From Paraburkholderia ginsengiterrae (GTDB taxonomy: Bacteria > Pseudomonadota > Gammaproteobacteria > Burkholderiales > Burkholderiaceae): a stretch of 64,000 nucleotides of DNA. The stretch spans positions 248,001-312,000 of the forward strand of contig NZ_LXKA01000221.1 in the NCBI RefSeq assembly GCF_001645125.1, read 5' to 3'. The notes beneath the pieces were generated by a model, which worked only from the letters and a program-made list of their open reading frames with translations, searched no databases and had not been told where the DNA came from. Shown here piece after piece: positions 1 through 64,000 of this stretch. The position numbers and the translations under genes are program-made. The first letter of the stretch is position 1. Each line of letters opens with the position of its first letter.

Positions 1-715
1 GCCCGAACGGATTGGTGTCGTGTCCATTGTAATAAACCGCTGCAAGGTTGAGTCCGTAATCCGAATATTGCAGGACGGCGGACTCTCGCGTGCCGCCCTG
101 GAACTGTCCAGGTACGCCGCCTGGTGCATACTCGAGCGCGAGCGATGCACCATAGAATTTCGGAGAGCGATAGACGATGGCATTGCTGTCATAGATGGCG
201 CCGATCGCGCCGTTCGAACTGGTGCCAGGCCACCCGGCTGCCTGATTGAGGCCGAGAACGGCGATCAGACTGCTGCCGAAGTACTGCGCTCCGCGAACGT
301 CGGTATCCTTCATCGCGTAGATCAACGGGGTCAGTTGCCGGCCGAAGTCCACGCTGCCATATGGGCTCGCAACACCGACCGTCGATTGCCGGTTGAAAAT
401 AGCGCTGACGCCCGGTGTGTCGGAGGGCCTGAAAGTGCCGTTGTTGCTCGAGAAACCGCCCTCCAGCCGGAAATTGACCTGATAGCCGCCGCCGATATCT
501 TCGTGGCCTATCATGCCCCAGAGGCTCGTATAGAGGCCCCCGTCCTTCATCATGTAAGCGTGACCGAGATTGATCTTCGACTGAAAATTGGCGGCGTTCG
601 CGCTCTGGTACATGAGTCCCGTGTCCACCACGCCATACAAAGTGACTGATGATTGTGCGTGCGAAGCTGCCGCATATATTAGGAATGCGATGGAACTACC
701 GTGTTTCAACTTCAT
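1..715 (-). CDS. Outer-membrane porin, Burkholderia type (C-terminus beyond window)
   Basis: The first 238 codons of a trimeric general porin are visible on the minus strand, and the gene runs off the left edge. The start is ATG at 713-715. A signal peptide ends in AASHA, and the mature protein opens QSSVTLYGVVDTGL, the usual first beta-strand of Burkholderiaceae porins. Further porin signatures follow: an EDIGGG-type turn with a FRLEGGF strand near residues 75-90, then FNRQSTVG and FGRQLTPL. It should form a beta-barrel for diffusion of small hydrophilic solutes. Its place next to a catabolic island suggests uptake of that island's substrate, which is inference. It is not disrupted within the visible part. 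Confidence 0.9.
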   Translation of the reverse strand, partial: MKLKHGSSIAFLIYAAASHAQSSVTLYGVVDTGLMYQSANAANFQSKINLGHAYMMKDGGLYTSLWGMIGHEDIGGGYQVNFRLEGGFSSNNGTFRPSDTPGVSAIFNRQSTVGVASPYGSVDFGRQLTPLIYAMKDTDVRGAQYFGSSLIAVLGLNQAAGWPGTSSNGAIGAIYDSNAIVYRSPKFYGASLALEYAPGGVPGQFQGGTRESAVLQYSDYGLNLAAVYYNGHDTNPFG

Positions 716-899
716 TGCCGATCCTCTCAGGAAATTGCGATTGCCGGGTGATCCTCGGGTTTATGAGGCGATGCTGAAACGAAACTGCGATAGCTTTTCG
801 ACCACGTTGCCATTGTCAACGTAAGTGTCGATATGTGTTCGTGCTTTGGAACACCACTGTTGGTGCCGCTACACACGCGAGTCCGGTGTGTGGTGAGCC

Positions 900-923
900 A
901 TCCTGGTTCGCCAGGATATTTTT
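900..923 (+). terminator. Rho-independent terminator reading rightwards, with no gene upstream
   Basis: ATCCTGG (900-906), a TTCG loop (907-910) and CCAGGAT (911-917) form a perfect 7-bp stem, followed directly by ATTTTTC. That is a textbook intrinsic terminator for plus-strand transcription. No plus-strand gene ends upstream of it: the neighbouring porin is read leftwards. Read on the minus strand the hairpin has no U-tract, so it does not fit the thiolase transcript. It may end a small untranslated RNA. Confidence 0.6.
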
Positions 924-1037
924 CTATTTCAGCAGTACTGCACGGGTGAGGCGCTTTCCCTCGCACACTTTATCCGCGAGGCGTTGAGGGCATTCTCTTG
1001 CGGAAAACACAGAACTTTATTGCAACAGGATTCCTGG

Positions 1038-1054
1038 CCGGGGCAAAGCCCCGG
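1038..1054 (-). terminator. Hairpin after the thiolase gene
   Basis: CCGGGGC-AAA-GCCCCGG is a perfect 7-bp, GC-rich stem with a 3-base loop, placed 22 bases beyond the thiolase stop codon. It lacks a clear U-tract on the minus strand, so it is only a probable terminator or 3'-end stabiliser. Confidence 0.4.
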
Positions 1055-1075
1055 ACCCATGACGCTTTCTTTGTG

Positions 1076-2254
1076 TCAGTAGATTTCGAAGAGGCCTGCT
1101 GCGCCCATTCCGCCTGCGATGCACATTGTGACGACCGCGTATTTGGCTCCGCGGCGGCGTCCCTCGAGGAGAACGTGGCCGGCCAGACGGGCGCCGGTCA
1201 TGCCGAACGGATGGCCAACAGCAATCGCTCCGCCGTTGACGTTAAGGCGCTCAGATGGGATGCCAAGTTGCCGCTGACAATAGAGTGCCTGCGAAGCAAA
1301 CGCTTCGTTGAGTTCCCAGAGGTCGATATCGTCAACGCTGAGACCATGCTGCTTCAGCAACTTCGGAACGGCCAGCATCGGACCAATTCCCATTTCGTCG
1401 GGCTCACAAGCGGCCACAGCCAGTCCGCGAAACGCGCCGAGCGGAGACAGGTTGGCGCGCTCGGCTTCTTTCGCTTCCATGAGCACGCACGCCGACGAAC
1501 CATCGGATAACTGCGACGAATTCCCCGCCGTGACGAATCTGTCGGGACCTTTGACAGGTTCGAGTTTTGCGAGCGCGTCCATGGTAGTGCCAGGGCGATT
1601 GCAGTTGTCGGCCGTAATCGTTGTGGTCCGATGAGTTATTTCACCGGTTTCCTTGTTCTTGACGGCCATCGTGGTCGTTACCGGTACGATCTCGTCGGAG
1701 AATCTCCCCGCTTGTTGCGCCTCGTCTGTTTTGCGCTGGCTCTCAACCGAGAATTCGTCCTGCTCCTCGCGCGTGATTCCGTAACGCTTGGCGACGATGT
1801 CTCCTGTGTCGATCATCGAGAGATAAAAGTCGGGCTTGTGTTCGAGGATCCACGGATCGAGATCATTGGTGCCCGTTCGCGACCGAATGCCGGAAATACT
1901 TTCGACTCCACCCGCGACGACGGCTTGCGCCCCATCGACAACGATCCGGCCGGAGGCCAAAGCGATTGCCTGGAGCCCGGAGGCACAAAAACGATTGATC
2001 GTCGCGCCAGGAATGGAGATTGGCAATTCGGACCGAATTACGGTTTGGCGGGCGATGTTGCCGCCGGTAATGCCTTCGGGATATCCGCAGCCAAGAATCA
2101 GATCTTCGATGATCGCGGGATCGACGCCGGATCGATCCACGGCTGCTCGAACGGAGAAGGAGGCCAGAGTAGGCCCCGGCGTGATGTTGAATTCGCCGCG
2201 ATGTGATTTGGCCAACGGGGTGCGCGCGGTGGATACGATGACTGCTTGTCGCAT
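1076..2254 (-). CDS. Acetyl-CoA acyltransferase (thiolase)
   Basis: A 392-residue thiolase, the standard family length, catalysing thiolytic cleavage of 3-ketoacyl-CoA or its reverse. The nucleophilic cysteine is Cys90 in [11 protein letters not shown]. The NEAFA motif, the catalytic His348 in [12 protein letters not shown] and the second cysteine Cys378 in [10 protein letters not shown] are all present. The start ATG at 2252-2254 has an AGGA-type ribosome site upstream; a longer frame would add 28 residues unlike any thiolase N-terminus. The gene is divergent from an acyl-CoA ligase across about 220 bases. It probably performs the last step of a beta-oxidation-like route in the island. No 3-hydroxyacyl-CoA dehydrogenase lies nearby, so that step would have to come from elsewhere. 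Confidence 0.93.
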
Positions 2255-2478
2255 TTTCAATCCTGTAGTGAAAGCAAGCGGACGGGTTGAGCTTGCTGAA
2301 GTCCGTGCCGTGTTCAATGCAAGGTATCTCAGGTGCATTGTGCGATTGCAAAATAATCGCCGTCACTAGGTGTTATCACCGTGTACATTGAAATATGCGA
2401 GATGTTAGTCTGCAGGTGGTGAATGGGAGAGAGGCTTTGGTTGCCTCCGAACCTGGCAGATTAATTCGGAGTGTTGAT

Positions 2479-4149
2479 ATGGAAAATGCGGTGACATCTC
2501 ACTGGCCTGCCCATTTGCAGAGCTCGTTGACGATCCCGGAGACAAACCTTTTCCATAATGTCGAGGTCTCGGCAGCACGGTTTCCGGAGAAACCGGCCAT
2601 CATCTTCTACGACACCCCGATCACGTTCGCGCAGGTCAGAGATGAAGCGGAGTTCATCGCCGGATATCTGCAGAATCAATGCGGCGTGCGTGCGGGCGAT
2701 CGTGTCCTTCTGTACATGCAGAATAGCCCGCAATGGGTTATTGCCTGTTACGGAATCCTGCGCGCCAACGCGGTGGTAGTGCCGGTCAACGCGATGAATA
2801 CCGCGGAGGAATTGCGTCACTACGTTGAAGACAGTGGCGCGGAAACGGTACTGGTTGCTCAGGACTTGTTCCGGCACATTCAGCCGCTGCTGCGCAATAC
2901 GGAGCGCAACGGACTGCAGCATGTGATTGTCGCCACCTACAGCGACTATCTGAAACAACCGCCGAGTGTGACCCCGCCTGACTTCGTCACGGCTGCGCGC
3001 AATGTCGATATCGGCGGCGCGGTGGCGTGGGCCGATGCGCTCGCAGCGAGATACAAGCCAGGCGCGTTGACCGCCGGGCCGGATGATCTGTGCGTCATGC
3101 CATATACATCCGGTACAACCGGCAAGCCGAAGGGTTGCATGCATACGCACCGCAGCGTCATGCACACGGCGCTCGCCAGTGTCCGCTGGGTCGATATCAC
3201 GCACGAAACGACGCTTCTAACGGCTTTGCCGCTCTTTCATGTCACCGGCATGCAGAGCGGCATGAACGGGCCGCTGTCTTGCGGAGCGACGATCGTGCTG
3301 ATGTCGCGCTGGGATCGTGATATCGCTGCGCGGATGATCGAGCGGTATCAGGTTGCCGTGTGGTCGGCGATCTCTACGATGATGGTCGATTTTCTGTCCA
3401 ATCCGAAGCTGCGGGAATACGATCTGTCGAGCCTGCGTTCTCTGCGTGGAGGCGGTGCGGCCATGCCGGCCGCGTTGGTAAAGAAGCTGAAAGACACCGT
3501 CGATATTGACTACGTTGAAGGGTACGGCATGTCGGAGACCATATCGGCAACACACTTCAATCCGCCGCAGCGCCCCAAAGCGCAATGCCTGGGTATCCCG
3601 ATGTTCGACGTCGATGCACGCGTTATCGACCCTGAGAAGCTTGGGGAAGTCGCTCAGGGGCAAGCCGGTGAAATTGTCGTACACGGCCGCCAGGTCATGC
3701 AGGGATATTGGCGCAACCCCGATGCAACGCGCGAGGCGTTCATCGAGATTGACGGCAAGCGCTTCCTGCGAACGGGCGACCTCGCGCGTGTCGACGAGGA
3801 GGGCTATTACTTCATGACTGATCGCCTGAAGCGCATGATCAACGCGTCAGGTTACAAGGTGTGGCCCGCGGAGGTTGAAGCGCTGATGTATCAGCATGAG
3901 GCGATTCGGGAAGTCTGTGTGATCGGCGCGAGCGATTCACGCCGTGGCGAGACAGTCAAAGCGCTTGTTGTGCTGGATCCGGGCCACGTCGGGAACGTGA
4001 CGGATGAGGACATCATCGCGTGGGCACGCAATCATATGGCATCCTACAAAGTACCGCGCATTGTCGAATTTGTGCGTGAGTTGCCCAAGTCAGCAAGCGG
4101 AAAAATCCTGTGGCGCCAGTTGCAGGAAAATAGTCTGGCTACGCTTTGA
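2479..4149 (+). CDS. AMP-dependent acyl-CoA synthetase, copy 1
   Basis: A 556-residue ANL-superfamily ligase that would activate a carboxylic acid to its CoA thioester through an acyl-adenylate. The A3 loop SGTTGKPKG is near residue 212, followed by YGMSE, RTGDL and the C-terminal catalytic lysine in SGKILW near residue 541. ATG at 2479 is chosen because GGAG lies 8 bases upstream and the paralogue at 11669 starts at the equivalent place before WPAHL. The two ligases are closely related along their whole length. The substrate cannot be read from the sequence; medium- or long-chain fatty acids or an aryl acid are possible. Its 3' end overlaps the convergent tetR gene by 11 bases. Confidence 0.93.
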   Translation: MENAVTSHWPAHLQSSLTIPETNLFHNVEVSAARFPEKPAIIFYDTPITFAQVRDEAEFIAGYLQNQCGVRAGDRVLLYMQNSPQWVIACYGILRANAVVVPVNAMNTAEELRHYVEDSGAETVLVAQDLFRHIQPLLRNTERNGLQHVIVATYSDYLKQPPSVTPPDFVTAARNVDIGGAVAWADALAARYKPGALTAGPDDLCVMPYTSGTTGKPKGCMHTHRSVMHTALASVRWVDITHETTLLTALPLFHVTGMQSGMNGPLSCGATIVLMSRWDRDIAARMIERYQVAVWSAISTMMVDFLSNPKLREYDLSSLRSLRGGGAAMPAALVKKLKDTVDIDYVEGYGMSETISATHFNPPQRPKAQCLGIPMFDVDARVIDPEKLGEVAQGQAGEIVVHGRQVMQGYWRNPDATREAFIEIDGKRFLRTGDLARVDEEGYYFMTDRLKRMINASGYKVWPAEVEALMYQHEAIREVCVIGASDSRRGETVKALVVLDPGHVGNVTDEDIIAWARNHMASYKVPRIVEFVRELPKSASGKILWRQLQENSLATL

Positions 4150-4822
4150 CCTTGGCGGGGGTGTCCAGCACGAGATCCAATGATTCGAGGTGCTCCGGAC
4201 CGGCAGCAATCGCACTGAGAAACATGCGGATCGAAAAATGAATCATCTGATCCACTCGAACTGAATAGGTGACTTGCGGTACCCGGTCAGAAAGAATCAG
4301 GGTAGCGACTCCGTGTTCCATGCTCCACGCCGCGTGAATCACGAGCGGAAGCGCGCGCTTTTGCCAACCGCTTTCGAGTGCTGCGTCCTGAACGGACGAG
4401 GCGAACAGGTGGAACGATTTCAGGCCTGCCTCGACGAGTTCGGGATAGCATTCGCGACCCACGATGCGCGGTCCGACCATCAAATCGAACAACCCTTTGT
4501 GTTGCTGCGCGAACTCGACATACGTCCGCATCATTCGATATGCCTTCGTCATCGCCGGTTCATCGCATGCCAGGATCCTGGTGCGCAAGGCGGCGAGTTC
4601 ATTGAATCCATCGGCTGCAATGGCGGCCAGCAAACCTTCCTTTCCCGCGAAATGCCGGGAGGGCGCAGCTTCCGATACGCCCACCGCACGCGCGAGATAT
4701 CTCAAGCTCAATTCGTGAGCGCCAGCGTCCTCCAATACCCTGCGTCCCTCTGTGATCAGGGCATTACGAAGATTCCCGTGGTGGTACGGCGCAGAAGTCT
4801 CGCTGGATGGTTTCGGAGTCAC
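4139..4822 (-). CDS. TetR/AcrR-family transcriptional regulator
   Basis: A TetR repressor with the common opening YHHGNLRNALI followed by the helix-turn-helix (LARAVGVSEAAPSRHFAGKE). The C-terminal half is the TetR ligand-binding domain typical of acyl-CoA- or drug-responsive members. The start is uncertain: GTG at 4822 gives a normal short leader before the HTH, whereas the frame stays open to an ATG at 4912, adding 30 residues without family resemblance. Its stop codon lies inside the 3' end of the convergent ligase. It is divergent from the enoyl-CoA hydratase operon, which it may control together with the ligase and thiolase. Confidence 0.85.
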   Translation of the reverse strand: MTPKPSSETSAPYHHGNLRNALITEGRRVLEDAGAHELSLRYLARAVGVSEAAPSRHFAGKEGLLAAIAADGFNELAALRTRILACDEPAMTKAYRMMRTYVEFAQQHKGLFDLMVGPRIVGRECYPELVEAGLKSFHLFASSVQDAALESGWQKRALPLVIHAAWSMEHGVATLILSDRVPQVTYSVRVDQMIHFSIRMFLSAIAAGPEHLESLDLVLDTPAKVKA

Positions 4823-5152
4823 GTTATCGCTCGAGGAATGTCCAAAGCAAACAATTATAGGCGCGCGAATTCCACGTGCGCAACGCAGCCTCGGTGACGC
4901 GGCGTCGGCCAAGGGGAGGCGACAGTCGTGCGGAAGCGGAGGGCAGGGTTGGCGGCTGTCGGGAATACCCTGATTCTACTTCAAGTTAACATCGTTATCA
5001 TTGACTCAGATCGGATTGCACTTAGGAGTCTGTGCGCGGAAACATCTGCCCCCACTGAGTGAACCGAGGTTTGTCGCACTCCCTGATCGGCTTCGATTTT
5101 TGGGTCAACCAATATGCCTGGTGTTGTGCCAGGCCCTCATCCCGGACGAGAA
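4823..5152. promoter_or_regulatory. Divergent promoter region between tetR and the enoyl-CoA hydratase operon
   Basis: About 330 bases separate the likely tetR start from the likely hydratase start. An AT-rich stretch near 4978-5003 (TTCAAGTTAACATCGTTATC) stands out in GC-rich surroundings and is the best candidate for the promoter and operator. I could not identify a clean palindrome or assign -35 and -10 boxes with confidence. Confidence 0.4.
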
Positions 5153-5917
5153 ATGAGCACTGTCGTGTTTGAGAAGGACGGCGCAGTCGGCGTCGTTACG
5201 ATGTCAAAGCCCCCCCATAACCTGCTCGAGAATGGGTTCCTGAAGGATCTGCTCGACGCATACAGCAAGGCTGTCGACGAAGGTTGCCGCTCGATTCTGC
5301 TGCGCAGCGCGATGCGCCACTTTTGCGCTGGCGCCGACGTAGCGGGCTTTACCGGTGGCGAGCGCCGGCGCGACCAGATCGGGCTGGAAGCGCTGCTCGA
5401 CGCGCTCGAGAACGTTCCTCTTCCCACGGTTGCGGCTGTCCATGGTGCGGCGCTCGGGGGTGGTTTTGAATTGGCGTTGACCTGCGACATGATTGTCGCG
5501 GCAGACACGGCGTCCTTCGGAATGGCGGAGGCGACGCTTGGCCTTCTTCCTTTGCTGGGCGGCGTACAGCGGGTCGTGCAACGCGTGGGGCCTGCGCGTG
5601 CCAAGGAGATGGCGATGTTTGGCCGCCGCCTCACGCCGGCCACGCTCGAGCGTTGGGGCGTGGTCAACCTCGTCGTGGAGGAGAGTGAGTTCCCTGATGT
5701 AGCGATGTCGTGGGCCCGGCAACTCGCGGCGGGACCGACAGTTGCGCTGAGAGGCATTAAAAATCTGGCCAATCTGTCCGCGCGTCACGGGATTGCAGGA
5801 GCGGACGCCAAACAGACAGAAACGAACGACATGATGTGGGCGAGCGCCGATCAGAAGCGTGGTCTCACCGCGTTCATGAAGACCGGTCCCGGTTCCGCTG
5901 TGTTTGAGGGGAACTGA
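5153..5917 (+). CDS. Enoyl-CoA hydratase/isomerase family protein
   Basis: A 254-residue crotonase-fold enzyme. The oxyanion-hole segments are HFCAGADV and HGAALGGGFELALTCDM, and the catalytic glutamates expected of hydratases align with FELAL and with EATLGLLP. Family members hydrate or isomerise enoyl-CoA esters. I place the start at ATG 5153; an upstream ATG at 5114 would add 13 non-conserved residues. The stop is two bases before the ATG of the CoA-transferase, so the two are translated as an operon with the hydrolase and probably the transporter that follow. Confidence 0.9.
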   Translation: MSTVVFEKDGAVGVVTMSKPPHNLLENGFLKDLLDAYSKAVDEGCRSILLRSAMRHFCAGADVAGFTGGERRRDQIGLEALLDALENVPLPTVAAVHGAALGGGFELALTCDMIVAADTASFGMAEATLGLLPLLGGVQRVVQRVGPARAKEMAMFGRRLTPATLERWGVVNLVVEESEFPDVAMSWARQLAAGPTVALRGIKNLANLSARHGIAGADAKQTETNDMMWASADQKRGLTAFMKTGPGSAVFEGN

Positions 5918-5919
5918 TC

Positions 5920-7155
5920 ATGGGTGCTCCGCTTGAAGGACTGAAAGTCGTCGATTTCACACGAGTGCTCGCAGGGCCTCTTTGCACGAAAACGCTTCGC
6001 GACCTTGGCGCGGAAGTGATCAAGATCGAGCCGCCGAGCGGTGACTCGGGCCGTGGCGGCGTGCCCTATGTCGGCACCATGTCCGTGTACTACGCGCAGC
6101 AGAATGCCGGTAAGCGCAATCTGAGCCTCGACCTGAACTATCCCGAGGCGCGCACGATCGTGACGGATCTTTGCCGTGAGGCCGATATCATCGTCGAAAA
6201 CTTCCGCCCGGGAACGCTCGCGCGCTTCGGCCTGGGTTACGAGCAGGTTCGCGAATTCAATCCTGCGGTCGTGTATGTGTCGATGAGCGGCTACGGTCAG
6301 ACTGGTCCGTGGCGCAACCGGCCGGCCTTTGCGCCGACCGTCCAGGCCGAGACCGGCTTTACCGACACCCTGCGCGAGCACTATGCGTTTGCGCCGGATG
6401 AAGTCAGGAACGATGCGTGCAGCCACGCGGACCTCTATACCGGGTTGCAGGGCGCGATCGCCGTTCTGGCGGCGCTTCAACATCGGAACCGGACAGGTGA
6501 AGGGCAGCATGTCGACGTTTCGATGGCGGCGACCATGCTCTCCGTGAACGAGCGCGCAGGCGCGCAGCTCTCCGGTATTGACACGAACGGCGAACCACCG
6601 GCGTTGAGCGCGCCTGAATCGCACATTTTCCGCATGCCCGACGGCCGTCAGGTGACGATTGCCGCCAGCCCGATCTACTCGCCGATGTTCCTGCGCTACT
6701 GCTCGATGATGCGGCGCACGGATCTTCTGCGCGACCCCCGCTTCGCGACCGCGCAGTTGCGCCGGGAGAATCTGGAGGCGCTGCTGAATGAAGTTCGCCG
6801 ATGGATCATGACGTTCAACGATCTCGATGCGCTTCAGGCACAAGTGAGCGAGCAAGGTCTTGCGATTGGCGTGGTTCGCACAACCAGGGAACTCGCGGAG
6901 TCCGAATGGGCCGCGGATTGGGGCGCCATCGTGGAAGTCGATGATCGATCCGGTGGGACGATGCGCATGCCTGGCCCGCCGTGGCGATTCAGCACCGCAA
7001 CGTTGCCGTCTCCTGGCATTCCCGCTTTTCAAGGGGAACACAATATCGAACTGCTGTCCGAGAGGAACGTCGACCCCGCAACTATTCAGACACTGCGGGA
7101 GCGGCGGGTCCTGTTGAGCCGCCGAAGCATCCGCGAGGATTTCGATGCGGCTTGA
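5920..7155 (+). CDS. Family III CoA-transferase (CaiB/BaiF)
   Basis: A 411-residue CaiB/BaiF-type enzyme that moves CoA between acyl-CoA donors and carboxylic acids through an aspartyl-CoA thioester. It opens with the family signature LKVVDFTRVLAGP, then LRDLGAEVIKIEPP. The GDSGR segment and the ENFRPGTL and MSGYGQTGP motifs follow. The likely catalytic aspartate is in the ACSHADLYTGLQGA segment near residue 172. GAGGGGAA precedes ATG 5920. The gene ends 11 bases inside the following hydrolase gene, indicating translational coupling. It offers an ATP-independent activation route beside the two ATP-dependent ligases. Confidence 0.93.
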   Translation: MGAPLEGLKVVDFTRVLAGPLCTKTLRDLGAEVIKIEPPSGDSGRGGVPYVGTMSVYYAQQNAGKRNLSLDLNYPEARTIVTDLCREADIIVENFRPGTLARFGLGYEQVREFNPAVVYVSMSGYGQTGPWRNRPAFAPTVQAETGFTDTLREHYAFAPDEVRNDACSHADLYTGLQGAIAVLAALQHRNRTGEGQHVDVSMAATMLSVNERAGAQLSGIDTNGEPPALSAPESHIFRMPDGRQVTIAASPIYSPMFLRYCSMMRRTDLLRDPRFATAQLRRENLEALLNEVRRWIMTFNDLDALQAQVSEQGLAIGVVRTTRELAESEWAADWGAIVEVDDRSGGTMRMPGPPWRFSTATLPSPGIPAFQGEHNIELLSERNVDPATIQTLRERRVLLSRRSIREDFDAA

Positions 7156-8503
7156 TCATACGCACGATGTCACCGCAAAGAGCTGGCTCGAGTCCGCGAA
7201 CCTGAAAGACACGCCGTTTCCGTTGCAGAACCTGCCGTTTGGCGTGTTTCGGCGGACGGGGACGGCGGAAGGGTTTCGAGGCGGGGTTGCGCTCGGAGAT
7301 CAGGTCATCGATCTAGGCGCACTGGCCGATGCAGCGGCACTACACGGGCTCGCGGTCGAGGCGGCGCGAGCGTGTGCGAAGCCGGGCCTGAACCAGTTCT
7401 TCGACATGGGACCCACCGCGTGGCGGGCGCTAAGGCACACGCTTTTTGCCTTGTTCAAGGCAGACGGGCGCAGTCAAAGCAGCAGTCAACACCGCAGTCA
7501 GCTCGACACGCCCGGGATCGACGTACTCGAAAAATGTCTGGTTGCACAATCCGACGTGGAGTACTGCGTACCCGCGCAAATCGGTGACTACACGGATTTC
7601 TATACGTCGCTCGATCACGCGCGGAACATCGTCAAGCTGATCAGGCCGGACGCTATCGTGTCGCCGAACTTCCATTGGATTCCTAGCGCCTATCACGGTC
7701 GCGTATCGAGCATCGGTGTGTCGGGTCAACAAATCCGGAGGCCGTTTGGTCAGCGTTTGAAAGCCGGCAGTCAGGAGCCTGAACTCCAGGCATGCGGCAG
7801 GCTCGACTATGAACTGGAGCTTGGCATTTTCGTTGGAACTGGCAACGAGCAGGGCACGCGGATACCGGTGGAATCGGCAGAAGACCATGTGTTCGGGCTT
7901 TGCTTGTTGAATGACTGGTCCGCCCGCGATATTCAGTCGTGGGAATCAGCCCCGCTGGGTCCCTTTCTGGCGAAGAACTTCGCAACCACGCTTTCGCCGT
8001 GGATCGTCACGATGGATGCGCTGGCTCCGTATCGCGCACCGTGGACTCGTTCTGAAGGCGAACCACAGCCGCTTCCCTATCTATCCTCAGCCGGAACGTA
8101 TGAATCCGGCGCGATGGATATCCAGCTCGAAGTGTCGCTTGAAACGCGGGAGACCCGGCGAAACGGCATGTCGCCGACACGCCTGTCGCGTACGAGCTTC
8201 CGTCATCAATATTGGACGGTCGCGCAGATGGTGGCTCATCACACTATCGGGGGATGCAATCTTCGCAGCGGCGATTTGCTGGGCAGTGGCACGATCTCGG
8301 GTCCTACCCACGGGGAGGCCGGTGCGCTGATAGAACTCACCGAGGCAGGCAGAGCGCCGCTCAAGTTGCCGAACGGCGAATCACGCTCGTTCCTGGAGGA
8401 CGGTGACATCGTGGTGATGACCGGCTGGTGCGAGCGTCCCGGATACGCGCGGATTGGTTTTGGTGAAAACCGAGGAGAAGTGACGCCTGCGAAGTGGGCG
8501 TGA
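7145..8503 (+). CDS. Fumarylacetoacetase-family C-C hydrolase
   Basis: A 452-residue protein with both the N-terminal SH3-like domain (FPLQNLPFGVF) and the C-terminal FAH domain, the two-domain layout of true fumarylacetoacetase rather than short FAH-like hydrolases. Asp151, Tyr153 and the catalytic His158 are in DFYTSLDHARN. Metal-binding Glu223 and Glu225 are in ELELGIFVG, Asp257 is in DWSARDIQ, a lysine is in FLAKNF, and GSGTISGP follows. It should cleave a 1,3-diketone acid into two acids. Homogentisate dioxygenase and maleylacetoacetate isomerase are absent from the neighbourhood, so either it serves the tyrosine route at a distance or its substrate here differs. It overlaps the CoA-transferase by 11 bases. 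Confidence 0.88.
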   Translation: MRLDHTHDVTAKSWLESANLKDTPFPLQNLPFGVFRRTGTAEGFRGGVALGDQVIDLGALADAAALHGLAVEAARACAKPGLNQFFDMGPTAWRALRHTLFALFKADGRSQSSSQHRSQLDTPGIDVLEKCLVAQSDVEYCVPAQIGDYTDFYTSLDHARNIVKLIRPDAIVSPNFHWIPSAYHGRVSSIGVSGQQIRRPFGQRLKAGSQEPELQACGRLDYELELGIFVGTGNEQGTRIPVESAEDHVFGLCLLNDWSARDIQSWESAPLGPFLAKNFATTLSPWIVTMDALAPYRAPWTRSEGEPQPLPYLSSAGTYESGAMDIQLEVSLETRETRRNGMSPTRLSRTSFRHQYWTVAQMVAHHTIGGCNLRSGDLLGSGTISGPTHGEAGALIELTEAGRAPLKLPNGESRSFLEDGDIVVMTGWCERPGYARIGFGENRGEVTPAKWA

Positions 8504-8605
8504 CAGAGCCGAGGCCTCGACAGAAAGATCTGGACTACTGAAATCGTGTGGAACTCGAGCAAGCGCAGGGGCAAAAACCGGGAACCCGCAACTGGAGACG
8601 ATTTG

Positions 8606-9967
8606 ATGAGTGCGTTGTTCGAATCAGAAGCGTCAGCGGTCGACGCTGACTCGCGCCGGCTATTGCGCGATGCCTACTTGACGGCTGAGTGGCGAATCAT
8701 CCCGCTCCTGTTTGGCTTGTGGATGCTCGCGTGGGTGGACAGGGCGAACGTAGCGTTTGCCAAGCTGCAGATGCTGTCCGACCTGCATTTCAGCGAGACG
8801 GCATATGGTCTTGGAGCGGGCCTGTTCTTCCTCGGGTATGTCGTTTTCTCGGTTCCGAGCTCGATCGTTCAGCAGCGAACCGGCGCGAGGTTGCTCATAT
8901 CGATGATTGCCATCGGCTGGGGGGCAACGAGTGTCGCGATGATGTTCGTGAAGTCGACCGGAATGTTTTATTTCCTGCGTTTCCTGCTTGGCGTGTTCGA
9001 GGCTGGCTTCTATCCTGGCGTCATCCTCTACTTCAATCAGTGGTTTCCGGCCCAGCGGCGCACGCGAAATTTCAGTATTTTCCACTCTGCAGCAGTTTGC
9101 TCGACAGTCGCCGTCAGCCTGAGTGGGGGTTTCGTGCTCGAACACATGAGCGGCACGTGGGGATTGGCTGGCTGGAGGTGGATGTTTCTCCTGCAAGCCA
9201 TTCCGACTGTTCTGCTTGGCGTGGTCGCGTTATTTGCGCTCCCCGACGGCCCCGCCACCGCGGGTTGGCTGTCCGATGCCAAGCGGCGTCTGGTTCTGGA
9301 CGACCTCGCGCGGGACAGAGGTCTCGCTTTGTCAGACACGGAGAGTTCGTCACCCGTGGTAGCGAACTCGATGCTCTGGATGCTGTCTGGCATCTATTTC
9401 TGCATCCTGGCGGCCAATACCGCTTTGGGGTTTTTTACGCCGACGATTCTTCACGAAGCGGGCTTCGGGGGGTATAGCGCGGTCGGTAACGCGGTTGCTG
9501 CGATTTGCATACTGGGTGCGCTTGGCAACATCGGATTTTCCATGTTCGCAAGCCGCTATCGGGACGTGCGGTGGCATTGCGCCATTGCGGCGCTCGTCAC
9601 ACTGACGAGCCTGCTGATTCTGGTTTTTGTCTGGCACAGCAGCCGAACAGCGACGTTCGTCACACTGGTTTTCGGCATAGCAGGGACAGGCGCCGGGGTA
9701 TCTCTGTTCTGGCAACTCCCGGCTCGCTTCATGCGCCAGAATACGCTTGCGCTTGGGGTGCCCATCATCAGTTCTGTTGCCAACATAGCGGGGTTCCTGA
9801 CGCCGTGGATGACGGGCTATTTACGCGACGTGTCCGGAAGCTATGCGAGTGGTTTCCTCGCAGCTGCGGGCGTTGAGGTAATTGCAGTCATTGCATTGAC
9901 CGCGGGCATTCCGTTTCTGACTCGCAGGCAGCAGTCCGAATGTAAGACTTGTGCGAGTGCGCATTAG
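8606..9967 (+). CDS. MFS transporter, anion:cation symporter type
   Basis: A 453-residue, 12-helix major facilitator protein. The first helix region WRIIPLLFGLWMLAWVDRAN with its D-R-x-N motif is typical of the ACS family (phthalate, tartrate, hexuronate and glucarate permeases), which import organic anions with protons. Chosen start ATG 8606 is preceded by GGAG at 8594-8597; an earlier in-frame codon lacks such a site. It follows the hydrolase by about 100 bases on the same strand and likely brings in the acid degraded by the island. The substrate is not determinable from sequence alone. Confidence 0.9.
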   Translation: MSALFESEASAVDADSRRLLRDAYLTAEWRIIPLLFGLWMLAWVDRANVAFAKLQMLSDLHFSETAYGLGAGLFFLGYVVFSVPSSIVQQRTGARLLISMIAIGWGATSVAMMFVKSTGMFYFLRFLLGVFEAGFYPGVILYFNQWFPAQRRTRNFSIFHSAAVCSTVAVSLSGGFVLEHMSGTWGLAGWRWMFLLQAIPTVLLGVVALFALPDGPATAGWLSDAKRRLVLDDLARDRGLALSDTESSSPVVANSMLWMLSGIYFCILAANTALGFFTPTILHEAGFGGYSAVGNAVAAICILGALGNIGFSMFASRYRDVRWHCAIAALVTLTSLLILVFVWHSSRTATFVTLVFGIAGTGAGVSLFWQLPARFMRQNTLALGVPIISSVANIAGFLTPWMTGYLRDVSGSYASGFLAAAGVEVIAVIALTAGIPFLTRRQQSECKTCASAH

Positions 9968-9974
9968 TAGGGGG

Positions 9975-10000
9975 CCGGAAGCGCGTTGGGACGCTTCCGG
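9975..10000. terminator. Hairpin between convergent MFS and tetR genes
   Basis: CCGGAAGCG (9975-9983) and CGCTTCCGG (9992-10000) form a perfect 9-bp stem with an 8-base loop. It lies 8 bases after the MFS stop and 24 bases from the tetR stop, so it may terminate both transcripts. There is no marked U-tract on either side. Confidence 0.5.
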
Positions 10001-10023
10001 AAGCGCAAGGCGCCAGATCGTTT

Positions 10024-10590
10024 CTAGCAATGGCTTTCGATCAGTTTGCGAGCCGCCACCAGATAGTCTTCTGAAGTACGTTTGTCCGGGAAGACGCGAG
10101 ATAGACTTAACGCGCCGATCATGATTCCCAACATGGCTTTAGCAGATAGATCGGACCCATCTGCCTGAATGGCGTCAGACGCAAGCTTCTCGAGGGCGGC
10201 GAGACGGTCGCTCATCACTTTGCGCACCGGGTCAGGCATGCGGGACACTTCAGCGCTGAGTGCGGCTGCGAAGCATCCCCGATCCATATGGTCGCGATGA
10301 TGTGGCGACAAGTACGCTTCCGTCATCGCCCGGACCTTTTTGCCGGCAGGGGCTGCCTTGATTGCTGCGCTGAGCCATGACAAGGTCTCTTCAAAGGCAG
10401 CGAGGCAAGTCTCTACGACGAGATCTTCCTTGGATTGGAAGTGTGCGTAGAAGCCGCCGTGTGTCAAGCCGGCGCTGCTCATGAGGCTGGCGACGCCGAC
10501 GGACTTGATTCCTTCCGCACGAAAGCGCCTGGCCGCGGCCTCGACGATCAACTGGCGCGTCCTGTCTTTCCTGTCAGCTTCGTAACGCAT
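10024..10590 (-). CDS. TetR-family regulator
   Basis: A 188-residue TetR protein with an N-terminal HTH (SLMSSAGLTHGGFYAHFQSKEDL, residues about 33-55) of the sort seen in AcuR/YxaF-type repressors. The remainder is a helical effector domain with the conserved GCFAAALSAE segment. It is divergent from an alpha/beta hydrolase gene, and the perfect inverted repeat at 10666-10683 is its likely operator. Control of the hydrolase, and perhaps of the acyl-CoA ligase beyond it, is inferred from position. Confidence 0.92.
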   Translation of the reverse strand: MRYEADRKDRTRQLIVEAAARRFRAEGIKSVGVASLMSSAGLTHGGFYAHFQSKEDLVVETCLAAFEETLSWLSAAIKAAPAGKKVRAMTEAYLSPHHRDHMDRGCFAAALSAEVSRMPDPVRKVMSDRLAALEKLASDAIQADGSDLSAKAMLGIMIGALSLSRVFPDKRTSEDYLVAARKLIESHC

Positions 10591-10665
10591 ATTGCAGTCC
10601 TTTGTCAGATCAATTCAGCGGTGAAGATGGTTTTCGTCGCCACGAAATACCGTTTGCCGCAGTTT

Positions 10666-10683
10666 ATATGACGTGTATCATAT
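10666..10683. promoter_or_regulatory. Probable TetR operator
   Basis: ATATGA-CGTGTA-TCATAT is a perfect 6-bp inverted repeat with a 6-base spacer, 30 bases before the hydrolase start and 76 bases before the divergent tetR start. A TGTATCA heptamer inside it (10674-10680) recurs at 10686-10692. The symmetry and position suit a TetR dimer site that represses both genes. Recognition by this particular TetR is inference. Confidence 0.55.
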
Positions 10684-10712
10684 CATGTATCAAATTGCAT
10701 ACGGAGAAGTCC

Positions 10713-11519
10713 ATGTTTGACGCAACCGCGGTCGAATCTGCCGCAAACTACGCCGATTTATTCCTCAGTCCAAAGCGGACGGGTGCGACCGAGTCGGATA
10801 GAACGCTGCTAGCAGCGGCAGAGCGCTGGGAGGTGGACCACGACGGAGCTTCCATTGCGGTCTGGAGATGGGGGCGAGGCAAACCGGTGCTCCTCTGTCA
10901 CGGTTGGGAAAGCAGGGCATCACATCTGGGTGCGTTCATTCAACCTCTCATCGCGGCAGGTTACTCGGTGATCGGCTATGACGCCCCGGCTCACGGTGCT
11001 TCGCCGGGAAGCACGGCGAGTGTCGCGTCGTTTGGCCGGGCATTGATCGCGGTCGCGAACGAGATCGGGCCAGTGGAAGGGCTGATCAGTCACTCGCTTG
11101 GCGTGCCTGCGAGCTTGTGGGCCTATACGCGCGGGCTGCGAGTTAAGGCGAGTGCGCACATCAGCGGTCCCTCGTCCCTGGAAGCGGTGCTCAATAGATT
11201 TGCGGTCGGCAGCGGAATGCCGGATGGCGTCTTCGAGGATTTCAAACAAACGGTCGAATCCAGAACGCAAGTGATGGTGGGCGAGTTCGAGGCCGAAGTG
11301 CTGGCATCTGGGGTACGTCATCCCGTGCTCTTCATGCACGATCGCGATGATCGGGAAGTTCCCCACGCGGCGTCTCTGCACATGCATGATCTCGTATCGG
11401 GATCGTCACTCGAATTGACCTCCGGCCTGGGGCATCGCCGCATTATTCGAGATCCAGGCGTGGTTGCGGTTGTTGTGGATTTTCTGAAAGCAGAGTCACT
11501 CAGAGATCAGGTCGAATAA
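10713..11519 (+). CDS. Alpha/beta hydrolase
   Basis: A 268-residue cytoplasmic alpha/beta hydrolase. The oxyanion segment LLCHGWESR is followed by GYDAPAHG. The nucleophile lies in ISHSLGVPAS (Ser near residue 128), with an acid residue in MHDRDDREV and the histidine in GLGHRRI. ATG 10713 follows a GGAGAAG ribosome site; upstream ATGs in the frame precede the operator and are unlikely. It could be an esterase, thioesterase or C-C hydrolase. Its divergent tetR suggests substrate-induced expression. Confidence 0.88.
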   Translation: MFDATAVESAANYADLFLSPKRTGATESDRTLLAAAERWEVDHDGASIAVWRWGRGKPVLLCHGWESRASHLGAFIQPLIAAGYSVIGYDAPAHGASPGSTASVASFGRALIAVANEIGPVEGLISHSLGVPASLWAYTRGLRVKASAHISGPSSLEAVLNRFAVGSGMPDGVFEDFKQTVESRTQVMVGEFEAEVLASGVRHPVLFMHDRDDREVPHAASLHMHDLVSGSSLELTSGLGHRRIIRDPGVVAVVVDFLKAESLRDQVE

Positions 11520-11544
11520 GTTTGCGTGTCGGAGGACCGGTAGT

Positions 11545-11564
11545 CGATTGGCTTGCACCAATCG
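11545..11564 (+). terminator. Possible terminator hairpin after the alpha/beta hydrolase
   Basis: CGATTGG-CTTGCA-CCAATCG is a perfect 7-bp stem with a 6-base loop, 26 bases after the hydrolase stop. No U-tract follows, so this is a weak call. If it acts, the acyl-CoA ligase at 11669 has its own promoter. Confidence 0.35.
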
Positions 11565-11668
11565 GCGCCGGACATTTCTGCCGCCGAACGCTTTTCCATT
11601 ATTGTTAGCAATCCTGCGTGATTGCCGATGTTGAAAACAGCTGCATTTATTGGTGGATCAAATACACG

Positions 11669-13366
11669 ATGTCATCGCCTCTCTCCGCTCAAGCAACGTC
11701 GCCACATTGGCCCGCGCATTTGTCGCATCATCTGACATTGCCGGAAACGAACCTGTACTACAACGCTGAAGTGTCAGCGGCACGGTATCCGGACAAGCCC
11801 TTCATCATCTTTTACGGCACACCGGTAACGTTCGCCCAGTTTAGAGACGAAACCTGCCGCATCGCTGGTTATCTTCAGCAGCGCTGCGGCGTGAAAGCCG
11901 GCGACCGCGTACTGTTGTACATGCAGAACAGCCCCCAATGGATCATTGCCTACTATGCGATCCTGAGGGCTAATGCGGTTGTCGTACCCGTGAACCCGAT
12001 GAACCAGACAGAGGAGGTGCGCCACTTCGTCGAAGATAGTGGTGCTCACGCAGCGTTCGTCGCCCAGGATCTCTACGAGCGGATCGCGCCGCTGGTGGGT
12101 CCCGATGAAGCGGGGCTGAAGCACGTGCTGGTTGCGACCTACAGTGACTACCTGAAATGCGCGCCCGATACGTCACCACCCGATTTCGTCGCGGCGCCAG
12201 CGAACGTGGAAGGGTTGGGCGTCACGCGCTGGCAAGCAATGCTCGACGCGAGGCTTGAACCAGGGCCGCTCACGGCGGGTCCCGACGATCTCTGCGTGAT
12301 GCCGTACACATCGGGTACGACAGGCAAGCCGAAGGGCTGCATGCACACGCATCGGAGCGTGATGAGCACGGCCGTCGGCGGTGTGCGCTGGTTCGGTACG
12401 GACCAGGAGTCGATTCAATTGTCCGTCTTGCCGCTTTTTCACGTGACCGGCATGACGGGGGGAATGAACGGATCGCTGTATGCCGGTGCAACTATCGTGG
12501 TCTTGCCGCGCTGGGATCGCGATGTGGCTGCGCGTGCCATCGAGCGTTATCAGATCAGCAGCTGGTCGGCTATATCCACGATGGTCGTCGATTTTGTGTC
12601 CAATCCGCGGCTCGGCGAGTACGACCTGTCCAGCCTGAAGTGGATACGAGGCGGGGGCGCGACAATGCCGGACGCGGTGGTCAAGAAGCTAAGGGATCTA
12701 ACGGGACTCGAATATCTCGAAGGCTATGGCATGTCGGAGACGATGGCGGCCACCCATATCAATCCGCCGCAGCGGCCAAAGGCTCAATGTCTTGGAATCC
12801 CGGTATTCGACGTCGACTCACGCGTGATCGATCCGGATACCCTTCATGAAATGCCGGTTGGGCAAGTGGGTGAACTCGTGGTCCACGCACCGCAACTCAT
12901 GCAAGGCTACTGGCAGAATCCGGACGCGACGCTCGAAACGTTCATCGAGATCGACGGCCGGCAGTTTCTGCGCACGGGCGACCTCGTGCATGTCGACGAT
13001 GAAGGCTACTACTTCATGGCCGATCGTTTGAAGCGCATGATCAATGCGTCCGGCTACAAGGTGTGGCCGGCGGAAGTGGAAGCGCTGATGTATCGCCATG
13101 CGGCCATCAAGGAAGTCTGCGTGATCGGGGCGTACGACGCGAAGCGCGGCGAAACAGTCAAAGCCATCGTGGTGCTCGATCCGAGCCGTACGGTCGACGT
13201 GAGCGAGAAGGACATCGCCGACTGGGCGCACGAGAACATGGCCGCCTATAAAGCGCCGCGTATGGTGGAGTTCGTCGATTCACTGCCAAAGTCGGGCAGC
13301 GGCAAAATCCTGTGGCGTGCGCTGCAAGAGAGCGAGGCGCTAAAGCACCGCAAGCCGACCACCTGA
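11669..13366 (+). CDS. AMP-dependent acyl-CoA synthetase, copy 2
   Basis: A 565-residue ANL ligase and clear paralogue of the enzyme encoded at 2479-4149. The shared stretches include WPAHL near the N-terminus, VMPYTSGTTGKPKGCMHTHR, YGMSE, RTGDL and the catalytic-lysine region SGSGKILWR. The chosen ATG 11669 matches the paralogue's start; an upstream in-frame codon adds 17 residues without a counterpart. It lies downstream of the alpha/beta hydrolase and directly upstream of a LysR gene on the same strand. Two near-identical ligases in one island suggest either two related substrates or differently regulated copies. Confidence 0.93.
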   Translation: MSSPLSAQATSPHWPAHLSHHLTLPETNLYYNAEVSAARYPDKPFIIFYGTPVTFAQFRDETCRIAGYLQQRCGVKAGDRVLLYMQNSPQWIIAYYAILRANAVVVPVNPMNQTEEVRHFVEDSGAHAAFVAQDLYERIAPLVGPDEAGLKHVLVATYSDYLKCAPDTSPPDFVAAPANVEGLGVTRWQAMLDARLEPGPLTAGPDDLCVMPYTSGTTGKPKGCMHTHRSVMSTAVGGVRWFGTDQESIQLSVLPLFHVTGMTGGMNGSLYAGATIVVLPRWDRDVAARAIERYQISSWSAISTMVVDFVSNPRLGEYDLSSLKWIRGGGATMPDAVVKKLRDLTGLEYLEGYGMSETMAATHINPPQRPKAQCLGIPVFDVDSRVIDPDTLHEMPVGQVGELVVHAPQLMQGYWQNPDATLETFIEIDGRQFLRTGDLVHVDDEGYYFMADRLKRMINASGYKVWPAEVEALMYRHAAIKEVCVIGAYDAKRGETVKAIVVLDPSRTVDVSEKDIADWAHENMAAYKAPRMVEFVDSLPKSGSGKILWRALQESEALKHRKPTT

Positions 13367-13437
13367 TTGGTTTAGACTGCTGCGTATGCCCGCCATTCCG
13401 GCCGCCCTTCATTGCCCTTCAGCAAAAGGATCTCGCC

Positions 13438-14346
13438 ATGGAATATGTCGAAAGCTTGCGCGTCTTCCGGTCCGTGGTCGAATTGAAGAGCTTCACACGA
13501 GCAGCGGATATGCACGGACTGACCCGGCCGGCGGTGTCGCGAGCCATCGCTGGGTTGGAGGAGCGCATGGGCTGCCGGCTGCTGCACCGAACCACGCGGC
13601 AGATCTCGCTTACTGAAGCCGCGGAGCGCTTCTACGAAGGCTGCGTGCGCATCCTCGACGATCTGGAGGCGCTCGAGGCCGACGTGGCTAACCAGACACG
13701 CGAGGCGGGCGGCGTCTTGCGTCTGGTTGCCCACACGACGGCGACGGTCAACCGGCTGGTTCCGTTGATCGCCGGATTCAAGCGGTCCTACCCGAAAGTC
13801 ACGCTCGACGTGACGCTGACGGAGCGGCCCGTTGACCTGGTCGCGGACGGCTACGACCTGGGCATCGTCGTTCCCTACATGGTGACGAGCGAGACAACCG
13901 TTGTCCGCTTGCTCGAGCGAATGCGCGTGGTGATTGTCGCGGCGCCGGAGTATCTGCAAAGAACATCCATACCGCGCCATCCGTCCGACCTCGCGAATCA
14001 TCAGTTCGTGCTGATGTCGCCATCGATTGGCGGCGTCAGCATCGGCTTCAGGAATGGCGAGGAAGAGCTGAGCGTACCTCGTCGATTCGACATCTCCTCG
14101 AACAGCGCCGCCTTCAACCGTGAAATGGTGCTGCAGGGTTTCGGCATCGGTGTCGTGCCCGAAGCGCTTGTCGACACCGAACTGGCTTCGGGTGCGCTCG
14201 TGCGGCTCCTCACCGGTTTCGAGCTCATCGACGACAGCGTCGAAATCCGGCTCGCATACAGCAACCGGACCCTGCTGCCTGCCAAGGTGCGTGCGTTTAT
14301 CGACTATGCGGCGGCCTTTTTCGGGTCGCTGGCGGCGTCGCGATAG
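13438..14346 (+). CDS. LysR-family regulator
   Basis: A 302-residue LysR-type regulator: winged HTH at residues about 4-62 (FTRAADMHGLTRPAVSRAIA) and a periplasmic-binding-like effector domain after residue 90. It belongs to the CrgA-like group, whose members often sit beside the genes they regulate. ATG 13438 has AAGGAT upstream. It follows the second ligase by 71 bases on the same strand, so it may be co-transcribed. Target and ligand are unknown. Confidence 0.92.
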   Translation: MEYVESLRVFRSVVELKSFTRAADMHGLTRPAVSRAIAGLEERMGCRLLHRTTRQISLTEAAERFYEGCVRILDDLEALEADVANQTREAGGVLRLVAHTTATVNRLVPLIAGFKRSYPKVTLDVTLTERPVDLVADGYDLGIVVPYMVTSETTVVRLLERMRVVIVAAPEYLQRTSIPRHPSDLANHQFVLMSPSIGGVSIGFRNGEEELSVPRRFDISSNSAAFNREMVLQGFGIGVVPEALVDTELASGALVRLLTGFELIDDSVEIRLAYSNRTLLPAKVRAFIDYAAAFFGSLAASR

Positions 14347-14478
14347 GTCAGACAAAACGTACTGCCGTTCGCGCATAAAAAGGGGTTGTATCAGTGACCA
14401 GGCCGCATTTGGTACAGGAAACGATAACAAACTGATCGCTGAGACTGCATCGCTTCGCGGGCGCTGCTCCATTAATCT

Positions 14479-14490
14479 GTGCGTATGCAC
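14479..14490. promoter_or_regulatory. Near-palindromic MarR site over the marR start codon
   Basis: GTGCGTATGCAC differs by one base from the perfect palindrome GTGCATATGCAC at 14982-14993. The ATG of the marR gene is inside it (14485-14487). Binding here would block its own transcription or translation start, giving autoregulation. Function is inferred from the match and position. Confidence 0.55.
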
Positions 14491-14919
14491 TCAGATGATC
14501 TTCACAGCGACGATTGTTTCGCTCTCCGCCAGGCCTCTCGACATATTTCGAAGCTTTACGAGCGGCATTTGTCCGAGGCCGGCATCACGTCCACGCAGTT
14601 CAGCATTCTCAGAACGCTGGGCCGCCGTTCCAGCCTGACGATGGCCGAACTGGCCAAAGCGATGGTGATGGACAGGACGACGCTGGTGCGGGCGCTTCAA
14701 CCCTTGTTCCGGCGCGGTTTTGTAGCGGTTCCCGCGCAAGGGCAGGGTAATCGGCGCCTGCACGTCGAACTCACCAGCTCAGGGCTGACGAAGCTTGACG
14801 AGGCCGCCGCCCACTGGGCGGCTGCACAGGCCAGCTTCGAACGTAGCTTTGGGCCGCAACAGGCCGCTCATCTGCGCAGCGAATTGTTCCGCATGACGAG
14901 CGAAGTCTCCGATAGGTAA
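14485..14919 (+). CDS. MarR-family regulator of the efflux operon
   Basis: A 144-residue MarR protein with the winged-helix core at residues about 35-105: LTMAELAKAMVMDRTTLVRA, then the wing around GQGNRRLHVELTSSG. It lies 125 bases upstream of the outer-membrane factor gene on the same strand. That is the usual layout for MarR repressors of EmrAB-type pumps, such as emrR. Its start is either GTG 14479 or ATG 14485. Palindromes at its own start and before the pump operon suggest that it represses both and is released by a pump substrate. Confidence 0.9.
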   Translation: MHSDDLHSDDCFALRQASRHISKLYERHLSEAGITSTQFSILRTLGRRSSLTMAELAKAMVMDRTTLVRALQPLFRRGFVAVPAQGQGNRRLHVELTSSGLTKLDEAAAHWAAAQASFERSFGPQQAAHLRSELFRMTSEVSDR

Positions 14920-14981
14920 CTGAAAAGCAACAAACTCGTGCGCTTTGGCGCATCGATAGATGAGCAACTGAACGCTATTGT

Positions 14982-14993
14982 GTGCATATGCAC
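14982..14993. promoter_or_regulatory. Palindromic MarR operator before the efflux operon
   Basis: GTGCATATGCAC is a perfect 12-bp palindrome, 52 bases before the first pump gene. Its only other near copy seen here lies at the start of the adjacent marR gene. This supports a shared operator for the MarR protein. Confidence 0.6.
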
Positions 14994-15044
14994 TTCTGCA
15001 ATGCAAAACCAGATTAATCGGATGAAAGAAAGGAGATGGAAACC

Positions 15045-16556
15045 ATGACGAATCGCTACCGACCCCAGCCGCGCCTGGGCGCATGGACGGCGTCGATTGC
15101 CGCGGCAGTGGCGGCGCTGAGCCTGGCCGGATGCGTGAACTACGCGGGCATCAAGAGCGACAAGCACATTGCGCCGCCAGCCAGCTACGAGACGCAGCAG
15201 AGCCTGCCCGCTGAGGGCGGCCAATGGCCGAGCCTGGACTGGGCCAACCAGTTCGGAGATCCCCAGTTGCGCAAGCTGATCGACGAGGCGCTGGCGGGCA
15301 ATCCGACGATCGACCAGGCGCGCGCTCGCATCGAGAAGGCGTCTTCGACGGTCGGCACGGCGAACTCCGCGCTTTATCCCAAGGTGACGGGAAGCTATTC
15401 GTGGACACGCGAGCTCTACAGCGGCAACGGTTCCGTTCCCCCGCCGATCAACGGCACCTGGCAGAGCGAGAATAACTTGCTTACCAATGCTTCGTTCGAC
15501 CTCGACCTGTGGGGCAAGAATCGTGAGCGGCTTCGTCAGTCCGTCTCGCAGGAGAAGGTTGCCGAAGCTGAAGCCGAAGAGGTGCGCATTACGCTGGCCG
15601 CGTCGGTGGCGAGCACCTACAACCAGCTTGCGCGGCTCTATGCGTTGCGCGATATCGAAGTTCGCGAGGTGAAGAATCGCGAGGACATCGGACACATCAC
15701 GGAAGGGCGGGTTGGCGCGGGACTCGATACCAACGTGGAGCGCCAAACCGCAAATGGCGACACCGCGACGACCCGCTCCAGTGTGAGCGACCTCGACGGC
15801 CAGATCACGACCGTGCGCTACCAGTTGGCCGCCTTGCTTGGCCAGGGACCGGACCGCGGCCTCAAGATCGCGAATCCGACACTGGGCGAGGGAGCCAATG
15901 TCGCGCTTCCCGACAACCTGCCCGCGGATCTGATTTCGCGGCGCCCGGACATCGTCTCGGCGTACTGGCAAGTGGATGCCGCAACCCACGGCATCAAGGA
16001 AAAGAAGGCCGAGTTCTATCCGGACGTCAATCTTTCCGCAGCGGCGGGACTGGACGCGTTTGGCTGGGGGAAATTCCTGACGGCCGGCAGTGGACAGCTT
16101 CAGGCGGGCCCCGCGATTCATCTCCCGATCTTCGACGCCGGCGAACTGCGTTCGGAACTGAAGGGCCAATACGCGGACTTCGACTATGACGTCGCCACGT
16201 ACAACCAGACGTTGATCAATGCCTTATCCGATGTTGCCACGCAGGTGACGGAGATCCACTCGGCCGACCGTCAACTGGTCGACGCGCAGCAGGCACTGGA
16301 TGCACAGACGAAAGCCTGGCAACTGGCGCTCGTTCGCTACAAGGCGGGTTTGAACCAGCAACTTCAGGTGCTGAACGCGGACGACAACCGGCTCGCAGCC
16401 GAAACGGCCGTGGTGAACCTCGAGATGACCCGCCGCAGCATGCAGATCGGCCTGATCAAGGCACTCGGCGGTGGCTTCGACGCTTCGCAGGCCGGCCTTG
16501 CGGCGAATACGGAGACACCTATTCCTGCGCGGTCCGGCGGCGCAGAAACACATTGA
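15045..16556 (+). CDS. RND/MFS-type efflux outer-membrane lipoprotein (NodT/OprM family)
   Basis: A 503-residue TolC-like outer-membrane factor. A lipoprotein signal ends in the lipobox LAGC near residue 32. The mature protein carries two OEP repeats, with DLDLWGKNRERLRQ in the first half and the family landmark SRRPDIVSAYW in the second. ATG 15045 is preferred over ATG 15036 because AAAGGAGAT lies just upstream at the right spacing only for the former. It is the exit duct for the pump encoded by the next two genes. Confidence 0.95.
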   Translation: MTNRYRPQPRLGAWTASIAAAVAALSLAGCVNYAGIKSDKHIAPPASYETQQSLPAEGGQWPSLDWANQFGDPQLRKLIDEALAGNPTIDQARARIEKASSTVGTANSALYPKVTGSYSWTRELYSGNGSVPPPINGTWQSENNLLTNASFDLDLWGKNRERLRQSVSQEKVAEAEAEEVRITLAASVASTYNQLARLYALRDIEVREVKNREDIGHITEGRVGAGLDTNVERQTANGDTATTRSSVSDLDGQITTVRYQLAALLGQGPDRGLKIANPTLGEGANVALPDNLPADLISRRPDIVSAYWQVDAATHGIKEKKAEFYPDVNLSAAAGLDAFGWGKFLTAGSGQLQAGPAIHLPIFDAGELRSELKGQYADFDYDVATYNQTLINALSDVATQVTEIHSADRQLVDAQQALDAQTKAWQLALVRYKAGLNQQLQVLNADDNRLAAETAVVNLEMTRRSMQIGLIKALGGGFDASQAGLAANTETPIPARSGGAETH

Positions 16557-16621
16557 ACGAATAGATCGGCGGTCACGCGTCAGGGCTTGATCGCGCACCT
16601 CAACCTTTATTGGAGCTACAA

Positions 16622-17794
16622 ATGAACGCACCTCAATCATCGTCGGAAAAAGAGTTGGACAAAGAGCCGGCAAAGAAGCCGGGCAAACGCAAACTCCTGC
16701 TCTCGCTGCTCGTCGCGTCGCTTGCGGTGGCGGGCGTTGCATACGGCGCTTACTACTTCGTCGATGCCCGCCATCACGTGGATACCGACGACGCGTACGT
16801 CAACGGCAACGTCGTGCAGATCACGCCGCAGGTGACAGGCACCGTCATCGGCGTCAATGCGGATAACACGCAGATCGTCAAGAAGGGCGATCCGGTCGTC
16901 CAGATCGATCCAGCGGACGCCAGGATCGCATTGCAACAGGCCGAGGCCGATCTAGGCCAGACCGTTCGCCGCGTGCATGGCCTGTATGCCGACGACGACC
17001 GATATCGCGCCGATATCGCTCAACGCGAGTCGGACCTTTCGAAGGCGCAGGACGATCTGAAGCGCCGGCTGTCCACCGGCATGACGGGGGCCGTGTCCGA
17101 CGAGGAAATCTCCCATGCACGTGACGCGGTCAAGTCGGCGCAGGCTGCGCTCGACGCTGCCAAGCAGCAGTTCAGCGCCAATCGCGCGCTGACCGCCAAC
17201 ACGTCGGTCGAGAAGCATCCGGATGTGCTGGCCAGCGCCGCCCACGTTCGCGACGCCTACCTTGCATACTCGCGCACCACGTTGCCGGCCCCCGTAACCG
17301 GCTATATCGCGCAGCGCTCGGTGCAGGTCGGGCAGCGCGTGTCGCCCGGCGCATCGCTGATGTCCGTGGTCCCGCTCGAACAGGTCTGGGTCGATGCGAA
17401 CTTCAAGGAGTGGCAGCTTCGTCACATCCGGGTTGGACAACCTGTTGAACTGACGGCCGATGTCTACGGTTCCACCGTCGTCTATCACGGCAAGGTAGTG
17501 GGCTTTACGCCGGGCACCGGGTCGGCACTCGCACTGTTGCCGGCGCAGAACGCGACGGGCAACTGGATCAAGGTGGTGCAGCGGCTGCCGGTGCGTATCG
17601 AGATTCCGCCTGCGGAACTGGAGAAGCATCCGCTGCGCGTGGGGCTGTCGATGAACGTGGATGTCAACGTCAAGGACCCTGCCGGCGCGCAACTCGGCAC
17701 CGATCCGACCTCGACCTACAAGACGGACGTATTCGCCAAGTACGGCGACGAGGCCGATGCCGCCATCGCACGGATCATCGCCGAGAACGAATGA
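16622..17794 (+). CDS. EmrA-type membrane fusion protein
   Basis: A 390-residue HlyD/EmrA adaptor. After a short basic N-terminus (KKPGKRK) comes one inner-membrane helix at about residues 22-42, then the HVDTDDAYVNGNVV strand typical of EmrA. A coiled-coil hairpin and lipoyl half-motifs follow, with YSRTTLPAPVTGYIA beyond the hairpin. It links the inner-membrane MFS pump to the outer-membrane factor. TTGGAGC lies before ATG 16622. It is 65 bases downstream of the duct gene and 73 bases before the pump gene. Confidence 0.95.
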   Translation: MNAPQSSSEKELDKEPAKKPGKRKLLLSLLVASLAVAGVAYGAYYFVDARHHVDTDDAYVNGNVVQITPQVTGTVIGVNADNTQIVKKGDPVVQIDPADARIALQQAEADLGQTVRRVHGLYADDDRYRADIAQRESDLSKAQDDLKRRLSTGMTGAVSDEEISHARDAVKSAQAALDAAKQQFSANRALTANTSVEKHPDVLASAAHVRDAYLAYSRTTLPAPVTGYIAQRSVQVGQRVSPGASLMSVVPLEQVWVDANFKEWQLRHIRVGQPVELTADVYGSTVVYHGKVVGFTPGTGSALALLPAQNATGNWIKVVQRLPVRIEIPPAELEKHPLRVGLSMNVDVNVKDPAGAQLGTDPTSTYKTDVFAKYGDEADAAIARIIAENE

Positions 17795-17867
17795 TCTCCG
17801 CTCCCTGGAACGCGGCATGTGAAGGACGCCGCGCCTTTCTTGCCAGACAAAGGATAGCCGTCTCACC

Positions 17868-19424
17868 ATGAACCCGAACCATCCCAATCACCCGCCGTTG
17901 ACAGGGGCCACGCTCGCGCTCGGCTCCCTGAGCGTTGGCCTCGCGGGCTTTATGACCGTGCTCGACTCGTCGATCGCCAACGTCGCCATTCCTACCATTT
18001 CCGGCAACCTCGGCGTCTCCGTCGACGAAGGCACATGGGTCATCACCGTCTTTGCCGCCGCGAATGCCATCGCGATTCCGTTGACCGGCTGGCTGACGCA
18101 GCGGCTGGGACAGGTCAAGCTGTTCGTCGGATCGATCCTGTTGTTCGTGTTCGCGTCCTGGCTGTGCGGCATCGCGCCGACCTTGCCGATCCTTCTGCTG
18201 GCGCGCGCGCTGCAGGGCGCGGTCGCCGGACCGCTTATCCCGATGTCGCAGGCACTGCTGCTCAGTTCGTGGCCAAAGGCGAAATCCACTTTGGCGCTCG
18301 CGCTGTTCTCCATGATCGTGGTGACCGGACCGATCGTCGGGCCGTCGCTAGGCGGCTGGGTGACGGACAGCTATAGCTGGTCGTGGATCTTCTACATCAA
18401 CATTCCGGTTGGGCTCTTCTCCGCCGCGATGGTTTGGCTTCTCTACCGCAAGCGCGATACACCGACCAAAAAGTTGCCAATCGACATTGTCGGGCTGGTA
18501 TTGCTGATCATCTGGGTCGCTGCGCTCCAGGTGATGTTGGACAAGGGCAAGGATCTCGACTGGTTCTCATCGACCACGATCGTCGTGCTGACTCTCGTTG
18601 CTGCGATCGGACTTGTTGCATTCATCATCTGGGAGCTGACAGACAAGAATCCAATTGTCGACCTGACACTGTTCAAGCAGCGCAATTTTCTCGGCGGCAC
18701 GATTTCGATTGCCGTTGCGTATGCGATCTTCTTTGGAACGCTGGTGCTGCTGCCGCAATGGATGCAGGAGTACCTGGGATACCGGGCTGTCGACGCGGGA
18801 CTCGCTACGGCGCCGCTGGGCATCTTCGCGGTGATCGGCGCGCCTATCATGGGCAAGATCCTGCCGCGTACCGATGCGCGCATTATCGGCACGTTCGCTT
18901 TCATCGGATTCGCGATCGTCTACTTCATGCGGACGTACTTCTATACCGACATCAGCGAAGGATTCATCATCCTGCCGACTCTGCTGCAAGGTATTCCGAT
19001 GGCGCTGTTCTTCGCTCCGCTCACCGTGATCATCCTGTCGGGGCAGCCGCCTGAAAAGGTGCCCGCCGCTGCGGGCCTGTCCACCTTCGGCCGCGTGTTC
19101 TTCGGCGGTATCGGTACGTCGCTCGCGAACGTCGTGTGGAATAACCGAACGATCCTGCACCATGAGATCCTGACGCAACAGTCGAGCCCGACCAACCCGC
19201 TCTTCAACGCGCAACTGAATTCGTACCACTCATTGCTGGGTCTGGGACAAGGCGCTTCGTATGCGCTGTTCGATCAAACGGTGCAGGCACAGGCCGCCAT
19301 GCTGGGGCTGAACGACGTGTTTTACGGAGCCGCGATCATCATGATCATCATTATTCCGCTCATCTGGATCACCAAACCAGGCAAGGCCGGTGGCGCAAGC
19401 GATGCCGCTGCGGCCGCGCACTGA
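17868..19424 (+). CDS. DHA2-family MFS drug efflux pump (EmrB type)
   Basis: A 518-residue, 14-helix drug:proton antiporter. It contains the DHA2 signatures LDSSIANVAIPTI in helix 1, WLTQRLGQ in the 2-3 loop and VVTGPIVGPSLGGW in helix 5. With the preceding duct and adaptor it forms a complete tripartite efflux system spanning both membranes. Its substrates are unknown; EmrAB-type systems commonly export hydrophobic weak acids and uncouplers. Confidence 0.95.
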   Translation: MNPNHPNHPPLTGATLALGSLSVGLAGFMTVLDSSIANVAIPTISGNLGVSVDEGTWVITVFAAANAIAIPLTGWLTQRLGQVKLFVGSILLFVFASWLCGIAPTLPILLLARALQGAVAGPLIPMSQALLLSSWPKAKSTLALALFSMIVVTGPIVGPSLGGWVTDSYSWSWIFYINIPVGLFSAAMVWLLYRKRDTPTKKLPIDIVGLVLLIIWVAALQVMLDKGKDLDWFSSTTIVVLTLVAAIGLVAFIIWELTDKNPIVDLTLFKQRNFLGGTISIAVAYAIFFGTLVLLPQWMQEYLGYRAVDAGLATAPLGIFAVIGAPIMGKILPRTDARIIGTFAFIGFAIVYFMRTYFYTDISEGFIILPTLLQGIPMALFFAPLTVIILSGQPPEKVPAAAGLSTFGRVFFGGIGTSLANVVWNNRTILHHEILTQQSSPTNPLFNAQLNSYHSLLGLGQGASYALFDQTVQAQAAMLGLNDVFYGAAIIMIIIIPLIWITKPGKAGGASDAAAAAH

Positions 19425-19475
19425 AGTGAAGTCCTTGTTGTGTATTAACCCAATTCGAACTCTAAGGAGCTCAAA

Positions 19476-19973
19476 GTGAAGATTTCTGAAACTCAACGAC
19501 AGATCGTTCGTGTGACGATCAATGCAGACGTAGCGTTCGACGGCTTTGTAAAAAGCTTCCAGCAACGGCTTGGACAATTCGATCAGGCGGCCGTTGCCGC
19601 CTTGATCGGGCAGCCGCGCGAAGCAGCGGCCGCGCTCAAGGGCATGGAAGGAGATCAGGGATTGATGATCTTCTTTACGCTCGACCAAGGCCGTGCGCTC
19701 AACATGATCGGCAAAAGCCAGAAGGCTATCCGGTTCATCCTGGGAAACCCGCTGGTGGCGATACAGATGACCCAACACGACGTACGTGCCGGCCAGTATG
19801 TTCCTTTAACGGTCATTGCTTATGAGGACGGGGAGAATCGTCTTCATATCGAGTATGACCAGCCGTCGTCGATTCTCGGCGTTTGCGAGAATGCAGCAGT
19901 TGACGAAATAGCACGCGACCTCGATAGAAAGCTTCTCCTGGTGGTGGAGCACGCGATCGAGGATGCGTCGTAG
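19476..19973 (+). CDS. DUF302-like small cytoplasmic protein
   Basis: A 165-residue protein without signal peptide or membrane helix, starting with GTG 19476 after AAGGAG. The segment SQKAIRFILGNPLVAIQM near residues 80-97 resembles the core of DUF302, in which a family member's F-x-x-GNP-x-x-A segment is the hallmark. It lies 51 bases after the pump gene and is probably the last gene of the efflux operon. No enzymatic function is established; ligand binding is a guess. Confidence 0.7.
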   Translation: MKISETQRQIVRVTINADVAFDGFVKSFQQRLGQFDQAAVAALIGQPREAAAALKGMEGDQGLMIFFTLDQGRALNMIGKSQKAIRFILGNPLVAIQMTQHDVRAGQYVPLTVIAYEDGENRLHIEYDQPSSILGVCENAAVDEIARDLDRKLLLVVEHAIEDAS

Positions 19974-19985
19974 ATTACCCGATCG

Positions 19986-20906
19986 TTACCCGTTCAACAT
20001 CCTTTGTTGCGCGACGTCGTCGATCAGATCCGGGCGGTCCAACTGCTCGACCCACCAGCGCAGTGCCCTGCCGGTCTCATCGTCGCGCCACGCAAGATAG
20101 AAGTGCGTGACGTCCCGCATGCCGATGACCTCTTTCTTCACCAGCTCGCCGCGCAGCAGCGGCTCGACCGCGAGACATTCCGGAATCGTGCCCACGCCCA
20201 GACCCTTGATCTGGGCAGCGAGCTTGGCTTCGAGCGTGGGTACCGTCAGGTAATCCTGATTGGCGGAGAGCGCGATGGTGCGCGGCGCAAGCTTGCGGGA
20301 CGTATCGCCGATGGCGACCGCGCGATGACTCGCGACGACGTCCATCGTGAGCGGCTCCTTCGCGGAAGCGAGTGGGTGATGCGGCGCCACTACGAACACA
20401 TGCCGTAGCGAGCCGATCGGCTTGGCCATCAGATTGGGAATCGCCGGCGGGTCTCCCGCGGCGCCGACGATCAGATCCGCGCGGCGTGTCAGCAGCGCGT
20501 CCCACGACCCGCCCAGTACTTCCGTCGACAGATGGAGCCGTGTGTTCAGTTTCAGCTGATAAAACGTCTCGACATGCTCCCAGAGCAATTCGAATGGCAC
20601 GATTTCGTCGATTGCAATGCGCAGCTCGGATTCCCAGCCATGCTGGATCCGCTTCGCTTTGCATTCGAGGTCCTCGGCCGCCGCGAGCAAACGGCGTCCT
20701 TCCTCGACGACCACGCGGCCCGCGTGCGTGAGGGTCGCGCGGCGACCGGTGCGGTCGAACAGCGTCACGCCAAGGTCGAGCTCGAGTTTCTGAACAAGAT
20801 AGGTTAGCGACGACGGGACCTTGTGCAGCGTTTCCGCCGCACTGGCAAAGGTGCCGGTTCGGTCGATCGCATCGAGGACCTGCAGCACTTCAAAGGATAG
20901 GTTCAT
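19986..20906 (-). CDS. LysR-family regulator
   Basis: A 306-residue LysR protein with an N-terminal winged HTH (FASAAETLHKVPSSLTYLVQ) and a LysR substrate-binding domain. It resembles the DhaR/PA0477-like group seen beside quinone- or isomerase-type genes, but I cannot name a target. It converges on the DUF302 gene with only 12 bases between stops. The upstream neighbour on the same strand is a LysE exporter, 237 bases away. Confidence 0.92.
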   Translation of the reverse strand: MNLSFEVLQVLDAIDRTGTFASAAETLHKVPSSLTYLVQKLELDLGVTLFDRTGRRATLTHAGRVVVEEGRRLLAAAEDLECKAKRIQHGWESELRIAIDEIVPFELLWEHVETFYQLKLNTRLHLSTEVLGGSWDALLTRRADLIVGAAGDPPAIPNLMAKPIGSLRHVFVVAPHHPLASAKEPLTMDVVASHRAVAIGDTSRKLAPRTIALSANQDYLTVPTLEAKLAAQIKGLGVGTIPECLAVEPLLRGELVKKEVIGMRDVTHFYLAWRDDETGRALRWWVEQLDRPDLIDDVAQQRMLNG

Positions 20907-21143
20907 GGAGAACGGCCGGATTGAATGAGGGAGAACGCTTCATGCTCGCCTCATCGATTAGCGGAACGCCCGAGTAGGATGACGCACAATATGAATCAGC
21001 GCAATACACCGTCTTCAGATCAGAATTATTCAGCTTTTTTCAGGAGTGCCCGGGCTGCGCAATCGTTGACTGGGACGTCCGCGTGACAACGTGAGGCCCC
21101 GTGCCGTCGTGTTCATGAACTGTTCGAAGCCAGTGAGGCCTGT

Positions 21144-21791
21144 TCAGGCGATGCCGCCCAGCTTCAATGCGTCGACGGCCATATGGGCACCTAGAGCCGC
21201 CAGAACGGCGGCCATCGTCCAGCGTTGAGCAAGCAGAAGTCCCGGCCGCCCGGCAAGGAAGCTCGCCATGTTGCTGGAGCAAACGGCCACAAAGGCATTC
21301 ACCGACGCAAACGCGACGATCAGCGACGAGCCGAGCACGAGCGATTGCCGGAGAACATTGCCGTCCTGGTAGTCGATGAACTGCGGCAGCAACGACAAAA
21401 AGATCATTGCGAGCTTTGGATTCAGCAGACTGGTCGTCGCGCCCATCGCAAAGAGCCGGCCCGGTTGCTCGCGAGGCAGATCGCGAACTTCCAGGGGCGA
21501 GCGGCCACCAGGCTTCACAGCCTGCCAAGCCAGATAGAACAGGTACGCCGCGCCCACTGTGCCCAATACGGCGCCTGCATACGGCACGCTCAGGAAGAAC
21601 GCTGTGATGCCGAACGCCGCCCCGAACATATAGAAGAGATATCCGAGCATCACGCCCGCGAGCGAGATCAAACCGGCCGTGCGTCCTTGCGCGATCGAGC
21701 GGGACATCACATAGACCATGTTCGGGCCGGGCGTCACGGCAAGCAGTCCGCCGGCCGCCAGGAATCCATAAATCGATGCAGTGCCGTGCAT
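21144..21791 (-). CDS. LysE/RhtB-family amino-acid exporter
   Basis: A 215-residue inner-membrane protein with about six helices and the family signature LLAVTPGPNMVYVMSRSIAQ at residues about 14-33. Members export amino acids or analogues. ATG 21791 follows AAGGGG; the longer frame adds 17 non-hydrophobic residues. It is divergent from a LysR gene across about 100 bases, the common arrangement for LysE-type exporters induced by their substrate. Confidence 0.92.
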   Translation of the reverse strand: MHGTASIYGFLAAGGLLAVTPGPNMVYVMSRSIAQGRTAGLISLAGVMLGYLFYMFGAAFGITAFFLSVPYAGAVLGTVGAAYLFYLAWQAVKPGGRSPLEVRDLPREQPGRLFAMGATTSLLNPKLAMIFLSLLPQFIDYQDGNVLRQSLVLGSSLIVAFASVNAFVAVCSSNMASFLAGRPGLLLAQRWTMAAVLAALGAHMAVDALKLGGIA

Positions 21792-21894
21792 GGTCGTGTG
21801 CCCCTTGGGTAGTAATCCGGTCGCAGTATCCGTTTGCTGCATACGCTAGTAAAGCTGGTTAAACTGAATCTATTGCTCAGATTTTCTGAATAAA

Positions 21895-22743
21895 GTGAAA
21901 AAGCTCGATCTCGATGTGCTGGAAATGGTGGTGGCGGTTGCCGATACCGGATCGTTCGTTCGGGGTGCGGAGTTCGTGCACCGATCACCGTCGGCCGTGA
22001 GCATGCAGATCAAGGCGCTCGAAGAAGCGCTGGGGAAGCCGCTCTTCGAGCGCAGCACCCGCAATGTCACGATTACCACGGAGGGCAAGACGCTTCTCGA
22101 CTATGGCCGGCGCATGCTGGCAATGCGGGAAGAGGCATGGGCTTCGGTCGTCCGCCCGGAGATGAAGGGCCGTGTCACGATCGGCGTGCCCGACGACTAT
22201 GCTTCGTCGTTGCTGCCACCGGTTCTGGGAAAGTTCGCGATTGCTCATCCGCGTGTCGAACTCCGGGTGGTCGGTCTGCCAAGCAATGCGCTCGCTCCAT
22301 TGCTCAAGGACAACACGCTCGACCTTGCCTGCATCACCCGGACCAAGGGCATCGCGGGCGAATTCATACGATTCGAGCCGATGGTATGGGCCGGATCGCC
22401 GACAAGAAGCGTGTGGAAAGAGCGTCCGCTGCCGATTGCCGTGTTCGAGCATGGCAGTACGGCTCGCGCCCATGCCATCAGCGCGCTGCAGCGCGCCAAC
22501 ATCAAGTATCGGATGTCCTATGAAAGCCCGAGTCTGCTGGGCCTGCTCAGCATGGTTGAAGCGGGGCTCGCGATAGCGCCCCTCGCGCGATGCAGCGTGC
22601 CGGCGCACCTCGCCCAGCTATCGCAGAACGAAGGGTTGCCGCCTCTCGACGAACTCGAAGTCATCCTTGCGCGCAGCGCCCGGTCCGGGCGGCCGCTCTG
22701 TGATTTTCTCGCTGAACAGATTCTGGCCGAATTGAGGGCCTGA
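21895..22743 (+). CDS. LysR-family regulator, probably of the divergent LysE exporter
   Basis: A 282-residue LysR protein starting with GTG 21895. The HTH is GSFVRGAEFVHRSPSAVSMQ, and the effector domain begins near residue 85 with GRVTIGVPDDYASSLLP. That opening is typical of the PecT/HdfR group. Its gene is divergent from the LysE/RhtB gene, so control of export is likely. The 103-base gap should contain both promoters and the LysR site; no palindrome could be assigned. Confidence 0.92.
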   Translation: MKKLDLDVLEMVVAVADTGSFVRGAEFVHRSPSAVSMQIKALEEALGKPLFERSTRNVTITTEGKTLLDYGRRMLAMREEAWASVVRPEMKGRVTIGVPDDYASSLLPPVLGKFAIAHPRVELRVVGLPSNALAPLLKDNTLDLACITRTKGIAGEFIRFEPMVWAGSPTRSVWKERPLPIAVFEHGSTARAHAISALQRANIKYRMSYESPSLLGLLSMVEAGLAIAPLARCSVPAHLAQLSQNEGLPPLDELEVILARSARSGRPLCDFLAEQILAELRA

Positions 22744-23021
22744 GGCGATTGCCCATAGTCGCGAATGTGGGTGCGCGTGCCCGCCCGCGTTACGGGAAAC
22801 CCCATGATTGTTACGGCGTTTGACATGCCGGGTGTGACGCAGAGCGTGCGCGATCGTTGAATGTTACGAGCGCATGGCGTCGAAATCGCGCGTAAGCAAG
22901 CGCGTTGCTTATTACCAACTGACCAGTGATCACGGTGTGACTTAATGGCGACTCCTGATGTCGACCCGGTATGGGACATCAGGAGAACTAGGTGTTTGGT
23001 CACATACGTGGAGAATTTACG
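22744..23021. promoter_or_regulatory. Upstream region of the porin gene
   Basis: This 278-base gap holds no protein gene. It should carry the porin promoter. An inverted repeat lies around GTCGACCCGGTATGGGAC near 22961-22978, but it is imperfect and I do not assign a function. Confidence 0.35.
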
Positions 23022-24191
23022 ATGAAGAAACTGGTTAGGAAAGCGCTCGCATCGCTGGCGCTGCTCGGCGGGTTCAGTGCCGCCGCGCATGCACAGAACA
23101 GCATCACGTTGTACGGCATCATCGACGAGTCGATTCAATACACCAAAAACGCCACGCTCACCGGTGAAAATCAGGTCGGCCTCTACTCCGGCAATCTGTC
23201 GGGCAGCCGCTGGGGCCTGAAGGGCTCGGAGGACCTGGGTGGCGGATTGAAGGCGATCTTCCAGCTCGAAGATGGTTTCAATGTCAACAACGGCAAGATG
23301 GGCACCTATAACGGCACTTCTTCGCTGTTCGGACGCCAGGCCTATGTCGGCCTTCAGAGCGAGCGGTACGGCACAGTCACGTTGGGGCGTCAGTACGATC
23401 CGCTGGTGGACATGGTTCAGGGGCTCACGGACGACGCCAGCTTCGGCAGCACGTTTGCCACCGCAGGCGACGTCGATAATTACGACAACAGCTCGCGCAC
23501 CAATAACGCGGTCAAGTACGTATCGCCGAGCTACGCAGGCCTGCAGGTCGAGACGATGTACGCGTTCGGCGGCGTAGCGGGGCAGACCGGCTCGGGGCAA
23601 ACCTGGTCGGCGGCCGCCGCTTACAACAACGGTCCGCTATCGATCGCGGCAGGCTACTTTGTCGCCGACAACGCCAGCACCACGGCGGCCGTGCGGACCG
23701 GCTGGTCGTCCACGTCGGACGGCACGTTCGACGGTCCGGTCAACTCGGGCTACGACACGGCGAAGTCGATCAATATCGCTCGCGTAGCGGCGAGTTATAC
23801 GACGGGTCCTTACACGTTCGGACTCTCATATAGCAATGCCGCGTACAAGGCCGACGCGCAATCCGCCTTCCTGTCGACGCAGACGTTCAACACGGGGCAG
23901 GGATTCTTCAACTACCAGGCGAATCCGGCGCTGCTGCTCGGACTGGGATACAGCTACACGCATGCGAGCGGCAACACCAATGCCTCGTATAACCAGGTTT
24001 CATTGGGTGCCGACTACAGCCTCTCCAAACGGACCGATGTCTATCTGGTCGGCGCGTGGCAGCACGCCAGCGGCTCTCAGTTGAACGCCGACGGGACCGT
24101 GTCCGGCGCTGAGGCGTCCATTGGTTCTTATGGTGTCGCGGGCACGAGCAGCCAGGACATCGTCAGTCTCGGTATCAGGCACAAGTTCTAA
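23022..24191 (+). CDS. Outer-membrane porin, Burkholderia type
   Basis: A complete 389-residue trimeric porin. Signal peptide ends AAHAQ; the mature protein opens NSITLYGIIDESIQY and contains KGSEDLGGGLKAIFQLE, FGRQAYVG and LGRQYDP. The C-terminus LGIRHKF ends in the phenylalanine needed for Bam-dependent insertion. ATG 23022 follows GTGGAGAA. No regulator is directly attached; the upstream LysR faces the same way and is 278 bases distant. Confidence 0.95.
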   Translation: MKKLVRKALASLALLGGFSAAAHAQNSITLYGIIDESIQYTKNATLTGENQVGLYSGNLSGSRWGLKGSEDLGGGLKAIFQLEDGFNVNNGKMGTYNGTSSLFGRQAYVGLQSERYGTVTLGRQYDPLVDMVQGLTDDASFGSTFATAGDVDNYDNSSRTNNAVKYVSPSYAGLQVETMYAFGGVAGQTGSGQTWSAAAAYNNGPLSIAAGYFVADNASTTAAVRTGWSSTSDGTFDGPVNSGYDTAKSINIARVAASYTTGPYTFGLSYSNAAYKADAQSAFLSTQTFNTGQGFFNYQANPALLLGLGYSYTHASGNTNASYNQVSLGADYSLSKRTDVYLVGAWQHASGSQLNADGTVSGAEASIGSYGVAGTSSQDIVSLGIRHKF

Positions 24192-24199
24192 GTGTGCCG

Positions 24200-24227
24200 C
24201 CGGCCACTGCGTGCAGGCATTGGCCGG
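24200..24227 (+). terminator. Hairpin after the porin gene
   Basis: CCGGCCA (24200-24206) and TGGCCGG (24221-24227) pair as a 7-bp stem, flanked by GTGCCG and CAC that could extend it. It begins 9 bases after the stop codon. There is no U-tract, so the terminator call is tentative. Confidence 0.45.
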
Positions 24228-24437
24228 CACCATTCAAAGCCGATTCGATTTGACCCCTGCAAATGAAGGGCTGATCGGGAGGCGCCGTCATGTCGAAACG
24301 AGCCTTACCTGTTTAACAGGCCGAAATATTGGTGAAATTTGCGGGCGCCCTGCGTGACGTACTCTGAAAACACATTGCGGGCCGGCATGGTGCTTTAAAG
24401 CCGGCGGTTTTCAAGTTCGATCGCTAAAGGGTTGCTC

Positions 24438-24812
24438 ATGTATCACGCGATGCAAATGGACATCACCTGCGAATCCGGGATACCCGTCGCCCGGTTCACC
24501 ATCGCCGGTCAGTCGTCGCTACTCGGTGTAGCGGATATTGAAGCGATGATCGCGGAGCTCGCCAGAATCCGCGCGGCGATGCAGCCGGTTCGTCCGCTGA
24601 ACCCGCCCGCGGGTGAATATCCGATGGAGGTCGATCCATGCTGGCGCGTGGACCGTCCGCCTCAGTTCAATGGCGCCGTGTTGTCACTGCGTCACATCGG
24701 AATTGGCTGGACCGCTTTTGCGCTGCCGCCTCCGAGCATGACGAGCCTGGTCGAGGCGCTTTCCTCGTGCCCCGTTGATCCGCTGCCTGGCGAGCAGACG
24801 CTGCTCAACTAG
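24438..24812 (+). CDS. Unrecognised 124-residue protein
   Basis: A small soluble protein with no signal peptide or membrane helix. ATG 24438 is preceded by AAAGGG at the usual distance. Its sequence shows no family motif I recognise; it contains a helical segment ADIEAMIAELARIRAAM near residues 33-49 and a proline-rich middle. Coding is supported by the ribosome site, length and absence of a better frame. A stem made by GCCGGC repeats (24381-24405) lies just upstream and could affect expression. The downstream BamA gene is over 500 bases away, so no operon is implied. Confidence 0.55.
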   Translation: MYHAMQMDITCESGIPVARFTIAGQSSLLGVADIEAMIAELARIRAAMQPVRPLNPPAGEYPMEVDPCWRVDRPPQFNGAVLSLRHIGIGWTAFALPPPSMTSLVEALSSCPVDPLPGEQTLLN

Positions 24813-25324
24813 ACCAGAGCAATGGCTGGCCACGTGTGGATGTCCATTCTCGTGGTGCAAGACTGGTTGTTTGCATTGCGAATCATATGGATGAGTCAAA
24901 CCGATGGATCGACGAATCTCATCCGTCGATCCAAAGCGCTGCTTCATCTGTTTCAGGAAAAGTAGACGATGCGAAATTGTTCCCCAAACGCCGTTCCGGC
25001 ATGGCGCGACCCAATCTGGCCGGTGATCAGCAATGGATCGACCGAGTGGCATTCGCTGCCAGTCGAATCTGGTTGCTCGGTCGGCTCATTGCCGCGATCC
25101 GTGCCGCAATTAGATGGCGATCCCACGCCGGCATGCGTGACGTCCCGCTGCTGCCTGCGTGGCTGTTATGCCGTGGCGTTCTCGGCTGACCCTCACACCG
25201 GGAACGGCTATTCGTCGATTCATCAGACCGCGGCGTTGCATATCGGCTCTGTTTCGAGAATGCCGGCGCTCGCTTTTCGTGAGAGAGCCGGGCGGCCTTC
25301 GGCATCGTTTGACCAGAGGGTTCA
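24813..25324. other. Long intergenic region before the BamA paralogue
   Basis: About 510 bases with no convincing gene. Open frames of about 120 codons cross it on both strands, but they are serine-, arginine- and cysteine-rich, lack ribosome sites and overlap the bamA start, so they look like chance frames in GC-rich DNA. It should hold the promoter for the bamA-lptD pair. A degraded gene cannot be excluded. Confidence 0.5.
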
Positions 25325-27661
25325 GTGGAATCGAGCATGTGGCCGTTGAAATTTCGCTGGTTCGCCAGACTCGGACCCGTAGCGTCGGTGCCGCTAATGG
25401 TCAATGTACCCATTGTTGCGGTTGCGCAGACAGTAACCGGGTTGACGATTCGTGATATCCGCGTAGAAGGCCTCCAGCACATCGAACCCGGTACGGTGTT
25501 CGCCTACCTGCCGCTCAAGGCCGGCGACACGTTTAGCGACAACAAGGCGTCGGACGCGATCCGCGCGCTGTATGCCACAGGTTTTTTCAACGACGTGCAG
25601 ATATCGGTCGAAGGCAACGTGGTGGTTGTCCGCCTGAACGAACGGCCGGCAGTCAGCATGATCGACTTTGCGGGTATCCACGAGTTCGACAAGGACAACC
25701 TCAAGAAGGCGATGAGCGCGGTTGGCCTGTCTATCGGACGTTACTACGACAAGGCGCTGATCAGCAAGGCTGAACAGGAACTGAAACGGCAATACCTGAC
25801 TCGCGGCTACTACGCGGCTGAAGTCACTACGACCGTGACGCCACTCGATCACAGCCGCGTCGGCGTGCTGTTTTCAGTCGTGGAGGGGCCAAACGCCAAA
25901 ATACGCCAGGTCAATTTCATCGGCAATCACGTATTTAGCGAAAGCACCTTGCGTGACGAGATGCAGTTGTCCACGCCGGACTGGTTCTCGTGGTACACCA
26001 AGGACGATATCTACTCTAAGGAGGGGCTGACAGGCGACCTCGAGAACGTGCGCAGTTTCTATCTGGATCGCGGTTATCTGGAGTTCACGATCGAGTCCAC
26101 CCAGGTATCGCTTTCGCCGGACCGCAAGGATATGTACCTGACGGTGACTGTGACCGAGGGTCAGCCGTACACGATCACGGAGGCGAGTCTCACGGGCAAT
26201 CTGCTCGGCCGTCAAGCCGGGTTGGACCGGCTGGTCGGCGTGCACGCGGGCGAGCGCTTTTCCACGGCGAAGCTCAAGGCGACGACTCAGGCGCTGGTCG
26301 ACAAGCTCGGTGAATACGGCTACGCATTCGCCACGGTCAACGCGGTGCCGGAGATCGACCAGCTGCATCACACAGTCAAGCTGGCACTTCGGATCGACCC
26401 GGGCCGCCGCGTATACGTCAGGCGCATCAACGTGGAAGGCAACACCCGGACGCGTGACGAGGTGGTGCGCCGCGAGATGCGCCAGCTCGAAAGCGCATGG
26501 TTCGACTCGAGCCGGCTTGCACTATCGAAGGACCGTATTAACCGCCTCGGCTATTTCACCGACGTCGAAGTGACGACCGTACCGGTGGCGGGCACGACCG
26601 ACCAGGTGGATATCGACGTCAAGATCACGGAGAAGCCGACCGGCACGATCTCGCTTGGGCTTGGCTACGGGTCCGGCGAAGGGCCGATCATTTCGGCTGC
26701 TATCTCGCAGGACAATGTATTCGGAACGGGCAATACGCTCGCGCTGAACGTGAATACTTCAACGACGGGGCGGACGTTGAGCGTGACGCAGGTCGACCCC
26801 TATTTCACGATCGACGGTATCAAACGCATTACCGACGTTTACTACCGGACCACGGAGCCGCTCTACTATTCGAGCACGACCAGTACGAGCTTTCGTGTCA
26901 TCTCGTATGGTGCCGACCTGAAGTTCGGCATCCCGTTCTCCGAGGCGGACACCGTGTACTTCGGCCTCGGCATCGAGCAGGACCGTCTCGACATCGACGC
27001 GACGACGCCGCAGAGCTATATCGACTACGTGAACGAGTTCGGCCGCGTGTCGAACGTCGTACCGCTGACGGTCGGCTGGTCGCGCGACGCGCGGGACAGC
27101 GCACTGGTGCCGAGCCGCGGCTACTTCACGCAGGCGAACGCCGAGTACGGGACGCCTATTGGCGGCGTCCAGTACTACAAGGCTGACCTTCAGGCTCAGT
27201 ACTACTACTCGTTTTCGCGCGGCTTCGTACTGGGTTTGAATTTTCAAAGCGGGTACGGCAATGGCATCGGCGGTGCGTATCCGATCTTCAAGAACTACTA
27301 CGCGGGTGGCATCGGCTCAGTGCGCGGTTACGAGCCGGGCTCGCTCGGACCGCGTGACGCGACGACGGGCGATCCGATCGGCGGTTCGAAGATGGTGGTC
27401 GGCAACATCGAGCTGACCATGCCGCTGCCGGGTACGGGCTATGACCGCACGCTGCGCGTGTTCGCGTTCGTCGACGGCGGCAACGTGTGGGGCACGGAAG
27501 GTAATAGCGTGGGTGAAAATGGCTTGCGATACAGCTACGGAACAGGGCTCGAATGGATTTCTCCGATTGGCCCGCTCAAGCTCGACTTCGCCTTGCCGAT
27601 CGTCAAGCACGCCGGCGACCAGTATCAGAAGTTCCAGTTCCAGATAGGGACGTCGTTCTGA
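25325..27661 (+). CDS. BamA paralogue (Omp85 outer-membrane assembly factor)
   Basis: A 778-residue Omp85 protein of full BamA length. A signal peptide ends VAVAQ; mature sequence opens TVTGLTIRDIRVEGLQHIEPG, the first of five POTRA domains running to about residue 435. Each has the RVEG/NVEG-type strand, for example RRINVEGNTRTRDEV in the fifth. The 16-strand barrel follows, with GSVRGYEPGSLGPRD, the lid-locking VRGF motif in VRGY form, and C-terminal QIGTSF. GTG 25325 has AGAGGG upstream; ATG 25337 is the alternative. The usual bamA partners (rseP, skp, lpxD) are absent, so this is an additional copy. It overlaps the start of the LptD paralogue. Confidence 0.92.
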   Translation: MESSMWPLKFRWFARLGPVASVPLMVNVPIVAVAQTVTGLTIRDIRVEGLQHIEPGTVFAYLPLKAGDTFSDNKASDAIRALYATGFFNDVQISVEGNVVVVRLNERPAVSMIDFAGIHEFDKDNLKKAMSAVGLSIGRYYDKALISKAEQELKRQYLTRGYYAAEVTTTVTPLDHSRVGVLFSVVEGPNAKIRQVNFIGNHVFSESTLRDEMQLSTPDWFSWYTKDDIYSKEGLTGDLENVRSFYLDRGYLEFTIESTQVSLSPDRKDMYLTVTVTEGQPYTITEASLTGNLLGRQAGLDRLVGVHAGERFSTAKLKATTQALVDKLGEYGYAFATVNAVPEIDQLHHTVKLALRIDPGRRVYVRRINVEGNTRTRDEVVRREMRQLESAWFDSSRLALSKDRINRLGYFTDVEVTTVPVAGTTDQVDIDVKITEKPTGTISLGLGYGSGEGPIISAAISQDNVFGTGNTLALNVNTSTTGRTLSVTQVDPYFTIDGIKRITDVYYRTTEPLYYSSTTSTSFRVISYGADLKFGIPFSEADTVYFGLGIEQDRLDIDATTPQSYIDYVNEFGRVSNVVPLTVGWSRDARDSALVPSRGYFTQANAEYGTPIGGVQYYKADLQAQYYYSFSRGFVLGLNFQSGYGNGIGGAYPIFKNYYAGGIGSVRGYEPGSLGPRDATTGDPIGGSKMVVGNIELTMPLPGTGYDRTLRVFAFVDGGNVWGTEGNSVGENGLRYSYGTGLEWISPIGPLKLDFALPIVKHAGDQYQKFQFQIGTSF

Positions 27662-29997
27662 GCAAGACACCCCGATTCTGCCGGGTCAAGGCGTGGGTGA
27701 TCACGTTGTCGATCGAACTGATGCTCACGCTGCCGCTGGGCGGGCGCGGCGATGCCCACGCGCAGGAAACAGGCGCAGCCGTGCAGACAGACCTGCCCGG
27801 CGACGCCTGGGCGCTGCAGTTCGCCCCTCGGCTTGACGAACATCCGCTCGTGGATGGACAGACGCCGTTCACATTCGCGCTAGGCATGGCGGCAACGGCC
27901 ACAACGAATCAGGACCTCGCGTTAAGGGGCGCGGCCGAACTGCGCCGGGCACGGTCCGTCGTGAAAGCCGACGCCATCCACTACGACGCCGATACCGATA
28001 TGGCCGACGCCTACGGGCACGTCCATTTGACCAACGACGGCAATACCTTCATCGGACCCGAGGCGCATTACCAGCTCGATAGCGGCGAAGGCACCATGAC
28101 GTTGCCGGCGTATCACTTCAACCTGACGAATGGATCGGGCAGCGGGGTACGCGCCGATCTGCTCGGCGACCAGCGTGAAACGATCTACGACGGGACTTAC
28201 ACGACCTGCTCATGCACGGGGTCGCCGGCGTGGTACCTGAGAGCGTCACGACTGGATCTGGACAGTGACTCCAACGAAGGCGTCGCGCATAACGGCGTGC
28301 TGGTATTCGCGGGAATGCCGCTGTTCGCGTCGCCGTGGATTTCGTTTCCTTTAAACGGAGACCGGCGTACCGGCGTGCTGCCGCCGACGTTCTCCATCAG
28401 TTCCACGAATGGCTATGACATTGCCGTCCCAATCTATTTCAACCTGGCGCCCAACTATGATCTGACGCTTACGCCGCGCCTGCTTTCCAAACGGGGTGCG
28501 ATGCTCACGACAGAATTCCGCTATCTGAGCCCGAGCTATTCAGGCACGCTGTCCGCGGCGGTGTTGCCAGATGATGCGACCACCCACACCAACCGCTATT
28601 CGATTTCGTTCCAGCACCGCGAGAATCTCGGCGACGGTCTCGCCGCCTATGCAATCTACAATCAGGTCTCGGACGCGTCGGTCACGACGGATCTCGCTGA
28701 AAGCAATGCTCTGGTGACGGGGTCGCAGACACTGTTTCAACAGGAGGTCGGTGTGACCTACAACCACGGGCCTTGGTCGATTCTGACGCGGGTCCAGAAC
28801 TGGCAGTCGTTCACCACCGCGCCACCGTACAATCGCGCGCCGGAACTCGACGTGAAGTACGCCCGCTACAACGTGGGCGGCTTGGACTTCGGCGCCGAGG
28901 CGAACGCTACCCGATTCACGATTCCTACCGCGGATTCGACCGAAGGAGATCGCGTCACATTCGACGGCTATGTCGATTATCCGATCGTCCGGCCAGGGTG
29001 GTTCGTCATGCCCAAGCTGCAATGGCACGCCGCGTCCTACGATCTGACATCGATCGGCAGCGATGCGCCCGCGGGCCAGCCGCGTACGTTTAACTACAAC
29101 GTCCCCACGCTGAGCTTCGATACAGGGGCGGTGTTCGAACGCAGTGTCGAGCTGTTCGGCACGAGTCTGACTCAGACGCTCGAGCCCAGGCTCTACTACG
29201 TCTACACGCCGTACCGTAACCAGACCTACGCACCGATCTTCGACACAGCGCCGGAAGATTTTGGGCTGGCGGAGATTTTCACGAGTAACCGCTTCGTCGG
29301 TGGCGACCGTGTGAGCGACATGGACCGCCTGACCGCCGGTGTGACGTCGCGCTTTATCGACGCTTCCAGCGGCGCCGAACTGGCACGCCTGGTCCTTGCT
29401 CAGGAATACTACTTTCGATCGCCCGAGGTGACGATGGCAGGCGATATACCGCCCTCGGTTGGACCATCCGATCTGATTGCGGGGGCGACTTTGCACATTG
29501 GCCGCGATGTGCAGATCGACCAGGCCGTCGAATACAACCAGTCGAGCGAGGTACTGACGCAGGCTACTTCGGGTTTCAGCTGGAAGCCCGCCGAAGGCAA
29601 GGTATTCAACGCGGCCTACCTGTACGCGCGGGCCGATGCAACGCTCGACGACGAGGCGGTGAACCAGATCATGCTGTCCGTGCAATGGCCGCTGACACGC
29701 CGGCTATCAGGCGTCGGTCTGATCGACTACGACGTGGTCAATCACCGCATCGTCACAGGGCTAGCGGGATTCCAGTACTCAGCGGATTGCTGGGCGCTCA
29801 GTCTTGCGCTCGAGAAGTACACCAACTACAGCACCACCACCACACCCACCACGGGAACCCGTGTACTGATGCAGCTTCAGTTGAACGGCGTGAGCCGGAT
29901 CGACAACGGACTGCTCCAGCAGTTTCGTGCGAATGTGCCCGGCTATGCTACGCCCACGTTGCCGGCTTCGCCGTCGCGCTTCGAGGACTATCCGTGA
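27658..29997 (+). CDS. LptD paralogue (LPS-assembly outer-membrane protein)
   Basis: About 779 residues: signal peptide ending DAHAQ, an OstA/LptA-like beta-jellyroll at residues about 85-190 (VKADAIHYDADTDMADAYGH) and the LptD barrel to the C-terminus. YTTCSC and SADCW correspond to the cysteine sites that form LptD disulphides, although the usual CC pair near the C-terminus is DC here. No ATG or GTG gives a good signal peptide. CTG 27658, overlapping the bamA stop and preceded by AGGGA, supplies the basic n-region; GTG 27697 is the alternative. lptE and surA are not adjacent. It would deliver LPS or a related glycolipid to the surface. Confidence 0.88.
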   Translation: MSKTPRFCRVKAWVITLSIELMLTLPLGGRGDAHAQETGAAVQTDLPGDAWALQFAPRLDEHPLVDGQTPFTFALGMAATATTNQDLALRGAAELRRARSVVKADAIHYDADTDMADAYGHVHLTNDGNTFIGPEAHYQLDSGEGTMTLPAYHFNLTNGSGSGVRADLLGDQRETIYDGTYTTCSCTGSPAWYLRASRLDLDSDSNEGVAHNGVLVFAGMPLFASPWISFPLNGDRRTGVLPPTFSISSTNGYDIAVPIYFNLAPNYDLTLTPRLLSKRGAMLTTEFRYLSPSYSGTLSAAVLPDDATTHTNRYSISFQHRENLGDGLAAYAIYNQVSDASVTTDLAESNALVTGSQTLFQQEVGVTYNHGPWSILTRVQNWQSFTTAPPYNRAPELDVKYARYNVGGLDFGAEANATRFTIPTADSTEGDRVTFDGYVDYPIVRPGWFVMPKLQWHAASYDLTSIGSDAPAGQPRTFNYNVPTLSFDTGAVFERSVELFGTSLTQTLEPRLYYVYTPYRNQTYAPIFDTAPEDFGLAEIFTSNRFVGGDRVSDMDRLTAGVTSRFIDASSGAELARLVLAQEYYFRSPEVTMAGDIPPSVGPSDLIAGATLHIGRDVQIDQAVEYNQSSEVLTQATSGFSWKPAEGKVFNAAYLYARADATLDDEAVNQIMLSVQWPLTRRLSGVGLIDYDVVNHRIVTGLAGFQYSADCWALSLALEKYTNYSTTTTPTTGTRVLMQLQLNGVSRIDNGLLQQFRANVPGYATPTLPASPSRFEDYP

Positions 29998-30018
29998 CAA
30001 GCGGCCGAAGCCGGGCGT

Positions 30019-30708
30019 TCACGCTTCTCCACGGCTGCGGGGCGTGGTCCGTGCATCCTTCCTGATCTTTGTTTTCGGCGAGCCGTTATCGGGCTCTTCG
30101 AGTTCCGGAAGCACCAGCTCTTCCATCATCGCCAGTGTGCGCAGGCAAAATTCGTTGCCAGTGGCGCGCTCTTCGTCGGAAAACTGCGCCATTGCCGGGG
30201 CGATCGACGATTCCTCCGCGAGCTTCACGATGGCCTTGTCGACAAGTTCGAGCCCTTTCTTCGTCAGGTGCACGATGAACCCGCCGCCGTGGCTCGGGTC
30301 GGCCTGCCGTTCCACCAGGCCGAGACTGGCCAGGCGGTCGATCTTCTTGGTGATTGCGCCCGAGGTCACGAGCAGTGCGCGGTACAGGTCGGTGGGGCGC
30401 TTCGCATACGGATGGCCGCTACGGCGCAGCGCGAGCAGCACGCGCATGTCGGAGCCGCTGATCCCTCCAAGACGCTGGCACATTTTGTCGAAATCCTGTT
30501 CGATCAGCGTGCCCAGACGCATGAAGTAGACCGCGAGCAGGAAGTTCGACAGATCGAGATCGCTACGTTCGCGTTGCCACTGCAAGGAGATGAACTCGAT
30601 GAGGCTGCTGCCGGGACGATTCGGCTTGTTGGCGGATTCCCCCACAGCCACGGGTGCCTTCTTGCTGGCTCGGGGACGCGCTGGTTGCTTGGTGGCGGCA
30701 GTGCTCAT
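30019..30708 (-). CDS. MarR-family regulator, probable controller of the Rieske operon
   Basis: A 229-residue MarR-like protein. An Ala/Lys/Pro-rich N-terminal tail of about 40 residues precedes the winged-helix domain, whose core is KRPTDLYRALLVTSGAITKKIDRL near residues 120-145, with the wing at DPSHGGGFIVHLTKKG. ATG 30708 has AAGGAAG upstream; ATG 30732 is an alternative. It is the last gene on the minus strand after the esterase, separated by 209 bases, and converges on lptD. It is the only regulator beside the oxygenase operon, so the two palindromes at 36844 and 37044 are its probable targets. Confidence 0.88.
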   Translation of the reverse strand: MSTAATKQPARPRASKKAPVAVGESANKPNRPGSSLIEFISLQWQRERSDLDLSNFLLAVYFMRLGTLIEQDFDKMCQRLGGISGSDMRVLLALRRSGHPYAKRPTDLYRALLVTSGAITKKIDRLASLGLVERQADPSHGGGFIVHLTKKGLELVDKAIVKLAEESSIAPAMAQFSDEERATGNEFCLRTLAMMEELVLPELEEPDNGSPKTKIRKDARTTPRSRGEA

Positions 30709-30917
30709 CTTGTTGACTTCCTTGCGGTTCATGCGATCTCGGCCGATGGTAGCGGGTGGGTGTGCCGCCGCTATGTAGCGGGCGGGCCGCCAACTATTGT
30801 ACGTAATTCCCCGACGCGGACGCACCGGGCGGCGCCGGCGCGAACCGTTTCAGGGTATCGGCGAGTCGAACGATCGCGATGGCACCGCGCGTGGCGCGGG
30901 TGCTTGCCTGGCCCGGC

Positions 30918-31862
30918 TCAGGCTGCCCGCACGGCGGCGCTCAGCATATCGGCCACCTGCCGCTGCGCCAGTTCGGCTGCGCCCACTTCACCCCGCATGC
31001 CATAAAACGTGTGCAGCATGCCCGAGTAGCGCACGCTGGTCGCCGGGACGCCCGCTTCAGCGAGCTTTTGCGCGTAGGCTTCGCCGTCTTCGCACAGCAC
31101 GTCGCATTCGGCGGTAATCACGAGGGCCGGCGGAAGGCGCGAATGATCGTGCGCGAGGTACGGCGAAAGCTTCCACGTGGTCGGCGGCACGCCGTGGTCG
31201 AGCGCATACGTGCGAAACGCGTACGCGACGTCGTCCGTGCGCTGCATGAAGCCTTCCGCGTAAGCCGACATCGAAGCGCGTTGCTGCCGGGCGTCAGTGG
31301 CAGGATAGACGAGCGCCTGCGCGAGGATGTGCGGCGCCTCCTGCTCGCGCGCGAGCAAGCACACGACGGCGGCGAGATTGCCGCCGGCCGACTCGCCGAA
31401 TACCGTCAGGCGCGAGGACGGAAGCCCATGCTCATGACCGTGCCCGGCAGCCCAGCACGTGACCGCCCACACGTCTTCCAGCGCCGCGGGGAACGGATGC
31501 TCCGGGGCGAGCCGGTAGTCGACGCTGATCACGGCCAGCCCCGAATCGTTAGCCAGATGCCGGCACACCGCGTCGAAGCTGTCGAGATTGCCCATCAGCC
31601 AGCCGCCGCCGTGAACGGCAATCGTCACGCCTGCAGCGCGTGCGGGATGATAGACGCGTACCGGGATGTCGCCGCCAGGGCCTGGAATGGCGAGATCGAA
31701 CACCTTGTCGACATGCGGGCCGGGCGCGCGGGCGGCCGTGCGCGCGGCGATGCCGGCGCGCGCTTCGGCCGGGCTCACCTGCGCCATGCTGGGCCGGGCC
31801 GCGGCCGCCGCGGCAAGCGCGCGTAGCGACGGGTGGATTGCACTTTGAGAGGAAGAAGACAT
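30918..31862 (-). CDS. Alpha/beta hydrolase of the hormone-sensitive-lipase family
   Basis: A 314-residue esterase with the HSL oxyanion motif HGGGW near residue 84, nucleophile motif GESAGGN near residues 153-159, an acidic residue in TAECDVLCEDGE and the histidine in GMLHTFYG. Family enzymes hydrolyse short acyl or aryl esters. ATG 31862 is 8 bases after the SDR stop, so it is part of the oxygenase operon. It may release the acid substrate from an ester or hydrolyse a lactone intermediate; this is inference. Confidence 0.92.
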   Translation of the reverse strand: MSSSSQSAIHPSLRALAAAAAARPSMAQVSPAEARAGIAARTAARAPGPHVDKVFDLAIPGPGGDIPVRVYHPARAAGVTIAVHGGGWLMGNLDSFDAVCRHLANDSGLAVISVDYRLAPEHPFPAALEDVWAVTCWAAGHGHEHGLPSSRLTVFGESAGGNLAAVVCLLAREQEAPHILAQALVYPATDARQQRASMSAYAEGFMQRTDDVAYAFRTYALDHGVPPTTWKLSPYLAHDHSRLPPALVITAECDVLCEDGEAYAQKLAEAGVPATSVRYSGMLHTFYGMRGEVGAAELAQRQVADMLSAAVRAA

Positions 31863-31870
31863 CGCGAATC

Positions 31871-32698
31871 TCAAGGAGTCGGGGTTGCCGAGGGAGCGAA
31901 CGTGATACGCGGAATCGCGGCCAGCACGCTGAGGCCTCCGTCGACGGTGACGATTTCGCCGGCCATGTGCGCGCTCAGGTCGGAAGCGAGGAACAGCAGG
32001 TGGCCCGCGATTTCCGCCGCGGTGGCGGCCCGTCCAAGCGGGATCGCGCTGCCGACTCGCGTCCAAGTGTCTTCGTCCAGACGCTGATTCAGCCGCGGCG
32101 TGCGGACAAAGCCCGGCGACACCGCGTTGATGCGCACGTTGTACGGCGCGTACTCGGCGCCCGCGGCGCGCACGAGGTGATGCAGCGCCGCCTTCGACGC
32201 CGCATAGGCGACCTCGTTCGGTATCGCACGATCACCGGCGAGCGAGCCGACGAACGCGAAGGTGCCGCCGCCATCGGCCTTCATCATCTCGCCGCCGATC
32301 TGGATCGCGAGGAATGCATGGCGCACGACGATGTCGAATTGCTGGTCCCACGACGCATCGTCGACGGCTGCCAGCGGTTTGATGCCCGCCACGCCGATAA
32401 TGTCGACCACCCCGTGGATGCGCCCGAAGTGCTTGCGCGCCGTCTCGAACACGCGCTGCATGTCGTCGCGCGACGTGGCGTCCGCCACGCAGGGAATGCC
32501 GTCCACGGCAGCGGCGATGTTGTGGGCGAGCTGCTCGTCGCAGTCGACGCAAAGCACGCGCGCGCCGGCTTGTGCAAGCGCATGGACCGTTTGCTCGCCG
32601 ATGCCCTGACCGGCGCCGAGCACCACGAAACCGCGGCCGTCGAGCCGCAGCAGGGAAAGGTAGTCCGGGGTGTTGCTGGGCGTTTGATTGATCGTCAT
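31871..32698 (-). CDS. Short-chain dehydrogenase/reductase
   Basis: A 275-residue classical SDR. The Rossmann motif is GAGQGIG near residues 28-34 and the catalytic YxxxK is YAASK; the serine is in VGSLAG. The NNAG motif is replaced by GVAG. It starts 11 bases after the second oxygenase gene. In Rieske pathways an SDR often rearomatises a cis-dihydrodiol, which is a plausible role here. Confidence 0.92.
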   Translation of the reverse strand: MTINQTPSNTPDYLSLLRLDGRGFVVLGAGQGIGEQTVHALAQAGARVLCVDCDEQLAHNIAAAVDGIPCVADATSRDDMQRVFETARKHFGRIHGVVDIIGVAGIKPLAAVDDASWDQQFDIVVRHAFLAIQIGGEMMKADGGGTFAFVGSLAGDRAIPNEVAYAASKAALHHLVRAAGAEYAPYNVRINAVSPGFVRTPRLNQRLDEDTWTRVGSAIPLGRAATAAEIAGHLLFLASDLSAHMAGEIVTVDGGLSVLAAIPRITFAPSATPTP

Positions 32699-32709
32699 GA
32701 GTCGTCTCC

Positions 32710-33978
32710 TTAGGCTTCGATGGTCTGGCGATGCGTCGGCAGCAGATCCTGCCAGGCCGCTCCTTCCTCGAGTTCCCGGTCGCACGCGCTCACGCCGCGC
32801 AGATCGAGACCGAGCGCCGGAGGCTGCTGGTTTTCCATGACGCGTTTGATCGCGTCCAGCAACACGCGGCGTACACGCACTACAGCCTGGTCCGCGGGCA
32901 CCAGATGTTCGCGCGAACGGTCGTAGAGGGGGCCCTGGGACAAGCCGATGGTTGCGTCCTCCACCTCGACGCCGCGCAGTCCGGTCCAGCTCTCCTTCAT
33001 CAGCTCGCGGTCCTGGCCGAACGAATTCGCCCAGCTAGCCGTGAACGTGCAGTTCTTGCGGTCATAGTACTTGGGGTCGTTCAGCCCCAGCAGTTCGATG
33101 ATCTTCTCTTCGGTCACCGGTGCGTCGCCGTGCACGACGATATAGGTGCTCGTGTGCGTATCGTCTACGGGCACTTCGAGAACCGTGAACTGGAACGCCG
33201 GGGCCGGGATGATGCGGCCGTACGGCACGATGAACGGGACAACGCGAGCGTTGCGGACTTTCGGATCGGTCGTCTTGCGCAGCGCGACATAGTGGAAGCC
33301 GAATGCCGTCTCCTCGATTTTCAGCGCCGGTTCCAGGTCGTTGGAGGCCAGCGCGGCGGGATTGACCACGTCGGGGTTGGGCGTGAACTCGTTCTCTTTC
33401 CAGCCGGGGCGCGCCATGTTGGTGTGCAGCACGCCGACGTGCGAGCTATCTTCACCGCCTTCAACCAGTTGCAGATAGTTGCACGAGACGTTGATGCGCA
33501 GCACGACACGGTGGCTCGGCTCCGCGTCCATGAACGCGTAACGCGAGAACGCCGGCAGCAGTTCCTTCGGCCCGACATACGCCCATACGATGCCGCCGGC
33601 CTCGCGTGTGGGAAACGACGGCGCTTTCATCCGCGCGGCGTACTTGGGGTCCGCATGGTTCGGTGTTTCCATCACGTCGCCCGACGCGCTGAACTTCCAG
33701 CCGTGATAGAGGCAGCGAATACCGCCTTCCTCGACGCGGCCCAGCGCGAGCGATGCGCCGCGGTGCATGCACAGTTCCTCAAGGAAACCGACGTTGCCAT
33801 CGGTATCGCGGAACGCGACATAGTTTTCGCCGAGCAGGGTCACGCGCAACGGCGCGCAGTCGGGATGCGGCAATTGCGCGGACGTGCACACCGGATGCCA
33901 GAAGCGTCGCATCAACGCGCCGCCAGGCGTACCCGGGCCGACGCGGCAAATCATTTCGTTATCTTTTTGGGTCAACAT
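32710..33978 (-). CDS. Rieske aromatic-ring oxygenase alpha subunit 1
   Basis: A 422-residue oxygenase of the phthalate 4,5-dioxygenase type. The Rieske [2Fe-2S] ligands are Cys70, His72, Cys89 and His92 (CMHRG and CLYHGW). The electron-bridge aspartate and the mononuclear iron histidines are Asp177, His180 and His185 in EDSSHVGVLH. No beta subunit is present, as expected for this type. It shares the same spacing of all these residues with the adjacent oxygenase. It would hydroxylate or demethylate an aromatic acid using electrons from the reductase encoded upstream. Confidence 0.95.
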   Translation of the reverse strand: MLTQKDNEMICRVGPGTPGGALMRRFWHPVCTSAQLPHPDCAPLRVTLLGENYVAFRDTDGNVGFLEELCMHRGASLALGRVEEGGIRCLYHGWKFSASGDVMETPNHADPKYAARMKAPSFPTREAGGIVWAYVGPKELLPAFSRYAFMDAEPSHRVVLRINVSCNYLQLVEGGEDSSHVGVLHTNMARPGWKENEFTPNPDVVNPAALASNDLEPALKIEETAFGFHYVALRKTTDPKVRNARVVPFIVPYGRIIPAPAFQFTVLEVPVDDTHTSTYIVVHGDAPVTEEKIIELLGLNDPKYYDRKNCTFTASWANSFGQDRELMKESWTGLRGVEVEDATIGLSQGPLYDRSREHLVPADQAVVRVRRVLLDAIKRVMENQQPPALGLDLRGVSACDRELEEGAAWQDLLPTHRQTIEA

Positions 33979-34011
33979 ATCGGAACTCCTGTCCTGTCTA
34001 AAGCGGGGTGA

Positions 34012-35310
34012 TTAGTTGCGCGGGGTACGGGCGCCGGCGGACGAAACGACGCGATGGTGTGGAACCAGCTTGCGCCAGTCGTCGTTCAGGCCAATCTCGC
34101 CGGATGTGCCGATTGCTGCGCCCGAATCCGCTTGCAGCGCGGCGATGTCCTGCTGATCGCGTTCGGCGCGCGCATAAGCGAGCAGCGTGCGATGCAGGCG
34201 GCTGATCGCGAGGTCCGCGCTCGACAGCAGTTCCTGCGAGCGGTCGCGGATCGGGCCACTCGAAATGCTGCATGCGGCGTCTTCCTGCGTGATGCTGTCG
34301 AATCCGGTGAAGTGGCCGTCGCGTTGCAGGCCGCGATCCTGACGGTAGCCGTTGGCGAACGACATGGCTGACGGCGAATCGCACGTGTCGAGCGTCATGC
34401 CGTATTTGCGCAGCGTCAGTTCGTCGAGGCCAACGAACTTGAGTTGCGCGCTGCGCAGCGGCTCTTCGCCGACTGGCTTCGCGGCATCCCACCACACGTG
34501 GAAGAAGTAGCAGCGCTCGTCGTCGATCGGAACCGCGGCGAGCCACACGTCGCCGTTCGCATTGGCGATGAAGCACGGCGCGATGAACGACGTGACGCGA
34601 GCCATGCGGCTCTCGCCGGTCTGGCGGATCGCCACGTAATGAAAGCCGAAGTCCGTCTCGTCCGCCTCGATCGTCGGCGCGGCGTCGAACTGCATGTGCG
34701 TGATCTTGCCCGCGTAGTCCAGATCGGAGCTGTTGGTCTGGGCTAGCGCGGAGCTGTGCAGCACGGTCAGATGCGACGAGTCGACGAGCCCTTCGATCAC
34801 CTGCACGAAGTTGCAGTTGACGATCGCGCACACGTTGATGCGATTGGACTCCGACAGATCCATGAACGGCCGGTGCGGGAACGGCGGCTCCTTGCCCTGC
34901 GGACCCAGATAGGCCCAGATCAGCCCGCCCGCCTCGCGCACCGGGTAGGTGCGCCCCTTGATGCGGTCCTTGAATTTCGGGTCGGCGACGTTCGGCGTTT
35001 CGAGCACCGTGCCGTCCACCGCGAATTTCCAGCCGTGGTAGATGCAGCGCAGACCGTCGCCATCCGCGCGAGCCAGCTGCATCGACGAGCCGCGATGCAG
35101 GCAGCCTTCGTCGTAGAGTCCGGGGCGGCCCTGCCTGTCGCGCCAGACCACGAACCGCTGCCCGAGCAGCTTGATGGTTTTCGGATCGCCGTCCGGTTGC
35201 GGCATATCCGACGACTGGATCACGGGCAGCCAGAAGCGGCGCATCGCATTACCCATCGCGGTGCCCGCACCGGTACGGCACATCAGTTCATTGTCCTGCG
35301 TGGTCAGCAT
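34012..35310 (-). CDS. Rieske aromatic-ring oxygenase alpha subunit 2
   Basis: A 432-residue paralogue of the next gene, again phthalate-dioxygenase-like. Rieske ligands Cys70, His72, Cys89, His92; mononuclear-iron residues Asp177, His180, His185 in VDSSHLTVLH. The N-terminus has the shared form LTTQDNELMCRTG. ATG 35310 has no plausible earlier start in the family alignment. The catalytic domain differs substantially from copy 1, suggesting a different substrate or step, while both depend on one reductase. Confidence 0.95.
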   Translation of the reverse strand: MLTTQDNELMCRTGAGTAMGNAMRRFWLPVIQSSDMPQPDGDPKTIKLLGQRFVVWRDRQGRPGLYDEGCLHRGSSMQLARADGDGLRCIYHGWKFAVDGTVLETPNVADPKFKDRIKGRTYPVREAGGLIWAYLGPQGKEPPFPHRPFMDLSESNRINVCAIVNCNFVQVIEGLVDSSHLTVLHSSALAQTNSSDLDYAGKITHMQFDAAPTIEADETDFGFHYVAIRQTGESRMARVTSFIAPCFIANANGDVWLAAVPIDDERCYFFHVWWDAAKPVGEEPLRSAQLKFVGLDELTLRKYGMTLDTCDSPSAMSFANGYRQDRGLQRDGHFTGFDSITQEDAACSISSGPIRDRSQELLSSADLAISRLHRTLLAYARAERDQQDIAALQADSGAAIGTSGEIGLNDDWRKLVPHHRVVSSAGARTPRN

Positions 35311-35335
35311 ATGAGTCTCCTGGTGAATGGCGGGC

Positions 35336-36328
35336 TCAGAGGTCGAGCACCAGACGCGACGACTTCGCACGCGAGCAGCACGGCATGAAGCAATCGTTGC
35401 GGGTCCGCTCGTCGTCGGTCAGGTAAAGGTCGCGATGGTCGGGCACGCCTGCCAGCACCTTGGTCATGCAGGTGCCGCAGACCCCTTGCTCGCACGACAG
35501 CGGCACGTCGAAGCCCGCATCCAGAAGCGCATGGGCGACGCTTTGATCGGCCGCCACCTTGATGACCTCGCCGCTGCTGCGAATTTCGATTTCGAAAGGA
35601 CTGTCGTCGTCCGACGGCTCGACCGGCGCGCCCGCGAAATATTCGCGGTGCAGATGCGCTTCGTCCCAGCCGAGTTCGCGCGCGGTTTGCAGGATGTGAT
35701 CCATGAAGCCCGTCGGCCCGCAGACGTACAGATGCTTGTCGGCAGACGGCGCGCCGATTGCGGCTCGCGCATCCAGTTGCTGCTCGGCTGGGCCGTCGTC
35801 GGCATGCACCTGCACCTGCGCGCCGTCTCCCTGCGACAACTCCTGCGCGCGCTCGAACAGCGCCATGCGCGACAGGGACCGGCCGCAGTAGTGCATCTCG
35901 AACGGACGGTTCTCGCGCGCCAGCTGCTGGGCCATGCAGATGATCGGCGTGATGCCGATGCCGCCCGCGAACAGGATCGACCGCTCAGGACCGTCGTGCA
36001 GCGCGAAGTGATTGCGCGGCACGCTGATCGTGAGGGTATCGCCCGCATTCACGCCGTCGTGCAACGCAACGGATCCGCCACGGGACTGCGGGTCGCGCAG
36101 CACACCGATGCGGTAGCACGAGCGTTCCGTCGGAAGGTCGTACAGCGAGTATTGGCGGATCAGCCCGCCGGGCAGATGCACGTCGATATGCGCGCCGGCT
36201 TCGAAGCCGGGCAAAGGCGTATCCGACAAGGGCCTGAATTCATAGCCGACGATATCGTCGGCCAGCCACGTTCTGACGGAGACGCTGACCTGCAGCGTGG
36301 CGGTAAGGGAGGGCGTTGACATATCCAT
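35336..36328 (-). CDS. Phthalate dioxygenase reductase-type FMN/[2Fe-2S] protein
   Basis: A 330-residue reductase with three domains in order: FMN-binding barrel (RQYSLYDLP near residue 62), NAD-binding domain (AGGIGITPI and VCGPTGFM) and a C-terminal plant-type ferredoxin. Its cluster ligands are Cys279, Cys284, Cys287 and about Cys317, in CEQGVCGTC and MPCC. This order is that of PDR and vanillate demethylase reductase. It passes electrons from NADH to the two oxygenases. ATG 36328 or 36322 is the start. Confidence 0.95.
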   Translation of the reverse strand: MDMSTPSLTATLQVSVSVRTWLADDIVGYEFRPLSDTPLPGFEAGAHIDVHLPGGLIRQYSLYDLPTERSCYRIGVLRDPQSRGGSVALHDGVNAGDTLTISVPRNHFALHDGPERSILFAGGIGITPIICMAQQLARENRPFEMHYCGRSLSRMALFERAQELSQGDGAQVQVHADDGPAEQQLDARAAIGAPSADKHLYVCGPTGFMDHILQTARELGWDEAHLHREYFAGAPVEPSDDDSPFEIEIRSSGEVIKVAADQSVAHALLDAGFDVPLSCEQGVCGTCMTKVLAGVPDHRDLYLTDDERTRNDCFMPCCSRAKSSRLVLDL

Positions 36329-36356
36329 GGTGACATCCAGATAAAAGGGGGGCGTG

Positions 36357-36803
36357 TCAGGCGGCGTGGTGCAGACGGCGCCGGATGACGACCGGCGCCG
36401 CACCTAGTTGCCGCTGAATGAGCCAGCGCGCGAGGCCCTGGTCCATGACGCGAACGTGTTCGGGAAACCAGTCAACCAGCGCGCGGGCAAACGAGCGAAC
36501 CACCTGGGGCCGGCCTTCGGTCAGCGCGCTGCGCACTTCGTCGAGCGACTTGAGCACGGCCGCGTGCTCGTCGATATGGCAGCCGGCCGAACCATAGCCG
36601 GTGTTGCGCATGTCGTCGTCCTCCTCGCCGAAGTGGCGGCGTGCGTGCTCCGCAAAGGCTTCGAGCGCGGCCGCGAGGTTGTCGTCCGCCGTCGTGAGCA
36701 ACGTATCGACGCATTCGACAAACTCGCGATGCGTGTCGTCCATCGACAGATGCCCGAGGGCATAGTCGTCGTCCCAGACGAAGCTTTGTTCCGATGTATT
36801 CAT
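36357..36803 (-). CDS. Bacteriohemerythrin-like oxygen-binding protein
   Basis: A 148-residue hemerythrin. All seven di-iron ligands can be placed on four helices: His25, His57, Glu61, His76, His80, His116 and Asp121. It is shorter than two-domain sensors and has no signal peptide, so it is a free cytoplasmic protein. It is the promoter-proximal gene of the Rieske operon, ending 28 bases before the reductase. It may store or deliver oxygen to the oxygenases or buffer iron; no such role is established for this gene. Confidence 0.92.
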   Translation of the reverse strand: MNTSEQSFVWDDDYALGHLSMDDTHREFVECVDTLLTTADDNLAAALEAFAEHARRHFGEEDDDMRNTGYGSAGCHIDEHAAVLKSLDEVRSALTEGRPQVVRSFARALVDWFPEHVRVMDQGLARWLIQRQLGAAPVVIRRRLHHAA

Positions 36804-36843
36804 TTCCGGCGCGGTCCGATCAGTGAAGCATGATGAATTAATG

Positions 36844-36857
36844 TCTTCCTAGGAAGA
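36844..36857. promoter_or_regulatory. Palindromic operator over the oxygenase operon promoter
   Basis: TCTTCCTAGGAAGA is a perfect 14-bp palindrome, 41 bases before the hemerythrin start. It overlaps a minus-strand -10 box TATCTT (36854-36859), placed 17 bases from a TCGACA -35 box (36877-36882). A near-identical palindrome overlaps the divergent porin promoter, so one repressor likely controls both. Confidence 0.65.
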
Positions 36858-37020
36858 TATATAACGAAGTCATCGGTGTCGAGGTAGGGAAAACTCTGAT
36901 CAGATAAACGTGTGAAGAATAGACCTTCATAGTGTTTATCGCCTTGATAGCCTTGAATTAGCTCGCGTTGGCACGTGGAAAATGAGTTGGGCTCAGGGAA
37001 ACTCCGAGGTTTGAAATCAA

Positions 37021-37048
37021 TTGACGTGGAAGATGATTGTTGTATCTT
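37021..37048 (+). promoter_or_regulatory. Predicted sigma-70 promoter of the porin gene
   Basis: TTGACG (37021-37026), a 16-base spacer and TATCTT (37043-37048) make a plausible promoter 40 bases before the porin start. The -10 box lies in the palindrome at 37044-37059, and a further half-site TGGAAGAT is in the spacer at 37027-37034. Confidence 0.5.
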
Positions 37049-37059
37049 CCATGGAAGAT
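37044..37059. promoter_or_regulatory. Palindromic operator over the porin promoter
   Basis: ATCTTCCATGGAAGAT is a perfect 16-bp palindrome with the same arms (TCTTCC, GGAAGA) as the site before the hemerythrin gene. It lies 31 bases before the porin start codon. Its shared form and position support co-regulation of the oxygenase operon and the porin and hydratase genes. Confidence 0.65.
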
Positions 37060-37089
37060 TTTAAACACTATCACTATCGGAGGAGATCT

Positions 37090-38244
37090 ATGAGTTCGAC
37101 GTCGACGTTGTCTGGACACGCGTTCCCGCTGCGCAAGGCGGTGTGTTGGGGGCTTGCGTCGCTCGCGGCATGCGCATCGGGCGCATTGCACGCCCAGAGC
37201 TCTGTCACCCTGTACGGGATCATCGATACGGGTGTCGAGTGGGTCAATAACGTGGGCGCCAAGAAGTCCAGCGTCGTGCGTTCGCCAACGCTCACCGGCT
37301 CCATCCCGTCGAGGTGGGGGCTGCGCGGCAAGGAGGATCTGGGCGGCGGGCTCAGCGCCGTGTTCGTCCTGGAGTCGGGATTCGCCCCGTCGCAGGGCAC
37401 GCTGAACCAGGGCGGCCGTCTGTTCGGCAGACAGGCCTATGTCGGGCTTTCGTCGGGGCAGTGGGGGACGCTGACCCTCGGCCGTCAGTATTCGCAGATC
37501 TATTGGGCGATGACTGGCGACACGATGGGGCCGAACATTTACGCGGCCGGCGATCTGGACTCCTACCTGGCCCAGCCGCGACTCGACAATGCGATCGCGT
37601 ATTCGTTCACGAGATCCGGTTTCACCGTGGGCGCGACGTATTCGTTCGGGCGTGACGCGGTGGATCCGGCGGCGGCGGGCGGGTGCGCCGGACAGTCGCC
37701 AACCGACTGGCGCGCCTGCAAGTCGATGTCCGCGATGGTGAAATACGACGCGGCGACATGGGGCGTCGCGGCGGCCTTCGATCGCAACTACGGCGGCGGA
37801 GGCACCGGTTCACCGCTGCCCAGCAGCTCGCAAACCGACACACGCGCCGTTATCGACGGCTACGTCAAGTTCGGAGCCTCGACGATCGGCGGGGGATTCC
37901 TCCATCGGATCAATCACGGCGAGCAGACGCCGACGCTATTCGACGCGGTCAGCAACTACTGGTGGCTTGGCGGAACCTATGCGCCCCTCCCACAAATTGC
38001 TCTTGATGCGCAGTTCGGCCACATATCGGTGAACGGTGGCAGTGCCGCGGGAGCCTCGCTGATCGCAGCGCGCGCGACGTACCTGCTATCCAAGCGCACC
38101 TCGGTGTATGTCACCGCGGGTCATGTGTTCAACCAGCGCAATGCAGCGTTCACGATTGACGGCGGCGTGATCCCGCCCGCCTCATCGCCATTGCCCGGCG
38201 TGAGTCAAACCGGTGCCATGGTGGGTATGCGCCACCAGTTCTGA
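37090..38244 (+). CDS. Outer-membrane porin of the Rieske locus
   Basis: A 384-residue Burkholderia-type porin. Signal peptide ends GALHA; mature opening QSSVTLYGIIDTGVEW, then RGKEDLGGGLSAVFVLE, FGRQAYVG and a C-terminal MRHQF. ATG 37090 follows GGAGGAG. It is divergent from the oxygenase operon and shares its operator, so it probably admits the oxygenase substrate. An in-frame ATG at 37021 lies in the promoter and is not used in this reading. Confidence 0.95.
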   Translation: MSSTSTLSGHAFPLRKAVCWGLASLAACASGALHAQSSVTLYGIIDTGVEWVNNVGAKKSSVVRSPTLTGSIPSRWGLRGKEDLGGGLSAVFVLESGFAPSQGTLNQGGRLFGRQAYVGLSSGQWGTLTLGRQYSQIYWAMTGDTMGPNIYAAGDLDSYLAQPRLDNAIAYSFTRSGFTVGATYSFGRDAVDPAAAGGCAGQSPTDWRACKSMSAMVKYDAATWGVAAAFDRNYGGGGTGSPLPSSSQTDTRAVIDGYVKFGASTIGGGFLHRINHGEQTPTLFDAVSNYWWLGGTYAPLPQIALDAQFGHISVNGGSAAGASLIAARATYLLSKRTSVYVTAGHVFNQRNAAFTIDGGVIPPASSPLPGVSQTGAMVGMRHQF

Positions 38245-38305
38245 ACAACACCGGAGCCGGGCAACGAACCCTTCCACTTACGTCACCTTCAAAAAGGAAA
38301 CCTAA

Positions 38306-39094
38306 ATGAAATCCGTCCGTTTCGAGCGTCATGATTCCGTTGGTCACATCGTGCTGGGAAACCCGCCGCTCAATCTCATTGCCAGCGAATTTTCCGAACG
38401 GCTGAGCGAGGCCATCCAGCAAGCGAGCGTTGCGGAAATCCGTGTGCTCCTGATCCGTGCGGAAGGCCCGAACTTCAGCCAGGGTGGCGACATCCTCGAC
38501 TTCATCGACATGGAGTTCAACGCCTGGCGCACGTTCATCAGCGATATGCATCATTCCTATCGCAAGATCGAGGCACTGCAGATTCCGACCGTGTGCGCGG
38601 TGCGCGGCCGGGCTTGGGGCGGCGCGTTCGAACTCACGCTCGCGTGCGACTTCATCGTGGCCGCGGATAATGCGTCGTTTCGCTGCATCGAGCCGTCGGT
38701 CGGCACCGCACCCGTCTGCGGCGGCGTGCAGCGGATCGCGGAGCGCGCGGGACCGGCGCTCGCGGCGCGCTACGTGATGCTCAGCGAGGAGATGTCAGGC
38801 GCCACCGCCGGCGACCTGAAAATCGCCGCGTTCGTGGTGCCCGACACGGACGTGGAACGAACGGCTTTAGAACTGGCGACACGTCTTGCTCACGGTCCTA
38901 CTCGCTCGTATGCGGCCATCCGCGCGCTGCTGAAAGCCTGGTCGTCGGGTGGTGTGCCGGGCGCGGACCAGGTGGTGCTCGACCTCACGATGCCCCTGCA
39001 CAATACTGAAGACGCACGGCGCGGACGGACGGCGCGCGTCGAGGCGCTGCGGCGAGGGGTGGAACCTGAACCCGTTGCTTTCTTCGGGCGGTGA
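38306..39094 (+). CDS. Enoyl-CoA hydratase/isomerase family protein of the Rieske locus
   Basis: A 262-residue crotonase-fold protein 61 bases after the porin, with AAAGGAAA before ATG 38306. The oxyanion-hole segment reads NFSQGGDI and the second is RGRAWGGAFELTLACDFIVA. Glutamates occupy the hydratase positions in AFELTL and RCIEPSVG. It is related to, but distinct from, the hydratase at 5153. Its presence suggests a CoA-bound intermediate after ring attack, yet no ligase is in this operon. Confidence 0.9.
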   Translation: MKSVRFERHDSVGHIVLGNPPLNLIASEFSERLSEAIQQASVAEIRVLLIRAEGPNFSQGGDILDFIDMEFNAWRTFISDMHHSYRKIEALQIPTVCAVRGRAWGGAFELTLACDFIVAADNASFRCIEPSVGTAPVCGGVQRIAERAGPALAARYVMLSEEMSGATAGDLKIAAFVVPDTDVERTALELATRLAHGPTRSYAAIRALLKAWSSGGVPGADQVVLDLTMPLHNTEDARRGRTARVEALRRGVEPEPVAFFGR

Positions 39095-39292
39095 CTCGAA
39101 CGCTCAATTGACTCATGCCTGGTCGTGGAGAACTCGCGGTCGTAACGATGAGCAATGCGGGAAAGCCGTTTGCGCGCGAACTCGTGCCGCTGCCGACCGT
39201 GGGTGTCTTGCGGGCGCGCATACTACCTTGACTGCCGGAACCGCCGGCTGGGTTATCCGGTCGAAACGGACTCACGTCAAAGGAGCGTCGCC

Positions 39293-39796
39293 ATGATTCG
39301 TTTGCCGCGCAGCACACGTCTTTCGATCAGCGCCGGGTGGCTTCTGGCAATACTCGGTACGCCGGCCGGTGCCGCTTCGATCGACCCGCCCAATGGGCAA
39401 GCACTCTTGAGCACCACCGCGTCTGGCGTGCAGATTTATTCGTGCGAGTACGACGCGAACCACACGCTCGGCTGGGCGTTCAAGAGTCCGCGCGCCACGT
39501 TGTTTGACTCGGCCGGGGTCGCGGTGATCGAGCATTCGGCGGGACCTTCCTGGGAAGCCCGGGACGGCAGCCGGATCGTCGGCCATGTTCTCGCTCAGAT
39601 GCCGAGTGACGCGCAGAACAGCGTACCCCAGCTCCTGCTGGAAGCACACTCGACGGGCGCCAAGGGCATGTTGAGCGACGTGCGCTACGTGCAGCGCACG
39701 ATGACCGCGGGGGGCGCCGCGCCGAAAGCGTCGTGCACCGCCGAACATGCGGCAGGCAGTTCGCCGTACATTGCCACCTATACGTTTTTCAAGTAG
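39293..39796 (+). CDS. Exported DUF3455-family protein
   Basis: A 167-residue secreted protein with signal peptide cleaved near TPAGAA. The segment SGVQIYSCEYDANHTLGWAF and a second cysteine in KASCTAEH (likely a disulphide) match the DUF3455 pattern. ATG 39293 follows AAAGGAG. It is about 200 bases after the hydratase and may have its own promoter. The function of the family is unknown. Confidence 0.8.
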   Translation: MIRLPRSTRLSISAGWLLAILGTPAGAASIDPPNGQALLSTTASGVQIYSCEYDANHTLGWAFKSPRATLFDSAGVAVIEHSAGPSWEARDGSRIVGHVLAQMPSDAQNSVPQLLLEAHSTGAKGMLSDVRYVQRTMTAGGAAPKASCTAEHAAGSSPYIATYTFFK

Positions 39797-39846
39797 CAAG
39801 CAGCGATTGGCGACGCAATTGGCAAATTGACGGTCAGCCTCTAGTC

Positions 39847-40587
39847 TCACACCTGGCCGATGCCGCCGTCGTTCATCAGATCCGCACCCGTCATGTAGGA
39901 GCTCTGGTCCGACGCCAGGAAGAGCGCCGCGCTGGCCATCTCCTCTGCCCGCGCGAGGCGGCCGATCGGGACCATGCTCTGGTACATGCTCACCAGATCC
40001 TCGCGGGACGCCGACTGGGCGTCGAGAATCGGCGTGTCGGTGACGCCTGGGCTGAGCATGTTGACGCGAATGCCGCGATCCTTGAATTCCGCGGCCCAGG
40101 TGCGGGCATAGGAGCGCAATGCCGCCTTGGTCGCCGCGTAGGCGGTGTGGCCGGGAATGCCCATGAGGTGCATGGCCGACGAGACCAGGATGATCGATCC
40201 GCTTCCTGTCATCAGCGGCAGCAGCTTCTGCACGAGGAACACGGGGCCGCGAGCCATGAGGTTGAATGCCTTGTCGAAATGCTCGGGTGTGATGGTGTCG
40301 ATCGTAGCCTGCTCCGTATAGCCGGCGTTCGACACGACGATGTCGACCACGCCTTTTTCGCGCTTGACGATTGCGGCGACACGGTCGAGATCATCGAGAT
40401 TCGCGGCGTCGGCCTGGATGGCGGTGACGTTGCGCCCAATCAGCCTGGCGGCTTCGTCGAGCTGTGCCTGGCGACGGCCGAAGATAAACACGTGAGCGCC
40501 TTCGGCGACGAACCGCCGGGCGATCGCCAAACCGATGCCGGTCGTTGCGCCGCTAATGACGGCAATCTTTCCTGCGAGGGTGGACAT
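39847..40587 (-). CDS. Short-chain dehydrogenase/reductase
   Basis: A 246-residue classical SDR. GATTGIG is the nucleotide-binding motif, VSNAG replaces NNAG, the serine is in LVSSAMH and YAATK is the catalytic motif. ATG 40587 follows AGAAGG. It converges on the DUF3455 gene with 50 bases between and is separated from the quorum-sensing locus by about 190 bases. Substrate unknown; quinone or alcohol oxidoreduction is possible. Confidence 0.9.
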   Translation of the reverse strand: MSTLAGKIAVISGATTGIGLAIARRFVAEGAHVFIFGRRQAQLDEAARLIGRNVTAIQADAANLDDLDRVAAIVKREKGVVDIVVSNAGYTEQATIDTITPEHFDKAFNLMARGPVFLVQKLLPLMTGSGSIILVSSAMHLMGIPGHTAYAATKAALRSYARTWAAEFKDRGIRVNMLSPGVTDTPILDAQSASREDLVSMYQSMVPIGRLARAEEMASAALFLASDQSSYMTGADLMNDGGIGQV

Positions 40588-40777
40588 CAGAACCTTCTGT
40601 CTGTTCGTGAATGACAGAACGATGGTAATTGCCACCTTCGCGAATGATAATTGGCGGAATTTTCATAAGATCCATTCTTTGCGAGAATAGATCGTGGAAC
40701 CTGGTGCAGCGGTCAGTCACCCCGTGGCCATGCGAGCCGATCACCGCCCATTGCGTCCTTTTGGGAGCGTGAACCGT

Positions 40778-41797
40778 CTACTTCGCGTGGTCGAACGCCG
40801 GCTCCGAGAACCGCTCGATCCAGACTGCCAGGCGGTCGGCCGCAAAACTGGCAGCGCGTGTGCCCGCGCGGCAGACGATGGCGTCACCTTCGCGCACACA
40901 CTGCAGGGCGCCGCCGGCTTCTTCCAGCCAAAGCAGGCAGGCCAGCCAGGCAGCGTGCTCGGCCGAGACGGCCAGACCCACCGGCCGGGTGAGGAACTCA
41001 CTCAGCGTGGCAGGTGTTGTCCAGGTCAGCGCATCGCCATCGCCGCGTACCGAGGCGCCGAGGACTTCAGTGAAGATCTGCACCGCGTCGGCCGCGCCGC
41101 GCCCCGCATTCCGCGTGCGCAATTCCATCAGGCGCGTGCTGACCGCGTGGCCGAAGCTGCCGCTGCATTCGCTCTCGGCACGCACAAGGTCGGCGTAGTC
41201 CATACGCTGCCAGTCCGGTTCCACATTGCGCGTGCCGGCCAGTTCGTTGCCGACCAGCCAGGTTTCCACCGGCTGGAAGCGGCCCGGGCCGATCAGGCTG
41301 GCGCACAGCGTGTGCACGATGCCGATGCGGGTGGCCACGGTCTGCGTCTGCAGCACGCTCAGCTTCTCGCGCACGAGTTGGTCGCGTTCCTTGCGCAGTC
41401 CCGACAGCTCCAGTGCCTGCTTCATCTCCATGCGCAGCGCGGCGATGTCCCACGGCTTCTTGATGTAGCGATGTATCTGGCCCTGATTGACGGCCTCGAC
41501 CGTCTGGTCCAGCTCCGAATAGGCCGTCGTCAGGATCCGGACGATGTGGGGATAGCGCTCGCGCGCGTAGCGCAGAAGTTCGTTGCCATGTTCGCCCGGC
41601 ATGCGCTGGTCGGACACCAGTACGGCCAGGCTGGCGGCGTGGGCATCCAGCATGGCCTTGCCGTCCTCGACGGAGGCGCCCGTCACCACCGGCGCGATCG
41701 CGCCGATGGCGCGCTCGAAGTATTTGACCGCAGTGGCTTCGTCATCGACGAACAGAATCGCCGGAGGTGGCGTCTGGTTGGCAAGCGTGTTGCTCAT
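40778..41797 (-). CDS. Response regulator with an uncharacterised C-terminal domain (PhcQ-like)
   Basis: A 339-residue protein. An N-terminal receiver domain (residues 1-125) has the acidic pair Asp18-Asp19, phospho-acceptor Asp63 in SDQRMPG, a threonine in LTTAY and Lys113 in IKKPW. A coiled-coil linker near 125-150 leads to about 190 residues with no DNA-binding motif that I recognise. It is the last gene of the methyltransferase-kinase-regulator series. The order and size match phcQ of Ralstonia-type phc loci; orthology rests on that and not on alignment. Confidence 0.75.
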   Translation of the reverse strand: MSNTLANQTPPPAILFVDDEATAVKYFERAIGAIAPVVTGASVEDGKAMLDAHAASLAVLVSDQRMPGEHGNELLRYARERYPHIVRILTTAYSELDQTVEAVNQGQIHRYIKKPWDIAALRMEMKQALELSGLRKERDQLVREKLSVLQTQTVATRIGIVHTLCASLIGPGRFQPVETWLVGNELAGTRNVEPDWQRMDYADLVRAESECSGSFGHAVSTRLMELRTRNAGRGAADAVQIFTEVLGASVRGDGDALTWTTPATLSEFLTRPVGLAVSAEHAAWLACLLWLEEAGGALQCVREGDAIVCRAGTRAASFAADRLAVWIERFSEPAFDHAK

Positions 41798-41992
41798 TGG
41801 TAACTCCTGTGCATTCGATTCTTCAAATGGGGTAACTCCGGCGTCGCGGCCGTGCCGGCGCCAGACGCGGATGCAATCCTGATACTCCCGCCAAAGGACT
41901 GCATGACGCGGTTGCAGAAAATCATGCCGAAGCCGCCAACGCCGGCGTGCGGGATAACTGGGCCGGCCAGCAATCGCTGCTCAATCGCTGTA

Positions 41993-42397
41993 TCACCTCG
42001 GGCGCAATTGCTGGGCCGCTACCGCGGATGCCAGCACCTCACGGACCGTGCCCACGCCCAACGGCTTCTCCAGGATTCGAAACACCTCGTCAGGATTGAC
42101 CGCTCCCCGCAGCGCGTCCTTGTCCACGTAGGCTGTCACCAGGATCCGCACGATATGCGGATACTCCTGCGAGACCTGCCGCAGCAGTTCGCCGCCGTGC
42201 CGGCCCGGCATGCGGAAGTCGGTCACCAGGATCGCCACCCGTGCGCCTTCGCGGCGCAGGATCGAGATGGCCTCTTCCGCGTCGCTCGCGAGCAGCACCT
42301 CATAGCCGCTGCCGGCCGAGCGCGCAAAATACTTGCGGGCCAATTCCTCATCATCGACATAGACGACAGTCGGCCGCGCTTGCTGGGTCTCACTCAT
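41993..42397 (-). CDS. Stand-alone receiver-domain response regulator (PhcR-like position)
   Basis: A 134-residue receiver domain only: acidic Asp15-Asp16, phospho-acceptor Asp60 in TDFRMPG and Lys111 in EKPLG. No output domain follows. ATG 42397 is 19 bases after the kinase stop. It occupies the phcR position in the locus, but as a single domain it may act as a phosphate relay or sink. A 195-base gap separates it from the next regulator. Confidence 0.85.
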   Translation of the reverse strand: MSETQQARPTVVYVDDEELARKYFARSAGSGYEVLLASDAEEAISILRREGARVAILVTDFRMPGRHGGELLRQVSQEYPHIVRILVTAYVDKDALRGAVNPDEVFRILEKPLGVGTVREVLASAVAAQQLRPR

Positions 42398-42416
42398 TTC
42401 ATTCTCAATCTGAATC

Positions 42417-43754
42417 TCACTCGACACGCGGCAGGTCGAAATTGAACGCGGTCCACTCTCCCAACTGGCTTTCCGCAAACAATGTGCCGCCGTGCCGCTC
42501 CACCACTGCATAGCTGATGGACAGGCCAAGGCCGAGGCCCTGGCCGACATCGCGGGTAGTGAAGAACGGTTCGAACACGCGCGCCAGATTTTCCTCGGCA
42601 ATCCCCGGGCCGTTGTCGTGCACGTTCACGTGCAGCCGGTCGTCGCGCCATCGTGCCGAGACATGAACCTGCGGCGATACGGTGGCTTCCTTGTGCATGG
42701 CCAGAGCCGCATTCGAGAACAGATTGATGAGCACGCCGATAATGGCGGCTTCGTCGCCCAGCACGAGGGTGTCGCCGGGCAGGTCGCGCGTGACCGTCAC
42801 GCCGCGCAGCTCATGGGCGCTCAGCCGGATCGACGAATCAAGCGCCTTCTCGAACAGGAACGGCACGTCGTCCGCCTCCGCGCCTGGCTTGCGGTAGGCA
42901 AAGGTTTTCAGGTCCGACACGATATGCTGGATGCGGTGCATGCCCTGCTTGACGTCAACCAGGCACTCCTGCAGCGACGGACTGTCCTTGACCTGCGGTT
43001 CCTCCATGGCGATTTCGATCGCCATCAGGCAGAAGTTCACCGGGTTGTTGACCTCGTGGAGCAGCCCCGCGGACAACGTGCCGATCGCAGCCATCTTCTC
43101 CTGCTGCAGAAGCTGGCCCTTGATCTGCGACAGGTTTTCATTGGTGCGGGCGAGCTGATCGTTTTTGTGCGCCACCTCGTCCTTCAGCCGGAAAAGCTGG
43201 AAACGGCCCTTCTCGTTGAAATACGTGTAAATGGAGCTGGCCAAAGCGCAGAAGAAGATCAGGATGAGCTGGAACTCAAACTTGCTAGGGTCCTTGATGC
43301 CGCCCAGATGTGTCACGCAGGCGACGTAGTAGAGCGCGCCCGTGGCGAGGCCGAATGCCAGCGTCTGCAGGTAGCCGGAGGGGAACAGGATCCCCACCGC
43401 AAAGATCGTCAGCATGAGCCCGGCATAGAACAGCGATTGCTCGCCCTGCGTGGCAAAAATCATCCACGAGATCATGATCTGTGGCAGCAGCAGCCAGCAG
43501 AAGGTGATGACCTGCACGTGGCGTTTGCCTGTTTTCGTGTAAAGCGAGAGCAATGCCAGGCCGATCGCCGCGCTGGTCAGCATCCGGACGATGGCAAAGT
43601 ACTTCTGCTCAGCCGGATACACGACATAGTCCATCGCCATGCCCATCAGCACCAGCACGATCACGGTCACGCCACCGGCCTTGCTGCACAGCAACCGGTA
43701 GTCGCGCAGCTCTTCACGATAGTTCGATTGCAGCCCAACCAGTGATGTCGTCAT
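42417..43754 (-). CDS. Membrane sensor histidine kinase (PhcS-like)
   Basis: A 445-residue kinase with about six N-terminal helices (residues 25-180), a coiled coil near 190-215 and the catalytic core. The phospho-acceptor histidine is in AGLLHEVNNPVNF near residue 233; N box SNAALAM, G1 DNGPGI and G2 GQGLGLGLS follow. There is no periplasmic sensor domain, which suits detection of a membrane-soluble signal, as PhcS does for 3-hydroxy fatty-acid methyl esters. It is one base after the methyltransferase stop. Confidence 0.88.
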   Translation of the reverse strand: MTTSLVGLQSNYREELRDYRLLCSKAGGVTVIVLVLMGMAMDYVVYPAEQKYFAIVRMLTSAAIGLALLSLYTKTGKRHVQVITFCWLLLPQIMISWMIFATQGEQSLFYAGLMLTIFAVGILFPSGYLQTLAFGLATGALYYVACVTHLGGIKDPSKFEFQLILIFFCALASSIYTYFNEKGRFQLFRLKDEVAHKNDQLARTNENLSQIKGQLLQQEKMAAIGTLSAGLLHEVNNPVNFCLMAIEIAMEEPQVKDSPSLQECLVDVKQGMHRIQHIVSDLKTFAYRKPGAEADDVPFLFEKALDSSIRLSAHELRGVTVTRDLPGDTLVLGDEAAIIGVLINLFSNAALAMHKEATVSPQVHVSARWRDDRLHVNVHDNGPGIAEENLARVFEPFFTTRDVGQGLGLGLSISYAVVERHGGTLFAESQLGEWTAFNFDLPRVE

Positions 43755-43755
43755 C

Positions 43756-45162
43756 TCAGGCTACTTGTTGCTGGCCGATCACCACCTCGGCAAACACATT
43801 AACCCCGGTCGGGTCCGTGTACAGACGTGGCTCGCCGCAGTTCTCCGGCATGATTTCGGCCATCTGTGCCTCGTTGCGGTAGATCAGATACCACTCCAGC
43901 ACGTGTTCCATGCTGAAGCGCTCCGGGTTGTCGGCGTGGACGTTGGTGACGAGCAGGCGGCCGCCCAGTCTGGTGCGGCTGGCGAAATGCTGGTTCAGGC
44001 GGGCGCAGACCTTGTCCGACAGGTAGTCGAACAGGCCGGCGCAATAGACCGCGTCGAACTCGCGCGCGTCCGGCGCGTCCGCGTCGATCCGGCGCTTGAG
44101 CAGGTGGTGGACCGAATCATGCGTGTAGCTGATGGTCATGCGCTTGGACTTTTGCTGTGCGATGGCCCCGAGGCGCTCGCGCGTCCAGTCTAGCGTTTCC
44201 TGGCTGAAGTCGAGCAGGTCGAACGTCAGCCATTCCGGTTCGTCGTATTCATCCATGAAACGCTGGATTTCCTGAGCCGGGCCACATCCCACGTTCAGCA
44301 CCCGGAACGGCCGCTGCGCGGCGCGCGCCTCATTGGCCAGCCGGGTCAGGTAGTCCACCAGCAGATCGATGCGATTGCGGTGCGCGCGTGCCACGGCCGT
44401 CTGCAGGAAGGCCGCGTTGACGATCTGGAAATACGTGCTCGGGCCCTGGCGCGGATCGTCGATCATCTGGTTGACCATCTGATAGTCACCGGCATAGCCC
44501 AGCGGCTTCGTGAAAGTTCGGAAGACGAAGGGCGAGCGCAGCAGCAGCGGATGGAGCGCCGCTTGGGCAAACGCACGGTGCGCCGGCGCCAGTTCTTCGT
44601 CGACGAGGCGCGCCTCGCCTTCGAATTCGTCGAAGTAGAACTTGGTCCTTTCCATCAGTGGCGATGCCAGTTCGAGGAAGAAGTCCTCGCGCAGGCTTTT
44701 GCCGTCCTTCGGCATAACGTCGGCCAGGTCCGCTTGCTCGACCCAGCGCGACATGTCCGACAGAAAAGCCCGGATCTGGTTGACCGCGATCTGGTAGTCA
44801 CGGCGGATCTGGAAACGATCGGTCCAGTCCTGCGCGAACCGGCGGGCTTCTTCTCCCACGGCGCGCGCTTCCAGCGTGCCGCCACTCAATTCCCGCCACT
44901 CGTCGATCAGCGTCACCGAGACAATGGCTGTCAGGCCGGTGTTGACCATACTGATGACGACCGCCTTGCCCGAATAGGCGTGTTCCACGCCCATCTTGAC
45001 CGACAGGTCGCTCAGCACCTCACTGACCTGGACGATCGAGTACGGGTTATAGACCTCCATCACCAGGGACTTGCGCTGGAGATTGATGATCGTGCCCCGC
45101 ACCTGCTCGCCCTGCGAGTTGCGGAAGCTCACTACCGGATCGATTTGCGTTTTGGAATACAC
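43756..45162 (-). CDS. SAM-dependent methyltransferase (PhcB-like, 3-hydroxy fatty-acid methyl ester signal synthase)
   Basis: A 468-residue protein starting with GTG 45162. An N-terminal region of about 100 residues with VSFRNSQGEQVRGTIINLQ resembles a PilZ-like barrel, which is a guess. The C-terminal Rossmann methyltransferase has motif I VLNVGCGPAQE near residue 287 and the AGLFDYLSD segment. It heads a four-gene set with kinase and two response regulators. Ralstonia PhcB, of similar size and the same neighbours, methylates 3-hydroxy fatty acids to make the quorum signal. Confidence 0.82.
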   Translation of the reverse strand: MYSKTQIDPVVSFRNSQGEQVRGTIINLQRKSLVMEVYNPYSIVQVSEVLSDLSVKMGVEHAYSGKAVVISMVNTGLTAIVSVTLIDEWRELSGGTLEARAVGEEARRFAQDWTDRFQIRRDYQIAVNQIRAFLSDMSRWVEQADLADVMPKDGKSLREDFFLELASPLMERTKFYFDEFEGEARLVDEELAPAHRAFAQAALHPLLLRSPFVFRTFTKPLGYAGDYQMVNQMIDDPRQGPSTYFQIVNAAFLQTAVARAHRNRIDLLVDYLTRLANEARAAQRPFRVLNVGCGPAQEIQRFMDEYDEPEWLTFDLLDFSQETLDWTRERLGAIAQQKSKRMTISYTHDSVHHLLKRRIDADAPDAREFDAVYCAGLFDYLSDKVCARLNQHFASRTRLGGRLLVTNVHADNPERFSMEHVLEWYLIYRNEAQMAEIMPENCGEPRLYTDPTGVNVFAEVVIGQQQVA

Positions 45163-45402
45163 AGTATTGCGGCTAGGTAGGTACCACGAGAGGTTGGCGG
45201 CATCACGGCTTTATCGAGGCTTGGTGGCCTGATGGGCCTGAAGGCCGGCTTCGGAACGATACGGACCTTTGCGATTGCAGCATTCTACTGATAAAAAAAG
45301 AATACTGTGATCCTACGCGGGTTTCATCTGATGATACTAGCTGTGAGAGCCGCGCTCCCTAACAAATTGCGTAGCATGCACGTCATCTTCCGGAGAAATA
45401 CG

Positions 45403-46293
45403 ATGGACCGGTTTCACGAAGTGACCGCCTTTATCGCCGTCGTGGAAGCGGGGGGGTTTTCCGCGGCGGCGCGCAGGACCGGCGAGTCGCAGTCCGCCAT
45501 CAGCAAGGCAATCGGCGCTCTCGAGCGGCGCCTCGGCGTCGCGCTATTCAATCGGAGCACCAGGAGCGTGACCCTGACGGATCAGGGGCAGCGGTACTAC
45601 GATCGGACGAGGCCGCTGGTCGACGAGATGGATGACGCCGACAGCGAAATGACCAGCAGCACGCTCGCTGTCTCGGGTTCGATCAGGATCGCCGCAGCGT
45701 CCACCTTTGGCCGCCTGCACGTTCTTCCTCTCATCCCCGGCCTGCTGTCGCGCTATCCTGGCCTTCAAGTGGATCTGGTTCTTTCGGACTTCGTACGAAA
45801 TATGGTGGACGATCGGATCGATCTGGCGATCCGAGTAGGACAGGTCAATGAACCTGACGCGGTCGTCAAACGAGTAGCGGGTACTCCGCTTGTGTGCGTC
45901 GGCTCCCGCCGCTACTTCGAGCAGCGCGGCATCCCCAGCACGCCCGCGGACCTGGTGCATCACAATTGCCTTTTATACGGCGGCCTGGAGGAGTCGGCGG
46001 ATTGGCCGTTTGTTGGGCCGGAAGGGCGATTCAGCGTGACCGTTCGCGGCAACCTTTCGTCCAACAGTGTCGAGACGATTCGGGCTGGTGTGCTCGCCGG
46101 TGTGGGAATTGGTCTCTTTGCGAAGGTTTCGCTTTCGGACGAACTTCAGCATCCGGACGTGATCACGGTTCTCGACGAATTCATCAGCGACGTTAGAGAT
46201 GTCAGCCTCGTCTGGCCCAAACGCCGGTTTGTGCCGGAGCGCGTGCGGCGCGTGACGGAGTTCTTCGCTTCGTCACTGCCGTCACGTCTTTAG
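45403..46293 (+). CDS. LysR-family regulator (CrgA-like)
   Basis: A 296-residue LysR protein: HTH FSAAARRTGESQSAISKAIG, effector domain from residue 92 (GSIRIAAASTFGRLHVLP). GGAGAAA precedes ATG 45403. It is divergent from the phcB-like gene across 240 bases. Its N-terminus, MDRFHEVTAFIAVVEAGGF, is of the CrgA kind and does not resemble PhcA, so it should not be taken for the global regulator of phc systems. Confidence 0.92.
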   Translation: MDRFHEVTAFIAVVEAGGFSAAARRTGESQSAISKAIGALERRLGVALFNRSTRSVTLTDQGQRYYDRTRPLVDEMDDADSEMTSSTLAVSGSIRIAAASTFGRLHVLPLIPGLLSRYPGLQVDLVLSDFVRNMVDDRIDLAIRVGQVNEPDAVVKRVAGTPLVCVGSRRYFEQRGIPSTPADLVHHNCLLYGGLEESADWPFVGPEGRFSVTVRGNLSSNSVETIRAGVLAGVGIGLFAKVSLSDELQHPDVITVLDEFISDVRDVSLVWPKRRFVPERVRRVTEFFASSLPSRL

Positions 46294-46303
46294 CCACTCG
46301 GAA

Positions 46304-47386
46304 TCAGTAGTCGTACACGTGCTCGGTCACGAGGCCGTTTTTCCCGGCTGCCGCCAGAAAATCGGACAAGCCGCGAACCGGCATCAGCAGCGCGACGCGC
46401 CGTGTATTGGCGGGCAGAGTCAGCGGCTGTTCGAACAGGATGCGACCGCTGCTGGCCGGCAGCGACGCGTCGTTTTTCATCCACACCGTAACCAGAATCT
46501 CCGATGTATTGCCCGCGATATCCGTGAGCCGAATGCCCTGTTGCGCAAGTGCTGTCGCCGCCACCCTGAAATCGAAATAGCGGGGCAACGCAAGTAACGC
46601 GCGACCGTCCGGCAGACGAGCCAGCACGCTGACGTGAGCCTGCGCCGACCAGCCATCGGGCAGGTGGTCGACGACCACGTCGGTCGTCATCAGGGCCGGG
46701 GTGTAGGCGGCCCGGGTGGCCTTCTCGATCAGCTTTCCGTACACGGCCTTGATCGCGTATTCGGTGGTCAGCGCATAGCGGCGTTCCCATTTGCGCACGA
46801 CCCCCGGCCCCCACATCGGCACATCGCTCCAGAGGTGACGCAGCCGTGCGCCGAAGTCGAACAGATACCACGGCTCCTGACGGATGAAGTCCACGTACTC
46901 CTGCGCCGCCTGGGCGGCGAAGCGATCCTCGTCGGTCAGCTTTTTCCCGCCGAGCAGCCAGCTCGCGCGACCCACGGTGTTTTCGTAGAGCGAGCGCAGC
47001 ACGTATTCCACAGTCGTGCTCGATGCGATCACCCAGATCATCACGTGATAACCGGGATTGAGCGGGTAGTTGTCGCGCATCTGCTCACGCGTGACCGTTG
47101 CGTAACTCGACCAGAGTTGGCCGATCTGATCCAGAAACGGAAAATCATGCGGCGGCGCATGTTGCACGATCCGCGCGTATTCCGCCGGGCTATGGACCAG
47201 ATACCACTCGGGGAAAGTCAGCAGCGTCTGCTCAGTGCCGCGGCGATCCGCGTCCGGCACGGGGCTTTGGTATAACGCTCCCGGCGTTCCGGACGAAAGG
47301 GGCGCCTCCTCCGCCTGCGCAGCCGGCGCCGCGAACGCGAGCGCGACGCCGATGACTAGCAGCGCGTTGCGCAACAGCCGCGTCAT
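46304..47386 (-). CDS. Exported protein of unknown function
   Basis: A 360-residue protein with a clear signal peptide ending PAAQAEE. The mature part is soluble, with LTFPEWYLVHSPAEYA near residues 55-70, a tryptophan-rich middle and no catalytic motif I recognise. Its ATG overlaps the stop codon of the FAD-oxidase/methyltransferase gene (ATGA), so the two are translationally coupled. Function may depend on that enzyme. Confidence 0.8.
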   Translation of the reverse strand: MTRLLRNALLVIGVALAFAAPAAQAEEAPLSSGTPGALYQSPVPDADRRGTEQTLLTFPEWYLVHSPAEYARIVQHAPPHDFPFLDQIGQLWSSYATVTREQMRDNYPLNPGYHVMIWVIASSTTVEYVLRSLYENTVGRASWLLGGKKLTDEDRFAAQAAQEYVDFIRQEPWYLFDFGARLRHLWSDVPMWGPGVVRKWERRYALTTEYAIKAVYGKLIEKATRAAYTPALMTTDVVVDHLPDGWSAQAHVSVLARLPDGRALLALPRYFDFRVAATALAQQGIRLTDIAGNTSEILVTVWMKNDASLPASSGRILFEQPLTLPANTRRVALLMPVRGLSDFLAAAGKNGLVTEHVYDY

Positions 47387-49665
47387 GCCGCGCCTCCCTG
47401 GCGCACGAACGCCAGCAGGATGTTGTCCGACGGATCGCCCTGTTGAGTCAGGCGCATGCCGGTATGGCGAAAGCCGGCGGCTTCGACACGCGCAATCCAG
47501 TCATCCACGCTCGCGAAATGACGCAATTCGGACCGGTTGGTTTCCCAGCTTTCGCCGAGCCCCGCGTTGAACACCGTGTGGGCCAGCGACACGAATGCAT
47601 CCATGGCCGGCGTCGTGACGTCGTGATCGCGAACCACGAAATAGCCGCCGGGCCGGACGATGCGCGCGATCGAGTCGAGAAACGGCGCGAGCTTTTCCGG
47701 CGCCATGTGATGCAGGCCGACGAAGCAACTCACGAGATCGGCGCTGGCGGCAGGCAGCGCGATGGGTGCATAGTCGTTCAACGGCTGGAACTCGCCGATC
47801 GAGCCGAACTGCCCGCGCTCGACGATATCGACCGGGCTCATGCCCGGCTGCACGTCGTGCACAAGGGTCACCTTGCCTTTAAGGTGCAGATATTTTTTCA
47901 TGGCCCGGACGTAGCGCCCGGTCGTGCCGATCTCCACGTAGTCCTGTAACGGCGCATCGCCCAGCAGCATGGCGGTCTGGCGGCCCATTTCAGCCTTCTG
48001 CATCGACAGTGACGGCAGCGCGTGCGTGAGCATGGCGAGGCGCGGAGTGATCGCTTGGAGCCCCGCCTGGATCGCGCGATAAATGTGCTCGTCGCCCGTA
48101 TGTTCGGCCGTCGACGCCTTGATCAACGTATGCAAACGGTCTTCGGGCAGCACGTTGAAAATGTTCTGCAGGAACGTATAGAAACGATCGGCTTCGCGCT
48201 CGCTGTGATAGATCGTTTCGAACAGGGTGCCGTCGCGGTCCGCCTGGTTCGCCGCCATGGTCGCCATGGTCACCATGGCCGGCGAGGAATCAGGTGTTGC
48301 GGCGGCCGGCAAATGCGCCGCTTCAGACGCGCTGAGTTCGGGTGCATAGTACCGATCCCACAGCGCACCCCGCAGCCGATACCGCGGATCGAATTGCCGC
48401 TTGAGTGCAAACATTTCACGTGCGCGCGGATAGGCACGATGGAATTGCTCGTGCGTCGCGTGCAACTGGTAGGGCAGGTAGTAAGTGCCCCCCACTTCGA
48501 GTACTGCGTCGATCAGTTCACGCGTCCAGACCGCCACGCGCTCGATCGCATTCGCGCGGGTGCGCTGCTTGTAGTAAAGCACGAACGCAAACGTCTCACC
48601 GCGGGCCCACGCCATGACGGTGCGGTTGTCGGCGAGTGCGTGGCGGATCGAAATGTTGACCGCGTTCACCCGGTGCCGCGAAAGTACCGCCGAGAGCGCC
48701 TCGGCGAATCGCGTGACGGCTTCCACGGGCACGAAGTACTCCTGCAGCACATACGTGCGCCGGCGGCGGCCGACCGGCTCGAGTTCCGCGACGTCGTACC
48801 CGGCTTCGTAGTTGCGCCAATGCACTTTCTTGCCGAAATGCAGCAGCGGGTCGTACAGGAATTCGCGGCGGAATTTACCGAGCGGCGTTTCAGTGATCGC
48901 CCATAGAAAATACTTCGCGGCAAGAAAGCCGCGACTGAGCGGCTGCAGCCGCGCCGAAGTGGCCGGCTCGTCGGTGACCGTCCAGCTGATCGCGCGGCCG
49001 CGCACATAACGCGGCGGATAGAGATCGAAATTGTGGAAGATCACATCATGATGGCTGCGCACGTTGGCGTCGAACCACGCCTTGTAGTCGGCGGTGCGCA
49101 TGGTGCGGTCGCTGCGCTTGACCCGCGTATTGGGCACGAGATCGAGTTCCGCTTCGGTGATGATGCCGACGCCGCCATAGCCGCCGATCGCCGCGTTGAA
49201 CAACGTGGTGTTCTCAGTCGGGCTGGCGTCGACGACCTCGCCGTCGGCCAGCACGAGCCTGATCGCCCTGACCGACAGCACGACTGGCCCCAGGCCCATG
49301 TAGCGCCCATGCGCGTTGACGGACAGCGCGCCACCCACCGTGAAGTTCGCATAGGTCTGCATGATCTTCACCGACAGACCGTGCGGATCGATAAAACGCT
49401 GGATGTCACACCAGCGGATCCCGGCCTGCACGCGAATCACCGACGTGTGCGGCTCGAAGCGCAGCACCCGGTTCATCTTGCGCATATCCAGGTGCAGGGT
49501 GCCCGGACTCGCGGTGTGTCCGCCCATGCTGAAGTGGCCGCCGCCTATCGACACTGGCAGCGTGGTCTGCGTGAGCGCCTCGACGACCTCTTCGGTCGTG
49601 GTGGGCGTGGCGATGGAAAATACCGGAATGCGGTTCAGCTGAGTAACGTCGTTGACGGTAGTCAT
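47383..49665 (-). CDS. FAD-dependent oxidase fused to a methyltransferase
   Basis: A 760-residue fusion. Residues about 15-190 are a VAO/FAD_binding_4 domain (VSIGGGHFSMGGHTAS, QAGIRWCDIQ, YGGVGIITEA), and up to about 460 is a sugar-lactone-oxidase-like substrate domain. After a linker near 460-480, the C-terminal third is a methyltransferase with YVEIGTTGRYV as a degenerate motif I, LVSCFVGLHHMAPE and IVRPGGYFVVRDHD. ATG 49665 follows a GGAG site. It lies between a DUF805 gene and an exported unknown. Substrate is not known; oxidation then methylation of one molecule is the simplest reading. Confidence 0.88.
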   Translation of the reverse strand: MTTVNDVTQLNRIPVFSIATPTTTEEVVEALTQTTLPVSIGGGHFSMGGHTASPGTLHLDMRKMNRVLRFEPHTSVIRVQAGIRWCDIQRFIDPHGLSVKIMQTYANFTVGGALSVNAHGRYMGLGPVVLSVRAIRLVLADGEVVDASPTENTTLFNAAIGGYGGVGIITEAELDLVPNTRVKRSDRTMRTADYKAWFDANVRSHHDVIFHNFDLYPPRYVRGRAISWTVTDEPATSARLQPLSRGFLAAKYFLWAITETPLGKFRREFLYDPLLHFGKKVHWRNYEAGYDVAELEPVGRRRRTYVLQEYFVPVEAVTRFAEALSAVLSRHRVNAVNISIRHALADNRTVMAWARGETFAFVLYYKQRTRANAIERVAVWTRELIDAVLEVGGTYYLPYQLHATHEQFHRAYPRAREMFALKRQFDPRYRLRGALWDRYYAPELSASEAAHLPAAATPDSSPAMVTMATMAANQADRDGTLFETIYHSEREADRFYTFLQNIFNVLPEDRLHTLIKASTAEHTGDEHIYRAIQAGLQAITPRLAMLTHALPSLSMQKAEMGRQTAMLLGDAPLQDYVEIGTTGRYVRAMKKYLHLKGKVTLVHDVQPGMSPVDIVERGQFGSIGEFQPLNDYAPIALPAASADLVSCFVGLHHMAPEKLAPFLDSIARIVRPGGYFVVRDHDVTTPAMDAFVSLAHTVFNAGLGESWETNRSELRHFASVDDWIARVEAAGFRHTGMRLTQQGDPSDNILLAFVRQGGAA

Positions 49666-49672
49666 ATCCGCA

Positions 49673-50044
49673 TCACTCCGAGATATCGACTTTGAGGTAA
49701 TCCGAGCGGGCCGCCGGATCGGGGCCGAAGCGGTTTTCGTGCTCGACGCCACGGCGAAGCAGATGCATCAGCACCCAGATCGGCCCGAAAACCGGGATCA
49801 CGGCGCTCAGCAACGACCATCCGCCACGGCCGATGTCGTGCAGGCGCTGGGTGCCGAGCGCGCTCGCACTCCAAAGAAAGACCAGCGCGAAGAAGGCCGC
49901 GCCTGTTTCGCCAAACCACGCAGCGGCGAGCTCGCCAAAGGCCGCGCACACGAGTGCGGCGATGACGATCCGTGTCAGCCATTCGCCGCGCGTAATGCGG
50001 CCGCGGCTCGTAAAGAATGCGGGGGCGAGGGTCGTTAAAAGCAT
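49673..50044 (-). CDS. DUF805 membrane protein
   Basis: A 123-residue inner-membrane protein with three to four helices. The opening FFTSRGRITRGEWLTR and the QRLHDIGRGGW motif near residues 67-77 define DUF805. It starts with ATG 50044 and ends 7 bases before the fusion gene, so it is the first gene of that operon. Its function is unknown in general. Confidence 0.9.
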   Translation of the reverse strand: MLLTTLAPAFFTSRGRITRGEWLTRIVIAALVCAAFGELAAAWFGETGAAFFALVFLWSASALGTQRLHDIGRGGWSLLSAVIPVFGPIWVLMHLLRRGVEHENRFGPDPAARSDYLKVDISE

Positions 50045-50254
50045 TTTATTTTTACCTATTCCCGTGAGTCAGTTATCGGTTTCCAAAACCATCAAAATGT
50101 CTCAAGCTTTGCTGCGCAAGTTTAAGCGGACTTGTTATTATCGGTCGATCCCAATTCCGAGAAAAACAGCTCAGCATGACTGTACATAGTCGTTTGACGT
50201 GACAAGTGTGCGCAATTGAACCCATAAAGCATAAAAACGAATGCATGGGACGTC

Positions 50255-51250
50255 ATGAAATTTTATAAGGTCGCGCTTGCACTGATCGCCGTGCCTGTCG
50301 TAGCGTTAGCTGCGGTATTGGGCAGCGCCGAGCTATTCGCGCATCTTCGCGAGCGGGACGTTGCGCAGAGCGCAGCGCCGGCCGGTTCCCGCTTCGTGCG
50401 TGCGGCGGACGTCGATATGCTCATACAGGAGCGCGGCCCTGCCAACGGACAACCCATCGTGTTCATTTCGGGCGCCGGCGCCTGGAGTTCGACATGGCTG
50501 CCGACCATGGAGCATCTCGCTCAGGCCGGCTATCGCAGCATTGCGGTGGACCTGCCGCCGTTCGGGTACACCAGCCGGCCCGCGGCCAATACCTACGACA
50601 CCGGCAGCCAGGCTTTGCGCATTCTCGGCATGCTCGACACGCTGGCGCTTTCGCGCGTGATTCTCGTCGGCCATTCGTTCGGCGGACGGGCCACAGTCGA
50701 AGCGCTGATGGCTGAACCTTCCCGATTCACGGCAGCCGTGCTGGTGGACGTTGCGCTGTCGATTGATCCGCAGCCGTCCGAACCTGGTCTGCTCGGCAGT
50801 CTGATCGAGCTGCCGGCCGTGGCACGGCCGGTGATCGCCGCGACGGCAACCAATCCATGGCTCACGGGATGGTTTCTGCGCAAGTTCACTTCCCGTCACG
50901 ATGCGCTCACGGCCGACCGGATCGCCGTCTATCAGCGGCCGCTTTCTGTGACTGACACAACGCAGGCGTACGGATACTGGCTGGACGCATTTATCAATGA
51001 TCCGGGGCTCAGCCGGAGCAGCCGCTCGGCGGATTACGCGTCGTTGATCATGCCAATCGATGTGATCTGGGGCGCGACCGACGGCGTGACACCGGTGAGC
51101 GAGGGATTGCGCCTGTCGCGACTGTTGCCTGACGCAAGCATGAGCGTGTTGCCGGGAATCGGACACATCCCTCATGTCGAAGACAACGCCGCGTTCAATC
51201 GCGCGCTTGAAAAATTCCTCATTCGCGTCAAGGGCGCGCAGGCAAGCTGA
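50255..51250 (+). CDS. Membrane-anchored alpha/beta hydrolase
   Basis: A 331-residue alpha/beta hydrolase with a hydrophobic segment at residues 5-28 that could be an uncleaved anchor or signal. Catalytic motifs: nucleophile Ser in VGHSFGGRA near residue 140, an aspartate in IWGATDGVTP and His in GIGHIPHVED. The active domain would face the periplasm. It is separate from the FAD-oxidase operon, on the opposite strand with 210 bases between. Substrate unknown. Confidence 0.9.
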   Translation: MKFYKVALALIAVPVVALAAVLGSAELFAHLRERDVAQSAAPAGSRFVRAADVDMLIQERGPANGQPIVFISGAGAWSSTWLPTMEHLAQAGYRSIAVDLPPFGYTSRPAANTYDTGSQALRILGMLDTLALSRVILVGHSFGGRATVEALMAEPSRFTAAVLVDVALSIDPQPSEPGLLGSLIELPAVARPVIAATATNPWLTGWFLRKFTSRHDALTADRIAVYQRPLSVTDTTQAYGYWLDAFINDPGLSRSSRSADYASLIMPIDVIWGATDGVTPVSEGLRLSRLLPDASMSVLPGIGHIPHVEDNAAFNRALEKFLIRVKGAQAS

Positions 51251-51253
51251 CGC

Positions 51254-52201
51254 TCACGAATCCATGCGCGCGTCGCGCCGAACCGCCTGGGGCGGACGGC
51301 CAAACCCGCGGATGAACGCCTCGCGCATATGGTGGCGGTCGCGAAAGCCGGTTTCTTTAGCGATGACATCCAGCGGGTGCCGGCTCTGCTCGATCATCAG
51401 CCGCGCGGCTTCGAGGCGCAGCCCTTCGATCGCCTTGGCCGGAGACTGTCCGGTTTCGAGTGTGAACACCCGGCTGAACTGGCGCGGACTCAGATGAGCG
51501 GTACTGGCCAGCTCCTCCACGGTCAACGAACGGCTCAGATTCTGGCGCGCGTAGTTCAGCGCATTCTGGATCCGGTCGGACTTCGGCGCGAGGTCCAGCA
51601 TTTCGGAGTGTTGCGACTGGCCGCCCGCGCGGCGCTGATACATGACCAGCTTGTGCGCCACCGAGCGGGCCACTTCGGCGCCCAGATCCTTTTCCACCAT
51701 CGCCAGCGCCAGATCCAGGCCGGCCGTCATGCCCGCGGATGTCCAGACAGGCCCGTCGACGATATAGATGCGGTCTTCCTCGACCCGGACATCCGGAAAG
51801 CGCTTCTGCATCTCGCGGCCGAACGCCCAGTGGGTGGTGGCCCGCCGTTGTGCCAGCAGGCCGGCTTCCGCGAGCACGAAGCCGCCCGTGCAGATTCCGG
51901 CGATGCGCCTCGCGCGGCTGCCGCCTTTGCGCAGGAAGGCCAGAATCCGCTCGGGAGCCGGCGAGGTGAGCGGATCGTTGACTCCGGCGACCATCCAGGT
52001 GTCCACGTCGAGCCGCCCGCGCAGCGACCGCGTGCCGACCTGCACGCCAAGCGACGAGCGCACTTCGCCGCCGGATACCGAGAAATTGTCGAGCGTGTAG
52101 AACGCCTCGCCTGTCACCATGTTCGCGTACTCGAACACGGCCTGCGGCGCGAGCGCCATGATCTGGAAGCCGTCGCTAAGCAGAAACCCGATCCGGTGCA
52201 T
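51254..52201 (-). CDS. GlxA-type AraC regulator with DJ-1/PfpI domain
   Basis: A 315-residue regulator: an N-terminal DJ-1/PfpI-like domain (residues 1-180, with GICTGGFVLAEAGLL at the nucleophile elbow, Cys retained) and a C-terminal AraC HTH pair (SLTVEELASTAHLSPRQFSR). GlxA-like proteins sense metabolites through the first domain. It is divergent from an SDR gene across about 118 bases, so control of the SDR is likely. Its stop is three bases after the convergent hydrolase. Confidence 0.92.
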   Translation of the reverse strand: MHRIGFLLSDGFQIMALAPQAVFEYANMVTGEAFYTLDNFSVSGGEVRSSLGVQVGTRSLRGRLDVDTWMVAGVNDPLTSPAPERILAFLRKGGSRARRIAGICTGGFVLAEAGLLAQRRATTHWAFGREMQKRFPDVRVEEDRIYIVDGPVWTSAGMTAGLDLALAMVEKDLGAEVARSVAHKLVMYQRRAGGQSQHSEMLDLAPKSDRIQNALNYARQNLSRSLTVEELASTAHLSPRQFSRVFTLETGQSPAKAIEGLRLEAARLMIEQSRHPLDVIAKETGFRDRHHMREAFIRGFGRPPQAVRRDARMDS

Positions 52202-52319
52202 GGGCGTTCTCCGTCAAGGTATGTCCTAAATCATACACTTATACGTCATTTCCGTCGCAGCGGTTCGAAACCATAATTCGCTCACGCTTCATCCACAACC
52301 ATTGAAACGGAGTGACATC

Positions 52320-53120
52320 ATGAGCAAGACACATCAAGGCACCGCCCTCATTACCGGCGCATCGTCGGGCATCGGCGCGATCTACGCGGACCGCCTGGCA
52401 CGCCGCGGCTACGATCTGATTCTGGTCGCGCGCAGCCGGGACCGGCTGGCCGCCCTCGCGGACCGCATCACGAACGAGACGCACCAGAGCGTCGAGATCA
52501 TCGATGCGGACCTGGGCGATCGCGCGGCACTGGCCACCGTCGAAGCGAAACTGAAACAGGACGCGAGCATCACGCTGCTGGTCAACAACGCGGGCTTCGG
52601 CACGCATACGCCGCTGCTCGATACCAATGTCGATGACATGACGCGTCTGATCGACCTGAACGTCACCTCGCTGACCCGCCTGACCTATGCTGCGGTGCCG
52701 GGTTTCGTCGCGCGCGGCAAGGGTGCGGTCATCAACATTTCGTCGATCGTGGCGATCTCGCCGGAGACGCTCAACGGCGTGTATGGCGGCAGCAAGGCCT
52801 TCGTGCTCGCCTTCAGCCAGTCGCTGCACCACGAACTCGCCGGCAAGGGCGTGCAGGTGCAAGCCGTGCTGCCCGGTGCAACCGCCACCGATTTCTGGCA
52901 GACCGCGGGCCTTCCGATCGAGCATTTGCCAGCGGCCATCGTCATGCAGGCCACGGACCTGGTCGACGCAGCGTTGACGGGATTCGAACGCAATGAACTC
53001 GTGACCATTCCGTCACTGCATGCGGGCGAAGAGTGGGACGCCTATGAAGCCGCGCGTCAAACGATGGCCCCGCATCTGTCGACCAATACGCTTGCACCGC
53101 GTTATGTGACGGCACGATAA
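52320..53120 (+). CDS. Short-chain dehydrogenase/reductase
   Basis: A 266-residue classical SDR with TGASSGIG (residues 12-19), NNAG, ISSIV and YGGSK (YxxxK). It belongs to the YqjQ/DltE-like group that often carries out ketone or aldehyde reduction. ATG 52320 follows CGGAG. Its AraC/DJ-1 regulator lies opposite. A strong terminator follows at 53141. Confidence 0.92.
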   Translation: MSKTHQGTALITGASSGIGAIYADRLARRGYDLILVARSRDRLAALADRITNETHQSVEIIDADLGDRAALATVEAKLKQDASITLLVNNAGFGTHTPLLDTNVDDMTRLIDLNVTSLTRLTYAAVPGFVARGKGAVINISSIVAISPETLNGVYGGSKAFVLAFSQSLHHELAGKGVQVQAVLPGATATDFWQTAGLPIEHLPAAIVMQATDLVDAALTGFERNELVTIPSLHAGEEWDAYEAARQTMAPHLSTNTLAPRYVTAR

Positions 53121-53140
53121 GCACCGCCGGTCGTCAAACG

Positions 53141-53169
53141 CAGGCACGGCGACTGGCTCGCCGTGCCTG
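53141..53169. terminator. Bidirectional terminator hairpin
   Basis: CAGGCACGGCGA (53141-53152) and TCGCCGTGCCTG (53158-53169) form a perfect 12-bp stem with a 5-base loop. It lies between two convergent genes, the SDR and the HD-LuxR regulator, and probably ends both transcripts. Confidence 0.75.
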
Positions 53170-53178
53170 CACGTCTGT

Positions 53179-54666
53179 TTACAGCAGGCCCAGCGCCGAA
53201 GCCTTGAGCGTCGCGGCGGCACGCGTCGAGCAGTCGAGCTTGCGAAACACGCTCTCGACATGCGTGCGAACCGTGCTCGGGCTCAGTTCGAGTTCGCGTG
53301 CCGCTTCCTTGTTGCTGGCTCCACGGCTGATCGAACGCAGCACGTCGACCTCGCGTGCGGACAGGACCGTCGGTTGGCGGGGACGTGCGCTGCGCGGCGG
53401 CGCGTCCTGCGTATCGATCAGCGCCTCGACGATGTCGCTGTCGAAGCGCCCCTGGCTCGCCTCGCTGCGCAATTGCTGCGCGACTTCCGCGGCGGGCAGC
53501 GCCTCGCGCCACGGCCGCTTCGAGCGCAGCGCCACGCAGGCGGCCGCCGTGCTCAACACCCGGGCGTCGCGCGACAGCGCCGCTCCGCTCACGCCGCGGA
53601 AGTAGCCGGAGCCGTCGAGCCGCTCGTATGCGTACGACGCCAGTTCCGCCGCCTGAGCGAGCGTGCCGGTTTGCTTGCCGGCGCGCGCTGTCCAGTACGG
53701 CACGAGCCGCACCTTTTCCCAATCGGCAGCCGACAGTCGCCCGGACGCATTCCAGATCGCGTTCGGCACCGCGGCACGTCCGATGCCATGAATCAAGCCC
53801 GCGGCATAAAGGCCCGCCTGGCTCGCGTCGCTGCCGCCAAGCCGCGCGCTGCAAGCGGCCGCGGCGCAGGCGACGGCGCGCGAGTAGCCGGTCATCCACG
53901 GCAGCTTGAGGTCGATCACATCCGCAATCAGCTCGGTCGAGGTGGTTTCCAGCAGATGAGATGTCAGGATCGCCTCGTCCAGCCCGGCAGACTCCATCGT
54001 TGCCAGCGTGTCCAGCCACGGCGCCGCCTGATCGGCGACCAGCGCAGCGAGTTCCGCCGGATAGCGCGTGCCGGTCTGAGCGGCGATCAACTCAAGGGCG
54101 CGGGGCAAGCCGTAGACGCGGCTGAAGATTTCCAGGTCGCCCGCGAGCCACACCATGTACACCGCGCGGGGCACCGCCCCGCCTGCCAGGCCGTCGGGGA
54201 CCCCGGTGCCATCCCATGTCTCGAAGATATGCCGCAGCGACGCTTCGGTGTCGGGCGTGAGGCGCAGTATCCGCGCGACTTCACCTGAGACCTCGCAGTG
54301 AATCTGCGCAAGCGGGCTGATCGCGCGCTTGACGCCGTGCGCTTCGAGTGGCTTCGCCCAGCCTTGGCGCTGCGCCAGCATCGCCTCGCGGCTGGCGACA
54401 TCGTCGCCGAGCGCATCGGCGAATCCCGCGGCATTGGCCGTGCAGCCCGACCACCGCAGCAGCGCCGCTTGCGCGGCGGTTGCGGCACCCGCCTCGCCGT
54501 CGCCGGCCGCGCGGGCCAGTTGCGCGGCAAGCCAGGCCGTGCGCTGCGAGTGGTCGGTCGGCTGCCCCATGCTGAGGTCGCCGACGAAGGCGAGCGCCTT
54601 GATGGCGTCGTACACGCGAACCGACGCGTGGCCGTTTGAAGCGTTTTCGTTTTCGTTTCCGTTCAC
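53179..54666 (-). CDS. Regulator with HD-type sensory region and LuxR HTH
   Basis: A 495-residue protein starting at GTG 54666. The N-terminal 400 residues contain two HD-like segments, each with a D-G-(T/S)-G motif (WDGTGVPDG and RLDGSGYFRG). The C-terminal 65 residues are a LuxR HTH (VLSAREVDVLRSISRGASNK). The canonical HD metal pairs are altered: LRWSGC and LIHGIGR stand where HDIGK-type sequences are expected. That suggests a ligand-sensing rather than phosphodiesterase role. It is divergent from an exported hydrolase gene, which it may regulate. Confidence 0.82.
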   Translation of the reverse strand: MNGNENENASNGHASVRVYDAIKALAFVGDLSMGQPTDHSQRTAWLAAQLARAAGDGEAGAATAAQAALLRWSGCTANAAGFADALGDDVASREAMLAQRQGWAKPLEAHGVKRAISPLAQIHCEVSGEVARILRLTPDTEASLRHIFETWDGTGVPDGLAGGAVPRAVYMVWLAGDLEIFSRVYGLPRALELIAAQTGTRYPAELAALVADQAAPWLDTLATMESAGLDEAILTSHLLETTSTELIADVIDLKLPWMTGYSRAVACAAAACSARLGGSDASQAGLYAAGLIHGIGRAAVPNAIWNASGRLSAADWEKVRLVPYWTARAGKQTGTLAQAAELASYAYERLDGSGYFRGVSGAALSRDARVLSTAAACVALRSKRPWREALPAAEVAQQLRSEASQGRFDSDIVEALIDTQDAPPRSARPRQPTVLSAREVDVLRSISRGASNKEAARELELSPSTVRTHVESVFRKLDCSTRAAATLKASALGLL

Positions 54667-54799
54667 GGATTCACCGGTAAATGGCGTGCGCCGTTGTACG
54701 CGACTATAGCGCAGCCCGGGTCGGTCATCTGACCGATACCGCCGCGGCGGCGCGGCTGCGATCCTTACGGCCAATCCCATCCGTTACGAGGAGTCCACC

Positions 54800-55579
54800 A
54801 TGAACCGTTTGCTTAAGAAGTGTCTGGCGTCGGCGTTGCTGCTCGGCAGCCTGTTTGCCGTCTCCGCCGCGCAAGCCGCGCCTGTTGCGGACCTGAAGGG
54901 CAAGAATGTCGTGCTCGTGCACGGCGCGTTTGCCGACGGATCGAGCTGGAATAAAGTGATCCCGCTGCTCGAGGCGCGCGGCCTGCATGTGGTGTCCGTG
55001 CAGAATTCGCTCAAATCGCTGTCCGACGACGCAGCGGCGACCCAGCGCGCGATCGACCAGCAGCAAGGCCCGGTCGTGCTCGTCGGCCACTCGTGGGGCG
55101 GTGTCGTCATCACCCAGGCCGGCAACGACGACAAGGTGAAGGCGCTCGTCTATGTGGCCGCGTTCGCACCGGATAACGGCGAGTCGATCAACGACAAGCT
55201 GAAGGGCAAACCTGCGCCGGCATGGGCCGGAGAATTGCAGAAGGATTCCGGCGGCTTCCTGACCTTGTCGACCAACGCGATCGAACACGATTTCGCGCAG
55301 GATCTGCCGCCGGCGCAGGCGCGTCTCGTGGCGGCCACGCAGGGCCCATGGTTCGCGGGCTGCACGGACGACAAGGTTACCGACGCGGCGTGGCACAACA
55401 AGCCGTCGTGGTTCGTCGTCACGGGGCGCGACCGGATGATCGACCCGCGCATGCAGCAGGAGATGGCAAGCCAGATCGGCGCGACTGAAGTCAAGGTCGA
55501 CGCCAGCCACGTCGTGATGCTGAGCCAGCCGCGCGTGGTTGCCGACGCGATCATTGCGGCCGCTGAAAAAGTGAAATAA
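54800..55579 (+). CDS. Exported alpha/beta hydrolase
   Basis: A 259-residue hydrolase with a signal peptide ending AAQAAP. Catalytic residues are visible in VLVHGAFADGSSW (oxyanion), VGHSWGGVV (Ser), the acid in VTGRDRMIDP and His in DASHVVMLSQP. It resembles salicylate-esterase/SABP2-like bacterial relatives. GAGGAG precedes ATG 54800. The divergent HD-LuxR gene is a probable regulator. A terminator follows at 55611. Confidence 0.92.
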   Translation: MNRLLKKCLASALLLGSLFAVSAAQAAPVADLKGKNVVLVHGAFADGSSWNKVIPLLEARGLHVVSVQNSLKSLSDDAAATQRAIDQQQGPVVLVGHSWGGVVITQAGNDDKVKALVYVAAFAPDNGESINDKLKGKPAPAWAGELQKDSGGFLTLSTNAIEHDFAQDLPPAQARLVAATQGPWFAGCTDDKVTDAAWHNKPSWFVVTGRDRMIDPRMQQEMASQIGATEVKVDASHVVMLSQPRVVADAIIAAAEKVK

Positions 55580-55610
55580 GGTCTGGCGAGTTCGCAAGGA
55601 AGATTCGCGG

Positions 55611-55638
55611 GAAGGGCAGGCGCGTGCGCCTGCCCTTC
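55611..55638. terminator. Bidirectional terminator hairpin
   Basis: GAAGGGCAGGCGC and GCGCCTGCCCTTC are perfect inverted arms around a 2-base GT centre, giving a 12-bp stem with a small loop. It lies between the convergent exported hydrolase and RidA genes. Confidence 0.75.
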
Positions 55639-55643
55639 GTCGT

Positions 55644-56063
55644 TCAGGCGTTGCGCAGCGCGGCAACTGCCTTGATCTCGACAAACAGGGTGGGTCGCGC
55701 CAATGCCGCCACGCCGAGGATGGTCCACGCCGGGGCGTGCTCCTTGATGTAGCGGTCCTTGATCTCGCGAAACGCCGCGAGTTGCTGGTCAACGCCGACG
55801 TGGTAGCTGACCAGTTCAACGAGATCGTCGAAGCCAAGCCCTGCCGCTTGCAGGATTGCGCCCAGCCGCTGGAACGCGAGATCGATCTGTTCTTCGACGC
55901 TCGCCGGAATCGTCCCGTCAGCCCGAATACCAATCTGGCCGGCGATGAATAGCAGACCACCGGCAGCAACCGCTGGCGCGTAGTTGAACGCCTTGAACAC
56001 CTCCGTGCTGCCGAAAACAGGATGAGGATGGGAAAGTGCGATAGTGGTTTTGGATGGTTGCAT
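55644..56063 (-). CDS. RidA/YjgF-family protein
   Basis: A 139-residue RidA-like protein, a family that deaminates reactive enamines or imines or has drifted to other roles. It has the FNYAPAVAAGGLLFIAGQIG opening and GFDDLVELVSYHVGV in the middle. The catalytic arginine of true RidA (in the C-terminal CR-x-E context) is not evident, where PTLFVEIKAVAAL is seen, although an arginine precedes it in LARPTLFVE. It is 50 bases downstream of the dioxygenase gene on the same strand. Confidence 0.88.
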   Translation of the reverse strand: MQPSKTTIALSHPHPVFGSTEVFKAFNYAPAVAAGGLLFIAGQIGIRADGTIPASVEEQIDLAFQRLGAILQAAGLGFDDLVELVSYHVGVDQQLAAFREIKDRYIKEHAPAWTILGVAALARPTLFVEIKAVAALRNA

Positions 56064-56113
56064 GGTGAGTCCGTCAGAAATGAATGGAAGTGCTGGATGA
56101 CCTATGTGGCGAC

Positions 56114-57154
56114 CTACGACGCGTTGAGTGAGCCGCGACGAACCTGGTCCTGCTCCTGCGATTCGAAGAGCGCCTTGAAATTGCCCTCGCCGAAGCCGTC
56201 TTCGCCGCGCCGCTCGATGATCTCGAAGAAGATCGGACCGATCTGGCGGCGCGTGAACCGTTGCAGCAGGATTCTTCCGTCGCCCTTGCCGTCCACCAGA
56301 ATCCCCCGGCGTGCCATGCTCTCCAGCTTCGTGCCGTGGCCTGGCACGCGTGCGTCGAGGTGCTGGTAGTAGGTTGTCGGGGGCGCATCCATGAACGCGA
56401 TTCCCGCTGCTTCCAACGCGTCGATAGTCATCTCGATGTTCGACGACAGCAGCGCAATGTGCTGGATACCTTCGCCGTTGTAGTCGCGAATAAACTCGTC
56501 GTTCTGATTCAATACGCCGGGATGGTCGTGCGCGGAAGCGGCGATCGGAATCGAGACCTTCCCGCAAGGGCTGACCATGGATCTTGCCCGCATGCCGGTC
56601 TGCTTGCCCTTCACCTCGAGATACTGCTTCTGGACAAATGAAAAGGTATCCTTATAGAAGTCGGCCCAACGATCGAGACTCTCCGGCCGCACGATATTCG
56701 ACGTATGATCGATCGCTTCGATTGCCGCTGCGGCCACCGCTGTGGATCGCTCCCGCCGATACGGAGCCGAGAACGCCGCCATGAAGTCGTGGTCGACGAA
56801 ATGGACCAGGCTGTCGCCGATACCCACAATGGCAGGCGAATCGACGACATACTCGCCGAAACCGGCGGGCGTCGCCGCGCACGCGCCGCCTTCGAGCGCC
56901 CGCGTCAACGCATTCGCCGCGCTATCCACCTTGATCCCGATGGCACGCGCCGAAACGCCGTGGACATCGCGAAACGGGTTGGGCGCGGGATTCACGATAA
57001 AGACCGCCTCGTTCTGACGCAGAAGAACGGCGCCTGTCCGTTCATGCTGCCCCAGCACGGCGAAACCGAACTTCTCGAACAGGCAAACAAGTGCCTCCAG
57101 GTCCGTGCCTACGAATTCGACGAAGGCAAACCCCGCCGTAGTAACGCTTTGCAT
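56114..57154 (-). CDS. hpd: 4-hydroxyphenylpyruvate dioxygenase
   Basis: A 346-residue two-domain vicinal-oxygen-chelate enzyme. Iron ligands are His150 (IDHTSN), His232 (GIQHIALL) and Glu311 (FFEIIER). Length and motifs match bacterial HPPD, which turns 4-hydroxyphenylpyruvate into homogentisate in tyrosine breakdown. It is divergent from an Lrp-type regulator. The next enzymes, homogentisate dioxygenase and maleylacetoacetate isomerase, are not in the window; a fumarylacetoacetase-like gene lies 49 kb away at 7145. A related 2-oxo acid dioxygenase is a less likely alternative. Confidence 0.93.
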   Translation of the reverse strand: MQSVTTAGFAFVEFVGTDLEALVCLFEKFGFAVLGQHERTGAVLLRQNEAVFIVNPAPNPFRDVHGVSARAIGIKVDSAANALTRALEGGACAATPAGFGEYVVDSPAIVGIGDSLVHFVDHDFMAAFSAPYRRERSTAVAAAAIEAIDHTSNIVRPESLDRWADFYKDTFSFVQKQYLEVKGKQTGMRARSMVSPCGKVSIPIAASAHDHPGVLNQNDEFIRDYNGEGIQHIALLSSNIEMTIDALEAAGIAFMDAPPTTYYQHLDARVPGHGTKLESMARRGILVDGKGDGRILLQRFTRRQIGPIFFEIIERRGEDGFGEGNFKALFESQEQDQVRRGSLNAS

Positions 57155-57257
57155 ACCACCGTCCTAAAGTAAGTTAGTGACGGTTCAAGTTTGCTTTATA
57201 TGCACTGGGTGCGAGCTTTAGAATCGAAAGTCTTCACCTACCCATTCTTTTGTTTTC

Positions 57258-57755
57258 ATGGAAAACACGGACCGAAACTTTCTCGACGCGATAGACCTGA
57301 AGCTGGTCAAGATTCTGCTGCAGGACGGCAGGGCGCCGTACAAGTCACTGGCCGCGGAGGTCGGGCTCACGGCGCCGGCGTGTGCCGAGCGGGTGCGTCG
57401 GCTGAAGGAGAGGGGCGTCATCAAGGGGTATCGAGCCGAAGTGGACTGGACTCGCCTTGGCTTTCCGATCAACGCCGTGATCCGGATCGGCGCTTCGGCC
57501 GAGGGCGGCACCCGGCTTCTCAAGACGTTTCGCGAGACGCCGAACGTGGTGGAGGTGCTGAGAGTGACCGGGGCGGACAGCTACATCGTCCACGTGCTGG
57601 CCCGGTCGAGCGCGGAGCTGGAGGCTGTGATCGACAGGATCGGCAGCTTTGGCACCATCACCACTTCGCTGGTGCTCTCGATACCCGTGCCCGCGGGCGA
57701 ACGCGTCAGCCAGGTGCTCCAGGCTGACGCGGCACCTCACGCCGGCACGGCCTGA
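57258..57755 (+). CDS. Lrp/AsnC-family regulator
   Basis: A 165-residue Lrp-type protein: HTH at residues about 25-55 (SLAAEVGLTAPACAERVRRL) and a C-terminal RAM ligand domain (VTGADSYIVHVLA). Lrp-like proteins sense amino acids. Divergent placement across 103 bases from the HPPD gene suggests tyrosine- or phenylalanine-dependent control of it. Its 3' end overlaps the convergent Old Yellow Enzyme gene by 19 bases. Confidence 0.92.
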   Translation: MENTDRNFLDAIDLKLVKILLQDGRAPYKSLAAEVGLTAPACAERVRRLKERGVIKGYRAEVDWTRLGFPINAVIRIGASAEGGTRLLKTFRETPNVVEVLRVTGADSYIVHVLARSSAELEAVIDRIGSFGTITTSLVLSIPVPAGERVSQVLQADAAPHAGTA

Positions 57756-58858
57756 AACACGGGGTAGTCCGTGTAGCCTGCTGCGGTCGCACCATAGACG
57801 TTTTTCCAATCGACCTCGGCCAGCGGCGCAACGGCCGCGAAGCGTGCCGGCAGATCCGGGTTGGCAATGAACGGCCGGCCAAACGCGACCATGTCCACCA
57901 ATCCCGCTTCGATCAGACGATTACCGCGCGCACGATCAACACCGACGTTCGCCACGATGTTGCCGCGGTAAATGTCGCGGTAGTGGCGGAACATGCCGTC
58001 GCCCGCCAGCGCGGCGAGCGGCGTCGCCGACACGTCGGCCATCGCGCCCATCAGCAGCAGATGCGAAAGATCGAAGTCGTTGAGCCGGCCAATTACGTAG
58101 TCGGAGGTGGCGAGGGTTTCGTCGTTAGACACGAACGCACCCGTTTCCGAAGTCGCCGGTCCCGTCTTGATGCCGGTGCGGGACGCGCCAGCCGCTTCGG
58201 CCACCGTCTCCACGACCTCGAACAGAAACCGCGCGCGGTTCCCTACCGAGCCGCCGTATTCGTCCGTGCGCAGATTGGTGCAAACGTTGAGAAACTGGTT
58301 GAACAGGTAGTGATAGCCGCCCTGGATCTGCACGCCGTCAAAACCGGCGGCGATCGCGTTGCGCGCGGCCACGCCAAAGTCCGCGACCGTGCGGCGGATT
58401 TGATCCTTCGCCATGGGACGCGGGACCACCGTGTCCTGGTGGCCGGTCGCGGTCACGCTTTGCTGCTCCGGGTTGACGGCTGACGCGGATAGCGGCGCCT
58501 TGCCCGCGTGGAAGTCCGGATGCCCCAATGACCCGGTATGCCAGAGCTGCGCGACGATCCGGCCGCCCGCGCGGTGTACGGCGTCCGTTACCACGCGCCA
58601 GCCGCGCACCTGAGCGTCGCTCCAGAGGCCGGGCACGTCGGCCCAGCCGACTGCCTCGGGGCTCACGAAAATCCCTTCGCTGATGATCAGCCCCGCCGAG
58701 GCGCGCTGCGCGTAGTAGTCGGCGTGCAGCGCGGTCGGGGCAAGCTCCGGGTTGGCCGCGCGCATGCGCGTGAGCGGCGCCATCACGATGCGATTGGGCA
58801 AATCGAGGTGCCCCAGCCGGATCGGCTCGAACAGGGGTTGGTTGCTTTCGAAGCTCAT
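57737..58858 (-). CDS. Old Yellow Enzyme-family flavoprotein 1 (atypical active site)
   Basis: A 373-residue OYE-fold protein with the FMN-binding barrel (IVMAPLTRMRA, AFGRPFIANPDL). The usual substrate-binding H-G-x-N of ene-reductases is Q-G-G-Y here (Gln179, Tyr182 in VQIQGGYHYLFNQFL), and the LWHTGS segment lacks the typical arginine. Binding of nitro or enone substrates would be altered. It is divergent from a tetR gene across an unusual inverted repeat. OYEs commonly reduce activated C=C bonds with NADPH, or respond to electrophile stress. Confidence 0.9.
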   Translation of the reverse strand: MSFESNQPLFEPIRLGHLDLPNRIVMAPLTRMRAANPELAPTALHADYYAQRASAGLIISEGIFVSPEAVGWADVPGLWSDAQVRGWRVVTDAVHRAGGRIVAQLWHTGSLGHPDFHAGKAPLSASAVNPEQQSVTATGHQDTVVPRPMAKDQIRRTVADFGVAARNAIAAGFDGVQIQGGYHYLFNQFLNVCTNLRTDEYGGSVGNRARFLFEVVETVAEAAGASRTGIKTGPATSETGAFVSNDETLATSDYVIGRLNDFDLSHLLLMGAMADVSATPLAALAGDGMFRHYRDIYRGNIVANVGVDRARGNRLIEAGLVDMVAFGRPFIANPDLPARFAAVAPLAEVDWKNVYGATAAGYTDYPVFQAVPA

Positions 58859-58892
58859 GAACAGTGTCCTGCGAAATTTAAAGGGTCCACCG

Positions 58893-58964
58893 AAATACAA
58901 TGGTGATTGACATCGAGTTTGGTGGCTTCGCCCGAAAATGTCAATGTCAATCACCATTGTATTT
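58893..58964. promoter_or_regulatory. 21-bp perfect inverted repeat between OYE and tetR
   Basis: The left arm at 58893-58913 and the right arm at 58944-58964 are exact reverse complements of 21 bases, separated by 30 bases. The core of each arm is CAAT-N4-ATTG (CAATGGTGATTG or its complement). They lie between divergent genes, 35 bases above the OYE start and 48 bases above the tetR start, and look like two TetR operators, one per promoter. The tetR-side -10 box TATAAT is at 58977-58982. Confidence 0.7.
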
Positions 58965-59011
58965 TTTAAATCGGGCTATAATCGAGCGGACAACGGTTGG
59001 AGCACTGAGCT

Positions 59012-59641
59012 ATGGGCGTTTCAAAACAGCAGGCGGTGGAGAACCGCAAGACCATCATCGAGGCCTCGGAGAAGCTGTTCCGTGAACATGGCATCGACGG
59101 TGTGGGCCTGAGCGCGCTGATGAAGGCCGCAGGCTTTACCCAGGGCGGGTTCTATAACCACTTCCAGTCGAAAGACGCGCTCGCTGCGGAAGTCGTGGCG
59201 AGCGCCATGGAAAAGGCCGGCCAGGATCTGCAAGAAGCGCTTGCCGTGCCTGTCAAGCGAGGCGGGAACCGGTTAAAGCGCCAGGTGGATTTCTATCTGT
59301 CCGGCCCGCATTGCGCCGATATCGAGCAGGGTTGCGCGATCGCCGGCCTCGCCGCGGACGTCCGCCGGCTCGGTCATGAGGCGCAGGGGCATTTTGCCGG
59401 CGGCTTGCAGCAGGTGTTTGACATCGTGGCAAAGCTCATCACGGAACAGCACGCGCAAGGCAGGGACCCGGACGAAGCGCGCCGCGAAGCGATCGCGTTG
59501 TACAGCGAGATGGTCGGCGCGCTCATCCTGTCGCGTTCGGTGGCCGCGACTGATCCCGCGCTCGGCAAGGAAATACTCACTGCGAACCATGAGATGCTGC
59601 TGGAGCGTCTTGCGCGTGACGCGGAAGAGGACAAGCGCTGA
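59012..59641 (+). CDS. TetR-family regulator of the divergent OYE gene
   Basis: A 209-residue TetR protein with HTH LSALMKAAGFTQGGFYNHFQ at residues about 30-49, of the NemR/AcuR sort that often governs OYE genes in response to electrophiles. The C-terminal domain has GCAIAGLAADVRRLG. ATG 59012 has GGAG 9 bases upstream. Its binding to the inverted repeat upstream is likely by position. A terminator follows at 59644. Confidence 0.92.
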   Translation: MGVSKQQAVENRKTIIEASEKLFREHGIDGVGLSALMKAAGFTQGGFYNHFQSKDALAAEVVASAMEKAGQDLQEALAVPVKRGGNRLKRQVDFYLSGPHCADIEQGCAIAGLAADVRRLGHEAQGHFAGGLQQVFDIVAKLITEQHAQGRDPDEARREAIALYSEMVGALILSRSVAATDPALGKEILTANHEMLLERLARDAEEDKR

Positions 59642-59643
59642 AG

Positions 59644-59668
59644 CGCGAGAAGCGGGCGGCTTCTCGCG
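59644..59668 (+). terminator. Terminator hairpin after tetR
   Basis: CGCGAGAAGC (59644-59653) and GCTTCTCGCG (59659-59668) form a perfect 10-bp stem with a GGGCG loop, starting 2 bases after the tetR stop. It probably terminates that transcript, although it lacks a U-tract. Confidence 0.65.
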
Positions 59669-59794
59669 GCTTGTCATGGAAGGAAACGATTCGATCACGC
59701 GGTGATCGACTGACACTCATAAAACACGGTTTATCCGCGACGCCCTGCTACGTATCATTTTTTCAGGGCGCCGATGAAGGCGCGAATCTGATTT

Positions 59795-60055
59795 GTTATC
59801 GCCGGCGAGCTGGATCGCGTCGACAGCCTCCAACTGCACAAGACCGAATTGCTCCCCCGCATCCCGCACGCGAAGCTCCACGTGCTGGCGGGCACAGGGC
59901 ACTTGTCGCCGCTCGAGTCGCCGAACGAAGTGGCGCGTCTCATTCATGCGTTCGTGTCGGAGCTCGACCAGGATCATGCCAGGCCAAAAACGCTGGAGGC
60001 ATTCCCGGTCGCGTTCGACACCGCTTGCTCTTTCGGTGCTACCTTCAGGGTCTGA
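59795..60055 (+). pseudogene. C-terminal remnant of an alpha/beta hydrolase
   Basis: After a TGA at 59789-59791 an open frame reads VIAGELDRVDSLQLH, then LHVLAGTGHLSPLESPNEV. This is the acid-residue to histidine end of an alpha/beta hydrolase (D in GELDRVDS, H in GTGHLSP). No nucleophile elbow, N-terminal part or ribosome site precedes it, so the gene is broken. It overlaps nothing else and stops 19 bases before a LysR gene. Confidence 0.7.
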
Positions 60056-60074
60056 CTGGAAAATAGGATTCGGT

Positions 60075-60968
60075 ATGGACCGCATGGCAGCGATGGAAAC
60101 CTTTGTTGCGGTTGTCGAGGCGGGCTCTTTTTCCGCGGCCGCGCGGCGCCTCAACGTCGGGCAACCGGCGGTGTCCAAGTCGATCGCGCAACTCGAGGAA
60201 CGGATCGGCACGCGCTTGCTTCTGCGATCCACGCGCGGTCTCAACACAACAGATGCCGGCCAGCATTTCTACGAGCATGCGAGGGTGGCGATCGAGGAGG
60301 CGGACGAGGCGGAGCACGCCGCGCGGCAGTCTTCGGCGAGCGTGTCCGGCCGGCTGCGCGTGTCGGCGGCGACCACGTTCGCGCGCTTGCATGTCATGCC
60401 TGCGCTCAAGCGCTTCCTGGACCAGCATCCGCAGCTCGAGATCGACGTCGTGCTGGACGACCGCAACATCGATCTGCTCGAAGAGGGAACGGACGTTGCG
60501 CTGCGCATGGGCAGCCTCGACGATTCCGCCATGACTGCCCGCCGCATTGGCCGGTGCCCGCGGTATGTGGTCGGCACGCCCGCCTATTTCGCGGAGGCCG
60601 GCGTGCCGGTGACACCGGCCGATTTGAGCCGTCATCAGGCGATCGTGTATTCGCAACGCGGTGGCGGCGAATCGTGGTCGTTCTCGCGGAGCGGCAAGGA
60701 GACGGCTGTGGTGGTGTCGGGGCGATTGCGCGTCAGTGCGGCCGAAGGTATTCGCACGGCAGTGCTCGGCAACATGGGCGTGGCTATCGCGTCGGAATGG
60801 ATGTTCGCCCCCGAACTGGCCGATGGCAGCGTGCGCGCTGTTCTCACGGACTGGCAATTGCCGCCGCTCGATCTGTGGGCGGTCTTTCCCGCGGGGCGGC
60901 TCGTCACGTCCAGAGCGCGTGCATTCGTGGCTTTTGTCGAAAGCGTGCTGGCCGAGGCATCCCGCTGA
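60075..60968 (+). CDS. LysR-family regulator (CrgA-like)
   Basis: A 297-residue LysR protein: HTH FSAAARRLNVGQPAVSKSIA and an effector domain beginning near residue 90 (GRLRVSAATTFARLHVMP). AGGATT precedes ATG 60075. It lies next to a peroxiredoxin/SDR/OYE operon read towards it. The regulated genes are unknown. A bidirectional terminator is at 60985. Confidence 0.92.
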   Translation: MDRMAAMETFVAVVEAGSFSAAARRLNVGQPAVSKSIAQLEERIGTRLLLRSTRGLNTTDAGQHFYEHARVAIEEADEAEHAARQSSASVSGRLRVSAATTFARLHVMPALKRFLDQHPQLEIDVVLDDRNIDLLEEGTDVALRMGSLDDSAMTARRIGRCPRYVVGTPAYFAEAGVPVTPADLSRHQAIVYSQRGGGESWSFSRSGKETAVVVSGRLRVSAAEGIRTAVLGNMGVAIASEWMFAPELADGSVRAVLTDWQLPPLDLWAVFPAGRLVTSRARAFVAFVESVLAEASR

Positions 60969-60984
60969 TAGCTGTATGACGTAG

Positions 60985-61010
60985 CCGCGCCCGCGATATG
61001 GCGGGCGCGG
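60985..61010. terminator. Bidirectional terminator hairpin
   Basis: CCGCGCCCGC-GATATG-GCGGGCGCGG is a perfect 10-bp stem with a 6-base loop, followed by TTTC on the plus strand. It lies between the convergent LysR and peroxiredoxin-like genes. Confidence 0.75.
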
Positions 61011-61026
61011 TTTCAACATGGGGACG

Positions 61027-61698
61027 TCAGGCCGGTTGTGTCAGCTTTTGCAGAACCGGAATCATCTCGGAAGGATCGGGGCGATGCGTGTAATCCGGAT
61101 TGACTTCGGAGTACGCAACGACACCGTCCATGCCGATCACATACCGCGCCGGCATCGGCAGAGTCCAGCTCGGATCGCCATTGAATGCAGGCAGATCGTT
61201 CTTGAGGTTCTTGTAAAGCTCAACCAGATAGTCGGGCAGCGCAAAGCGAAGTCCGAATGCGGCGGCGGTCTCGTTGCGCGTATCGTTGAGCACCGGGAAA
61301 TTCAGCCCATTGACGCGGACCGACTTGCGGCTATTCACAGCGGACTGCGGTGAAATGGCCACGACGCTCGCGCCATAGCGCTGCAGCTCGGGCAGGGCTT
61401 CGTTGAGTGCCTGCAGTTCCAGATTGCAGTAGGGGCACCAGACACCGCGATAGAACGTCACGATGAGCGGGCCTTTTTCGAGCAACGCTGCCGACGAGAC
61501 TTCATTGCCGTCCTGGTCTTGCAAAATAAAGTTCGGGATGATGTCTCCCGCTGCCAATGCGCGGGTTGCCTGGCCGCTCGCAATGAGTTCGGTGGTCGCG
61601 CGTTCCATAATCGGATGAATTTCCGGCGGCGCGAAAAAGGGTGCCTTGCCGCCCTTGAAGTCTGCTTTGAATGCGTCGAGTTTGTCCTGAAGTGACAT
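61027..61698 (-). CDS. Peroxiredoxin-like AhpC/TSA-family protein
   Basis: A 223-residue thioredoxin-fold protein. The active region is YRGVWCPYC with Cys88 and Cys91 in a CPYC arrangement, unlike the single peroxidatic Cys of classical AhpC. This Cys-x-x-Cys form is common in a widespread peroxiredoxin-like subgroup. The N-terminal 40 residues form a helical extension. ATG 61698 is 55 bases after the SDR stop. It likely reduces peroxides or disulphides beside the OYE and SDR. Confidence 0.9.
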   Translation of the reverse strand: MSLQDKLDAFKADFKGGKAPFFAPPEIHPIMERATTELIASGQATRALAAGDIIPNFILQDQDGNEVSSAALLEKGPLIVTFYRGVWCPYCNLELQALNEALPELQRYGASVVAISPQSAVNSRKSVRVNGLNFPVLNDTRNETAAAFGLRFALPDYLVELYKNLKNDLPAFNGDPSWTLPMPARYVIGMDGVVAYSEVNPDYTHRPDPSEMIPVLQKLTQPA

Positions 61699-61753
61699 GA
61701 TAGCTCCGATGATGCGTTGAATAAGTGACAGGTGGTGTGCTTTCATCAGCAAG

Positions 61754-62470
61754 TCACATGGACGCTTTGCCGATCGAAGCGCCGCCATCGACATAAAGCG
61801 TTTGACCGGTGATGAATCCGGCGTCCTCAGAAAGCAGAAAGGCGATGGCGGCGGCGATTTCATCCGGTTTGCCGAAGCGCTGCATGGGCACGCCCGACAG
61901 ATACCGCTTTTCGCCCGCGCTCCCTGGCGGGTTGTTGGCACGAAAGAGTTCGGTTTCCGTGGGCCCCGGCGCGACCACATTCACCGTAATTCCCGTCGCC
62001 GCGAGTTCGAGCGCCCAGGAGCGCGCGAAACTCATGAGCCCCGCTTTGGCAGCGGCATAGGCGGTCCTTTCGATCGCCCCGAGAACCGTGAGGCTCGAGA
62101 CGTTCACGACCCGTCCCCAGCCGCGTGAGCGCATGCCGGGCAGGATGGCCTGCATCGCCAGCACCGCGGGGTGGAGGTTGACGGCGAGGACGCTGTCCAG
62201 ATCGTCCAGCTTGACTTCGCCGATAGCCTGCGGACGCACCAGGCCGACATTGTTCACGAGGCCATCGAATACATATCGGCTGGTCAGGTCGTGTAGAACC
62301 TGCTCTGTCGCCAAACGGTCGGCGAGGTCAACGGTGACGAGGTGGCCGGGAAAGCCTTCACTGTGCCGCGCAAGTCCAACGACGTTGTGACCCGCCGCGC
62401 TCAACTGTTGCGACAAGGCGAGCCCAATCCCTTTGGTGGCGCCAGTGATGAGAAATGTGCGCGTCTTCAT
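61754..62470 (-). CDS. Short-chain dehydrogenase/reductase
   Basis: A 238-residue SDR with TGATKGIG at residues 9-16, NNVG in place of NNAG, VSSLTV and YAAAK. Its ATG overlaps the stop of the OYE 2 gene (ATGA), so they are translationally coupled. Together with the peroxiredoxin-like gene it forms a three-gene redox operon. Substrate unknown. Confidence 0.92.
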   Translation of the reverse strand: MKTRTFLITGATKGIGLALSQQLSAAGHNVVGLARHSEGFPGHLVTVDLADRLATEQVLHDLTSRYVFDGLVNNVGLVRPQAIGEVKLDDLDSVLAVNLHPAVLAMQAILPGMRSRGWGRVVNVSSLTVLGAIERTAYAAAKAGLMSFARSWALELAATGITVNVVAPGPTETELFRANNPPGSAGEKRYLSGVPMQRFGKPDEIAAAIAFLLSEDAGFITGQTLYVDGGASIGKASM

Positions 62471-63600
62471 GCGTGTGCCTCCTGCTGAAATCCCGAGGCA
62501 TGGCTCGAGGCGAATGGATAGTCGGTATAGCCGCGCGTGTCGCCACCGTAGAAGGTCGAGCGGTCGTAGCGATTGAGCGGCAGTCCGTGGCGCAGGCGGT
62601 CGGGCAGGTCGGGATTGGCGATGAACATCCGGCCGAACGCGACGAGATCGGCGTGTCCGTCGATCACGATCTGCTCGGCGCTGTCGCGTGTAAAACCGCC
62701 GGCGGCAACGAGAGGGCCTTTGAATACGCGGCGGATGTCCTTCGACGATACCTCCGACTCGTTCGACTCACGTTCGACGATGCCGCTTATGCGCGGCTCG
62801 ATCACATGCAGATAGGCCAGGTCGTAGCCGTTCAGACGCGCCGCAACGTAGCCGAAAGTGGCGTGCGGATCGCTGTCGGACATGGTGCCGTAGGTGCCGC
62901 TGGGTGACAGGCGCACGGCGACACGGTGGGGCCCCCAGACGCCGACTACCGCGTCGAGCGTATCGAACAGAAACTTCGCGCGATTTTCGATCGGGCCGCC
63001 GTACGCGTCGGTGCGATGGTTGGATCCGTCGAGCAGGAACTGCTCGAAGAGATAGCCATTGGCGCCATGCAACTCGATGCCGTCGAAGCCTGCCTCTTTT
63101 GCGAGAATCGCGCTCTGCCGGAACTGCTCGACGATGCCGGCAATTTCATCCGTCTCGAGCTCGCGCGGCACGACCAGTTCGGTTTCGGCGATGTCGCCGT
63201 GTTCGTCGCGGATCGCGGCGTGCTCGAGCGAACGCAGCGCGGATGGTGCGACCGGGGTGAGCCCGCCGGTGTTGGCGGGATGCGCCTGGCGGCCGGCATG
63301 CCAGAGTTGCACGAAGAGGTGGCCGCCCTTGGCGTGGACGGCCTGGACCACGCGCTTCCAGCCGGCGACCTGGTCACGTGTCCACATGCCCGGCGCGTCG
63401 ACATAAGCAATGCCGAGCGGCGCGACGGCCGTTGCATCCGTAATCAGCAGGCCGCCCTCCGACGCCCGCTGCGCGTAGTACTCGACCATCGCGTCACCAG
63501 GGACATTGCCGGGTTCGGTTCTCATGCGCGTGAGTGGCGCGAGGACGACCCGATGCTTGAGGTTCAGCGTCCCGACGTTGGTTTGGCTAAACAGCTTCAT
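62467..63600 (-). CDS. Old Yellow Enzyme-family flavoprotein 2
   Basis: A 377-residue ene-reductase with a canonical active site: His178 and Asn181 in GIELHGANGYLFEQF, plus LWHAGRQAHP and FGRMFIANPDL. It is related to NemA/XenB-type enzymes that reduce enones, nitroesters or N-ethylmaleimide with NADPH. ATG 63600 follows an AGGAG-like site. It is the first gene of a three-gene operon and is divergent from the partial gene at 63891. Confidence 0.93.
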   Translation of the reverse strand: MKLFSQTNVGTLNLKHRVVLAPLTRMRTEPGNVPGDAMVEYYAQRASEGGLLITDATAVAPLGIAYVDAPGMWTRDQVAGWKRVVQAVHAKGGHLFVQLWHAGRQAHPANTGGLTPVAPSALRSLEHAAIRDEHGDIAETELVVPRELETDEIAGIVEQFRQSAILAKEAGFDGIELHGANGYLFEQFLLDGSNHRTDAYGGPIENRAKFLFDTLDAVVGVWGPHRVAVRLSPSGTYGTMSDSDPHATFGYVAARLNGYDLAYLHVIEPRISGIVERESNESEVSSKDIRRVFKGPLVAAGGFTRDSAEQIVIDGHADLVAFGRMFIANPDLPDRLRHGLPLNRYDRSTFYGGDTRGYTDYPFASSHASGFQQEAHA

Positions 63601-63890
63601 TTCGTGCTCCTTCCTGCAGATTGGGGTGAGGCAATGTTCGCGGCAATGGCCGCGCAGGAGAAGACAGGCGCCGGCGATAGCAGTCATTCCTGCGCGGCAT
63701 GGGCTGCTAAACGAGGGATATGCCCAACAGGAATCGCTGATATGCGTGGCAGCGGCCTACCCGGACGCCGTCTGATGGGCCAAAGTGGCTGCAAGCCGTG
63801 ACGTTCGGCGCCATGGGATGACCGGCGCGAACGTGATGGAAGCCGATGTCGCGGTGTCGACGTGGGCCCTTAACTTCCAGGAGAAACGCA
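63601..63890. promoter_or_regulatory. Divergent promoter region between OYE 2 and the partial gene
   Basis: About 290 bases with no gene I can support. An open frame of 76 codons on the minus strand lacks a ribosome site and family resemblance. The region should hold promoters for the OYE 2 operon and the rightward gene. No clear palindrome was found. Confidence 0.4.
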
Positions 63891-64000
63891 ATGACCTCGT
63901 TTAACGTACCGACCCGTGACAATGTATCGCCCGCCAATCAGGCCATCTTCGACAAGCTGAAGGCGGGTCTGGGCACCGTGCCAAATCTGTACGCGACGTT
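63891..64000 (+). CDS. Carboxymuconolactone decarboxylase-family protein (5' part)
   Basis: The first 36 codons of a gene that runs off the right edge. ATG 63891 follows AGGAGAAA. The start MTSFNVPTRDNVSPANQAIF, then KAGLGTVPNLYA, is typical of AhpD-like/CMD family proteins, which act as alkylhydroperoxidases or decarboxylases. Placement opposite an OYE/peroxiredoxin operon fits a redox-stress role. The CxxC that would identify AhpD activity lies beyond the window. Confidence 0.8.
   Translation, partial: MTSFNVPTRDNVSPANQAIFDKLKAGLGTVPNLYAT

Follow-up and report, generated by a model that had tools for sequence, protein, structure and literature searches.

The closest described counterpart of the locus analyzed here is the phcBSRQ-PhcA system of the Ralstonia solanacearum complex. 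According to the available portions of PMC8578825, PhcR combines in this complex a receiver with a histidine kinase domain over 368-374 aa, and PhcQ constitutes the main output in Ralstonia, with PhcR as a minor one. The same source and the available text of PMC6580516 describe two PhcB/PhcS signal types in the complex, with PhcR and PhcQ tracking phylotype, and balancing selection on phcB and phcS. The route from PhcS to PhcA and the contribution of PhcR are unsettled in Ralstonia. A phc operon lacking phcA was published in 2013 for Burkholderia (Paraburkholderia) phytofirmans PsJN, and B. xenovorans LB400 was listed with a phc system in the same work (PMC3639386, available in part); the occurrence of the operon without phcA in Paraburkholderia has thus been known since then. 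LB400 corresponds to our locus L045 and belongs to the clade studied here; the available text of PMC3639386 makes no mention of a loss of the kinase half of its PhcR or of a mosaic operon. Likewise, the phcR deletion, relic and cassette borders reported below were not found in the literature among the matches listed.

The operon analyzed here occupies positions 40778-45162 of a window of 64,000 nucleotides from the soil bacterium Paraburkholderia ginsengiterrae and comprises four ORFs on the (-) strand, in the order phcB-phcS-lone receiver-phcQ. The earlier note had recognized in it a 468-residue methyltransferase, a kinase and two response regulators in phcBSRQ order, and this description holds. 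Our full explanation, including an inferred relay, is that a horizontally acquired phcBSRQ operon has been reduced to phcB-phcS-receiver-phcQ and directed to a target other than PhcA, and we consider it likely to be correct.

The phcB methyltransferase gene (43756-45162, (-) strand) has a GTG start and 468 codons, and its product consists of an N-terminal six-strand beta domain (approximately residues 10-85), a helical part and a Rossmann methyltransferase part. The order of the strands in the structure model suggests that the N-terminus may be PilZ-like. The adjoining phcS (42417-43754, (-) strand) encodes a membrane sensor histidine kinase of 445 aa, whose H233 (codon 43056-43058, (-) strand) aligns with H230 of PhcS in PMC11960443. 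The absence of a periplasmic sensor domain from this kinase, pointed out in the earlier note, is real and not unusual: the 442-aa PhcS of the Ralstonia-like genome (from genus g24, which includes G081 and L111 and is labelled Ralstonia-like by inference) aligns with it end to end at 61% identity. At the far end, phcQ (40778-41797, (-) strand) encodes 339 aa, with a receiver, the residues D63 and R157 and a C-terminal region that has no Pfam family. The helices and alpha/beta order of this region fit a HisKA/HATPase-like fold by eye, and the listed Foldseek/VIA-align matches are carried by the receiver, so that a pseudokinase-like C-terminus is our guess. R22 and R157 correspond, respectively, to PhcB R22 and PhcQ R154 of PMC6989110. 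Relative to the Ralstonia-like proteins, identity amounts to 65% for PhcB, 61% for PhcS and 53% for PhcQ, and the equivalents of R22, H230 and R154 are retained.

In the PhcB tree (77 of 100 rows, after removal by hand of 23 near-duplicates), the window falls within a 24-row Paraburkholderia clade (SH-aLRT 99), whose sister (100) consists of two Cupriavidus loci with full phcR; the PhcS tree is concordant. The phylogenetic check proposed in the earlier note thus places methyltransferase and kinase inside PhcB and PhcS, and both can be regarded, on the evidence of trees and alignments, as orthologues of the Ralstonia/Cupriavidus proteins with the known key residues kept. The check on co-occurrence likewise spoke for the identification. 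The genes phcB, phcS and phcQ stand together in the same order in 23 named relatives (22 Paraburkholderia and one 'Burkholderia sp.'), with methyltransferases 90-95% identical, and hence the gene order of the window is not a product of chance. R22 is invariant in all 45 aligned sequences; since these include the distant outgroup L017, this residue alone is no proof of PhcB function. No second PhcB was found in a search of the window genome, and an order-wide search for distant PhcB returned 8 of 300 genomes. L017/G056 (34% methyltransferase identity) has an unrelated neighbourhood and was used solely as outgroup. Upstream of phcB, clade relatives share the stretch 45163-45343 ((-) strand), with homology reaching -181 at most here; a motif search revealed a conserved short leader ahead of the GTG start, a single weak site resembling a promoter that did not exceed chance expectation, and nothing else.

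A distinctive feature of the operon lies between phcS and phcQ. The mechanical ORF at this place has 202 aa and starts inside phcS; comparison with relatives moves the start to an ATG at 42397, yielding a 134-aa receiver (41993-42397, (-) strand) with D15/D16/D60/T88/K111 and with its last ~12 codons out of frame into a relic. In the full PhcR of the Ralstonia-like genome and in that of two Cupriavidus loci, Pfam detects REC, HisKA and HATPase_c; in the protein of the window it detects REC only, as the earlier note had proposed in calling it a lone receiver. The relic (41803-42031, (-) strand) matches approximately residues 303-376 of PhcR, the end of HATPase_c, is out of frame with the receiver and has, in the window, gained an insertion of 11 nt; the relic start derives from the junction alignment, and the match at E<=1e-6 spans 41803-41985. 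Relative to L054, 532 nt are absent, shifting the frame, and the junction (...GTGCTG|GC...) is identical in all 10 clade loci whose alignment covers it, namely the window and nine relatives. A relic match at E<=1e-6 is present in 19 of the 24 clade loci; of the remaining five, L046 and L050 still show the relic start. The same receiver-plus-relic form occurs in G022 and G037, of the same genus but outside the named loci. We reject assembly error, since the reduced phcR recurs in 23 other named assemblies and the lone receiver is open in 22 of these. These alignments argue strongly that HisKA and most of HATPase_c were lost through one frameshifting deletion of 532 nt in the ancestor of the Paraburkholderia clade, and that this event left the receiver as a conserved stand-alone protein beside a relic in decay. 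The relic frame is still mostly open in several species, which might suggest that programmed frameshifting joins receiver and kinase remnant and that PhcR is not truly reduced. This idea is close to refuted, however, and we give it almost no credence: HisKA and the N-box region are absent from the DNA, the relic shows a dN/dS of 0.69, L038 has an in-frame stop and five of the 24 loci lack a match at E<=1e-6. As 0.69 is below 1, the relic may have been constrained for part of its history, or the estimate may be biased because rows were selected for protein similarity.

The constraint acting on the receiver itself bears on whether it still has a role. Its dN/dS is 0.27 over the whole and 0.22 over the core (23 rows), about twice the 0.11-0.14 of PhcB, PhcS and PhcQ in the same clade and above the 0.13 obtained in clade B, where the receiver belongs to a full PhcR. 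Most of the receiver has been lost in the clade relative L033, phcR is wholly absent between phcS and phcQ in L085, L093, L102 and L121, and deletion of phcR has small effects in Ralstonia according to the available text of PMC8578825. The receiver may thus be drifting, as it is less constrained than its neighbours and the clade-B receiver and has been lost in L033, and an extreme form of this argument would make it a passenger, a roleless phcR in slow decay beside a PhcB-PhcS-PhcQ system that does everything. We regard this as unlikely, though a serious contender, given that the receiver is still open, at 131-134 aa, in 23 of the 24 clade loci (22 of the 23 named relatives have the lone receiver) and retains, judged by eye, the acid pocket, the phospho-acceptor Asp and the Thr and Lys, that the core value lies near the 0.20 of the full-PhcR receiver in Cupriavidus and far from the value of the relic, and that the sole loss within the clade, in L033, occurred in a genome with a second operon bearing full phcR.

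No PhcA orthologue was found in the window genome (G000, 100% complete), extending to the whole genome the absence noted earlier at the locus. Its best match has 30% identity (E 1e-31) and resembles those in phc-negative genomes; the positive controls reached 97% (the Ralstonia-like G081) and 76% (two genomes of Cupriavidus). The search was by similarity, with the best candidates per genome scored (best 67 of 105 in G000), and a remote functional substitute would escape it. Outside Cupriavidus and the Ralstonia-like genus, PhcA was found in none of 22 phc-positive genomes (6 of them metagenome assemblies, and some common to both PhcA searches) as against 5 of 5 in Cupriavidus. PhcX was rejected as a replacement regulator, the best match in the window genome having 25% identity. 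The LysR gene at 45307-46293, which the earlier note had brought into the story, is a divergent neighbour of phcB, and its protein family would suit a replacement of PhcA as output. This proposal is nevertheless very improbable: in the 23 clade relatives, a rough gene caller found no similar gene at a distance of up to 7 kb from the operon, which speaks against a conserved operon partner, and the nearest NCBIfam models are YafC/AaeR-like regulators for this protein and BsrA/LeuO for PhcA, all below curated cut-offs.

The deletion relic, the mobility of the operon and its mosaic origin go beyond the earlier note. Paraburkholderia phc operons are patchily distributed, and comparison of their surroundings places them at different genomic sites in relatives; the operon was probably acquired from Cupriavidus. 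Trees of B, S and Q segments (37 chosen rows) disagree, the Q data rejecting the grouping of clade A with L054/L069 (p-AU 1.4e-7) that B and S support. A simple grouping with four C. necator-type loci is likewise incompatible with the PhcQ tree (p-AU 8e-10), so that the trees do not single out one donor. By segment, identity of the window to L063 and L054 is 89 and 89% (B1), 66 and 82% (B2), 44 and 75% (S1), 81 and 80% (S2), and 79 and 67% (Q). The PhcB catalytic part and sensor half are 74-82% identical to L054/L069, PhcQ is 79% identical to L063, and the sensor half is 45% identical to Ralstonia-like L111. Segment identities and trees together firmly indicate that the PhcB catalytic part and PhcS sensor domain derive from another allele lineage than PhcQ. 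The exchangeable synthase-plus-sensor cassette would span ~43260-44967 ((-) strand), from approximately PhcB residue 66 to PhcS residue 165, with borders placed to ~250 nt from five pairs picked after the B/S/Q trees for close PhcQ and different PhcB. Clustering covered 28 loci of Cupriavidus or Cupriavidus-like genomes, a set from which L071, L072 and L094 were excluded for broken or incomplete genes; at 80 and 82% identity it gives 4 B2, 4 S1 and 4 joint classes, and at 85% it gives 4, 7 and 7. The 16 g24 genomes with PhcB carry two types, in 11 and 5 loci, which might correspond to the known MAME and PAME types. Judged by these comparisons, the synthase catalytic part and sensor domain of the window correspond to an allele that is rare in Cupriavidus, and cassettes of this kind pass between species in the manner of signal types.

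The cassette also informs the question of whether the operon still serves quorum sensing. The known output PhcA was not found and the sensor domain shares only 44% identity with its counterpart in the canonical Cupriavidus locus L063, as might be expected if the methyltransferase used another acid and PhcS sensed something else. We find this improbable: synthase catalytic part and sensor domain co-vary (r = 0.983 across 378 locus pairs from Cupriavidus), as they should if one makes the signal that the other receives, fold and family remain PhcB, and the invariant R22 affects signal synthesis in Ralstonia (PMC6989110, available in part). In the signalling relay that we favour, PhcB would make a 3-hydroxy fatty-acid methyl ester to which PhcS, with its matching sensor domain, would respond; phosphate from PhcS is predicted to go mainly to PhcQ, the lone receiver serving as a second acceptor (sink, competitor or connector), and PhcQ, and with it the operon, would probably act on a target other than PhcA. 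More generally, and with less confidence than doubt, we suggest that phc is a movable module and not a fixed PhcA pathway. In Ralstonia-like, Cupriavidus and Paraburkholderia genomes alike, its backbone (PhcB N-terminus, PhcS kinase half, PhcR and PhcQ) would take swappable synthase-plus-sensor cassettes as signal types; the module would be PhcA-free outside the Ralstonia-like genus and Cupriavidus, and stripped in one Paraburkholderia clade to PhcS-PhcQ and a phosphate-sink receiver. This clade amounts to a natural deletion, keeping PhcB, PhcS and PhcQ strongly constrained without the PhcR kinase or a detected PhcA. Hence, PhcQ targets besides PhcA become testable, and P. xenovorans LB400 (L045), a common laboratory strain, has the lone-receiver form. 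The cassette borders, in turn, point to the synthase and sensor regions that should set signal specificity.

Compared with known Phc systems, the window thus shares with the R. solanacearum complex the gene order and orthologous PhcB, PhcS and PhcQ (~336 aa type, R154) with their key residues, but it has neither full PhcR nor a detectable PhcA, and no close PhcX. In place of the RSSC-type PhcR stands a 134-aa receiver without the kinase domain, which fits a single-domain response regulator with an intact phospho-site (residues by eye) and no output domain (Pfam REC only). The Cupriavidus phcBSRQ operons of L054, L069 and L063, beside secF/secD (identified by eye), are the likely source of the window operon; they have full PhcR and PhcA and occupy one kind of site, whereas Paraburkholderia operons reside at various sites. 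Finally, in contrast to the signal types of the R. solanacearum complex, the borders lie here inside phcB and phcS, and four cassette types are distinguished among the 28 Cupriavidus-like loci, one of which is found in Paraburkholderia.

The operon at 40778-45162 encodes, on the minus strand and in that order, a methyltransferase (PhcB), a membrane histidine kinase (PhcS), a lone receiver and a receiver joined to a region without a known counterpart (PhcQ), which bears out the phcBSRQ gene order claimed in an earlier note. The comparisons made here establish the anatomy of this operon and much of its history, and its status as an unusual variant of an ordinary family is well supported. On a PhcB tree of 77 rows, the window falls in a Paraburkholderia clade of 24 loci (clade A; SH-aLRT 99; one locus labelled Burkholderia sp.) whose sister (100) is a pair of Cupriavidus loci, L054 and L069; a second Paraburkholderia group with a full phcR (clade B) nests inside the canonical Cupriavidus group. 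The PhcS tree gives the same picture, and the methyltransferase and kinase phylogenies that the note had proposed both group the window with Cupriavidus loci. The comparison with Ralstonia is based on a genus, g24, taken as Ralstonia-like because it carries a receiver at the place of PhcX, phcBSRQ and a 347-aa PhcA within ~16 kb of phcB; against one g24 genome, the window proteins are 65% (PhcB), 61% (PhcS) and 53% (PhcQ) identical. The equivalents of PhcB R22 and PhcQ R154, residues reported as mutated in PMC6989110, and of PhcS H230, a residue from PMC11960443, are retained.

The host Paraburkholderia genome (8.5 Mb, 100% complete) has a single copy of the methyltransferase. Matches occur in 17 of the 59 same-genus genomes drawn, twelve of them at 91-100% identity, counting the window genome itself, four at 67-69% and one at 34%; P. 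translucens (G057) holds both main types in one genome. The distant 34% match is a PhcB-like methyltransferase at L023 (G056:C163); it and a neighbouring long ORF, which by eye has repeats inside it, occupy 276-1775 and 3285-5798. Elsewhere in the window, a single 789-aa ORF at 47386-49752 (minus) combines FAD-binding oxidase and methyltransferase domains, and directly downstream of it a 360-aa protein (46307-47386, minus) matches no Pfam family at E<=0.001.

The distinguishing feature of clade A is its phcR. Full PhcR proteins contain REC, HisKA and HATPase_c domains (Pfam; one g24 and two Cupriavidus loci), and the protein at this place in the window (41993-42397, minus; 134 aa from the alignment of relatives and Pfam) contains REC alone, as the note had held. 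In an alignment with L054, L069 and the Cupriavidus locus L063, 532 nt (L054 count) are missing from the window and from nine clade-A relatives, with an identical junction: the deletion starts directly after receiver residue 122, and the sequence picks up again within the HATPase_c G1 box. A gap of 532 nt shifts the reading frame, and the receiver ends after about 12 out-of-frame codons. The remaining kinase end persists as a relic, which 19 of the 24 clade-A loci match at E<=1e-6 and which is partly visible in the junction alignment of L046 and L050; it makes up most of the 195 nt between receiver and phcQ in the window, whereas phcR and phcQ overlap by 4 nt in the full operon of L063. Within clade A, the relic has a dN/dS of 0.69; the receiver scores 0.22 over its core and 0.27 over its full length, PhcB 0.11, and PhcS and PhcQ 0.14 each. 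For receivers of full PhcR proteins the value is 0.13 (clade B) or 0.20 (Cupriavidus). By these values, the lone receiver is clearly constrained, if more weakly than its partners. Its ORF is open (131-134 aa) in 23 of 24 clade-A loci; the exception, L033, is down to ~39 receiver residues, and nearby lies a second operon, oppositely oriented, whose phcR is full. Twelve further same-genus clade-A loci have the receiver and no full PhcR, but ten coincide with loci already counted, leaving G022 and G037 as additional cases. P. translucens (G057:C44, L019/L027) has a clade-A phc operon and one of another clade, oppositely oriented and with phcB genes ~11 kb apart, and most of the receiver is gone from the clade-A copy.

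In four other loci (L085, L093, L102 and L121), phcS is followed directly by phcQ. As these occupy three separate places on the PhcB tree, phcR was reduced or lost about four times, clade A included, with PhcB, PhcS and PhcQ retained. This pattern agrees with what PMC8578825 reports for Ralstonia, where deleting phcR has a small effect and deleting phcQ a large one. L121, from a genome of another genus (G100, g25), has phcB-phcS-phcQ, and no PhcA was found in that genome.

The note had seen no PhcA at the locus, and the whole-genome search it suggested agrees. The query was a 347-aa PhcA from g24, and scoring covered the best candidates of each genome (67 of 105 in the window genome); positive controls reached 97% in G081 (g24; part before an insertion) and 76% in two Cupriavidus genomes. 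No PhcA appeared in the window genome or in 25 other same-genus genomes (16 with a methyltransferase match, including the 34% one, and nine without), LysR matches being at 24-33% identity among the matches listed; two g25 genomes likewise gave only low-identity LysR among the matches listed. In a partly overlapping survey of 27 phc-positive genomes, PhcA was found at E<=1e-45 in 5/5 Cupriavidus and 0/22 others (seven clade A, three clade B and twelve Oxalobacteraceae or other relatives, six of these metagenome assemblies). That the PsJN phc operon occurs without PhcA was stated already in 2013 (PMC3639386). The phcA of G081 is split by an insertion adjoining a transposase-like ORF, as seen by eye (L112, ~3137-4971; G081:C1:2597463-2599742); other g24 genomes have intact copies.

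In recently reported work, PhcQ binds and stabilises PhcA (PMC13320629); the window PhcQ must work with some other partner, or with none. Its target, like the signal and phosphotransfer of the operon, is something we infer. The PhcQ model (mean pLDDT 87) comprises a receiver, then a C-terminal helix pair and an alpha/beta part that looks by eye like a degenerate kinase core; the receiver dominates the fold-search matches.

Shared-site pairs apart, the median point at which nucleotide homology among clade-A loci sets in is 146 to 412 nt upstream of phcB, and the homology breaks off no more than ~30 nt from the phcQ stop. Five pairs have several neighbours in common, and in a few other cases single flanking genes are shared; within 7 kb on each side (rough gene caller), no flanking gene of the window operon turns up again among clade-A loci, and no mobility gene was seen travelling with the operon. 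The L054, L063 and L069 operons adjoin what we take to be secF/secD. The simplest history would combine transfer from a Cupriavidus-like donor with movement within Paraburkholderia.

The operon itself is a mosaic. Grouping of clade A with L054/L069 is supported by both PhcB and PhcS, but PhcQ data reject it (p-AU 1.4e-7) and also reject a group made up of clade A and four C. necator-type loci alone (p-AU 8e-10), which locates the PhcQ donor to that region of the tree without fixing it. After PhcB residue ~65, the window is 82% identical to L054 versus 66% to L063, and in the PhcS sensor half 75% versus 44%; the kinase half is equally near both (80% and 81%), and PhcQ is farther from L054 (67%) than from L063 (79%). 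The PhcB model (mean pLDDT 83) shows a methyltransferase fold and, mostly beyond the exchanged segment, an N-terminal beta domain of six strands. The same cut also appears among Cupriavidus loci, in five pairs chosen from the trees (L054/L064, L092/L063, L098/L063, L095/L068 and L076/L078): DNA identity in 250-nt windows is 57-80% between ~+440 and ~+1750, counted from the phcB start, and elsewhere mostly exceeds 80% (69-99%), with the sharpest border in L054/L064 (69 to 94% at ~+1900, near the end of the phcS sensor half). These otherwise closely related operons have exchanged the phcB catalytic and phcS sensor parts at similar borders, and g24 presents the same segment pattern. Among 28 Cupriavidus and Cupriavidus-like loci, synthase part and sensor half yield one and the same set of four types when clustered at 80 or 82% identity; at 85% the types are finer. 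Mere adjacency would couple the synthase part with the sensor half (r = 0.983, 378 pairs), but would not split the sensor half from the kinase half of the same protein (r = 0.651); synthase part and PhcQ give r = 0.531. In g24 (16 loci, each against L114; one without phcR and phcQ on its contig), there are two types, of 11 and 5 loci; between them identity is ~70% over the synthase part and drops to 42-46% over the sensor half, other segments being 88-97% identical. A non-exhaustive literature search found no description of the truncated PhcR, the relic or this exchange in Cupriavidus or Paraburkholderia. The exchanged segment is probably a signal-type cassette, of which the window would carry one of the rarer types. 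This reading has a parallel in the R. solanacearum complex, where PhcB and PhcS are reported to track signal type, and PhcR and PhcQ phylotype (PMC8578825), and where balancing selection on phcB and phcS has been described (PMC6580516).
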